From contig CACWLD010000011.1 in NCBI GenBank assembly GCA_902761655.1, positions 35,600-72,944 of the forward strand: a DNA stretch of 37,345 bases. Reading direction: 5' to 3'. Each line of letters starts with the position of its first letter. Within the stretch, counting starts at the first letter, position 1. The notes under the pieces were generated by a model that was given only the letters and a program-made list of their open reading frames with translations, did no database searches and had not been told where the DNA came from. The translations under genes were made by a program, and so were the position numbers. Origin of the DNA: an uncultured Bacteroidia bacterium (lineage in GTDB: Bacteria > Bacteroidota > Bacteroidia > Bacteroidales > UBA932). Below are positions 1 through 37,345 of this stretch, piece by piece.

Positions 1-1
1 G

Positions 2-967
2 GAGAAACCCGATCTCATAATCCCGGAAGTGGAGGCAATTGCCACGCCAACGCTGGTGGAACTGGAAAAGGAAGGCTATAACGTCATTCCAACGGCCAAT
101 GCCACCTTCCTCACTATGAACCGCAAAGGCATACGTCAGCTGGCACACGAAAAACTGGGCCTTCCAACTTCCAATTATCGCTTCGCGGCCACGCGCGCGG
201 AGTTCGACGCGGCAATTGCCGCGGTAGGAACTCCTTGCGTGGTGAAGCCTATTATGAGCTCGTCCGGCCACGGGCAGAGCGTATGCAAGACCCCGGCCGA
301 CGCCGACAATTCCTGGAAGATTTCCCAGGAAGGCGGCCGCGCAGGCGGCGGCGAAGTAATAGTTGAAGGCTTCGTGAAGTTCGACTATGAGATTACGCTG
401 CTTACCGTGCGCCACGCCGGCGGCACCACATTCCTGAATCCGGTCGGCCACCATCAAGTGGACGGCGACTACCGCGAGTCCTGGCAAGCCCAGCCAATGA
501 GCCAGAGCGCCTTGGAGCAGGCTCAGGATATCGCCAAAAAGATTACAGATGCCCTGGGCGGCTATGGCATATTTGGCGTGGAAATGTTCGTTTGCGGGGA
601 TAAAGTTCTTTTCAGCGAAGTCTCCCCTCGTCCTCACGACACCGGAATGGTGACTATGATATCGCAGGATCTCTCTGAATTTGCACTGCACGCCCGCGCC
701 GTACTGGGTCTCCCTATCCCCAAAGTTACCTTCTACGGCCCCAGCGCCTCCAAGGCAATCGTTGTAGAAGGAGACACCACTATGGTAGAGTTCGAAAACC
801 TGGACGATGTGCTCTCCGAGCCTGACGTCCAGATCCGCCTCTTCGGCAAGCCGTTCATCAAGGGCCATCGCCGTATGGGCGTCCTCCTTGCCCGCGACGA
901 AACCGTAGAGAAAGCTCTCGCCAAAGTCGAGCGCGCCTACGCCAAACTGAAAGTCAAAGTTCTTTAA
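2..967 (+). CDS. purT: Formate-dependent phosphoribosylglycinamide formyltransferase, C-terminal 322 residues
   Basis: PurT is the ATP-grasp enzyme that formylates GAR with formate and ATP in purine synthesis. The reading frame is open from the first bases of the window ([15 protein letters not shown]), so the gene starts outside it. The GTG at 29 is an internal codon, not a start. About 70 N-terminal residues are missing compared with the roughly 390-residue family. Visible family features are the IVPEIEAIAT-like N-domain segment, the ATP-grasp stretch [15 protein letters not shown], the [11 protein letters not shown] strand and the metal/ATP-binding segment [15 protein letters not shown]. 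The end is normal (TAA at 965-967). A weak hairpin terminator follows. The family assignment is secure; only the 5' end is unknown. Confidence 0.96.
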
Positions 968-1011
968 TTACGGAATCCATACCGCTAAGTGCTCCCGTCG
1001 TCCTGAAAAAC

Positions 1012-1061
1012 GGGACGTCAAGCGCAAAAACGGGGGTAAAACGCTCCTCTCGTCCCTTTTT
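1012..1061 (+). terminator. Probable terminator after purT
   Basis: GGGACG (1012-1017) pairs with CGTCCC (1051-1056), with an inner AGCG/CGCT pair (1021-1024/1042-1045), and TTTTT follows directly. The stem is short and the loop large, so this is only a plausible terminator. Nothing else was seen in the 112 bp between purT and the convergent gene. Confidence 0.4.
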
Positions 1062-1079
1062 CTGGGGCGTCAGGTGCAC

Positions 1080-1553
1080 CTATACTAGCCGTGGTCTTGA
1101 ATTCCACATTATAAAATTCCCGTAAGCATACATCATATGACAAACAGCGAATCCAGCAGCAAATAGAACTGCTGGCAGATTCTTCCTATCTGCCGCAAAG
1201 AGAATGAGCCCCAAACAGGGCGGAACAGTCAGCAACAGAATTATCCAGGGGGAAACGATACCACTGTAGTACAATACCCACCCAAGATAATAGATTAGAA
1301 TGCAGGTAATCGTCATAATAAGAAGCGGTGAAAGGCTCAACTTGCTCCTCCTTTCATTGATGACAAAGCACAAGCAAGCAACAGAAAGAACTTGAAAGAC
1401 CGATGCAATGACATCTAACACCGGTGTCACCGATTCCATCCTTAATATATCGTCCGGCGCAGGTAAGCCAAACCAAATGAAAGTCGGAATCATGACAACT
1501 AGGAAAAATACCAGCCCCTGGACATCAAAACCAAACCTATACTTCATCTCCAT
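1080..1553 (-). CDS. Small integral membrane protein of unknown function
   Basis: A 157-residue protein I do not recognise. It has an N-terminal segment resembling FxxxMIPTFIWFGLPAPDDILR, then about four to five hydrophobic helices (roughly residues 10-30, 43-65, 72-92, 98-120 and 124-148). This fits a small polytopic inner-membrane protein, of a type I associate loosely with DUF-class four-helix proteins in gut bacteria. No catalytic motif is visible. The start is ATG at 1553, with an alternative ATG two codons in. It is convergent with purT and reads away from the palindrome cluster at 1596-1684, which occupies its promoter region. It holds one of only seven CATG sites seen in the first 31.6 kb and is more AT-rich than its neighbours, so recent acquisition is possible. 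Confidence 0.7.
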   Translation of the reverse strand: MEMKYRFGFDVQGLVFFLVVMIPTFIWFGLPAPDDILRMESVTPVLDVIASVFQVLSVACLCFVINERRSKLSLSPLLIMTITCILIYYLGWVLYYSGIVSPWIILLLTVPPCLGLILFAADRKNLPAVLFAAGFAVCHMMYAYGNFIMWNSRPRLV

Positions 1554-1595
1554 ACCCCAAATATAGTTAATTCCACGAATACGCTTTTGCCCTCA

Positions 1596-1684
1596 TACAA
1601 TTTGGTTCAGAAAAGGGCCGTTTCGTGAACCAAATTGTACTCAGAACCGGTTTTGTTCATCAGAGGGCCCTTTTCTGAACCAAA
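1596..1684. repeat. Two related near-palindromes of a TTTGGTTCA..GGGCC unit
   Basis: Four related half-units alternate in orientation. TACAATTTGGTTCA (1596-1609) is the exact reverse complement of 1626-1639, forming a 44-bp near-palindrome centred on GGCC at 1617. A second palindrome is centred on GGGCCC at 1665-1670, and its right arm (1666-1684) is a perfect 19-bp inverted copy of 1601-1619. The centres are 50 bp apart. The cluster lies immediately upstream of the small membrane protein and could be a regulator-binding region or a dispersed palindromic repeat. Confidence 0.8.
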
Positions 1685-1694
1685 CGATATTCGG

Positions 1695-1760
1695 AGGCGC
1701 GGAGCGCCGACTCAGGGAGTCTGAGGGGAACGCCCCTCAGTCCCCTGGGGGTGCAGGGGG
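1695..1760. other. GC-rich hairpin-forming intergenic stretch
   Basis: Three short perfect hairpins follow each other: GGCGC/GCGCC around 1695-1707, GACTC/GAGTC around 1709-1721, and CTGAGGGG/CCCCTCAG (1721-1728/1733-1740) with loop AACG. A run rich in G follows to 1760. No coding potential is seen. It may be an intergenic repeat family of this genome, but copy number cannot be judged from one window. Confidence 0.5.
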
Positions 1761-1782
1761 ATATATATGCCCTGCTGGGGGC

Positions 1783-1822
1783 ACAAAGCAGAAAGCCCGC
1801 CGAATTGGCGGGCTTCGCTTTG
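1783..1822 (-). terminator. Terminator hairpin directly behind tRNA-Met
   Basis: On the minus strand CAAAGC-GA-AGCCCGCC pairs with GGCGGGCT-TTCT-GCTTTG around a 5-nt loop. It begins at the first base after the tRNA. It would end the rpsL-rpsG-fusA-rpsJ-tRNA transcript. The outer arms 1767-1779 and 1827-1839 extend the foldback into the tRNA (see findings). Confidence 0.7.
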
Positions 1823-1896
1823 TGGTCCCAGCAGGGCATGATCCTGCGACCCCCTGATTATGAGTCAGATGCTCTAACCAACTGAGCTATGGGACC
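1823..1896 (-). tRNA. tRNA-Met (anticodon CAT)
   Basis: A complete 74-nt cloverleaf. The acceptor stem is GGTCCCA/TGGGACC, the D-arm is GCTC..GAGC, and the anticodon stem TCTGA/TCAGG carries loop CTCATAA. The T-stem is GCAGG/CCTGC and the discriminator is A. CCA is not encoded. The paired first acceptor base pair argues for elongator Met over initiator; a lysidine-modified Ile(CAT) is less likely from the acceptor sequence. The T-loop reads ATCATGC instead of TTCRANY, so the usual T54-A58 pair is replaced by A54-T58. It lies 20 bp behind rpsJ and is probably co-transcribed. Confidence 0.9.
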
Positions 1897-1916
1897 CGAT
1901 GAATCAAAGACTGATA

Positions 1917-2222
1917 TCAGACTTTGATCTCAACTTCAACACCTGAAGGCAGCTCGAGCTTCATAAGAGCGTCAACGGTCTTTGCGTTGGACTCTTCGAT
2001 GTCGAGAAGCCTGCGGTAAGAATCAAGTTCGAACTGCTCGCGGGCCTTCTTGTTAACGAAGGTTGAGCGGTTGACAGTGAAGATCTTCTTGTTGGTAGGC
2101 AGAGGAATAGGTCCGTTTACCTTAGCATTGGTAGCTTTCACTGTCTCAACGATCTTAGCGGCTGACTTGTCAACCAGCATATGATCGAATGATTTGAGTT
2201 TAATTCTGATCTTTTGGCTCAT
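1917..2222 (-). CDS. rpsJ: 30S ribosomal protein S10
   Basis: S10 is a small-subunit head protein that also works as NusE in antitermination. The start is set at 2222 ([14 protein letters not shown]...), giving 101 residues, which matches the family. A longer upstream reading would run into fusA and has no S10 homology. Conserved pieces include [19 protein letters not shown] and the C-terminal [12 protein letters not shown]. It follows fusA by 19 bp. In most bacteria rpsJ is followed by rplC of the S10 operon; here a tRNA-Met and a strong hairpin follow, so the S10 cluster is cut after its first gene. Confidence 0.97.
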
Positions 2223-2241
2223 TCTTTTATTTTTTTCTTTT

Positions 2242-4359
2242 TTAATCTCCATTGTTCTCGATGAACCTGTAACCGCTTCTTTCCACAATACTCTTTGCCA
2301 GAGTAGGAGGAACTTCTGCATAATGGTCAAAGGACATCGTACTTGTTGCGCGGCCTGAAGACAGGGTCCTGAGGACTGTAACGTATCCGAACTGCTCTGC
2401 GAGCGGAACGAACGCCTTTATTATCCTGGCTCCGGTGGACGTTGAATCCATATTTGCTATCTGTCCCCTGCGGCGGTTGAGGTCTCCCACAATGTCTCCC
2501 ATATATTCCTCAGGTGTAACCACCTCAAGGCTCATAATAGGCTCAAGGAGAACCGGATTTGCCTTGGGGCAGGCATTGCGGAATGCCATCCTGGCTGCGA
2601 GTTCGAATGAAAGGGCGTCTGAATCTACCGGATGGAAGGATCCGTCCAGGAGCCTTACTTTCATTGACTGCATCTCGTAACCGGCCAGCACTCCGTTGGC
2701 CATTGCCATTTCAAATCCTTTCTGAACGCAAGGTATGAATTCTTTTGGAATATTGCCACCTTTGACTTCATTTTCGAACTGTAATCCTGAAACTCCTTCG
2801 TCTGCAGGGCCAATTTCTACAATGATATCGGCAAATTTGCCGCGGCCGCCAGTCTGCTTGCGGAACACCTCGCGGTGCTGGCAGGTTCCAGTGATGGCCT
2901 CCTTGTAATTAACGTGAGGAGCACCCTGGTTGATCTCTACGCCAAATTCACGGCGCAGGCGGTCTATGATAATGTCAAGGTGAAGCTCTCCCATTCCGCT
3001 GATGATGGTCTGGCCGGTTTCCTGGTCAGCCTTCACGCTGAAGGTAGGGTCTTCTTCGGCAAGTTTTCCAAGGGCAATTCCAAGCTTGTCCAGATCCTGC
3101 TGGGTCTTTGGCTCCACTGCGATTCCGATAACCGGATCAGGGAATTCCATAGACTCCAGTGTGATCTGATGACCTTCTGAGCAGATGGTGTCGCCGGTGC
3201 GCAGGTCCTTGAAGCCAACCGCCGCGCAGATGTCTCCCGCCTCCACGAACTCAATGGGGTTCTGATGGTTGGAGTGCATCTGATACAGCCTTGACAGCCT
3301 TTCCTTGCGGCCGGAGCGTACGTTGAATACGTACGAACCGGAATCCAGATGGCCGGAATAAACCCTCATAAATGCCAGACGGCCCACGAATGGATCGGTG
3401 GCAATCTTGAACACCAGTCCGCAGAACGGTTCGTCCGCACTTGGCTGGCGTTCAATCTCCTGTCCGCTGCGAGGATTGGTTCCCTTGACTGCGCCCTTGT
3501 CCAGAGGAGAAGGGAGATACCTCATCACGCAGTCAAGCAGGAACTGCACGCCTTTGTTCTTGAAAGAAGAACCGCAGCACGCAGGAACTATCTTCATTCC
3601 GATGGTGCCCTTGCGCAGGGCGGCGATGATCTCTTCCTCAGTGAGGGACTCCGGATTCTCGAAGTACTTCTCCATAAGGTCGTCATCGCACTCTGCAGCG
3701 GCATCCACCAGTTTGTCGCGCCATACGGCTACCTCCCCGAGCATATCCTCAGGAATCTCGCCGTACTTGAAGTTTACAAGTTCTTCGGAAGAATTATAGT
3801 AGATGGCTTTGCGGGAGATGAGGTCAACCAGTCCTTCGAAGGTGTCCTCAGACCCGATAGGCAGGCAAACGGGAACCGCCGTAGCACCAAGCTTGTTGTG
3901 GATGTCTTCCACACAGGCCAGGAAGTCAGCTCCAACCCTGTCCATCTTGTTTATGTACGCAATCTTTGGAACATTGTACTTGTCTGCCTGGCGCCATACG
4001 GTCTCGCTCTGAGGCTGTACGCGTCCAACTGCGCAGAACGTGGCCACAGTTCCGTCAAGAACCCTCAGGGAGCGCTCCACCTCCACGGTAAAGTCTACGT
4101 GACCCGGAGTGTCTATCAGGTTAATCTGGTAGACCTTTCCGCCGTAGTGCCAGAAGGCGGTGGTAGCGGCGGAGGTAATGGTTATACCCCTCTCCTGCTC
4201 CTGCGCCATCCAGTCCATGGTGGCTGCACCCTCGTGAACCTCTCCTATCTTATGGGTCTTGCCCGTATAGTAAAGGATACGCTCTGAGGTTGTAGTCTTG
4301 CCGGCATCAATGTGGGCCATAATGCCGATGTTCCTTGTGTACTGTAAATCCCTTGCCAT
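2242..4359 (-). CDS. fusA: Translation elongation factor G
   Basis: EF-G is the GTPase that drives ribosomal translocation and, with RRF, recycling. The 705-residue length is typical. The GTP-binding motifs are all present near the N-terminus: [13 protein letters not shown] (P-loop), the switch region [16 protein letters not shown] and NKMD. Domains II to V follow, with the domain IV segment VNYKEAITG and the C-terminal [10 protein letters not shown] region. It lies between rpsG (17 bp upstream) and rpsJ (19 bp downstream) in a str-type operon. One CATG at 4216 is among the few in the host sequence. Nothing unusual was seen in the protein. Confidence 0.98.
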
Positions 4360-4376
4360 CTATCTAACCGTAGATA

Positions 4377-4795
4377 CTAGAAACGGAAGTGGGCAAATGC
4401 CTTGTTGGCCTCTGCCATCCTGTGCATATCCTCTTTCCTCTTGAATGCACCACCTTCGTTGTTATAAGCTGCAACTATCTCAGCGCAGAGTTTTTCTGCC
4501 ATTGAGTGGCCGGAGCGCTTACGGGCGAACTGTATCATATTCTTCATAGAAAGTGAAACTTTCCTCTCCGGTCTCAACTCAGTAGGCACCTGGAAGTTAG
4601 CTCCACCGATACGGCGTGACTTTACCTCGATCTGAGGGGTCACGTTCTCGAGAGCCTGCCTCCAAATATCTAGAGGAGCCTTGTCAGAATCTTTCATCTT
4701 CTCGCCTACCAAATCAATGGCATCGTAAAAAATAGAATACGCGATACTCTTCTTACCCTAAGTAGAATCCTCTTTTTAGGCTTCGATTTTCTCAT
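4377..4795 (-). pseudogene. rpsG: 30S ribosomal protein S7, with a 58-nt frameshifting deletion
   Basis: S7 nucleates assembly of the 30S head and is essential. The true start is ATG at 4795-4793, giving the canonical MRKSKPKKRILL (4795-4760). The normal next ~20 residues (PDPxFND..LVTRFVNNLMYxx) are absent. Two bases (AG, 4759-4758) follow, then [20 protein letters not shown] resumes from 4757 in another frame. That downstream frame runs intact to the normal C-terminus ([11 protein letters not shown]) at 4377, but a TAG directly precedes it and no ATG appears until MKDSDK. Read from the true start, translation would stop after about 29 codons. The rest of the protein is conserved, so either the assembly lost 58 nt or another rpsG copy exists. 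A true null in this operon would not be expected to be viable. Confidence 0.85.
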
Positions 4796-4824
4796 TTTAA
4801 ATAAAGATAAATAGGTGATAAAAA

Positions 4825-5208
4825 TTACTTCTTAGATTTCTTAGGCCTCTTTGCTCCGTAGAGTGAACGTGACTGAAGACGTCCTTCTACACCAGCAGTA
4901 TCCAAAGCTCCTCTAAGGATGTGGTAACGTACACCCGGAAGGTCCTTTACACGACCGCCCCTTACAAGCACGATTGAGTGCTCCTGGAGGTTGTGGCCTT
5001 CTCCCGGAATGTAAGCGTTCACCTCTTTAGCGTTTGAAAGACGTACACGTGCAACCTTACGCATAGCTGAGTTAGGTTTCTTAGGTGTGGTTGTATACAC
5101 ACGCAAGCATACGCCACGCTTCTGAGGGCAAGCATCAAGGGCACGTGACTTGCTCTTAAGCTCGATTGTCTCGCGTCCTTTGCGAACTAATTGTTGAATT
5201 GTTGGCAT
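4825..5208 (-). CDS. rpsL: 30S ribosomal protein S12
   Basis: S12 lies at the decoding centre and is the streptomycin target. The 127-residue protein starts [12 protein letters not shown] and has the conserved segment [19 protein letters not shown] and the [12 protein letters not shown] loop. The lysines at both classical streptomycin-resistance positions are unchanged, which suggests a sensitive allele. It is the first gene of the rpsL-rpsG-fusA-rpsJ operon, 29 bp before the rpsG start. A clear Bacteroidota promoter lies upstream at 5262-5294. Confidence 0.98.
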
Positions 5209-5261
5209 AAATGATTGTTAGTAAATAATTTATGTTTCTTTACCCCATATTTTAGGGGGTG

Positions 5262-5292
5262 CAAATATACGAATAATCTGACAAAATGCAAA
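5262..5292 (-). promoter_or_regulatory. Promoter of the rpsL operon
   Basis: On the minus strand the -7 box TATATTTG (5262-5269) lies exactly 19 nt after a -33 TTTG (5289-5292), the consensus for the Bacteroidota primary sigma factor. The -33 box overlaps the T-tract of the preceding gene's terminator. Confidence 0.8.
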
Positions 5293-5320
5293 AAGGGGCG
5301 CAACAAATTGCACCCCTTTT
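5291..5320 (-). terminator. Terminator of the 548-residue lipoprotein gene
   Basis: A 13-bp stem (5291-5303 with 5308-5320, one G-U pair) closes a 4-nt loop, and a T-run follows on the minus strand. It starts 20 nt after the stop at 5340. Confidence 0.85.
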
Positions 5321-5339
5321 ACTTATGTATAATAAATAC

Positions 5340-6986
5340 TTACCTTCTGAAGGCTGCGAATTCAACGTCTTTCTTGGCCCTTGCGGCAAGGTCTGCGTTG
5401 GCGTTTGCAAGTGCAAGGTTGGAGTTCATCTCACCCACATTGCCCTGACGGGCCGCTATGATGGCAAGGAGATACTTGACCTTTGGATCCTGGCAGTGTG
5501 CGGTTGCCTTTGCCTTGTCCAGCTGGTTGGTGAGGATATATGCCAGAACGGTGTTGTGGCAGCATCCCGGAACGTTTGCAAGCTCCTGGGCGGCCTTTGC
5601 GTAGTTGCCGTTGAGGATGTCAATGATACCCATATTGGCGTTGCCAATCTCGTCGCCTGCGGCGGAGAAGCAATTTGCAGCGGTAACGAAGTCACCGTTG
5701 CGCATTGCGATGACGCCGGTGGCGTTCTTGAGGTCAGCGTCCTGTGCCTTTACCTTTGCGAACTCGCGCGCGGCCCTTGAGAGGTCTCCGGCCTCGAGGT
5801 AAGCCGCGCCAAGGTTGAACTGGGCCCTGTCGCTTCCAAAGCGGTCGATGGCCTGGTTGTAGATCTGGACCTTCTTGTTGAGGTCGTCTACGAGGGTGGC
5901 TACGTGAAGGAGGGCTTCCTCGTCAAGGACGTTGATGTTGTCGTTGAGAAGGGCCTTGAGCTCGTCCTCAGTGTAGTTCTTGAATTCTACGTTGGCAATG
6001 AAGCGGGCGCGGCGAAGTTCAGGAAGGACCTCTCCCTTGAGCTCCTTGTAAACCTCGGACATATTCTTGATCTCGTTCTCGCGTACGGCGGGGTCGCTGT
6101 ACATAGAAAGGACGCGGAGGATAAGGTCCTTATCCTCAATGTTGGACTTGGAAACGAGCTCCTGGAAGCCCTCCCAGTCCTGACCTATGCTGGATACCAC
6201 GGGATCTCCGGCATCGCGCTTTCCGGTAACGGAAGACCAGGCCTTCTCTGCGGATCCGGCCCTCCTCTCTGAAAGGGTGTTGTTGAGTCTCTGGCCTCCG
6301 TCAGGGGATGCGTATGCCACGATCTCCGTTCCGGCAAGGGTCTTGCGCTCGTTGGCGGCAATCTCGTCCAGGGCGGCCTGGAAGTCCTTTATGGACTGGC
6401 TGGAAAGCTGTGAAGAACGAACGTCTGAAGAATTAATGGTATAGAGGATCTGGCCCTCTTCGGTCATACTGATGATCTCCTGGTAATTGTCGGCCTTGAA
6501 AGGAACCAGGCCGTCCTGCTTTACAAGCATATAGGTGGTGTTGGCGCCGTCAGCCACCTTCCTTGTAGGAAGATATACGTAGCGGCCCTTGTAGCCCACT
6601 CTTCCGCGGAGCTCAAGGTAGCAGTCCTCCATTCCTTCCTGGTATGCGAAGCGTACCCTCTCGGCCACTGTGCCGCCGTCAGAAGGAACCACCTTGAAGT
6701 TGTCCTTTACCTTTTCTCCCTGATAGTAGAGGGTTGTGCCCTCAACCTCTTTGTTGCCATATACTATTACTGGTGTAACCTCCAGGATGGCCTTTGGATG
6801 GAAGTATCCGTCAGGATATGTTACGTTGAGGTCAGCGTTAATCTGGCCTGCGACAACCTCAAGTACGGAAGGGTTGCATTCAACTATGACGTTCTCAGCC
6901 ATCTTGGCCATCTGCTTGGCAGGTGCGCAGGCGACGGTGGCAATGCCCAAAAACGCCAATGTCAATAATTTCAGTGTCTTTTTCAT
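5340..6986 (-). CDS. Envelope lipoprotein with OmpA-like and TPR-like regions
   Basis: A 548-residue predicted lipoprotein. The signal peptide ends in the lipobox ATVAC (Cys20). A beta-rich region spans about residues 30-200. An OmpA-type peptidoglycan-binding-like segment follows around 215-255 (EIVAYASPDGGQRLNNTLSE and RAGSAEKAW), with a Gly-Ala-Ser-Pro strand and an N..LS..RA helix. The C-terminal 170 residues are helical TPR-like repeats (for example AQFNLGAAYLEAGDLSRAAREF). I recognise this architecture from Bacteroidales envelope proteins of unknown function; a role in tethering the outer membrane to peptidoglycan or in cell-surface assembly is inference. It has its own promoter at 7023-7030, shared back to back with the sigma-54 activator, and its own strong terminator. 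Confidence 0.8.
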   Translation of the reverse strand: MKKTLKLLTLAFLGIATVACAPAKQMAKMAENVIVECNPSVLEVVAGQINADLNVTYPDGYFHPKAILEVTPVIVYGNKEVEGTTLYYQGEKVKDNFKVVPSDGGTVAERVRFAYQEGMEDCYLELRGRVGYKGRYVYLPTRKVADGANTTYMLVKQDGLVPFKADNYQEIISMTEEGQILYTINSSDVRSSQLSSQSIKDFQAALDEIAANERKTLAGTEIVAYASPDGGQRLNNTLSERRAGSAEKAWSSVTGKRDAGDPVVSSIGQDWEGFQELVSKSNIEDKDLILRVLSMYSDPAVRENEIKNMSEVYKELKGEVLPELRRARFIANVEFKNYTEDELKALLNDNINVLDEEALLHVATLVDDLNKKVQIYNQAIDRFGSDRAQFNLGAAYLEAGDLSRAAREFAKVKAQDADLKNATGVIAMRNGDFVTAANCFSAAGDEIGNANMGIIDILNGNYAKAAQELANVPGCCHNTVLAYILTNQLDKAKATAHCQDPKVKYLLAIIAARQGNVGEMNSNLALANANADLAARAKKDVEFAAFRR

Positions 6987-7022
6987 TTTATACTATGTTT
7001 TTTTAATATTGTCGACAGCATA

Positions 7023-7030
7023 CAAATATA
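7023..7030 (-). promoter_or_regulatory. -7 box for the 548-residue lipoprotein gene
   Basis: TATATTTG on the minus strand, 36 bp before the start at 6986. No clear -33 TTTG is seen at the usual spacing. Confidence 0.6.
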
Positions 7031-7043
7031 GCCATAAAAATGC

Positions 7044-7051
7044 TATTTTTG
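7044..7051 (+). promoter_or_regulatory. -7 box for the sigma-54 activator operon
   Basis: TATTTTTG (TAnnTTTG) lies 31 bp before the ATG at 7083. It is back to back with the minus-strand box at 7023-7030, so both promoters share about 30 bp and could interfere with each other. Confidence 0.55.
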
Positions 7052-7082
7052 CACAGAATTAATATTTTGACTTGAGTAATAC

Positions 7083-8255
7083 ATGGATTCACAGGAATTA
7101 CAAAAGCTGAAAAATAAGTTCGATATAATTGGCAACGATCCGGCGCTCAACAGGGCGCTGGAAACCGCCGTGGCCATAGCTCCCACAAACCTTACGGTGC
7201 TCATTACCGGAGAAAGCGGAGTAGGAAAGGAAAACATCCCCAAAATCATACATCAGAACAGTCTCCGCAAAAGCGGCAAATATCTTGCCGTGAACTGCGG
7301 CGCAATCCCTGAAGGAACCATCAACGCAGAACTCTTCGGACACGAAAAAGGATCTTTCACCGGCGCCATCGCAGAGCGCAAGGGCTACTTTGAAGTGGCC
7401 GACGGCGGCACCCTTTTCCTTGACGAGATAGGGGAACTCCCCAAGGACACCCAGGCAATGCTTCTGCGTGTGCTGCAGGACGGCGAATTCATCAAGGTTG
7501 GATCCTCTAAGGTGGAGAAGACCGACGTGAGGGTGATCGCCGCTACCAACATAAACCTTATGCACGCGGTAAGCACCGGAAAGTTCAGGGAGGACCTGTT
7601 CTACAGGCTCAACGCCGTCCAGATTACAATGCCTTCCCTGCGCGAGCGCAAGGACGACATCTACCTGCTGTTCCGCAAATTCTCCTCCGATTTCTCTGAA
7701 CGATACGGAATGCGCAAGGTGAACCTCACCCACGACGCCATTGCAATGCTTCGCGACTACAGGTGGCCGGGAAACATCCGCCAGCTGAAAAACGCCGCGG
7801 AATCCCTGACCGCCCTGGAATCCACCAGCATCTCAGGCGACGAGCACAGGATTGAGATTGACACGGAAACCCTGTCCAAATACATTCCCAAGGACGATCC
7901 CAACGCCCTTCCCGCCCTTGTATCCGCTCCCCAGAGCAGTATGAGCTCAGATGACAAGCAAATGATTGTCAAGGCTTTGCTGGACCTCAAGCAGGAAGTG
8001 GACCGCCTCAAGAGCATAGTGGCCTCTAACACCATAAAGCAGGCGGAACCCCAGATCCAGGAGCCCGAGGAAGTGGAATGGCAGGAGCCCGAACACAAGG
8101 AGGAGCCCCAGGAGAACCGCACGCTTTCCATCCAGGAGATAGAAAAAGAGAACATAGCCAGGGCCCTGGAGAAATTCGGAGGCAACCGCAAGCTTGCAGC
8201 CGAAGCTCTCGGCATTTCTGAAAGAACCCTTTACAGAAGACTGAAGAATGAGTAA
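7083..8255 (+). CDS. Sigma-54-dependent transcriptional activator (AAA+ with Fis-type HTH)
   Basis: A 390-residue enhancer-binding protein that would remodel RNA polymerase carrying sigma-54 (RpoN). The AAA+ domain occupies about residues 15-245. It has Walker A GESGVGKE (43-50), the sigma-54 contact loop GSFTGA (90-95, Ser for the usual second-position Ala), and Walker B LFLDEIGEL (D114, E115). A charged, coiled-coil-prone linker spans about 285-350. The C-terminus is a Fis-type helix-turn-helix (KLAAEALGISERTLYRRLKNE). There is no N-terminal receiver, PAS or GAF domain, so its input signal is unknown. The next gene starts 8 bp before its stop, and a LptE-secG run follows; this order is common in Bacteroidales, as I recall. 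Confidence 0.92.
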   Translation: MDSQELQKLKNKFDIIGNDPALNRALETAVAIAPTNLTVLITGESGVGKENIPKIIHQNSLRKSGKYLAVNCGAIPEGTINAELFGHEKGSFTGAIAERKGYFEVADGGTLFLDEIGELPKDTQAMLLRVLQDGEFIKVGSSKVEKTDVRVIAATNINLMHAVSTGKFREDLFYRLNAVQITMPSLRERKDDIYLLFRKFSSDFSERYGMRKVNLTHDAIAMLRDYRWPGNIRQLKNAAESLTALESTSISGDEHRIEIDTETLSKYIPKDDPNALPALVSAPQSSMSSDDKQMIVKALLDLKQEVDRLKSIVASNTIKQAEPQIQEPEEVEWQEPEHKEEPQENRTLSIQEIEKENIARALEKFGGNRKLAAEALGISERTLYRRLKNE

Positions 8256-8754
8256 ACTGCCCCTAATAGCCTTTATTGCGGCTTGCGCGCTCTGCGTAAG
8301 CGCCTGCGGCATATATTCCTTTTCCGGAACCTCCATCCAGCCGGACGTGAACACCATTGCCATAGACTTCTTCGAGTACACCGCAACCAAGGTGAACCCA
8401 AGCCTGAGCAACGACATCACCGAAGCCCTGCGCGAGCAGTTCCGCAAGATGACAAAGCTGGAGCAGGTGGAAATTGACGGAGACCTGCACATAGAAGGCA
8501 CCATAACCGGATACGATGTTTCCGCCACCGCCGTCACGGCAAACGAGGTCGCTTCCCAGAACCGCCTCACGGTTTCCGCCAAGATTGTGTTCACCAACCG
8601 CCTCCACGAGGAGGACAACCTTGAAAAGAGTTTCTCTCAATATGCCGATTTCCCTTCCACCCAGTCCCTTGACGCCGTGGAAAACACCCTTTGCAAGGAA
8701 ATCATAGACAAACTGGTAGAAGACATTTTCAACGCAACAGTAGCTCAATGGTAG
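8248..8754 (+). CDS. LptE-like outer-membrane lipoprotein
   Basis: A 168-residue lipoprotein with lipobox CVSAC (Cys20) followed by GIYSFSGTSI, the typical beginning of Bacteroidota LptE-family (DUF4136/LptE-like) proteins. LptE plugs the LptD channel that places lipopolysaccharide in the outer membrane. The middle has the expected ITEALREQF and GTITGYDVSA strands. The gene overlaps the activator by 8 bp and the next gene by 7 bp, so translation of the three is probably coupled. The family call rests on N-terminal pattern, length and context; function in this lineage is inferred. Confidence 0.8.
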   Translation: MSKLPLIAFIAACALCVSACGIYSFSGTSIQPDVNTIAIDFFEYTATKVNPSLSNDITEALREQFRKMTKLEQVEIDGDLHIEGTITGYDVSATAVTANEVASQNRLTVSAKIVFTNRLHEEDNLEKSFSQYADFPSTQSLDAVENTLCKEIIDKLVEDIFNATVAQW

Positions 8755-9263
8755 ACCTGGACAAAATGCCTCTGGACGAACTCTCCGCCCTGGTTACCCG
8801 GTATCCGTGGTTTGGCGCGGCGCGAAAGGCCCTGTGCTGCCGCACGGGCCAGTTCGCTGACGCAGCCCTCTACGTCTTCGACCGTGGAATACTGGCAAAA
8901 GCGGCCGCGGAGGCGGGCGTATCGGCGCAGAGCGTAAAGGAATATGTGCGCAAGGCGCCAATGGAGCAGAAGGTGGTTGTGATTGGCGGGGATTATTTCT
9001 CCCAGGACGCGTATGACTCCGTGCGCTCCGCGCAGGAGGCTCCGGCTGCGCCGGTCGCAAAGAAGAAAGATCCTTCGGCTGCGCCTCAGGCTATGCCGCT
9101 GGATGACGTGTATATTACGGAAACGCTGGCGGAAATATATGCCCAACAGGGGTATTTGGAGCAGGCAAAGAACATTTATTCCAAACTAATCTTGCGTTAT
9201 CCAGAAAAAAGTGCTTACTTTGCAACCCTTATCGAAAAACTGAATAATATTAATAATCAATAA
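8748..9263 (+). CDS. Conserved TPR-like protein between lptE and secG
   Basis: A 171-residue cytoplasmic protein with no known function. The start is set at ATG 8748 (MVDLDKMPLDEL), which overlaps the lptE stop by 7 bp. An upstream in-frame start lies inside lptE and looks wrong. The N-terminal half is helical (LVTRYPWFGAARKALCC), a Pro/Ala-rich linker follows near 100-120, and the C-terminus resembles one TPR unit (ETLAEIYAQQGYLEQAKNIYSKLILRYPEK). I recall the same small gene next to secG in other Bacteroidales. It ends 2 bp before secG. Confidence 0.75.
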   Translation: MVDLDKMPLDELSALVTRYPWFGAARKALCCRTGQFADAALYVFDRGILAKAAAEAGVSAQSVKEYVRKAPMEQKVVVIGGDYFSQDAYDSVRSAQEAPAAPVAKKKDPSAAPQAMPLDDVYITETLAEIYAQQGYLEQAKNIYSKLILRYPEKSAYFATLIEKLNNINNQ

Positions 9264-9265
9264 CT

Positions 9266-9625
9266 ATGAACGCTATATTCACAATTCTTGTCGTTCTCAT
9301 TATAATTGCGGCAGTTTTGCTGACTCTTGTGGTTCTTCTCCAGAACGGTAAAGGAGAGGGCATGGCTTCCAACTTCGTAGCCGGCAACCAGGCTTTCGGT
9401 GTTAGGCAGACAGCCGACATCCTTGAGAAAGTTACCTGGATCCTGGTATCCTTCATCCTTGTAGTTTCCGTCATCTCTTCCTTCACCCTTGGAACAAGCG
9501 GAAAGGACGTTGACGTTACCAACAGGATTGAGAACACCACCACTCAGGAAGCTCCTGCATTCCCTTCACCTACCGACGCACAGGCACCTGCAGCACCCGC
9601 TCAGGAGGCTCCTGCAGGCGAGTAA
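9266..9625 (+). CDS. secG: Preprotein translocase subunit SecG
   Basis: SecG is the small accessory subunit of the SecYEG channel. The 119-residue protein has two membrane helices (about residues 3-25 and 55-76). The typical loop QNGKGEGMASNFVAGNQAFGVRQTADILEKVTW lies between them. A Pro/Ala/Glu-rich, probably disordered tail follows. It is the last gene of the activator-lptE-TPR-secG run and is followed by a strong terminator. The motif match makes the call firm. Confidence 0.94.
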   Translation: MNAIFTILVVLIIIAAVLLTLVVLLQNGKGEGMASNFVAGNQAFGVRQTADILEKVTWILVSFILVVSVISSFTLGTSGKDVDVTNRIENTTTQEAPAFPSPTDAQAPAAPAQEAPAGE

Positions 9626-9675
9626 TCTGCCATATTGTCAGTCCGGCAAGGGTCGGAATATAATTTGAGGCTTAT

Positions 9676-9708
9676 CACCTGCCCGAGATTTCGGGCGGGT
9701 GTTTTTTT
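9676..9708 (+). terminator. Terminator after secG
   Basis: CACCTGCCCGA (9676-9686) pairs with TCGGGCGGGTG (9691-9701) with one G-U pair and loop GATT, followed by seven T. It ends only 17 nt before the clpB start codon. Confidence 0.88.
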
Positions 9709-9725
9709 ATTAATTGTAAAACAGT

Positions 9726-11777
9726 ATGGAGAACAAATACGAATTTTTAAGCAAATACGCCATCAATCTCAACGATATGGCAGCAAAGGGTAAACTTGAC
9801 CCTGTGATAGGCCGTGACGATGAAATACGACGGGTCCTCCAGATACTGAGCCGAAGGACCAAGAACAACCCTATCCTGGTGGGAGAGCCGGGTGTGGGCA
9901 AGACTGCGATTTCAGAAGGCATAGCCTTGAAGATAGTGGACGGAAACGTCCCGGAGAACCTGAAATCCCGCAAGGTGTACTCCCTGGATATGGGAGCGCT
10001 GATAGCGGGAGCCAAATATCAGGGAGAATTTGAAGAGAGACTCAAGGGCGTGGTGAAGGAAGTAGTTGAAAGCGATGGGGAGATAATCCTGTTCATAGAC
10101 GAGATCCACACCCTGGTGGGCGCGGGGCGCAGCTCCGGAGCAATGGACGCTTCAAATATTTTGAAGCCGGCCCTTGCGAGGGGCGAACTGCGCACCATAG
10201 GCTCCACCACCCTGGACGAGTTCCAGAAATACTTTGAGACCGACAAGGCCCTGGAGAGGCGTTTCCAGAAGGTGATGGTGGACGAGCCGTCGCCGGCGGA
10301 GTCCATAGCCATCCTGAGGGGCCTGAAGGAGAAATACGAGAACCATCACCGCGTAAAGATAGAGGACGACGCCCTCATTGCTGCGGTGAACCTCTCGCAC
10401 AGGTACATCAACAACCGATTCCTGCCGGACAAGGCCATAGACCTTGTGGACGAGGCGGCTTCCAAACTGCGGCTGGAGATGAACTCCGTGCCGGAGCCCA
10501 TCGACGACCTCAACTCCCGCATACGCCAGCTTGAGATAGAGAAGGAGGCCATCAAGCGCGAAGGCGTCTCCCTCAAGATGGAGAAGATAGAGAGCGAGCT
10601 GGCTGAGCTGAGCGCAAAGCGCGAAGAGCTTATGACGCGATGGAAGAACGAGAAAGGCATCGTGACGGAACTGAACAATCTGCGCCAGCAGATAGAGGAC
10701 TACAAGCGCGACGCGGCAATCGCGGAGCGCGCCGGAGACTACGGCAAGGTAGCCGAGCTCCGCTACGGCAAACTTGCCGGGGCCCAGGCGCGCCTGCAGG
10801 AACTCACCGCAAAGCAGGCAGAGATCAAGGACCCTATCATCACAGAGGCCGTGACCCCGGAAGACATCGCGGAGGTGGTAGCCCGCTGGACGGGCATCCC
10901 CGTAAGCCGTATGCTGGAGAGCGAGAAGGAGAAACTCCTCCGTATGGAAAGCGCGCTGCACAAGAGGGTGGTAGGCCAGGACAAGGCCATCGCGGCAGTG
11001 TCCAACGCCGTGCGCCGCTCCCGTGCTGGCCTTTCCAACGAGAAGAGGCCTATAGGATCTTTCCTGTTCCTGGGTTCAACAGGTGTGGGAAAGACAGAAC
11101 TGGCAAAGGCCCTGGCGGAGTTCCTGTTCAATGACGAGAACCTCATAACCAGGATAGATATGAGCGAATACCAGGAGAGGCACACAGTGAGCAGGCTGGT
11201 TGGAGCGCCTCCGGGATACGTGGGATACGACGAGGGCGGCCAGCTGACCGAGGCCGTAAGGCGCAAGCCTTACTCCGTAGTCCTGCTGGACGAGATTGAG
11301 AAAGCCCATCCGGACGTGTTCAACGTGCTGCTCCAGGTGCTGGACGACGGCCGTCTTACGGACAACAAGGGCCGCACGGTAGATTTCAAGAACACCATCC
11401 TCATTATGACTTCCAACCTCAAGGAAGAGGAGCTGAAGGCTGCAATGAGGCCGGAATTCCTGAACAGGATTGACGAGATTGTCGTATTCGACCAGCTCAC
11501 CAAGGACGACATCAGGGAGATTGTACACATCCAGATGGACCTGCTGCAGAAGAAACTGGAGGACGACAACGTCCAGCTCAGCTACACTCCAGCCTTCGAA
11601 GACTATATGGTAGAGGAAGGCTACAGCCCTGAGTACGGCGCCCGCCCTGTCAAGCGTCTCATCCAGCGCGAGCTGGTTAACAAGCTTGCCAGCGAGATCC
11701 TCCAGGGAAGCATCCGCAAGGATTCCAAGATAACCGCCGATGCCAAAGACGGCAAGGTTATCCTGTCAAATGGATAA
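9726..11777 (+). CDS. clpB: ClpB-type AAA+ disaggregase lacking the N-terminal domain
   Basis: ClpB threads aggregated proteins with the help of DnaK. This 683-residue form begins at the NBD1 entry ([20 protein letters not shown]), while usual ClpB has about 140-150 more N-terminal residues. Since a terminator ends 17 nt upstream, the N-domain is truly absent. NBD1 has Walker A GEPGVGKT (53-60) and [13 protein letters not shown] full ClpB-type coiled-coil middle domain follows (about 265-395, ending [20 protein letters not shown]). NBD2 has GSTGVGKT (450-457) and [14 protein letters not shown]. After TSNL the protein goes almost directly to [10 protein letters not shown], about 20-30 residues shorter than usual. 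The M-domain and absence of a ClpP-binding loop argue against ClpA/ClpC. Confidence 0.92.
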
Positions 11778-11792
11778 TTGCAGGACTTTGCT

Positions 11793-11800
11793 TATATTTG
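11793..11800 (+). promoter_or_regulatory. -7 box for the steroid-reductase operon
   Basis: TATATTTG lies 16 bp after the clpB stop and 24 bp before ATG 11825. No good -33 box is seen. Its position excludes a start codon at 11798 and supports 11825. Confidence 0.6.
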
Positions 11801-11824
11801 TTATTCAGTAGCAGATATAGGCCA

Positions 11825-12592
11825 ATGAGCATTGCAAACTTCTATACATTCCTGACAATCATGGCCATATGCGCCGTGATTGTCTTTTTTTGTCTCTACT
11901 TTGTAGATGCCGGCTACGGCAAGTTCTACAACAGCAAATGGGGCCCTTCCATAAACAACCGCCTTGGCTGGGTGCTGATGGAAGCCCCTGTCTTTGTCGC
12001 AATGCTCATCCTGTGGCTGTGCTCCAACCGCAGGGGGGATGCCACGCGCCTGGTCTTCCTGCTGCTCTTTGAGCTGCATTACTTCCAGCGCTCCTTCATC
12101 TTCCCCCTGCTCATCCGCGGGGAAAGCCGTATGCCCGTATCCATAATCCTTATGGGCGTGCTCTTCAACACCCTCAACGCTTTTATGCAGGGCGGCTGGC
12201 TGTTCTACGTCTCCCCTGTCGATATGTACCCTCCGGAGTGGCTCCACAGTTTCCCGTTCTTCGCGGGAACCCTGCTGTTCTTTGCCGGAATGTTCATTAA
12301 CATACAGTCCGATTCCATAATCCGCAACCTGCGCCAGCCCGGAGACACGGCCCATTACCTGCCAACCGCCGGGATGTTCCGCTACGTAAGCTCCGCCAAC
12401 TACTTTGGCGAAGTGCTGGAATGGACCGGATTTGCCATACTCACCTGGTCCTGGGCGGGCGCGGTCTTCGCCCTCTGGACCTTCGCCAACCTGGGCCCCC
12501 GCGCCGCACGCATCCACAAGCGCTACCAGCAGGAGTTCCCCACCCAGTTCGATGCCAAGAAAGTTAAACGTATCATACCCCTCTTATACTGA
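11825..12592 (+). CDS. Steroid 5-alpha-reductase family protein (3-oxo-5-alpha-steroid 4-dehydrogenase)
   Basis: A 255-residue membrane protein with strong resemblance to animal SRD5A1/SRD5A2, which reduce the delta-4 double bond of 3-oxo-steroids with NADPH. The likely catalytic pair is kept: Glu53 in MEAPVF and Tyr86 in LHYFQR. Other family landmarks are INIQSDSIIRNLRQPGD, the FRYVSSANYFGEVLEW segment and the C-terminal IIPLLY. About six or seven hydrophobic helices are visible. The start at 11825 is preferred over a TTG at 11798, because a -7 box overlaps the latter. Its TGA overlaps the next ATG by one base. Substrate (bile acid, hormone or other enone) cannot be told from sequence; the gene context supports A-ring reduction of steroids. 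Confidence 0.88.
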   Translation: MSIANFYTFLTIMAICAVIVFFCLYFVDAGYGKFYNSKWGPSINNRLGWVLMEAPVFVAMLILWLCSNRRGDATRLVFLLLFELHYFQRSFIFPLLIRGESRMPVSIILMGVLFNTLNAFMQGGWLFYVSPVDMYPPEWLHSFPFFAGTLLFFAGMFINIQSDSIIRNLRQPGDTAHYLPTAGMFRYVSSANYFGEVLEWTGFAILTWSWAGAVFALWTFANLGPRAARIHKRYQQEFPTQFDAKKVKRIIPLLY

Positions 12593-13824
12593 TGCCTGAA
12601 TCAAAGATATTCACCGAAGCCCACATAGGGCCCGTCACCCTCAAGAACCGCGTCATCCGTTCCGCGGCGTTCGAGAATATGGCCTACGGCAACCGTCCTT
12701 CCAAAGACCTGTTCGACTATCATACGGCCTTGGCGCGCGGCGGAGTGGGAATGACCACCGTGGCCTATGCCGCCGTATGCCAGTCCGGACTGTCCTTTGA
12801 CGGCCAGCTGTGGATGCGCGAGGAGATTGTCCCGGAACTCAAGGAACTCACGGACGCCATCCACTCCTACGGCGCAAAGGCATCCATCCAGCTGGGGCAC
12901 TGCGGCAATATGACGCACAGGGCCACCTGCGGATGTATGCCCGTGGGCGCCTCCGGAGGCTTTAACCTGTACTCCCCCACCTTCGCGCGCTCCCTGCGCA
13001 AAGAGGAGATACTGCAGATAGTGGCGGACTTTGGCAATGCGGTGAACCTGGCGCGCAAGGCCGGCTTTGACTGCGTGGAAGTCCACGCCGGCCACGGCTA
13101 CCTGATCAGCCAGTTCCTGTCGCCATATACAAACAGGCGCAAGGACGAGTTCGGCGGCAGCCTGGAGAACCGGATGCGCTTTATGCGGATGGTGATCAAG
13201 GAAGTGATGAAGGCCGCCGGGGACGATATGGGCGTGGTGGTAAAGGTGAATATGCACGACGGCTTCCGCCGCGGAATGCAGACGGAGGAGTGCCTGGAGG
13301 TGGCAAAGGAGCTGGAGCGGCTGGGCGTCCACGCGCTGGTGCTCACCGCAGGTTTCGTGAGCAAGGCGCCAATGGAGGTAATGCGCGGTGCAATGCCGCT
13401 CAAGACCCTACGCCACTATATGGATTTCAAGAAGTTCTGGTGGCTCAAGGCGGGGCTGGCGCTGGCGGGACGCATCGTCATACCAACAGTGCCATTCAAG
13501 GAAGGATACTTCCTGGACGAGGCCAAATTGTTCCGCGCCAACCTGTCGCTGCCGCTCATCTATGTGGGAGGCCTCATCTCCAAGGAGAAGATGGAGGAGG
13601 TTCTGGACGCCGGCTTCGAAGGCCTGCAGATGGCCCGCGCCCTTGTCCACGACACGGACTTCGTGAACAAGCTCAAGAGCGGAGAAGTCACCTGCAGCGG
13701 GTGCAAGCACTCCAATTACTGCATAGGGCGTATGTATACGCTGGAAATGAAGTGCCATTGCAAGGTGGACAACCTTCCGCGCAGGCTTGAGAGGGAAATT
13801 GCAAAAGCAGAAAAGGAATTATGA
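12592..13824 (+). CDS. Old-Yellow-Enzyme-type NADH:flavin oxidoreductase (BaiCD/BaiH-like N-half)
   Basis: A 410-residue FMN TIM-barrel ene-reductase. Family motifs are QLGHCGN (100-106), the active-site pair in HAGHGYL (His165, His168), FLSPYTNRRKDEFGGS, and the FMN phosphate region YVGGLIS..MARALVHD. Near the C-terminus four cysteines (368, 371, 377, 388) resemble the 4Fe-4S ligands of 2,4-dienoyl-CoA reductase and BaiCD/BaiH, but the spacing is C-x2-C-x5-C-x10-C, not the usual C-x2-C-x3-C-x11-C. The C-terminal FAD/NAD(P) domain of those enzymes is missing, so the electron donor is unclear. Placed between a 5-alpha-reductase and two SDRs, it is a candidate delta-4 or delta-1 3-oxo-steroid (5-beta) reductase. 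Other enone substrates are possible. Confidence 0.88.
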   Translation: MPESKIFTEAHIGPVTLKNRVIRSAAFENMAYGNRPSKDLFDYHTALARGGVGMTTVAYAAVCQSGLSFDGQLWMREEIVPELKELTDAIHSYGAKASIQLGHCGNMTHRATCGCMPVGASGGFNLYSPTFARSLRKEEILQIVADFGNAVNLARKAGFDCVEVHAGHGYLISQFLSPYTNRRKDEFGGSLENRMRFMRMVIKEVMKAAGDDMGVVVKVNMHDGFRRGMQTEECLEVAKELERLGVHALVLTAGFVSKAPMEVMRGAMPLKTLRHYMDFKKFWWLKAGLALAGRIVIPTVPFKEGYFLDEAKLFRANLSLPLIYVGGLISKEKMEEVLDAGFEGLQMARALVHDTDFVNKLKSGEVTCSGCKHSNYCIGRMYTLEMKCHCKVDNLPRRLEREIAKAEKEL

Positions 13825-14588
13825 CGGCTCTGATTACCGGAGGAAGTTCCGGAATGGGACTGGAATACGCACGGCAGCTGGCCGCCAGGGGTTGCGAACT
13901 TGTCATTGTGAGCAACCGCCAGGAGGAGTTGCAAGCCGCGGCGGACAAGGTTCGCGCAGATTACGGCGTGAGCGTAGTGCCCTGTTTCCTGGACCTGAGC
14001 AATTGGGATGCAGCGGACCAGTTGTATGATTTCTGCACCCAAAAGGGCCTTTATGTGGACATCCTGGTGCTGAACGCCGGGTTCTTTTTCTTCAAGGAAC
14101 TGCAGGCGGAGGACTGCGGCCTGGCCAGCTCAATGATAGGGCTCCACGTGAACACCACCACCCGTATGTGCCTGCTGTTCGGCAACGATATGAAGAAGGC
14201 CGGCAAAGGCAACATAATAATAATGTCATCTATGGCCGCGGATATTCCGGCCCCGGGCATAACGATATATTCAGCCACAAAGTCCTACCTCAAGAGCTTC
14301 GGCAAATCCCTGTATTACGAGATGAAGCCCTACGGCGTATGCGTAACCACCGTCCTGCCCGCCGCCATAGCAACCCCTTTGTACCGGCTGAGCGATAAAT
14401 TGATGGACCTTGGGGTGAAGACAAGAGTTATCCGCACACCGCAGTCTCTGGTCCGCAGGGCGCTCAAGGGAATGGACAGGGGCCGCAAAAGGGTTAAACC
14501 CGGCCTTATGAACGTCCTTCTGCCGGGCCTGATAGCCATCCTGCCGGACGGCCTGATAAACGTACTCTGGAGAAAATGGAAGAGATAA
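13821..14588 (+). CDS. Short-chain dehydrogenase/reductase, candidate hydroxysteroid dehydrogenase
   Basis: A 255-residue classical SDR. The nucleotide site is TGGSSGMG (6-13) and the structural motif NAG is in LNAGFFF. The catalytic residues are Ser137, Tyr150 and Lys154 (MSSMAADIPAPGITIYSATK). The helix after Lys (SYLKSFGKSLYYEMKPYGV) and the C-terminal extension resemble the 17-beta-HSD type 3/12 branch, which act on 3-keto-acyl or steroid ketones. It begins inside the stop of the flavin reductase (ATGA, 4-bp overlap) and ends inside the next gene. In this operon a 3-beta- or 3-alpha-hydroxysteroid dehydrogenase is the simplest role, but that is inference from context. Confidence 0.85.
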   Translation: MTALITGGSSGMGLEYARQLAARGCELVIVSNRQEELQAAADKVRADYGVSVVPCFLDLSNWDAADQLYDFCTQKGLYVDILVLNAGFFFFKELQAEDCGLASSMIGLHVNTTTRMCLLFGNDMKKAGKGNIIIMSSMAADIPAPGITIYSATKSYLKSFGKSLYYEMKPYGVCVTTVLPAAIATPLYRLSDKLMDLGVKTRVIRTPQSLVRRALKGMDRGRKRVKPGLMNVLLPGLIAILPDGLINVLWRKWKR

Positions 14589-15391
14589 TCCCCGGCAGCA
14601 TAATAGTGACCGGAGCAAGCGGAAGTATGGGCAAGGCAGCCGTGGAAGCGCTGGCCCGTAAGGGCCGAAGCGTGACAATGGCCTGCCGCAACCTGGAGAA
14701 AGGAGAAGCCGCGCGCCGCGATGTCCTGGCCAAGGTGCCTGGCGCAGCCATCAGGCTGCTGCCCCTTGACCTTGGCTCGCTTCGCTCCGTGCGCGCTTTC
14801 GCTGCCGCAGTTGCTGGCAGCGCCCCTTCGGGGCTGCTGAACAACGCCGGCACAATGCCGCCCCGCTTCTCGCTCACTGAAGACGGTCTGGAGCAGACCG
14901 TTGCCGTGAACTACGCGGGGCCCTACCTGCTCACCCGCCTCCTGCTTGACAGCTTCGCCCCCAGCGCAAGCATAGTCAACGTCGTCTCCCTCACCGTCAG
15001 ATACGCCCGCATAGACCGCGGCCTGTTGGAGAAAGGCCCTGAGGATTTCCACCAGCTGCGCACCTACGCCACCTCCAAACTGGCCCTGATGCTGTTCAGC
15101 ATAGAACTGGCAAGACGCACTTCCCTGCGCGTGAATATGTCCGACCCTGGAATAGTGAATTCCAATATGATAGACCTCGGCCGCTGGTTCGACCCCCTGG
15201 CTGACGCCCTGTTCAAGCCGCTCTGCAAGCGGCCGGAACAAGGCATCGCCCCCGCAATTTCCGCCCTGGAGAGCCCCCAGACAATGAAACTGTTCAAAAG
15301 GGACAAGTGCCTGGACATCCCCGCGCGCTTCCTGGACAATCCTTTGGCGGGGTATTTGTGGGAAGAGACCGCCCGTAGGACAGGTTTATAA
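14576..15391 (+). CDS. Short-chain dehydrogenase/reductase, retinol-dehydrogenase-like
   Basis: A 271-residue SDR overlapping the previous gene by 13 bp. It has TGASGSMG (12-19), LLNNAGTM, Ser138 and the active-site YATSK (Tyr164, Lys168). The Ser-Tyr spacing of 26 residues and the context FHQLRTYATSKLALMLFSIELARR resemble retinol dehydrogenases and WWOX, which also handle steroid alcohols. It is the last gene of the four-gene run; a new -7 box follows before the S41 peptidase. Two SDRs in one operon suggest two oxidation or reduction steps at different positions or of opposite stereochemistry. The substrate is not visible in the sequence. Confidence 0.84.
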   Translation: MEEIIPGSIIVTGASGSMGKAAVEALARKGRSVTMACRNLEKGEAARRDVLAKVPGAAIRLLPLDLGSLRSVRAFAAAVAGSAPSGLLNNAGTMPPRFSLTEDGLEQTVAVNYAGPYLLTRLLLDSFAPSASIVNVVSLTVRYARIDRGLLEKGPEDFHQLRTYATSKLALMLFSIELARRTSLRVNMSDPGIVNSNMIDLGRWFDPLADALFKPLCKRPEQGIAPAISALESPQTMKLFKRDKCLDIPARFLDNPLAGYLWEETARRTGL

Positions 15392-15399
15392 TTATTTAC

Positions 15400-15407
15400 T
15401 ATCTTTG
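15400..15407 (+). promoter_or_regulatory. -7 box for the S41 peptidase gene
   Basis: TATCTTTG (TAnnTTTG) lies 22 bp before the ATG at 15430. No clear -33 box is seen. Confidence 0.55.
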
Positions 15408-15429
15408 CATCCTACACAATTAATGAATT

Positions 15430-17088
15430 ATGAAAAGATTCTTCTATATCATTCTTGCAATGGCATTGGCCTTCTCCTCTTGTGAGAAGCAGCCCGTAAA
15501 CCAGGATCCCGGCAACGGCAACAATACTACTCCAAGTGGTCCCACCACACCTCAGGAGCCGGAGAAAAACTGGACATACTATTATGTCAACAACTTCGCC
15601 TACGACCTAATGGACACATACTATCTCTGGAAGAAAGAGATCAAGGCCCAGATGATGGCCTGGACTGACCAGGAAGAACCCATAAGCAAGGTTAAATCTA
15701 TCCGCTATAAAGACAACTCAGGTAACGACATAGACAAATGGACCCAGGTGACGGACGATTATAAGTCGTTTATGGGGGACGTGACCGGTGTCACCACCAC
15801 CTATGGCTACGATTTCTATGATTTCGCACAGGACAAAGAGAACACCAACAGGGTTCTTGCCACCGTACGTTATGTCTATCCCAACAGTCCTGCTTCAGAG
15901 GCCGGCCTCAAGCGCGGAGATGTCATTGTCAAAGTCAACGGAAAGGATATTCCTATCATTTGGCAGGGAACCTCAGGCTCCCTTGACGTAGATTTCATCT
16001 ATGACCAGATGGTGTACAGCAGCAATTGCACCCTGACACTCAAGGACGGCAGCAAAGTCTCTATGACCGCAAGGGAAATGGTTGAGAATCCTGTCATTAT
16101 GTACAGGATACTGGACAATGGAGAGAAAAAGATAGGTTATCTCCATTACACCTCCTTCACCGCAGAATCCTGCGCTCCACTCATAGAGGCCTGCCAGTAT
16201 TTCAAGTCAGAGGGCATCAAGGAACTGGTCCTTGACCTCAGGTACAACGGAGGCGGTGCCGTGGTTGCAGAAGAGGTACTCATCTCAATGCTTGCACCAA
16301 GGGCCAATGTAGAGGCTGGAGAAATCTTTGAGAAAGAAATCTACAATGCGGACTATGGCAAATACCTGGCCGAGGAGGCCGAGAAACAAGGATTGGAAGC
16401 CGGTGTTTCAAGGCTCTCCTTCCAGCACGACTTCAGGTTCGACGGCAAGGACTACCATTTCAATACTGAAGATGCAAACATCGGCCTGGAGAAGATTTAC
16501 TGTATTGTAACCGGAGACAGCGCTTCCGCCTCAGAAGCCCTCATCTGCTGCCTCAAGCCCTTTATGCCTGTTGTATTGGTAGGAAGACAGACCTACGGCA
16601 AATACTGCGGAGGCTATATCATTGGTTCAGACGATTACTTCCAGGACATCATTGATTATTATACGAAGTATCCCAGCAATGACAGTGCAGAAGCCATTGA
16701 ATTTGGAAATAACGGCCTCAAGTATGCCAAGAACTGGGGTCTTTACGTAATGTTCTCCCGCTATGCGGACAAGGACGGCGTCACCCTTTGTATGCCTGAT
16801 GGAATCAAGCCTGACTATTCCGCAATGGACAACCCTCAGGACGGCTTCCAGCTTGGCGACCCCAACGAGACAATGCTCAAGAGCGTTCTCAAGCGCGCAG
16901 GATTCACCGTTGCCGAGTCTTCAGGTACTCAGCAGCAGGCTCCGGCAAGGTATGATACCGGTGTAGAGATCAAGTTCCAGCGTCGTGAAAAACCTGGTAT
17001 GGTAAGGGAACTTACTTCACTTCCAGGACATCGCCGTGATCCGCAGATACCACTGCTTTCCAATGATCGGTATACCCGGGCTGAGTAA
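15430..17088 (+). CDS. S41-family (C-terminal-processing-type) peptidase lipoprotein
   Basis: A 552-residue lipoprotein with lipobox FSSC (Cys18) and a Gly/Asn/Pro/Thr-rich linker to about residue 45. A PDZ-like region follows around 145-190 (NSPASEAGLKRGDVIVKVNGKDI). The S41 catalytic domain comes next. The probable nucleophile is Ser364 in TGDSASASEAL and the general base Lys391 in GRQTYGKYCGG, in the Ser/Lys arrangement of Tsp/CtpA. It is likely anchored in the outer membrane or periplasm and may degrade or trim secreted proteins. The last 26 codons run antisense into the C69 peptidase gene (77-bp tail-to-tail overlap). The stretch after QRREKPGMVRE looks unlike a family tail, so the native stop may have been lost. 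Confidence 0.88.
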   Translation: MKRFFYIILAMALAFSSCEKQPVNQDPGNGNNTTPSGPTTPQEPEKNWTYYYVNNFAYDLMDTYYLWKKEIKAQMMAWTDQEEPISKVKSIRYKDNSGNDIDKWTQVTDDYKSFMGDVTGVTTTYGYDFYDFAQDKENTNRVLATVRYVYPNSPASEAGLKRGDVIVKVNGKDIPIIWQGTSGSLDVDFIYDQMVYSSNCTLTLKDGSKVSMTAREMVENPVIMYRILDNGEKKIGYLHYTSFTAESCAPLIEACQYFKSEGIKELVLDLRYNGGGAVVAEEVLISMLAPRANVEAGEIFEKEIYNADYGKYLAEEAEKQGLEAGVSRLSFQHDFRFDGKDYHFNTEDANIGLEKIYCIVTGDSASASEALICCLKPFMPVVLVGRQTYGKYCGGYIIGSDDYFQDIIDYYTKYPSNDSAEAIEFGNNGLKYAKNWGLYVMFSRYADKDGVTLCMPDGIKPDYSAMDNPQDGFQLGDPNETMLKSVLKRAGFTVAESSGTQQQAPARYDTGVEIKFQRREKPGMVRELTSLPGHRRDPQIPLLSNDRYTRAE

Positions 17089-18718
17089 GTCCCGCAGGAA
17101 TACCCTCTGAATACTGTGAATGCCTGAAACTCCCGTCGGAGTTTTGGGCTTTTACATTTCCGTCTATGAACTTGACCAGCAGGGTCTCCTCCAGGTCTAC
17201 CCAGTCCTGGAACTGCTGCTGGGCGGTGGCTATGCTGTATTCAGTGATTATCCTGTTAGCCGATGCCTTGTCTCCCTTGTTCAGGTAGTCCAGGGCAACC
17301 AGGTCGTTCTTCTGGACTTCCCCGAACATCTGGGCGTTCTCAAATGCGTCTATCCTCTCGCGCACGTATGCGGCCATATGGTTGTACATCTTGTAGCAGG
17401 CGTTGGCCACGCGGTTGCACATCCAGAAAGCGGATGTAGGAGAGTAGTGGAGCATATCTCCGTTGCCCACGCGGAAGCACTCAGGAATGTCGGAGGAAGC
17501 GGTATAAATAGGTGTCACATAGGAAGTTGCGGCATCGTCACAGCCAAACCATATGATTCCGCCAATCTCGTCGGGGAGATATCCGCGGGCCTGGCCAACA
17601 AACCAGAATCCGGTCTGCTGGGTGGCAATTGCCCTCTCGTTCACATAGGTCTTGCCGCCAGACTCGAACTCCATTGGCCTCCAGCGGTAAGGCAGGGCGT
17701 TTCCGCCTGCGCCAATGTCAGTGGTCATATCCATAGGAGTGCCCTCATAATGGTCACGCATCACATCGGCCACGTCCTTGACGGTAATTTTGCGGGAAGG
17801 CTTCACAAAGAGAGGCATTTCGCCCTTGAGGTCATATCCCATCGCATAGTTGAGCCACTCGCTTGCGGGGCGGGAAACCTCCTTGCCGGACTCGTCCATA
17901 TAGGTAAAGACGCCGTCGCACAGGATGTTGAAGGCAGACCAGGCGCGGGCGTCGCAGCCGCGCACGGTGCCAAAGTCAAGCGGGCAGTAAGCGTCGCGGA
18001 ATGAGAATTCCTCATCCTTGCCGCTGAAATATCCCTTCTTGCGGGCAAAGGTGATCACGTCCGGGGCGTAGAGGCAGTTCTCCGGATCGTTCAGGGGGAA
18101 CCTTGTGATGCGGGACTGGTTTGCGTGGGCGCAGATGTATCCGTCAGGGACGCGTCTTGCCACCCAGACAATGCCCTTCTCCTCCGGGCCCTTGCCAATC
18201 AGGTCCATAACCCAGGCCTCCGTGCCGTCGGCAATGGAGAAACTCTCCCCTTCTGAAGGATAGCCATACTCGTTTGCAAGGCTGACAATGATGTCAATTG
18301 CCTGGCGCGCGGTCCTTGCCCTCTGGAGGGTTACGTAGATAAGGGAACCGTAATCCATAACTCCCGCGGGATCAGCGAGTTCCTCGCGTCCGCCGTAGGT
18401 GGTTTCGCCAATCACAAGCTGGTGCTCGTTCATATTGCCCACGGTCTGATATGTATGCGCTATTTGCGGAATGCTTCCCAGCGGCTTGTAGGTGTCCCAC
18501 TCGCGTATGAACAGCGGGGTGCCCGCAGGCCAGTCAGCCGCCCTGTGATAATACAGTTCGCCAAAGAGCAGATGGGAATCCGCCGCATAGGATACCATAC
18601 AGGATCCGTCGGCGCTGGCGCCCTTGGAGATGATTATGTTGGTGCAGGCATCGGACTTTGGTGTAAAGATTGCTGTAAGCATTATAGCAAACACACAGAT
18701 TGCAGTTTTCCTTATCAT
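17012..18718 (-). CDS. C69-family dipeptidase, secreted (PepD-like)
   Basis: A 568-residue peptidase U34/C69. The signal peptide ends just before Cys25 (KSDA/CTNIIISKGAS). That cysteine becomes the N-terminal nucleophile after cleavage, as in the N-terminal-nucleophile hydrolases. Further family features are the GETTYGGR segment, the NEYGYPSEGESFSIAD stretch and the acidic TTDIGAGGNALPYRWRP region. Such enzymes remove dipeptides in the periplasm or outside, consistent with an amino-acid-fermenting gut Bacteroidales. It has a -7 box at 18765-18772. Its 3' end overlaps that of the convergent S41 gene, and no terminator is seen between them. Confidence 0.93.
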   Translation of the reverse strand: MIRKTAICVFAIMLTAIFTPKSDACTNIIISKGASADGSCMVSYAADSHLLFGELYYHRAADWPAGTPLFIREWDTYKPLGSIPQIAHTYQTVGNMNEHQLVIGETTYGGREELADPAGVMDYGSLIYVTLQRARTARQAIDIIVSLANEYGYPSEGESFSIADGTEAWVMDLIGKGPEEKGIVWVARRVPDGYICAHANQSRITRFPLNDPENCLYAPDVITFARKKGYFSGKDEEFSFRDAYCPLDFGTVRGCDARAWSAFNILCDGVFTYMDESGKEVSRPASEWLNYAMGYDLKGEMPLFVKPSRKITVKDVADVMRDHYEGTPMDMTTDIGAGGNALPYRWRPMEFESGGKTYVNERAIATQQTGFWFVGQARGYLPDEIGGIIWFGCDDAATSYVTPIYTASSDIPECFRVGNGDMLHYSPTSAFWMCNRVANACYKMYNHMAAYVRERIDAFENAQMFGEVQKNDLVALDYLNKGDKASANRIITEYSIATAQQQFQDWVDLEETLLVKFIDGNVKAQNSDGSFRHSQYSEGIPAGLTQPGYTDHWKAVVSADHGDVLEVK

Positions 18719-18764
18719 TTTCGTTTTATCGTTTAAATGTTTAATTTTGTGTCCTGTTTCCGGA

Positions 18765-18772
18765 CAAAGATA
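18765..18772 (-). promoter_or_regulatory. -7 box for the C69 dipeptidase gene
   Basis: TATCTTTG on the minus strand, 46 bp before the start at 18718. The 68-bp divergent gap also has to hold the promoter for 18787, where a TTTTG (around 18745) about 20 nt before TAATTTTTT is the best but weak candidate. Confidence 0.55.
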
Positions 18773-18786
18773 ATTTTTTCCAGAAT

Positions 18787-19212
18787 ATGAAACTGAAATT
18801 GACCCTTATTTTCGTCCTTTGCGCATTGCTCGGCCCCTGCTGCCTCAAGGCAAGTGCCCAGGCTACTACACCTGAAGAGCAACTTAAAGAAATACAGAAG
18901 GGCATTGACGAGTCCGTAGAAAAGATGGCAGACAACTACAAGCTTGAAGACTGGCAGATATTCTACGTAGATTCAATTATGACCCACGACTTCCTTGCAA
19001 TGAACGAAGAGCTTCAGCAGCTTCAGAAAACAAAGGCCACCAACACGGAACTCTACCAGCAGATCCAGGACAAGTGGATGGACCAGATGTACGAGGCCTT
19101 CCACAAGGTCCTTGACGAAAAGCAATGGGCCCGCTACCTTAAGAACGGTGGGGAAAGGGAAAAGAAGAACCGGGAAAAGAGAGCGGCAAAAAGAGAAAAA
19201 AGTCAACAATAA
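18787..19212 (+). CDS. Small exported helical protein upstream of pheS
   Basis: A 141-residue protein with a signal peptide (about residues 1-25, ending ASAQ). The rest is a highly charged helical region (KLEDWQIFYVDSIMTHDFLAMNEELQQLQ and LDEKQWARYLKNGG) and ends in a Lys/Arg/Glu-rich tail. I recognise similar small Bacteroidales exported proteins of unknown function; the DEKQWARYLK piece recalls helical periplasmic sensors such as Spy/CpxP, but the similarity is too slight to claim. It is transcribed with pheS, which starts 6 bp after its stop. Confidence 0.7.
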   Translation: MKLKLTLIFVLCALLGPCCLKASAQATTPEEQLKEIQKGIDESVEKMADNYKLEDWQIFYVDSIMTHDFLAMNEELQQLQKTKATNTELYQQIQDKWMDQMYEAFHKVLDEKQWARYLKNGGEREKKNREKRAAKREKSQQ

Positions 19213-19218
19213 ATCAAG

Positions 19219-20256
19219 ATGACAAGAGAAGAAATAGACCGCCTGCGCGCGCAGATTATCGAGCTTAAGTGCAAGACGGCCAAGGAAGTAGAAGAAGCGC
19301 GTATACGCTTCTTGGGCAAAAAGGGAGAGCTCACCCGCCTGTTCGATGAGTTCAGGCTTGTGGACAAAGAGCAGAAAAAGGAATTCGGAAAGGTTCTCAA
19401 CGAGCTCAAGCAGGCTGCAACCGCCAAGATTGAGGAACTCAAGGAGATGGCCCAGGACGCAGCCGCGTCCCTGGCACCCAAGCAGGACCTTACAATGCCG
19501 GGAGACCCTTACGAACTGGGTTCCCGCCATCCGGTTTCAATAGTAAGGCAGGAAATCGTGGACATCTTCCGCAAATTTGGCTACGATGTGGCCGAAGGCC
19601 CTGAGATCGAGGACGACTACCACGTATTCGAGGCCCTCAACTTCCCTCCAAACCACCCTGCCCGCGATATGCAGGATACTTTCTTCATTTCTTCCGGACA
19701 TCTCAATCCGCTGCTGCTCCGCACGCACACATCCAGCGTGCAGGTGCGCGCAATGGAAAAGATGGACCTCCCCATCAGGGTCATCTGCCCCGGAAGGGTA
19801 TTCCGCAACGAGGCCATCAGCGCCCGCGCGCACTGCATCTTCCACCAGGTGGAAGGCCTCTACATTGACGAGGGAGTCACCTTCGCGGACCTCAAGCAGT
19901 CCATACTGCTCTTCGCCCGCGAAATGTTCGGCCCGGAGACTGAAATCCGTATGCGTCCTTCATACTTCCCCTTCACCGAGCCTTCGGCCGAAGTTGACGT
20001 AAGCTGCAACATCTGTCACGGCAAGGGCTGCAACATCTGCAAGGGAACAGGATGGCTGGAGATTATGGGCTGCGGTATGGTAGACCCCAACGTGCTTGAG
20101 GCATCGGGCATAGATTCCAAGAAATACAGCGGCTTCGCCTTTGGTATGGGACTGGAAAGAATTGCGATGCTCAAGTGGAGGGTAAACGACCTCAGACACT
20201 ACTTTGAGAACGATATGCGCTTCCTCCAGGAGTTCGATACTGCAATAGAAGTGTAA
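19219..20256 (+). CDS. pheS: Phenylalanyl-tRNA synthetase alpha subunit
   Basis: PheS is the catalytic subunit of the alpha2-beta2 class II synthetase that charges tRNA-Phe. The 345-residue length is normal. The N-terminal coiled coil (about 1-85) is followed by the catalytic core. Class II motifs are visible: motif 1 around HPVSIVRQEIVDIFRKFGY, motif 2 around PIRVICPGRVFRNEAISARAHCIFHQVEG, and motif 3 in SGFAFGMGLERIAMLKW. A cysteine-rich insertion (CNICHGKGCNICKGTGWLEI) resembles a zinc site and occurs in related PheS proteins. pheT is not adjacent here. A tRNA-Gly promoter begins right after the stop. Confidence 0.97.
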   Translation: MTREEIDRLRAQIIELKCKTAKEVEEARIRFLGKKGELTRLFDEFRLVDKEQKKEFGKVLNELKQAATAKIEELKEMAQDAAASLAPKQDLTMPGDPYELGSRHPVSIVRQEIVDIFRKFGYDVAEGPEIEDDYHVFEALNFPPNHPARDMQDTFFISSGHLNPLLLRTHTSSVQVRAMEKMDLPIRVICPGRVFRNEAISARAHCIFHQVEGLYIDEGVTFADLKQSILLFAREMFGPETEIRMRPSYFPFTEPSAEVDVSCNICHGKGCNICKGTGWLEIMGCGMVDPNVLEASGIDSKKYSGFAFGMGLERIAMLKWRVNDLRHYFENDMRFLQEFDTAIEV

Positions 20257-20261
20257 AAAAA

Positions 20262-20292
20262 TTTGGGATTACAGATTTTTGGTGTATATTTG
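20262..20292 (+). promoter_or_regulatory. Promoter of tRNA-Gly
   Basis: TTTG (20262-20265), a 19-nt spacer and TATATTTG (20285-20292) form a full Bacteroidota promoter, 11 bp before the mature tRNA. Confidence 0.85.
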
Positions 20293-20303
20293 CAATCCCG
20301 AAC

Positions 20304-20379
20304 GCGGAAATAGCTCAGTTGGTAGAGCGCAACCTTGCCAAGGTTGAGGTCGCGGGTCCGAATCCCGTTTTCCGCTCCA
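20304..20379 (+). tRNA. tRNA-Gly (anticodon GCC)
   Basis: A complete cloverleaf: acceptor GCGGAAA/TTTCCGC, D-arm GCTC..GAGC, anticodon arm AACCTTGCCAAGGTT with GCC, T-stem GCGGG/CCCGT with loop TCCGAAT, and discriminator T at 20376. CCA is encoded at 20377-20379. It has its own promoter and terminator. Position 55 of the T-loop is C, not T. Confidence 0.96.
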
Positions 20380-20383
20380 AGAA

Positions 20384-20416
20384 GTGCGACGGTAGTTTTA
20401 CCGTCGCACATTTTTT
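20384..20416 (+). terminator. Terminator after tRNA-Gly
   Basis: GTGCGACGGTA (20384-20394) pairs perfectly with TACCGTCGCAC (20399-20409) over loop GTTT, and a T-run follows. Confidence 0.9.
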
Positions 20417-20417
20417 A

Positions 20418-20425
20418 TATATTTG
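20418..20425 (+). promoter_or_regulatory. -7 box for the small lipoprotein gene
   Basis: TATATTTG overlaps the end of the terminator T-tract and lies 20 bp before the ATG at 20446. GTTT stands where the -33 TTTG would be. Confidence 0.6.
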
Positions 20426-20445
20426 CATAGAAACATTTAGCAATT

Positions 20446-20907
20446 ATGAACTGGAAAAGATTCTTCAGCCTTGGTATTGTCCTGCTGAGCCTCATTGCAT
20501 TCGTATCCTGCCAAAAGGATCCCGTAGAGAGTCCCAACCTGCTTCTGGGAACCTGGGAAAGGGATTATACCCAATTCAAGGGCCCCAACGGAGAAGTCTA
20601 CGAACACAGATGGGACAACAACGTGGTAGTTACTTTCAAGGAGAATTCCGCTACAATGGTGTATGACAATTCGTCCACCATTATTTTCGGCTACTATTAC
20701 GAAAACGGAGTCCTGCACTATAACAATGTCTATGCAGACCTGTCCTATGACGGAGAATCAGCAACCGTGCTTAATCTGAGCAATTCAGAAATGAGGCTGC
20801 TTTTCAGGGGTGAAACCACTCCCTGGGAAGAGACGATCAATGCCGGCAAGCCGGACGAAAAGAAAATGATGGTTGTAAGCGAAATTGACGTTTACAAACG
20901 CAAGTAA
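20446..20907 (+). CDS. Small lipocalin-like lipoprotein
   Basis: A 153-residue lipoprotein with lipobox FVSC (Cys22). After a short linker the sequence LLLGTWERDYTQF..GEVYEHRWDNNVVVTFKENSATMVY shows alternating beta strands starting with GTW. This is the usual opening of the lipocalin-like domain found in many Bacteroidales surface lipoproteins. The ligand and role are unknown. It has its own -7 box and stands alone, convergent with the SDR at 20917 with only 9 bp between stops. Confidence 0.72.
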   Translation: MNWKRFFSLGIVLLSLIAFVSCQKDPVESPNLLLGTWERDYTQFKGPNGEVYEHRWDNNVVVTFKENSATMVYDNSSTIIFGYYYENGVLHYNNVYADLSYDGESATVLNLSNSEMRLLFRGETTPWEETINAGKPDEKKMMVVSEIDVYKRK

Positions 20908-20916
20908 ACCTGCGGA

Positions 20917-21711
20917 TTACAGCTTGTAATAACTGCCCAGTATCTTTGAGAACAAAGGTGCTGGGAGTATTTTTTTAAGCAGGACGGACAGGCGCTGCAC
21001 CAGAGTGGAAACCACATAGTTGTACCTGGGGTTCTTCTTGGCCACAATATTTACAATTTTGGCGGCCAGATAATCCGGTTTGAGGCCGGTGGTCTCGTCT
21101 TTCTCAATGCTGGCAAGGGATTCCGCGTAGGTCTTGTACACTTCATACGCCTCCGGATCCGCCACGCTCTTGCGCTGCGCCGTAAACGCGGTGGCAAAGT
21201 CCCCCGGCTCAATTACCGTAACCTTTATTCCCAGAGCCTTGGTTTCCAGGCGAAGGGCTTCGCAATATCCCTCTATGGCGAACTTGCTTGCGGAATACAT
21301 CCCCTGGAAAGGCAGGCCCATAAGGCCTCCGATGGAACTGAAGGCAATGATCTTGCCTCCTCCCTGCTTGCGCATTACCGGAAGGACATAGTGTACGCAG
21401 CGCACCAGGCCCATAAAATTCACGTCCATCTGGCGCTGGGCATCCTGGACCGAAGTGTACTCCAGCGGTCCGCCTATACCCATTCCGGCGTTGTTGATGA
21501 AAACGTCAATGCGGCCCTGGGCCTCGACAACCTGATCCACGGCAGCCTTCACCTGAGCCTCATCCTGGACGTCAGCCTTTATGTAGGTGACACCGGGGAT
21601 GAATTCCTTGGCGTTGCGGTGGGTACCATAAACGGTATGGCCCGCTGCACAGAGCTGTCGGGCCATAGCTTCTCCAAATCCGGAGGTGATTCCGGTAATG
21701 AGGATTATCAT
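20917..21711 (-). CDS. Short-chain dehydrogenase, candidate 3-ketosphinganine reductase
   Basis: A 264-residue classical SDR with TGITSGFG (6-13), NNAGMG and the catalytic FSSIGG..MYSASK set. The gene starts 4 bp after the stop of serine palmitoyltransferase, so both are made from one transcript. Serine palmitoyltransferase yields 3-ketosphinganine, and the next step in sphingolipid synthesis is NADPH-dependent reduction of that ketone, a reaction done by SDRs in eukaryotes (KDSR) and proposed for bacteria. The assignment rests on operon context and fold, not on a specific motif. A general ketone or aldehyde reductase is the alternative. Confidence 0.85.
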   Translation of the reverse strand: MIILITGITSGFGEAMARQLCAAGHTVYGTHRNAKEFIPGVTYIKADVQDEAQVKAAVDQVVEAQGRIDVFINNAGMGIGGPLEYTSVQDAQRQMDVNFMGLVRCVHYVLPVMRKQGGGKIIAFSSIGGLMGLPFQGMYSASKFAIEGYCEALRLETKALGIKVTVIEPGDFATAFTAQRKSVADPEAYEVYKTYAESLASIEKDETTGLKPDYLAAKIVNIVAKKNPRYNYVVSTLVQRLSVLLKKILPAPLFSKILGSYYKL

Positions 21712-21715
21712 ATTG

Positions 21716-22906
21716 TTACTTTATTACTCCTACTTGTCTGAATACCTTTTCAAGCCTGTCAACTGCAATGTCCACCTGCTCCTTGGTATGGGTTGCCATA
21801 AGGGCGAAACGGATGAGCACGGAATCCTGAGGTACCGCAGGGGCGATCACCGGAGTGATGAATACGCCTTCGTCAAGGGCGAGCTTCACAATCTGGAGAG
21901 CCTTGGTGGTATCCCTTACAAACAGGGGGATGATAGGAGACTGAGTGTGTCCGGTATCGAATCCGCGGGCCTTGAACTGCTCCTGGGCGTAATGGGTGAC
22001 GTCCCAGAGGTTATCTATGCGCTCAGGTTCGGTGAGCATTATGTCAATTGCCTTGCTTACGGCGGCTACGTTTGCCGGAGGCATACTTGCACTGAAGATA
22101 AGCGCGCGGGCGTTATGCTTCAGGTAGTTCATAATGTTATGGTTGGCGGCGATGAATCCTCCCAAAGAGCCGAATGACTTGGAGAACGTTCCCATAATGA
22201 TGTCAACCTTGTCCGTGAGGCCAAAGTGGTTCGCGGTTCCGCGGCCGTGGTCTCCAAGGACACCAAGTGAATGGGCGTCGTCCACCATAATATAAGCATC
22301 GTACTTCTCGCACAGCTGGACAATCTCAGGCAGAGGAGCTATGTCTCCCTCCATAGAATAAACGCCGTCAACTACAATGAGCTTTGGAGCGTTTCTTGGG
22401 CAGACGCGGAGTTTCTTCTCCAGTCCGCGCATATCGTTGTGGGGGAATTTGAGTACCTTGGAGAATCCCAGGCGGCTTCCGTCAATGATGGAAGCGTGGT
22501 CCAGGGAGTCCAAAAGCACGAATCCGTCCCTGAATGCAAGGGCAGAGATGGCTCCAAGATTGGACTGCATTCCGGTACTGAAGGTTACGGCCTCTTCCTT
22601 GCCTACAAGCTTTGCAAGCTTCTCTTCAAGTTCAAGGTGGATGTCCAGGGTTCCGTTAAGGAAACGGGATCCTGAGCAACTTGTTCCGTATTTCTGTATG
22701 GCTGCTATGGCTGCCTCCTTGAGGCGCGGGTCGTCTGAGAGTCCCAGGTAAGAATTGGATCCGAACATAAGCACATCCCTTCCCTGCATCTTGACAACGG
22801 GATCCTGTCCGGACTCGATGGGACGATAGTATGGATAAATGCCCTGGGCTTTGACTTCATCTGCGCGGGTATATTTTGCGCAAACGTCATCGATGATTTT
22901 TTTCAT
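21716..22906 (-). CDS. spt: Serine palmitoyltransferase (alpha-oxoamine synthase)
   Basis: A 396-residue PLP enzyme that would condense serine with an acyl-CoA to give 3-ketosphinganine, the entry to bacterial sphingolipids. Family features are SNSYLGLSDDPR, the GTSCSGSRFLNGT loop, VDGVYSMEGDIAPLP, DDAHSLGVLGDHGRG and the PLP lysine Lys243 in GTFSKSFGSLGG. The close relatives Kbl, BioF and HemA share the fold. The N-terminal extension KYTRADEVKAQGIYPYYRPIESGQDPVV and Bacteroidales origin favour Spt. An SDR follows 4 bp downstream. A -7 box lies at 22949-22956. Sphingolipids are normal membrane lipids in Bacteroidales and act on the host immune system. Confidence 0.88.
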   Translation of the reverse strand: MKKIIDDVCAKYTRADEVKAQGIYPYYRPIESGQDPVVKMQGRDVLMFGSNSYLGLSDDPRLKEAAIAAIQKYGTSCSGSRFLNGTLDIHLELEEKLAKLVGKEEAVTFSTGMQSNLGAISALAFRDGFVLLDSLDHASIIDGSRLGFSKVLKFPHNDMRGLEKKLRVCPRNAPKLIVVDGVYSMEGDIAPLPEIVQLCEKYDAYIMVDDAHSLGVLGDHGRGTANHFGLTDKVDIIMGTFSKSFGSLGGFIAANHNIMNYLKHNARALIFSASMPPANVAAVSKAIDIMLTEPERIDNLWDVTHYAQEQFKARGFDTGHTQSPIIPLFVRDTTKALQIVKLALDEGVFITPVIAPAVPQDSVLIRFALMATHTKEQVDIAVDRLEKVFRQVGVIK

Positions 22907-22948
22907 AAAGGTTCGGTTTTAGAGTCCCTTTGGGGCTATAATAACGAA

Positions 22949-22956
22949 CAAAGATA
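22949..22956 (-). promoter_or_regulatory. -7 box for the spt operon
   Basis: TATCTTTG on the minus strand, 42 bp before the spt start and only 7 bp after the dnaE stop. No separate dnaE terminator is visible, so read-through from dnaE is also possible. Confidence 0.6.
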
Positions 22957-22963
22957 AGAAAAA

Positions 22964-25900
22964 TTATTTTAATTCCGCTTCGCAGGTCATACCAAGGCGC
23001 TCCAACCCTTCTATAAGGGCTTCGCAGACGCGGATTTTAGCTGCTTTGGAGAACAGCGGCAGCTGGTAGCCGGTATTACCGTCGTAGCAGGTAACCTTCA
23101 GGGTGGTGTCTCCCTTGTGCTTCTTGAGGAGTTTCAGAAGGTTCTTGCGGAAATCCGGACTCAGGATCTTTGTGTTTATGTTTATGTTCAGATAGGCTAT
23201 GCGGTCGTCATTGAGGTTGCCCAGGAAACTGATGTTGTTTATGTCAAGCCCGAACTGCCCGTCGCCCCTGAAGCGCTGCTCCTTGATTTCGGCCTCAACG
23301 TAAATGGCCTCGTGCAGGTTCAGGAAGCCTATGAACCTTTCATAGTCCTTCCCGAACAGGGCCATCTCGTACACGCCGCTCTCGTCCTCCAGGGTAATCC
23401 TCTTGCCCTTGCGGTTGTTCTTAGTGAGAAGGTCCTTGGTATCGGTGATGATGCCCGCGAAGTTCACCTTGCGGCCTTTCTTGGCGGCCTGGCAATCGTC
23501 AATCTCGTCCTTGAGGGAGGCCAGCTTGACATTGGTGTAGGTGCGCATCTCAAAAGCGTACTTGTCCAGAGGATGGGACGATATGTACATTCCCACCAGT
23601 TCCTTCTCCTGCTGGAGAAGCGCCAGGCGGTCCTCTTCCTGAGTCATCTCAGGGAATTCCGGGCGCACGGGCTTCATCTCCTCAACCTCTCCGAACAGGG
23701 ATGTTGCGGCATCCACCTGGTCGTTGCGGTAAAGTTCCGCGTAGTGCACCAGTTCGTCAATGAACATATCGCCGCTCTTCCCAGGAAGGAAATACTGGCT
23801 TCGCTTGTATTTGAAGGAATCCAGCGCGCCTGTGTAAATGAGGGACTCCAATGCCTTGCGGTTCACAATGCCAGCCATCCTTTCCATAAAGTCGAAAGGA
23901 TCCTTGAAGGCTCCCCCGCTCTCCCTCTCCTTGATGATGGCTTCCACAATGTTTCCGCCAAAGCCTTTGATTCCGCCAAGGCCGAAGCGAATCTCCCCTG
24001 CCTTGTTCACGGAGAACTGGGACTGGGACTCGTTCACATCAGGGCTGGTAACCTTGATTCCGTTCTTGCGGCAGTCCGCCATTATCTCCTTGAGCTCATC
24101 CATATTGGAGGCGTTCTGGGTGAGGTTGGAGGCCTGGAACTCAGATGGATAGTGAGCCTTGAGGTATGCGGTCTGGTAACTTACCCACGCGTAGCAGGTA
24201 GCGTGGGACTTGTTGAACGCATACTTGGCAAAGGCTTCCCAGTCTTTCCATATCTTTTCCAGCATACTGTCCGGATGGCCTTTCTCCTTGCCCCCGTCCA
24301 TAAAGGAAACTTTCAGTTTGTCCAGCTCTTCCTTCTTCTTTTTTCCCATAGCCTTTCGCAGATGGTCCGCCTGGCCTTTTGTAAAGCCGGCCAGTTTCTG
24401 CGAAAGCCTCATCACCTGCTCCTGATAAACGGTTACGCCGTAGGTTTCCTGAAGGTCTTCCTCCATATCCGGAAGGTCGTAGGCAATCTTGGTGGGGTCC
24501 GTCTTTCTGGCTACAAAGTCCGGGATGTAATCCATAGGACCCGGACGGTAGAGGGCGTTCATTGCTATGAGATCCTCGAACCTTTCAGGACGCAGCTTCA
24601 TAAGCCACTCCTTCATTCCGGTGGATTCAAACTGGAATATGCTCTTGGTGTCTCCACGGCTGTAGAGGTCGTATACGGCAGGGTCGTCTATTGGGATGGC
24701 CTCTATGTCTATATCCTTGCCGTGGTTCTGCTTGACCATTGCAAGGCAGCGGTCTATGATGGAAAGGGTCTTGAGGCCCAGGAAGTCCATCTTGAGCATT
24801 CCTACATCCTCTATCTTGGTGCCCTCGTACTGGCTTACCCACACCTTTTGCCCGGTTGCCTTGTCCACGCCCATTGTGATTGGGATGTAGTCCGTAAGGT
24901 TGCCGCGGCCTATGATCATTGCGCAGGCGTGGATGCCCACCTGGCGGATGCATCCCTCCAGGCGCAATGCAAAGTCCAGGACCTCCTTGACAAGCGGAGC
25001 CCCGTTCTCATACTCTTCCTTGAGTTCCTTTATATACTTGACGCTGTTGGCCAGGGTTGGCTTCATCTCCTTCTCCTGCCCGTCAACCTTGATGGTGAAA
25101 GGACGGTCAGGAATCATCTTGGTGAGGCGGTTGGACTCCGGGATGCTCAGATTGGCTATCCTGGCCATATCCTTCACGGCCAGTTTTGCCGCCATTGTTC
25201 CAAAGGTGATTACGTGCGATATGTGGTCAGCTCCGTATTTGTCCTGGACGTACTGGATTACGCGGTAGCGGCCTTCGTCGTCAAAGTCAACGTCTATATC
25301 AGGCATTGAGATACGGTCCGGGTTCAGGAAACGCTCAAACAGGAGACCGTACCTGATTGGGTCAAGATTGGTGATTCCCAGGCAGTAGGCCACCATTGAG
25401 CCGGCGGCGGAACCCCTTCCGGGGCCCACGGAAATGCCGTTGCGCCTGGCCCAGCCAATGAAATCCTGCACAATGAGGAAGTAATCCGGGAAACCCATTC
25501 CGGATATGGTCATAAGCTCAAAGTGGAGGCGGTTCTCCTGGTCAGGCGTGAGCTGGGCGCCATAGCGCCTGTGAGCGCCCTGATAGGAGAGGTGGCACAG
25601 GAACGCCACGGAGCGGCAGAACTCATCGCCGCGATATTTCTTCTCCTTGACGTTTCCCTGCTTGTCCTTGACAATCTCGTACTTGCCGTTCTCTATGATA
25701 TCGGCATATTTTGCAAGGTGTGCGTCAATGTCCGCAAGGAAGGCGGGGTCTATCTCGAACTTGGGAAGCACGTGGCCCCTGTCAATGGTGTAGGCCTCAA
25801 TCTTGTCAAGGACCTCCAGCGTGTTGGAGATAGCCTCCGGATGGTCAGGGAACAGTGCGGACATTTCCTCCTCGCTCTTGAGGTACTCCTGCTGGGTGTA

Positions 25901-26635
25901 GCGCAGGCGTTTGGGATCGTCCACGGCGGAGTTGGTGGTGAGGCAGATGAGGCGGTCGTGGGCGGGGCCGTCGTCCTTGTTCACAAAGTGAACGTCGTTG
26001 GTGGCCACCACCTTCACGCCGTGCTTCTGCGCCAGCTTGAAGATTTCCTGGGTATAGAACTTCTGCTTTTCGTACAGCTCCAGGCTCATCCCCGGAACCT
26101 CCGTCTTGTGGAGCATCACCTCCAGGTAATAGTCATCGCCAAAGACCTTCTTGTGCCACTGGATGGCGGCATCGGCGCCGGCGGCGTCGCCAGCGACAAT
26201 TGCCCGCGGCACCTCTCCCGCCAGACAGGCGGAGCAGCATATAAGGTCTGCGGCGTACTTCTCTATTACCTCGTGCGAGACGCGGGGGCGGTTGTAGAAG
26301 CCCTCTATGTGCGCGGTGGACACTATCTTCATAAGATTCTTGTAGCCGTTGTAGTTCTTGGCAAGCAGGATCAGGTGATAGTATTTGCCGTGCTCCTTGT
26401 CGTGGATGCGGTGGTCATACTTGGAAACGTACACCTCGCAACCCACTATGGGCTTGATCTCAGGAAATTTCTTGGCTACGTCCAGGAAGTCCTTCACGCC
26501 GTACATATTGCCGTGGTCCGTGATGGCCAGGCCCGGCATACCCAGTTCCGAAGCCCTCTTGAAGAGCTTGGAAATATCGGACATTCCATCCAGGATGGAG
26601 TACTGGGTATGGACGTGAAGATGGACGAAAGACAT
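22964..26635 (-). CDS. dnaE: DNA polymerase III alpha subunit
   Basis: The replicative polymerase catalytic subunit, 1223 residues, a normal length. The N-terminal PHP domain starts FVHLHVHTQYSILDG and contains ITDHGNMYG. The polymerase core has GPGRGSAAGSMVAYCLGIT and the catalytic aspartates in PDIDVDFDD. The finger and helix-hairpin-helix regions include FNKSHATCYAWVSYQTAYLKAHYP. The C-terminus has an OB-fold segment (VNFAGIITDTKDLLTKNNRKGKRITLEDESG). The ATG at 26635 is fixed by the canonical N-terminus. The start lies only 13 bp after the secDF terminator, with a -7 box 4 bp before ATG, so the mRNA may be leaderless. No proofreading exonuclease domain is fused. Confidence 0.97.
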   Translation of the reverse strand: MSFVHLHVHTQYSILDGMSDISKLFKRASELGMPGLAITDHGNMYGVKDFLDVAKKFPEIKPIVGCEVYVSKYDHRIHDKEHGKYYHLILLAKNYNGYKNLMKIVSTAHIEGFYNRPRVSHEVIEKYAADLICCSACLAGEVPRAIVAGDAAGADAAIQWHKKVFGDDYYLEVMLHKTEVPGMSLELYEKQKFYTQEIFKLAQKHGVKVVATNDVHFVNKDDGPAHDRLICLTTNSAVDDPKRLRYTQQEYLKSEEEMSALFPDHPEAISNTLEVLDKIEAYTIDRGHVLPKFEIDPAFLADIDAHLAKYADIIENGKYEIVKDKQGNVKEKKYRGDEFCRSVAFLCHLSYQGAHRRYGAQLTPDQENRLHFELMTISGMGFPDYFLIVQDFIGWARRNGISVGPGRGSAAGSMVAYCLGITNLDPIRYGLLFERFLNPDRISMPDIDVDFDDEGRYRVIQYVQDKYGADHISHVITFGTMAAKLAVKDMARIANLSIPESNRLTKMIPDRPFTIKVDGQEKEMKPTLANSVKYIKELKEEYENGAPLVKEVLDFALRLEGCIRQVGIHACAMIIGRGNLTDYIPITMGVDKATGQKVWVSQYEGTKIEDVGMLKMDFLGLKTLSIIDRCLAMVKQNHGKDIDIEAIPIDDPAVYDLYSRGDTKSIFQFESTGMKEWLMKLRPERFEDLIAMNALYRPGPMDYIPDFVARKTDPTKIAYDLPDMEEDLQETYGVTVYQEQVMRLSQKLAGFTKGQADHLRKAMGKKKKEELDKLKVSFMDGGKEKGHPDSMLEKIWKDWEAFAKYAFNKSHATCYAWVSYQTAYLKAHYPSEFQASNLTQNASNMDELKEIMADCRKNGIKVTSPDVNESQSQFSVNKAGEIRFGLGGIKGFGGNIVEAIIKERESGGAFKDPFDFMERMAGIVNRKALESLIYTGALDSFKYKRSQYFLPGKSGDMFIDELVHYAELYRNDQVDAATSLFGEVEEMKPVRPEFPEMTQEEDRLALLQQEKELVGMYISSHPLDKYAFEMRTYTNVKLASLKDEIDDCQAAKKGRKVNFAGIITDTKDLLTKNNRKGKRITLEDESGVYEMALFGKDYERFIGFLNLHEAIYVEAEIKEQRFRGDGQFGLDINNISFLGNLNDDRIAYLNININTKILSPDFRKNLLKLLKKHKGDTTLKVTCYDGNTGYQLPLFSKAAKIRVCEALIEGLERLGMTCEAELK

Positions 26636-26639
26636 AACA

Positions 26640-26647
26640 CAAAACTA
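26640..26647 (-). promoter_or_regulatory. -7 box at the dnaE start
   Basis: TAGTTTTG on the minus strand ends 4 nt before the dnaE ATG. A transcript starting about 7 nt downstream would begin at or just before the start codon. No -33 TTTG is present. Confidence 0.4.
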
Positions 26648-26648
26648 C

Positions 26649-26684
26649 AAAAAAACGCCCGTATTCCGTAGTGGAAAACGGGCG
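26649..26684 (-). terminator. Terminator of secDF
   Basis: On the minus strand CGCCCGTTTTCC pairs with GGAATACGGGCG (26673-26684 with 26656-26667, one mismatch) around a 5-nt loop, followed by seven T. Confidence 0.85.
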
Positions 26685-26705
26685 AATTTCTATAAAGTTT
26701 TCAAC

Positions 26706-29700
26706 CTACTTCTTAGCAGGAACTTTGGTTTCGGATTTAGTAATATTCTTCATTGTAACATCGTACATAATCGGGGTACCGATCATAATTGATGCGTAAG
26801 TTCCAATGATAACACCAAGTACAAGAGCTACTGCAAGACCCCTGATTGACTCGCCTCCGAATATTGCAATTGCAATCATAGGAAGGAGGGTTGAGAGAGA
26901 GGTGTTCACGGTACGTGTCAGAGTTGCGTTGAGTGACTCGTTTACAGTGTCCTTGAAGTTGGCGTTGGGGTGCTTGGCCAGGTTCTCACGGATACGGTCG
27001 AAGATAACCACGTTATCGTTGATAGCGTAACCGATAATTGTAAGGATGGCCGCGATGAAGGTCTGGTCTACGTCAAGGTTGAACGGCAGGATTCCTGAGA
27101 ACAGGGAGAAGAAGCCGATAACGATGATTGTGGTATGGGCCAGTGAAACAACTCCACCAAGTCCCCAGGTCCACTTGCGGAACCTCATTGCAATGTAACC
27201 GAAGATTACGATCAGGGCAAGGATTACGGAGATCACTGCAGAACGCTTGATGTCGTTTGCGATGGTTGCTCCCACCTTGTCGGAACTGATGATTCCGTTA
27301 GGGTTGTCAAGTGTTGATATGAATCCCTCAAGAGGAACATCCTCTGTGAAGAACGGCTTGAGAGCCTTGTAGAGCATATTCTCGATCTCAGCGTCAACGT
27401 CAGAAGACTCATCCTCGTACTTGTAGGAGGTGGTGATCTTCATCTGGCTGTCGCCTCCGAACTGCTTAACTTCCGCTGAGGAGTTTGCAACTCCGTTGGC
27501 TGCGGCTGCGTCGTTGAATACATCCAGAACGGCCTCGCGTACGTCCTCTGCCTGAACCGGCTTGTCAAAGCGTACTACATAGGTACGGCCTCCAGTGAAG
27601 TCTACACCGTAGGTGAATCCCTTGAATGCCATTGACAGGATTGCGATGACGATCAATGCGCCGGAGATGATGTAAGACCACTTGCGTGCGCCAAGGAAGT
27701 CGATATGGGTGTTCTTGAGGAAGTTGCGGGTGAGCTTGCTGTCGAATGTGATCTCCTTGCCCTTTGCAACCCTTGCCTCAAGGATGAGCCTGGTGATGAA
27801 GATAGAGGTGAGTACGGAAGTGATGATACCGATGATCAAGGTTGTAGCGAATCCCTGGATAGGACCGGAACCGAATACGAACAGAACGATACCGGTGAGG
27901 AGGGTTGTGATCTGACCGTCGATAATTGCTGAGTAAGCGTTCTTGTAACCATCCTTGATTGCAAGACCGATTCCCTTGCCGGCCTTAAGCTCTTCCTTGA
28001 TACGCTCGTAGATAATAACGTTTGCGTCCACGGCCATACCCAAGGTAAGTACCAAACCTGCGATACCAGGCAGTGTGAGCACTGCTCCGAATGCTGCCAG
28101 CGTACCGAACAGGAGAACCACGTTGGTAAGGAGGGCGATATCTGCTGCCAAACCTGCGCCTCTGTAGAAGAAGATCATAAACAGAAGCACAAGGATGAAG
28201 GCGATGATGAAGGAGATGAGTCCGGAACGGATTGACTCTGCACCAAGGGAAGGTCCTACAACCTGCTCCTGAACGATAGTTGCAGGTGCAGGGAGTTTAC
28301 CTGACTTGAGCACGTTGGTAAGGTCAGTTGCCTCTTCAACGGTGAAGTTTCCGGAAATCTCTGAGTTACCTCCGGTGATTTCGGTATTTACGGTAGGATA
28401 TGAATAAACGGCACCGTCAAGCACAATTGCAACCTGACGTCCGATGTTCTCCTTTGTGAGGCGGGCCCAGGTGTTTGCGCCTTCCGCGTTCATTGACATT
28501 GAAACGGACGGGTTGGCGGCAGTGCGCTGGTTGCTGTATGATACGCGGGCGTCTGTAACAACGTCTCCGTCAAGAGGAGCCTTTCCGTCACGGGAAGAAG
28601 CCTTGATGGCTACAAGCTCGTAAACGTTGTCGCCGGCGAAGAACTGGCTGGGCTTAGCGCTCCACATAGGGATGAACTCTGCGGGGAAGAGGTCAGCAAC
28701 CTGAGGCATTGCCAGATACTTGTCAACAACTGCCATATCGGAAGATGAAGCGAATCCCAGGCAGGCGTTGCCGTTCATATTGGAAAGCTGCAATACGGAG
28801 AACAGAGGGTTCTGCTTCTTGTAAGCGTCCAGCTGGGCGTCGGTCATAGTGTCCTCTGTGTTGGCGGCGATTTCCTCTGAAAGGATATCGGCGTTCTCTG
28901 CAGGGGTCTCCTCTGCTTTCTCTACTGCTGCGTCTGCATCCTCATCGGCCAGGAGCTGTGCAAGGAGTGCGTTGGCCTGTACCAGGTAAGGATAGATCTC
29001 AGTGTACTCGTATGTTGTCCAGAACTCGAGGGAAGCGGTTCCCTGGAGCAGCTTGCGGACACGCTCAGGCTCCTTTACGCCCGGAAGCTCCACGAGGATC
29101 CTTCCGGTGTTGCCAATCTTCTGGATGGAAGGAGAGGTAACTCCAAAGCGGTCGATACGGTTGCGGAGTACGTTGAAAGAGTTGGCAATGGCACTCTCGG
29201 CCTCGTCCTTGATAACTGAAAGGACTGCATCGTCTGTAGACTCCGGAGTGATCTTGTCCCTGAGCTCGTATGTTCCGAAGATCTGAGCGAGCCTCTGGCC
29301 GCCTGCAACCTCTTTCCAAGCGTCACCGAACAGGGTGATGAGATCGGACTGGGAAGAAACGCTGCGCTCCTTTGCCAGGGCGAGAGCCTGCTCGAAAGCG
29401 GGTGTTGCGTTGTCTCCGGCCAGAGCCTTGATAAGATCTTCCAACTGAACCTGGAGCATTACGTTCATACCGCCCTTGAGGTCCAGACCAAGATTTATCT
29501 GCTTAGCCTGTACGTCCTTGAATGTGTATCCGAAGTATACTTTTTCTGAAGAGAGTGAATCTGTGTATCTCTTCTGCTGTTCCTTGCGGAGAGAATCCAG
29601 GTAGAAAGCCTGGTCTGCGAGAGGAACTCTGCCGAATGCAGCTGAATTCTGGAAAGCCGTAACGGCATCTTCGGCATACTTTTTGGCCTTCTTCTCCTGG

Positions 29701-29789
29701 ATTGAGTTAACCAGGGTGAAGGAAAGCTGCCAGATGCAGGCCAGGACCAGAAGGATAGCTACAAGTCTGATAGCGCCTTTACTTTGCAT
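26706..29789 (-). CDS. secDF: Fused protein-export membrane protein SecDF
   Basis: SecD and SecF use the proton gradient to pull exported proteins through SecYEG from the periplasmic side. Here both are one 1027-residue chain, as usual in Bacteroidota. The SecD half has an N-terminal helix, the LGLDLKGGMNVMLQV motif and a large periplasmic P1 domain (about 60-520). Six helices follow (GLISFIIAFILVLLFMIFFY and others), with the GLVLTLGMAVDANVIIYERIKEE motif. The SecF half starts near residue 690 (FLGARKWSYIISG) and has TYGVDFTGGRTYVVRF and IGYAINDNVVIFDRIREN. An acidic, low-complexity insert (about residues 285-315) lies in P1. It has a strong terminator and a -7 box at 29845-29852. Confidence 0.97.
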   Translation of the reverse strand: MQSKGAIRLVAILLVLACIWQLSFTLVNSIQEKKAKKYAEDAVTAFQNSAAFGRVPLADQAFYLDSLRKEQQKRYTDSLSSEKVYFGYTFKDVQAKQINLGLDLKGGMNVMLQVQLEDLIKALAGDNATPAFEQALALAKERSVSSQSDLITLFGDAWKEVAGGQRLAQIFGTYELRDKITPESTDDAVLSVIKDEAESAIANSFNVLRNRIDRFGVTSPSIQKIGNTGRILVELPGVKEPERVRKLLQGTASLEFWTTYEYTEIYPYLVQANALLAQLLADEDADAAVEKAEETPAENADILSEEIAANTEDTMTDAQLDAYKKQNPLFSVLQLSNMNGNACLGFASSSDMAVVDKYLAMPQVADLFPAEFIPMWSAKPSQFFAGDNVYELVAIKASSRDGKAPLDGDVVTDARVSYSNQRTAANPSVSMSMNAEGANTWARLTKENIGRQVAIVLDGAVYSYPTVNTEITGGNSEISGNFTVEEATDLTNVLKSGKLPAPATIVQEQVVGPSLGAESIRSGLISFIIAFILVLLFMIFFYRGAGLAADIALLTNVVLLFGTLAAFGAVLTLPGIAGLVLTLGMAVDANVIIYERIKEELKAGKGIGLAIKDGYKNAYSAIIDGQITTLLTGIVLFVFGSGPIQGFATTLIIGIITSVLTSIFITRLILEARVAKGKEITFDSKLTRNFLKNTHIDFLGARKWSYIISGALIVIAILSMAFKGFTYGVDFTGGRTYVVRFDKPVQAEDVREAVLDVFNDAAAANGVANSSAEVKQFGGDSQMKITTSYKYEDESSDVDAEIENMLYKALKPFFTEDVPLEGFISTLDNPNGIISSDKVGATIANDIKRSAVISVILALIVIFGYIAMRFRKWTWGLGGVVSLAHTTIIVIGFFSLFSGILPFNLDVDQTFIAAILTIIGYAINDNVVIFDRIRENLAKHPNANFKDTVNESLNATLTRTVNTSLSTLLPMIAIAIFGGESIRGLAVALVLGVIIGTYASIMIGTPIMYDVTMKNITKSETKVPAKK

Positions 29790-29844
29790 AACTGTTAATA
29801 TTTCTTAAATTTATATTGTCTGGATAGTTGTCCAAAATAGTTTG

Positions 29845-29852
29845 CAAATTTA
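29845..29852 (-). promoter_or_regulatory. -7 box for secDF
   Basis: TAAATTTG on the minus strand, 55 bp before the secDF start at 29789. The -33 position reads CTTT, which is a poor match. Confidence 0.55.
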
Positions 29853-29894
29853 GTATTTTTTTAATAGAAATAAAGTTTCTTTCCAAGTATTTCG

Positions 29895-29902
29895 TATTTT
29901 TG
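29895..29902 (+). promoter_or_regulatory. -7 box for the beta-propeller protein gene
   Basis: TATTTTTG lies 24 bp before the ATG at 29927, divergent from the secDF box 43 bp away. Confidence 0.55.
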
Positions 29903-29926
29903 CGCTTACACTTTAACATTATCCGC

Positions 29927-31444
29927 ATGAAAACCTTCGCAAAGGTGTTATCCTTGGTCATTATTCTGGCTTTGTGCCCCATAGCGGGCCTCCGGGCTCA
30001 GAACAAGGCCGATTCTTTGCGCAAGGCATACGATTTTGCAGGCGCCGTGGACCTGTGCGGTCAGATGATCTCCTCCACGGAAGACTCCCTTGAACGGGAA
30101 ATGTGGGACGCCTCTATGGTGCTGGCCCAGAACGGGCTCAGTATGACGGAGTTCTGCCTTGACCCAGAGGTGGTGGCAAAGGTCCGCCTCCCCATCAAGG
30201 ACTTCCACCTGTTCTACCCAATGCAGGCCGGAAGCTGGTACCCTGTGCCCAACCAGCTGGATTCTTCTGAATTCGACGGCTTTGCCCAGGCGCTCTACTT
30301 CCCGCGCGGCGCAGATGAGATTTACTTCTCCGCTCCGGATTCAAGCGGTTTCAGGAACATCTACCAGACACAGTACCTGGACTCCTTGTGGTCCGTACCT
30401 GAGTCTGTGTACGATATGATCACCTCCCAGTCCAACGAGATATATCCCCTTCTGAGCCCGGACGGCCAGACCCTGTTCTTCGCTTCCGACGGCCTGTACG
30501 GAATGGGCGGCTATGACATTTACTCCACCTCCTGGAACCCTGACACGGAGTCCTGGGAAATGCCCGTGAACCTGGGATTCCCGTTCTCCTCCCCGTATGA
30601 CGATTTCCTGTTCTACAACACTCCGGACGGCAAATATTCCATCTTCGCATCCAACCGCGAGACCTCGCGCGACAGCGTGAATATATATGTATTGGCATAC
30701 GACAGCAACCCTATCCGCCGTGCCATAAACGACACGGACCGCCTGCGGGAGATAGCATCCCTCAACCCCAAGACATCCGCCAAGATAGACAACACCTCCG
30801 CGGTAAGATCCTCCCTGGTGGAGAATTCCGAGGTTCAGAAATACTCCCTCCAGGCAGACCTGGTAAAATCCCTGCGCGACTCCCTGTACCGCTTCCACGA
30901 CCAGATTGACGTGGCCGAGCTGCAGGGCCGCCTGAACGAAGCCATCCGGACGCTCCAGCGTCTGGAGATGGACTTCCTTTCCAGCGGCCTGTCCTTTGAC
31001 CTCAGCGCCCTGCAGAAAGAAACCCAGCGCCAGGTTGTGGGCGTAAAATCCGGCTTCACCTTCAGTAAGAATGAACCCGGCTCGGAGTTCCACCTGGACA
31101 TTGAACAGCCCGAACCCTCAGAGGAAGACGCCGCCGCTGCAGCTGCCGCCGCGCGGCAGAAGCAGAACGCCCGTCGCTCCAAGGCCAAGCCCGTGGAAAT
31201 CACCCGCTACAACCTTGTAATAACCCCGGCCAACGGCCGCGCCCTGTCCTCCGCCGCAATCTCCGCCATCCGCTCCTGCACATCCAAGGACATTATCCGT
31301 CATCTGGACGATGGCGTCGTGACCTTCCGCATAGGGCAGTTCGACACCCCGGATCCCATCCACATTATCATAGAGCAACTGGCCCGCAACGGCGAACAAA
31401 ACTGCACCATACAGGAAGAAACCATCACCGTCCAGCAGCCGTAA
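29927..31444 (+). CDS. Exported PD40-type beta-propeller protein
   Basis: A 505-residue exported protein. The ATG at 29927 opens a clean signal peptide (about 1-24, ending GLRAQ); an upstream in-frame extension lacks any signal sequence. Residues about 110-270 hold WD40-like PD40 repeats (ALYFPRGADEIYFSAPD, YPLLSPDGQTLFFASD, DDFLFYNTPDGKYSIFAS). A helical, coiled-coil-prone region follows (about 325-375). Next comes an Ala-rich stretch (EEDAAAAAAAARQKQ). The last 60 residues contain VVTFRIGQFDTPDPIHIIIEQLARNG, which recalls a SPOR-type repeat. PD40 proteins in this phylum often serve envelope or type IX secretion assembly, for example PorE, but the OmpA domain of PorE is absent. The exact role is unknown. 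Confidence 0.8.
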   Translation: MKTFAKVLSLVIILALCPIAGLRAQNKADSLRKAYDFAGAVDLCGQMISSTEDSLEREMWDASMVLAQNGLSMTEFCLDPEVVAKVRLPIKDFHLFYPMQAGSWYPVPNQLDSSEFDGFAQALYFPRGADEIYFSAPDSSGFRNIYQTQYLDSLWSVPESVYDMITSQSNEIYPLLSPDGQTLFFASDGLYGMGGYDIYSTSWNPDTESWEMPVNLGFPFSSPYDDFLFYNTPDGKYSIFASNRETSRDSVNIYVLAYDSNPIRRAINDTDRLREIASLNPKTSAKIDNTSAVRSSLVENSEVQKYSLQADLVKSLRDSLYRFHDQIDVAELQGRLNEAIRTLQRLEMDFLSSGLSFDLSALQKETQRQVVGVKSGFTFSKNEPGSEFHLDIEQPEPSEEDAAAAAAAARQKQNARRSKAKPVEITRYNLVITPANGRALSSAAISAIRSCTSKDIIRHLDDGVVTFRIGQFDTPDPIHIIIEQLARNGEQNCTIQEETITVQQP

Positions 31445-31456
31445 GCGTCCAAAACT

Positions 31457-31487
31457 ATTGCGAAACAAATTTTTATATGTATATTTG
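31457..31487 (+). promoter_or_regulatory. Promoter of tRNA-Ser
   Basis: TATATTTG (31480-31487) with ATTG 19 nt upstream (31457-31460, one mismatch to TTTG), 34 bp before the mature tRNA. Confidence 0.65.
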
Positions 31488-31521
31488 CCATCCCATTTGG
31501 TAAAACCACAGTGGTGAGATT

Positions 31522-31613
31522 GGAGAGGTGGGTGAGTGGCTGAAACCACCGGTTTGCTAAACCGACGTACGCTTCACGGCGTACCACGAGTTCGAATCTC
31601 GTCCTCTCCGCCA
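31522..31613 (+). tRNA. tRNA-Ser (anticodon GCT)
   Basis: A class II tRNA with a long variable arm. The acceptor stem is GGAGAGG/CCTCTCC, the anticodon loop TTGCTAA has GCT, and the variable-arm hairpin is GTACGC-TTCAC-GGCGTAC. The T-arm is ACGAG-TTCGAAT-CTCGT and the discriminator is G at 31610. CCA is encoded (31611-31613). The sequence character changes just behind it, so it is the likely attachment gene of the island. Confidence 0.96.
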
Positions 31614-31642
31614 GACTAATTGATTATCAATTAGTTGCAACA

Positions 31643-31687
31643 AAAGCCCCAAGAATGGCCCCAAATTTACGGCCGTTTTGGGGCTTT
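31643..31687 (+). terminator. Terminator hairpin behind tRNA-Ser
   Basis: AAAGCCCCAA (31643-31652) pairs perfectly with TTGGGGCTTT (31678-31687), with an inner GGCC/GGCC pair. The preceding CTAATTGA/TCAATTAG hairpin (31616-31634) lies directly at the tRNA end and may be part of an attachment site. No gene is seen in 31614-31806. Confidence 0.6.
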
Positions 31688-31806
31688 AATCGTTCCTGAT
31701 ACTAAGCGATAGTTTAAGCAATTTCCGGAGGAATAGTCGCAAAAAAAATCGCTGAAAAAAATAGTTTTTTCCAGCGACATAAGCGACACAACCGACATTT
31801 TTATAA

Positions 31807-32334
31807 TCATTGTCGTTCGGCTGCAAAAGTAGGTGACATCTTTGAGAAGGCTTCAGCCAGTTTTGAATAAGCGTCCCGAAGCGACAGAAGTTCCGCATCT
31901 TTTTTCTTTGATTCTTCCTTCTCTCTGTCCAGTTCATCCTGCAACCGTTTCACTTTCTCTGCAAGTTCAGATTCCCGGGCAAGAAGCTCCGCGCTCCTTT
32001 CTTCCTCGCTTTTTCCCTTGGCAAGCATAATATCATTCATCGCGGCGTCGGCATAAAGGAAACCGAATCCGTGAAGAAGAAACTCCTCGTTATACCCAAA
32101 GGCTAAAGCATAAGCATGGGCGGTCCTTTTCCCAAAAGGACGTCTGCCGGACAGTTGGTTCGTTACCACCTGTTTTTTTACTCCGAGTCTCTCCCCAGCG
32201 GCAGCGTGGGTGATCCCTTTCAACTTAAAATCTGCAGCGACGATCCTGCAAATCTCCTCCCTGGATTTCAGCCGGGAAGTATAATCGAACTCCGCCGGGC
32301 TGACGATAGGCGTGCTATTCTCTTCCATAAACAC
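31807..32334 (-). CDS. HTH regulator with C-terminal coiled coil
   Basis: A 175-residue protein with an XRE-like helix-turn-helix at about residues 27-75 (EEICRIVAADFKLKGITHAAAGERLGVKKQVVTNQLSGRR). The C-terminal coiled coil (about 110-165) is rich in Glu and Lys. The coiled coil probably mediates oligomerisation. It is divergent from the DUF3853-primase operon across a 274-bp AT-rich gap that holds both promoters and repeated TAAACT sites next to its own start, so it is a likely repressor of the element and of itself. The start may be ATG 32334 or the ATG two codons on (MEENSTP). Similar regulators stand beside replication genes of Bacteroidales elements. Confidence 0.78.
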   Translation of the reverse strand: MFMEENSTPIVSPAEFDYTSRLKSREEICRIVAADFKLKGITHAAAGERLGVKKQVVTNQLSGRRPFGKRTAHAYALAFGYNEEFLLHGFGFLYADAAMNDIMLAKGKSEEERSAELLARESELAEKVKRLQDELDREKEESKKKDAELLSLRDAYSKLAEAFSKMSPTFAAERQ

Positions 32335-32340
32335 TTGTCC

Positions 32341-32368
32341 AGTTTAAACTAAACTGCTGTACTAAACT
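32341..32368 (-). promoter_or_regulatory. Candidate operator: repeated TAAACT
   Basis: TAAACT occurs three times in one direction (32345-32350, 32350-32355, 32363-32368), and AGTTTAAACT (32341-32350) is a perfect 10-bp palindrome. The cluster lies between the -7 box at 32381-32388 and the HTH start, where bound protein would block transcription. Confidence 0.5.
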
Positions 32369-32380
32369 GATTGGATAATG

Positions 32381-32388
32381 CAAAGGTA
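32381..32388 (-). promoter_or_regulatory. -7 box for the HTH regulator
   Basis: TACCTTTG (TAnnTTTG) on the minus strand, 46 bp before the start at 32334. No -33 box is clear. The rest of 32389-32550 is AT-rich with no further feature I can defend. Confidence 0.5.
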
Positions 32389-32553
32389 GCATATTTTGAT
32401 TAATATTTCATCATTTTCTCAAAAATATTTGTTGGCAAACGACAGTTAGCAACTCGCTATTATTAAATGCATTATCGTGGCAATTTCACTTTTTCCCTGT
32501 TTCTGGTAATCAATTTCTTATTATTTAGATTTCATTTTTTGAAACCTTTGTTA

Positions 32554-32561
32554 TATCTTTG
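32554..32561 (+). promoter_or_regulatory. -7 box for the DUF3853-primase operon
   Basis: TATCTTTG lies 47 bp before the ATG at 32609. The -33 position is not a good match. Confidence 0.55.
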
Positions 32562-32608
32562 CAGCAAAACAGAGTGGCAATGACATTAACATATAATCAA
32601 TAAGTCTT

Positions 32609-32947
32609 ATGAAAACAAAACTCGAGGCGCAGGCCAACAATGCAAAGAATCTTATGGAAATGCCGCTTGCCTTTATGACAGGGGCGCAGTTTCTGGAGCT
32701 GAACTCTATTATGGGACAGGGCGTCGAGCCGCCGTCTGCAGAGAGAGACACAACCGCCATTCCCAAATATGTCTATGGGATCAAGGGGATAGCGGAACTT
32801 TTCGGATGCAGCGCAGCGACGGCCAGCAGAATCAAAAAGGATGGTGTCATAAAAGAGGCTATCACGCAATTCAAACGCACCATTGTCGTTGACACCGAGA
32901 AGGCTCTTGAATTGATGAAAGAGAGAAAAGGGACGAAAGAGTTTTAG
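32609..32947 (+). CDS. DUF3853 family protein (element-borne HTH-like)
   Basis: A 112-residue protein matching the DUF3853 pattern seen in Bacteroidales mobile elements and prophages. The diagnostic part is KYVYGIKGIAELFGCSAATASRIKKDGVIKEAITQFKRTIVVDTEKALELM, a winged or simple helix-turn-helix resembling excisionase/MerR-type folds. It is usually the first gene before the replication module, as here, with the primase starting right after its stop. It may be a DNA-binding regulator or excision/replication accessory factor; the biochemical role is not known to me. Confidence 0.85.
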   Translation: MKTKLEAQANNAKNLMEMPLAFMTGAQFLELNSIMGQGVEPPSAERDTTAIPKYVYGIKGIAELFGCSAATASRIKKDGVIKEAITQFKRTIVVDTEKALELMKERKGTKEF

Positions 32948-32950
32948 GTG

Positions 32951-34423
32951 ATGAACATAGACATCAACGATATCCAGGCCGATATCCAAACAGAATTGTC
33001 TGCGATGGCCGAAACCGGGAGTCTTGATGCTAAGGCTATCCTCGATGAAATGCTAACGATCATCGATCCCATAGACTTTTACGAGGAGGGGCATATCGAT
33101 CAGGGTAAATCCTTGTCGAAACAAGTCTATACAATCGTGGTCGTTGAAAAGATCCTGGAAATAGCCCGGGAGAAACACTGGGACCTCGCAACGGAGAATA
33201 CCCGAATCTTCATATACAACGGGAGTCAATGGATCATTGTCTCCGCGGATGGTTTCAAGCGGTTTCTCCAGAAAGCGGCCACACGGATGGGGGTTCCGGA
33301 CAGATATGCAAAGCATTTCCTGTTCCAGGACGATCTTCACCGTCAATTCCTCAGTGCCGCAGACTTACCGACCCCAGAGACTCAGTCGTCCCGGGTGCTT
33401 ATCAACCTTCAAAACGGCACCTTCGAGAACAATGCAACCGAGCACTGTCTTCGAGAGTTCAGAAAAGAGGATTTCCTGACCTATCAACTCCCGTTCTCTT
33501 ACGACCCGGAAGCCAAGTGTCCCATCTTCCACGCTTTCCTTAACAGAAACCTTCCGGACAAAGGCTGCCAGGACTTGATTGCCGAATACATTGCCTATGT
33601 CTTGTCCCCGTTCCTCAAACTAGAGAAGGTCCTGATCTTATATGGAGATGGCGCCAATGGGAAGAGTGTTTTGTTCCAAATCATCAAAGCACTCCTGGGA
33701 GAAGACAACGTATGCTCCTATTCCCTGCAGAACCTGACGGCAAGGGAAGGATATCAGCGGGCAGAGCTTGGGAACAAACTTCTCAACTACGCTCCGGAGA
33801 TCAATGGTCGGATAGATCCTGCTCTTTTCAAGCAGCTTGCGAGTGGTGAGCCGGTGGAAGCCCGGTTCATCTTCGGGCGCGCTTTCATCCTACGAAAATA
33901 CGCCCGTTTGCTCTTTAACTGCAACGTTCTGCCCAGCGACGTGGAGATGACCCACGCGTTTTTCCGCAGGTTCATGATCATCCCGTTCACGGAAACCATC
34001 CCGGAAGAGGAGCAAGATACTGATCTCGCCAAGAAAATCACCCAAAACGAGCTTCCTGGCATCTTTAACTGGGTCATTGAAGGGTTGGACCGCCTAACCC
34101 GTAATAAGCGCTTTACAGAGCCCGAAATGGTCCGTGAAGCGAACAAATCTTTCAGAGACCAGTCCGACAGTTTGGTGCTCTTCCTGGAGGACTCCGGAAT
34201 TGTCGCAGGAAGTGACCACAGCGTTCAAGTCAGTGCATTGTATGCACGATTCTCTGCCTATGCCAGGAGCTGTAATCTCCCCGCGATATCCATGAAGTCT
34301 TTCTCCGAGAAAATGTCAAAGGCGGGATTCGAGAAGATAAGAACCGCGCAAGGCCGTTTTTTCAACTATAGCCTGGTTTCTCTTTCAAATGAAAATATCG
34401 AAGAGACAAATGACGCAGTATAG
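32951..34423 (+). CDS. D5/P4-type primase-helicase (SF3 helicase)
   Basis: A 490-residue replication protein of phage/plasmid type. The N-terminal half (about 1-180) resembles the D5_N region. The SF3 helicase core follows, with Walker A GDGANGKS (232-239), the AEL..KLLNYAPEING Walker B region, sensor-like RLLFNCNVLP, and the arginine-finger segment FFRRFMIIPF. The C-terminus (IFNWVIEGLDRL, SFRDQSDSLVLFLED) matches the P4 alpha C-terminal domain. It lacks a Toprim catalytic centre; that is supplied by the next gene, so the two together probably make a split primase-helicase. GTG at 32948 directly after the DUF3853 stop, or ATG at 32951, can be the start; ATG is chosen. Confidence 0.9.
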   Translation: MNIDINDIQADIQTELSAMAETGSLDAKAILDEMLTIIDPIDFYEEGHIDQGKSLSKQVYTIVVVEKILEIAREKHWDLATENTRIFIYNGSQWIIVSADGFKRFLQKAATRMGVPDRYAKHFLFQDDLHRQFLSAADLPTPETQSSRVLINLQNGTFENNATEHCLREFRKEDFLTYQLPFSYDPEAKCPIFHAFLNRNLPDKGCQDLIAEYIAYVLSPFLKLEKVLILYGDGANGKSVLFQIIKALLGEDNVCSYSLQNLTAREGYQRAELGNKLLNYAPEINGRIDPALFKQLASGEPVEARFIFGRAFILRKYARLLFNCNVLPSDVEMTHAFFRRFMIIPFTETIPEEEQDTDLAKKITQNELPGIFNWVIEGLDRLTRNKRFTEPEMVREANKSFRDQSDSLVLFLEDSGIVAGSDHSVQVSALYARFSAYARSCNLPAISMKSFSEKMSKAGFEKIRTAQGRFFNYSLVSLSNENIEETNDAV

Positions 34424-35375
34424 ATACTTTTTGGAGCCCTGGGGCTGGCGAGATCACCGGGCAGGAGGGCGTGCGTCAAACAAGCATATTTGTCCCAACT
34501 GCGGGAAGAGGACATTTGTCCGGTATGTTGACGGAGAAACGGGGTCTTATCTGGGAGACCAGGTGGGGAAATGCGACCGGGAAGACAAATGCGGATATCA
34601 CTATAGCCCGGCCATGTATTTCCATGACCACCCTGATGAAACTCAGAAGTATATGGACTCGCCCAGGGCTGATAAACGGCCATATTCGCCATTACCGGCC
34701 ACGAACGAGATATCTACCATCGACTGGAAATACGTTGAGAGCAGCCGCCTTCAGACATCAAATTTCAAGGAATACCTGCTTGACCGTTTCAGCGATAGTC
34801 AGCTTCAAGTCCTCCAAGTCTGCGAGGACTACTTCCTTGGAGGAGACGGAGACGGTGGAACGATCTATTGGCAGGTTGACGAACTGGGTCGGCCCCGCTC
34901 CGGAAAGATTATCCAATATGACCATCAAACAGGTTGTAGGATCAAGGACACCACCCTTCCTGTTTCCTGGGTTCACAAGAAACTTATCAAAGCCGGCCAA
35001 CTCCCAAATAACTGGAAGCTCTCCCAATGTCTGTTCGGAGCACACCTGCTTCCGAAGAGAACGGACGCCCCGGTTTGTTTGGTCGAGTCTGAGAAAACAG
35101 CCTTGATCTGCTCCATCCGTTTACCAAGCTGTTTATGGATAGCTACCGGAGGCCTGAACAACTTTCGATTGGAACCCTGCCAGTGCCTTGCCGGAAGAAA
35201 TGTGATCATATACCCGGATTTGGGGGCATACGACAAGTGGTGTGTGCTGGCCGAAAAGTTCTCGGCCAAGATCGGATTCCGGTGTAAAGTGTCCCGCCTG
35301 TTGGAAGAAAAAGCGACGGAACAGGAACGTCAGAACGGGCTGGATCTCGCAGACTATCTTCTTCGCTCCGGATGA
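34389..35375 (+). CDS. Zinc-finger/Toprim primase-like protein (DUF6371-type)
   Basis: A 328-residue protein with an N-terminal zinc-binding region (ICPNCGKRTFVRYV..GKCDREDKCGYHYSP), as in CHC2-type primases. A C-terminal Toprim-like fold has the acidic residues Glu233 in VESEKTA and Asp277/Asp282 in YPDLGAYDKW. This is the DUF6371 layout common in Bacteroidales elements. It probably primes replication together with the overlapping SF3 helicase gene (35 bp overlap). ATG 34389 and ATG 34410 (MTQYRYFLEPWGW) are both possible; the second fits the family better. Structured repeat copy A begins 29 bp after its stop. Confidence 0.82.
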   Translation: MKISKRQMTQYRYFLEPWGWRDHRAGGRASNKHICPNCGKRTFVRYVDGETGSYLGDQVGKCDREDKCGYHYSPAMYFHDHPDETQKYMDSPRADKRPYSPLPATNEISTIDWKYVESSRLQTSNFKEYLLDRFSDSQLQVLQVCEDYFLGGDGDGGTIYWQVDELGRPRSGKIIQYDHQTGCRIKDTTLPVSWVHKKLIKAGQLPNNWKLSQCLFGAHLLPKRTDAPVCLVESEKTALICSIRLPSCLWIATGGLNNFRLEPCQCLAGRNVIIYPDLGAYDKWCVLAEKFSAKIGFRCKVSRLLEEKATEQERQNGLDLADYLLRSG

Positions 35376-35404
35376 AAAAACTGCCTTGACTCCTCTTCGT
35401 CTTT

Positions 35405-35517
35405 TGCCGCCTTCCAGCTTGCTTGACCCTGGCACATGGGTGGGTGACGCATATATATATGCATATTGAGTTACCCACCCCTGTTTTTAAGCGGCAGATT
35501 CCGTGCAAGCACGGGAA
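35405..35517 (+). repeat. Structured repeat, copy A (113 nt)
   Basis: First of three related copies. TGCC/GGCA (35405-35408/35431-35434) closes a loop holding AGCTTGCT. GGGTGGGTGAC pairs with GTTACCCACCC around a perfect GCATATATATATGC. The shared TATTGAGTTACC follows at offset ~60-71. The end is the hairpin CCGTG-CAAG-CACGG. Copies B and C keep the same landmarks at the same offsets. It starts 29 bp after the primase-like gene. The 84 bp up to copy B hold small hairpins (GTGCT/AGCAC and TGGCA/TGCCA) but no gene. Confidence 0.8.
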
Positions 35518-35601
35518 AGACGCGGATCAAATAATGCCGGGTCAAGCCTCCCGAAAAAGGACATCGACAACCTGTGCTGAAAGCACCTTCAAATGGCATC
35601 G

Positions 35602-35713
35602 GTGCCAAAGAAAGCTCGCTGGTTTTGTGGCACCCCTCACCTCGCCTGCGGGCAAGGTGGTATTAAGTTACCAGTTTCCTGTTTCAGTGTCCATGAACCG
35701 GGCAAGCCCGGTA
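35602..35713 (+). repeat. Structured repeat, copy B (112 nt)
   Basis: Second copy, same strand. GTGCCA/TGGCAC (35602-35607/35628-35633) encloses AGCTCGCTGG. CACCT/AGGTG with inner GCC/GGC is followed by TATTAAGTTACC. The terminal hairpin is ACCGGGC-AA-GCCCGGT. It ends about 75 bp before the YhcG start. The only other thing noted in 35714-35787 is an AT-rich stretch that must hold the YhcG promoter; no clear TAnnTTTG is seen. Confidence 0.8.
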
Positions 35714-35787
35714 TCTCGATTTTGTCATATCTGCCAAACTTAGGATGTAAAAAAGAATTAACTTTGTATGGATTATAATGTGTAGTT

Positions 35788-36873
35788 ATGGAACGATTGA
35801 TGACAACAGACAGGGAATACTCCCTGTGGATTGCAGAGCTGGCACAACGATATCGCTCCAGTCAGATCAAGGCCGCGATAAAGGTCAATGATGAGATGCT
35901 TCGCTTCTACTGGTCGGTAGGAGAGGATATCGAGCAACGGAAATTGGAGAACCGCTACGGCAGCCATTTCTATGAGAATGTCAGCAGGGACCTGAAGAAG
36001 GCCTTAGCCCTGAACCGTGGCCTGTCTCCAACAACTATAAAATACACCCACTACTTCTATCGTCTTTATTGTCAGTTACTTGGAAATCGTCAAGAGGTTA
36101 TTGACGATTCTTTGCCGACAAATCGTCAAGGGGTTATTGACGATTTCGACTGCATATTCAAAATCCCTTGGTCATTACACGTACTCATTATTGACAAGGT
36201 AAAGAATGACCCTCATAAGGCACTGTTCTTTGTCAAGAAGACGATAGAAAACAATTGGGGCCACAGCGTCTTGCTCAATTTCATAAGCACCGACCTCTAT
36301 GAACGCCAGGGAGCAGCGCAAACCAATTTCGCCCTTACCTTGCCGGCTCCGGAGAGCGACCTTGCCCAGGAATTATTGAAGAGCCCGTACGATTTCTCGT
36401 TCTTGCCCGGGAAAGAGAAGTACCAGGAGGCCGAGTTGAAGAGCGCCCTGACCAGTCACATCAAGGCCTTCCTGATTGAATTGGGCAAGGGCTTCAGCTT
36501 TGTCGGCAAGGAGTATCGCCTGGTCGCGGGAGGGAAAGAGAAGTTCATCGACCTGCTCTTTTACATTATCCCGCTACATCGATATTGCGTGATCGAGGTC
36601 AAGGTTACGGAGTTCGATTTCCCTGATCTGGGCCAGCTGGCCGGATATGTCGCCATGGTGGACGACCTTCTCAATACGGAGGTCGAGAAGCCCGCTATCG
36701 GCTTGCTGATTTGCAAAGAAAAGAATAACGTTCTGGCTCGATATGCATTGTCAACGATCAATCGCCCGATGGGAATCTCCGAATACGAGGTTGCCCGCCA
36801 GCAACTTCCGGACGATTTGAAAAACGCACTCCCTTCCCCTGAAGAAATCGAAAAGGGACTGATGGAAAATTAG
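35788..36873 (+). CDS. YhcG-family (DUF1016) PD-(D/E)XK nuclease
   Basis: A 361-residue protein with the DUF1016 N-terminal helical domain (IKAAIKVNDEMLRFYWSVGEDI..RYGSHFYENVSRDLKKAL) and a C-terminal PD-(D/E)XK nuclease fold. The active-site set is Asp255, Glu270 and Lys272 (FIDLLFY..CVIEVKV), followed by the Gln-containing helix GQLAGYVAMVD. Such proteins are common in defence islands and integron cassettes, and their target is uncertain. Residues 100-123 are two 12-residue tandem units (NRQEVIDDSLPT, NRQGVIDDFDCI) in the linker before IFKIPWSLHVLIIDK, encoded by two DNA hairpins. The gene is flanked on both sides by copies of the structured repeat. A start two ATGs apart (35788 or 35800) cannot be decided. 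Confidence 0.92.
   Translation: MERLMTTDREYSLWIAELAQRYRSSQIKAAIKVNDEMLRFYWSVGEDIEQRKLENRYGSHFYENVSRDLKKALALNRGLSPTTIKYTHYFYRLYCQLLGNRQEVIDDSLPTNRQGVIDDFDCIFKIPWSLHVLIIDKVKNDPHKALFFVKKTIENNWGHSVLLNFISTDLYERQGAAQTNFALTLPAPESDLAQELLKSPYDFSFLPGKEKYQEAELKSALTSHIKAFLIELGKGFSFVGKEYRLVAGGKEKFIDLLFYIIPLHRYCVIEVKVTEFDFPDLGQLAGYVAMVDDLLNTEVEKPAIGLLICKEKNNVLARYALSTINRPMGISEYEVARQQLPDDLKNALPSPEEIEKGLMEN
36084..36146 (+). repeat. Tandem hairpin repeat inside the YhcG gene
   Basis: AATCGTCAA..TTGACGATT (36085-36093/36101-36109, loop GAGGTTA) recurs 36 nt later with arms AAATCGTCAA..TTGACGATTT (36120-36129/36137-36146, loop GGGGTTA). The 36-nt unit equals 12 codons, so the frame is kept. Confidence 0.85.
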
Positions 36874-36889
36874 CATTTCCTCCATCATT

Positions 36890-37002
36890 TGCCACCCTCA
36901 GCTTGCTGGTTTTCGTGGCAACTCTCCCCTGCGTTTATACATCAGGGGGTATTGAGTTACCCCGTACCCTTTTTTGACGACAATTCCCGGGCAAGCCCGG
37001 AA
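36890..37002 (+). repeat. Structured repeat, copy C (113 nt)
   Basis: Third copy, same strand, starting 16 bp after the YhcG stop. TGCCA/TGGCA (36890-36894/36915-36919) encloses AGCTTGCTGG. CCCCTG/CAGGGG competes with GGGGTA/TACCCC around the shared TATTGAGTTACC. The end is TTCC-C-GGGC-AA-GCCCGGAA. Confidence 0.8.
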
Positions 37003-37027
37003 TGATTCATAACACTTAAAATGCCAA

Positions 37028-37057
37028 CTGCCGCCACCTCCTTTGAGATGACGGCAG
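37028..37057 (-). terminator. Probable terminator of the ABC permease gene
   Basis: On the minus strand CTGCCGTCATCTC pairs with GAGGTGGCGGCAG (13 bp, allowing G-U) around loop AAAG; a weak T-run (ATTTT) follows a few bases on. It lies 44 bp after the permease stop. Confidence 0.6.
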
Positions 37058-37101
37058 ATTCGAAAAGTGTTTATGTTTAATCGTGCTTATGAGAAGCCAG
37101 T

Positions 37102-37345
37102 TTATTCTTTCTTCAACGCCTCCGCAGGGTTCGTCCGGGCGGTCTTGATGCTCTGGTAGAGTACACTTATCGCCGCTATAATGGCGACCAACAGTCCAGC
37201 GAGAACGAATATCCACCAGTGAAGGTTGATTCGATGGCCGTAGCCAGAGAGCCAGCGATTCATGATGAACCAGGCAATGGGAACACCGATGACAAACGCG
37301 ATGCCCACCATCTTCATGAATGACAGCACCAGTTCTTTCAGCACG
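37102..37345 (-). CDS. ABC transporter permease, FtsX/MacB type, C-terminal fragment
   Basis: The last 80 residues of a membrane protein that continues past the window. Two hydrophobic helices are visible (about FMKMVGIAFVIGVPIAWFIM and WWIFVLAGLLVAIIAAISVLY). They are followed by QSIKTARTNPAEALKKE, the typical C-terminal end of MacB/FtsX-like ABC permeases in Bacteroidales (ANPVEALR-type). The GTG at 37344 is an internal codon. These proteins often export peptides, antibiotics or lipids with a partner ATPase. Two CATG sites in 244 bp set it apart from the host genes in the first 31 kb, so it may belong to the element or to another acquired block. A 13-bp hairpin follows as terminator. Confidence 0.85.
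   Translation of the reverse strand, partial: VLKELVLSFMKMVGIAFVIGVPIAWFIMNRWLSGYGHRINLHWWIFVLAGLLVAIIAAISVLYQSIKTARTNPAEALKKE

Follow-up and report, generated by a model that had tools for sequence, protein, structure and literature searches.

We found that a four-gene operon in DNA from an uncultured Bacteroidia bacterium very probably belongs to a cassette, conserved among Bacteroidales, that remodels steroid ring A by way of a 3-oxo-delta4 intermediate. Human gut bacteria are already known to carry this gene set, of which the operon is one version, and it is not novel in kind. The setting of this particular cassette is probably not bile, and for the foregut clade to which it belongs we favor dietary plant steroids (sapogenins and sterols) over bile acids as the inferred substrate. 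The initial annotation had proposed that the operon acts on the steroid A ring and is related to the isoallo-bile-acid cluster of Bacteroidota; both proposals are supported by synteny and by published reviews, although bile acids are doubtful as the substrate.

Organization of the operon

The stretch of DNA that we analyzed (the window) is 37,345 nucleotides long, and the operon and its surroundings comprise the following features.

11793..11800, + strand: -7 box (TATATTTG) of Bacteroidota type, putative operon promoter (count of TAnnTTTG versus shuffles)
11825..12592, + strand: 5AR, an SRD5A-type 5-alpha-reductase (PF02544, Steroid_dh, E 2.7e-42; matches to 7c83 and 7bw1; E53/Y86)
12592..13824, + strand: OYE, a single-domain FMN flavoprotein of 410 aa (PF00724, Oxidored_FMN, E 3.4e-56; fold model; H165, H168, Y170)
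13821..14588, + strand: SDR-A, a classical short-chain dehydrogenase of 255 aa (PF00106, adh_short, E 4.3e-38; S137, Y150, K154)
14576..15391, + strand: SDR-B, a retinol-dehydrogenase-like SDR of 271 aa (PF00106, adh_short, E 2.7e-20; S138, Y164, K168)
15400..15407, + strand: next -7 box (TATCTTTG), before the S41 peptidase gene (TAnnTTTG match)
15430-17088: Peptidase_S41 open reading frame, downstream of the operon (profile match)

The -7 box is present as first annotated, and so are the four genes, whose overlaps measure 1, 4, and 13 bp. The motif TAnnTTTG, which we take to be the Bacteroidota -7 consensus, occurs 30 times in the window versus 15.1 expected, and 0 of 100 shuffles reached 30. 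We also looked for a -33 TTG exactly 20 bases from the 11793-11800 box, and it is absent at the operon promoter. The closest relative, L060, carries TATCTTTG at the place aligned with the window's -7 box. We placed the start of 5AR at the ATG at 11825; the longer frame reported by the ORF tool begins with a TTG at 11798, inside the -7 box. The second -7 box, at 15400..15407, likely marks the end of the operon. Against L060, dN/dS for the four genes is 0.076, 0.058, 0.135, and 0.124; these values show that the frames encode genuine proteins under purifying selection and, together with synteny, rule out chance or spurious open reading frames.

The 5AR retains the catalytic residues of SRD5A enzymes

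The 5AR matches solved SRD5A structures over almost its full length, both PbSRD5A (7c83, E 5.3e-51) and human SRD5A2 (7bw1, E 8.6e-39), with a weaker match to an enoyl-CoA reductase (22of, E 5.6e-7). The catalytic Glu53/Tyr86 pair named by the initial annotation corresponds to E57 and Y91 in human SRD5A2, residues whose roles are treated in PMC7815742, and neither residue varies among the 121 aligned Bacteroidales rows, the window counted. In addition to this pair, seven of eight named NADPH-binding residues are retained. The QEY motif of SRD5A is incomplete in the window's enzyme, with M52 replacing the Q; according to PMC7815742, replacing Q56 in this motif abolished the activity of the human enzyme, which counts against the ring-A reading, although all 121 Bacteroidales rows share the M. 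Where SRD5A has the NADPH-binding H231, 101 of 106 gut and foregut 5AR rows carry I or L, and 12 of 15 solo distant rows carry H.

The OYE shares only the FMN domain of BaiCD

The second gene had been described as a BaiCD-like flavin ene-reductase, a description that holds for the N-terminal FMN domain and fails for the remainder: the protein has no C-terminal NAD(P)H domain like that of BaiCD and DCR, and the match to the BaiCD family (NF041087) reaches 195.7 bits, far under the 825-bit family cutoff. The FMN domain is common to the window's OYE and the BaiCD/OYE-family 3-oxo-delta4 steroid 5-beta-reductases of Clostridia, together with the residues H-x-x-H-x-Y, the OYE active-site motif. H165, H168, and Y170 are invariant across 45 rows, and the fold model (pLDDT 91) is an FMN barrel carrying this active-site His/His/Tyr set, with fold matches to OYE, 2-naphthoyl-CoA reductase, and DCR. 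Of the cluster motif the window's OYE keeps only three invariant cysteines, and its helical stretch 270-296 falls outside the sequence match to DCR. The missing NAD(P)H domain and the reduced set of cysteines count against the ring-A reading. We regard the OYE as a candidate 3-oxo-delta4 steroid 5-beta-reductase or 5-beta-3-oxo-steroid 4-dehydrogenase.

SDR-B is probably the shared dehydrogenase and SDR-A the extra one

Two SDRs downstream of the OYE had been predicted, and both genes match adh_short, with their catalytic residues (S137, Y150, and K154 in SDR-A; S138, Y164, and K168 in SDR-B) at least 97% conserved in both row groups. The initial annotation took the second, retinol-dehydrogenase-like SDR to be the extra component, and our comparison reverses this assignment. 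Phocaeicola massiliensis has a cluster of three genes whose sole SDR sits inside the SDR-B clade with a support of 100, in a comparison in which P. massiliensis proteins stand in for those of P. dorei and P. merdae. SDR-B is thus orthologous to the only SDR of that cluster, which rules it out as an accessory gene, and SDR-A is therefore the extra one. SDR-B is likely a 3-beta-hydroxysteroid dehydrogenase (3-beta-HSDH) and SDR-A a candidate second hydroxysteroid dehydrogenase; counting against this, the best 25 NCBIfam models listed, out of 212 and 118 matches for the two proteins, include no hydroxysteroid dehydrogenase for either.

Kinship to the isoallo-bile-acid cluster and conservation of the cassette

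In reviews, the Bacteroidota cluster tied to isoallo-lithocholate consists of a 5AR, a BaiCD/BaiH-like flavoenzyme, and a 3-beta-HSDH. Disruption of the 5AR in P. merdae prevented the formation of allo-LCA derivatives, and the cluster around that gene also contains a flavoenzyme of BaiCD/BaiH type and a predicted 3-beta-HSDH (PMC10382948); the "indirect pathway" appears in PMC9645264. The window resembles the isoallo-LCA clusters (5AR, 5BR, and 3-beta-HSDH) of Parabacteroides merdae, Odoribacter, and Phocaeicola dorei in having a 5AR beside a BaiCD/BaiH-like flavoenzyme and an SDR, with the SRD5A-type 5AR and the OYE-family flavoenzyme adjacent on the same strand. Compared with P. massiliensis, from the same genus as P. 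dorei, the 5AR is 60%, the OYE 65%, and SDR-B 38% identical, in the same order. The window differs from this cluster in having SDR-A between the OYE and SDR-B, in lacking a bile salt hydrolase match in its genome, and in belonging to a clade that is mainly from the foregut among the rows sampled.

Of 80 named loci, 79 have the OYE following 5AR in the same orientation (L113 lacks the OYE); the two genes are directly adjacent in all of these except L127, where 1.9 kb separates them. SDR-A is found in 69 and SDR-B in 46 of the 80. The genes stay together though their order varies, being 1-2-3-4 in 26 loci and 3-1-2-4 in 14. Among 25 further relatives with 45-66% identity, the OYE follows 5AR in 21, and 10 of those 21 have neither SDR nearby, which counts against the ring-A cassette reading.

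The window's branch comes mostly from the ruminant foregut

In the 5AR tree, the foregut rows fall with the window in one clade (SH-aLRT 85) that holds all 38 foregut genomes sampled. A single branch likewise sets the foregut rows apart in the OYE tree (98) and in the SDR-B tree (87), while in the SDR-A tree they need two changes rather than one. Members of the 5AR clade also come from horses (L061, L102, L103, L122, and L125), buffalo cecum (L091), and roe deer duodenum (L089).

We used bile salt hydrolase (CBAH) as a proxy for a bile-acid setting; it is not a defining feature of the enzymes themselves. The window's genome, which is 93.7% complete, has no CBAH match, and strong CBAH matches are found in none of the 18 family genomes whose 5AR is at least 68% identical, the window's included. 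A full-length CBAH is present in 0 of 38 foregut genomes versus 5 of 12 others, in a test of 50 genomes of unstated completeness that left out 30 named genomes and in which kinship among genomes inflates the contrasts. By this proxy, the window's cassette is outside a bile-acid setting. Bile acids are also reported as normally absent from the rumen. Because the window's 5AR lies in a clade whose 38 foregut genomes yielded no full-length CBAH and the rumen is reported to be normally bile-free, we conclude that its setting is probably not bile, and because this branch comes mostly from a bile-free ruminant foregut, plant steroids, not bile acids, may be what it acts on in nature.

Proposed reactions and substrates

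For the window's organism, we infer what each enzyme does, SDR-A included, in which direction the OYE runs, and which substrate is used. One SDR would interconvert the 3-hydroxyl and the 3-ketone, and the OYE would add or remove hydrogen at C4-C5 on the 5-beta side, acting as reductase or dehydrogenase according to supply. The membrane 5AR would reduce the delta4-3-ketone on the alpha face with NADPH. The other SDR would then fix the final 3-hydroxyl, with SDR-B most likely setting it to 3-beta.

Ruminal metabolism of diosgenin yields smilagenone, smilagenin, epismilagenin, and tigogenin. We propose dietary plant steroids because this product set equals the one predicted from the cassette's activities. 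In such a route, the 3-beta-hydroxyl would be oxidized to give the delta4-3-ketone, which the OYE would reduce on the 5-beta side to smilagenone and the 5AR on the 5-alpha side to tigogenone, and the two SDRs would carry out 3-alpha and 3-beta reduction to epismilagenin, smilagenin, or tigogenin. We advance only tentatively the specific claim that the foregut cassette performs the long-known ruminal A-ring metabolism of plant steroidal sapogenins. No gene assigned to rumen sapogenin reduction appears among the literature matches listed, which does not disprove that one exists. We also considered saponin deglycosylation in the same genome, which gained no clear support: the genome has no match to a GH78 rhamnosidase domain, and it has 11 GH3 matches.

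The cassette could instead act as in Parabacteroides and Odoribacteraceae, taking 3-oxo-LCA or comparable free secondary bile acids, released from their conjugates by other bacteria, to isoallo forms. We consider this a substantial possibility that nevertheless falls short of probable. The relatedness of the 5AR, the OYE, and SDR-B to the established isoallo cluster points toward it, as does the family outside the window's subclade, where strong CBAH occurs in 45 of 65 genomes with 5AR versus 7 of 116 without. The horse, buffalo cecum, and roe deer duodenum members come from sites with bile acids, and rumen communities fed bile acids made alloCA, 3-beta-CA, and isoHDCA, listed as new products, with an increase in isoLCA (PMC11193847). 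We also found no signature of a substrate switch in 5AR, since no position separates the foregut clade from gut rows at the thresholds used; positions that differ between foregut-clade and picked gut rows number seven in the OYE, four in SDR-A, and three in SDR-B. Against bile acids stand the CBAH counts in the window's relatives and the foregut genomes, contrasts that kinship inflates, and the normal absence of bile acids from the rumen.

Less probable is the inactivation of host or dietary steroid hormones (progestins, androgens) to 5-alpha/5-beta dihydro and tetrahydro forms. Concentrations of hormones in digesta are low compared with those of plant sterols or saponins, making them an unlikely selective substrate, and we saw no hormone-specific gene beside the operon. 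This reading does draw on the nearest solved relative, PbSRD5A, which was studied with in vitro steroid reduction assays (PMC7815742), and on BaiCD-related gut 5-beta-reductases that act on progesterone (PMC12238238). It is very unlikely that the enzymes reduce one of the bacterium's own isoprenoids or lipids, in the way that SRD5A3 and TECR act on polyprenols and enoyl-CoA, with no external steroid involved. The 5AR does match the enoyl-CoA reductase 22of, but the steroid 5-alpha-reductases are much closer, and its patchy presence, in 84 of 199 family genomes, is ill-suited to a core lipid pathway.

Should plant steroids be the substrate of the foregut branch, its genes would be candidates for the rumen conversion of diosgenin to lithogenic epismilagenin, a veterinary question that the papers surveyed treat without naming genes, and also for the alloCA, 3-beta-CA, and isoHDCA made by rumen communities supplied with bile acids. 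A liver conjugate of epismilagenin blocks bile canaliculi in hepatogenous photosensitization of sheep, and Bacteroidales with the cassette would, if the proposal is true, be a source of epismilagenin. The isoallo-bile-acid cassette would then be one branch of a broader steroid-remodeling cassette that acts on several substrates, bile acids among them.

Mobility and a neighboring exported protein

We dropped mobile spread of the cassette as an explanation: a search of phages returned no 5AR match, and the plasmid collection holds two 5AR records, one of them the P. massiliensis record, which we guess to be a chromosomal contig. A PCMD exported protein was also considered as a component of the system. 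Of 120 fetched loci, 29 carry it within the cassette or next to it (the match in L084 is partial); it is divergent in L130, L132, and L138 (Barnesiella and a near relative). The PCMD model has matches in 115 of 199 family genomes but none in that of the window, so we class the protein as accessory and not as part of this operon.

A conserved operon whose 5AR-OYE core recurs in related genomes

The initial annotation described four same-strand genes that follow a -7 box and overlap by 1, 4 and 13 bp, and this layout was borne out in the window. Domain searches assigned the genes to an SRD5A-type 5-alpha-reductase (5AR), an old-yellow-enzyme (OYE) family flavoprotein and two short-chain dehydrogenases (SDR-A and SDR-B).

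11825-12592, plus strand: 5AR
12592-13824, plus strand: OYE
13821-14588, plus strand: SDR-A
14576-15391, plus strand: SDR-B, retinol-dehydrogenase-like
15400-15407: second -7 box, ahead of the next gene, an S41 peptidase

Because this second box precedes the peptidase gene, SDR-B is most likely the last gene of the transcription unit; the upstream neighbor of the operon encodes a ClpB/ClpC-type AAA protein. Among the matches listed, the closest relative is L060, a locus titled Yak_Rumen, with cassette identities of 85, 93, 82 and 81% and dN/dS values of 0.076, 0.058, 0.135 and 0.124 (5AR, OYE, SDR-A and SDR-B, respectively). The window's own genome, G000 (2.0 Mb, 93.7% complete), contains a single PF02544 and a single PF00724 match, both within the operon. 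We conclude that the four-gene set is a real operon.

Of 199 genomes from the window's family, 84 had a 5AR match, as did 81 of 295 from the order, weak hits being counted for the latter. A scan of named genomes confirmed at least 581 relatives, of which the best 80 were retained and are therefore the loci nearest to the window. Among these 80, OYE lay downstream of 5AR and in the same orientation in 79 (L113 lacks it, and the gap in L127 is 1.9 kb), SDR-A was present in 69 and SDR-B in 46. With some loci clipped by contig ends, 26 had the gene order 1-2-3-4, 26 had 1-2-3, 14 had 3-1-2-4 and 14 had another. We picked 40 further loci from the family and order. Of the 25 that were 45-66% identical, 21 had OYE behind 5AR, and 10 of those 21 had neither SDR within the stretch. 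None of the 15 more distant loci had OYE in that position; in L175 an OYE-like match lies on the opposite strand at a distance of 5.5 kb. In 10 of these 15 distant Bacteroidales loci (L162-L176, about 40% identity, no adjoining OYE), the solo 5AR sits directly behind a 3-beta-HSD/epimerase-type gene.

Catalytic features of 5AR and OYE

The window's 5AR matched the structures of PbSRD5A (7c83, E = 5.3e-51) and human SRD5A2 (7bw1, E = 8.6e-39), and its proposed catalytic pair, E53 and Y86, indeed aligned to E57 and Y91 of the human enzyme. According to excerpts of PMC7815742, those residues contact the substrate 3-carbonyl, E57 being the proposed proton giver. Both were kept in all 121 aligned Bacteroidales 5AR rows. 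Unlike in SRD5A, the QEY motif reads MEY in all 121 (the window, at 11978-11983, residues 52-53, plus 120 homologs). At the position equivalent to H231, an NADPH-binding residue, 101 of the 106 gut or foregut rows have I or L, and 12 of the 15 solo distant rows have H.

The OYE had been called a BaiCD-like flavin ene-reductase, a description that holds for its FMN domain only, since BaiCD's NAD(P)H domain is missing. The protein consists of one FMN domain (mean pLDDT 91 in the AlphaFold model), and the model matches structures of OYE, 2-naphthoyl-CoA reductase and 2,4-dienoyl-CoA reductase; lacking the NAD(P)H domain, it would need an external electron donor. H165, H168 and Y170 were invariant in 45 aligned rows, and three C-terminal cysteines were retained in 97, 97 and 96 of 97 rows. 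At the position of the window's C368, where the alignment shifts, a cysteine was aligned in 29 of 97.

SDR-B as the candidate 3-beta-HSDH

According to reviews, Parabacteroides merdae, Odoribacter laneus and Bacteroides dorei convert 3-oxo-delta4-LCA to isoalloLCA, and allo-LCA derivatives no longer form when the P. merdae 5AR gene is disrupted; this gene clusters with those for a BaiCD/BaiH-like flavin oxidoreductase and a predicted 3-beta-HSDH (PMC10382948, section 12; excerpts of PMC9645264, PMC10672800 and PMC12697870). A tblastn search of a plasmid collection found, in Phocaeicola massiliensis (OY726067.1), of the same genus as P. dorei (formerly B. dorei), a 5AR 60% and an OYE 65% identical to the window's, plus just one SDR. 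This SDR sits within the SDR-B clade (support 100) and is 62% identical to the SDR-B of locus L159, 38% to the window's SDR-B and 26% to its SDR-A. Because it groups with SDR-B, and with P. massiliensis as a stand-in for the tested species, SDR-B is the likely 3-beta-HSDH and SDR-A the added gene, which reverses the earlier view of the retinol-dehydrogenase-like SDR as the extra component. The Ser/Tyr/Lys triad was at least 97% conserved in both row groups, for SDR-A and SDR-B alike, and SDR-A might serve the other 3-hydroxyl face or an oxidizing entry step.

Bile acids or plant steroids

We used bile salt hydrolase (CBAH) matches as a proxy for a bile setting. Strong matches (E < 1e-40) occurred in 45 of 83 family genomes with 5AR (two of the 83 being partial; G036, which has the one weak 5AR hit, left out) versus 7 of 116 without. 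Among the 83, none of the 18 genomes with a 5AR of 68% or higher identity to the window's, the window's own genome among them, had a strong match, versus 45 of the remaining 65. These contrasts are inflated because the genomes are related. We also examined 50 of the 80 named genomes, picked by habitat in the record title and with completeness not told, counting full-length matches (E < 1e-30) and excluding weak partial ones (E 1e-8 to 1e-17). Full-length CBAH was found in none of 38 foregut genomes (24 titled rumen, reticulum, omasum or abomasum, and 14 labelled RUG, which we take to mean rumen uncultured genomes). It was found in 5 of 12 non-foregut genomes: L118, from roe deer colon; the two Barnesiella L130 and L132, presumed to come from chicken; L136, titled 'Lapin' and taken as rabbit; and L123, Heminiphilus faecis, presumably a mouse isolate. 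The seven negatives comprised five horse genomes (four titled Horse_feces and L103, Ca. Cacconaster scatequi, assigned by species name), one buffalo cecum and one roe deer duodenum.

In the 121-row 5AR tree, all 38 foregut rows share with the window a 69-row clade (SH-aLRT 85) from which all 15 CBAH-positive rows are absent; the parent clade of 73 rows (support 95) brings in the CBAH-positive L118. Foregut rows also form one side of a branch in the OYE (98) and SDR-B (87) FastTree trees, but require two changes in that of SDR-A. The rumen reportedly contains no bile acids under normal conditions. The setting of the window's clade is thus probably not bile.

As to what such a setting might offer, smilagenone and smilagenin are 5-beta, tigogenin is 5-alpha and epismilagenin is 3-alpha, a set whose formation requires both 5-beta- and 5-alpha-reductase activity as well as 3-alpha/3-beta dehydrogenases. 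The activities predicted for the cassette would fit this ruminal sapogenin set. Hydrolysis of saponins in sheep yields sapogenins, a portion of which is oxidized and reduced to these four compounds (excerpts of PMC10385484), and rumen diosgenin is saturated and epimerized to epismilagenin, the conjugate of which acts as a lithogenic compound in the liver (excerpts of PMC5535167). We propose, as a testable idea, that plant steroids, rather than bile acids, may be what the foregut branch acts on. Against this, some clade members inhabit bile-exposed gut, the 5AR carries no clade-specific residue at the thresholds used, a GH78 match is absent from G000, and the window's own habitat is deduced from its nearest relatives. 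Rumen communities given bile acids yielded alloCA, 3-beta-CA and isoHDCA as new products and more isoLCA (PMC11193847, section 20), the kind of product that the cassette's predicted chemistry would be expected to give; in the text of that study, 'reductase' appears three times, each time as baiN in the excerpts covered, and 'isoallo' is absent.

Other genes in the window and at related loci

Outside the operon, a further SDR gene adjoins a class I/II aminotransferase gene (20917-22906, minus strand). Genes with D5_N/DUF5906 primase-like, DUF6371/zinc-ribbon and YhcG/DUF1016 nuclease domains (32948-36873), after a tRNA-Ser (31522-31613), are probably an integrated mobile element. The founding PCMD structure, BT2081, was interpreted as carbohydrate-related, with a conserved deep pocket (excerpts of PMC2954218). 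A gene for an exported PCMD-domain (PF13201) protein lies in or directly beside the 5AR cassette at 29 of 120 fetched loci (among them L063, L069, L071, L072, L075, L079, L080, L117, L121 and L135), a linkage that hints that some PCMD proteins may handle steroids.
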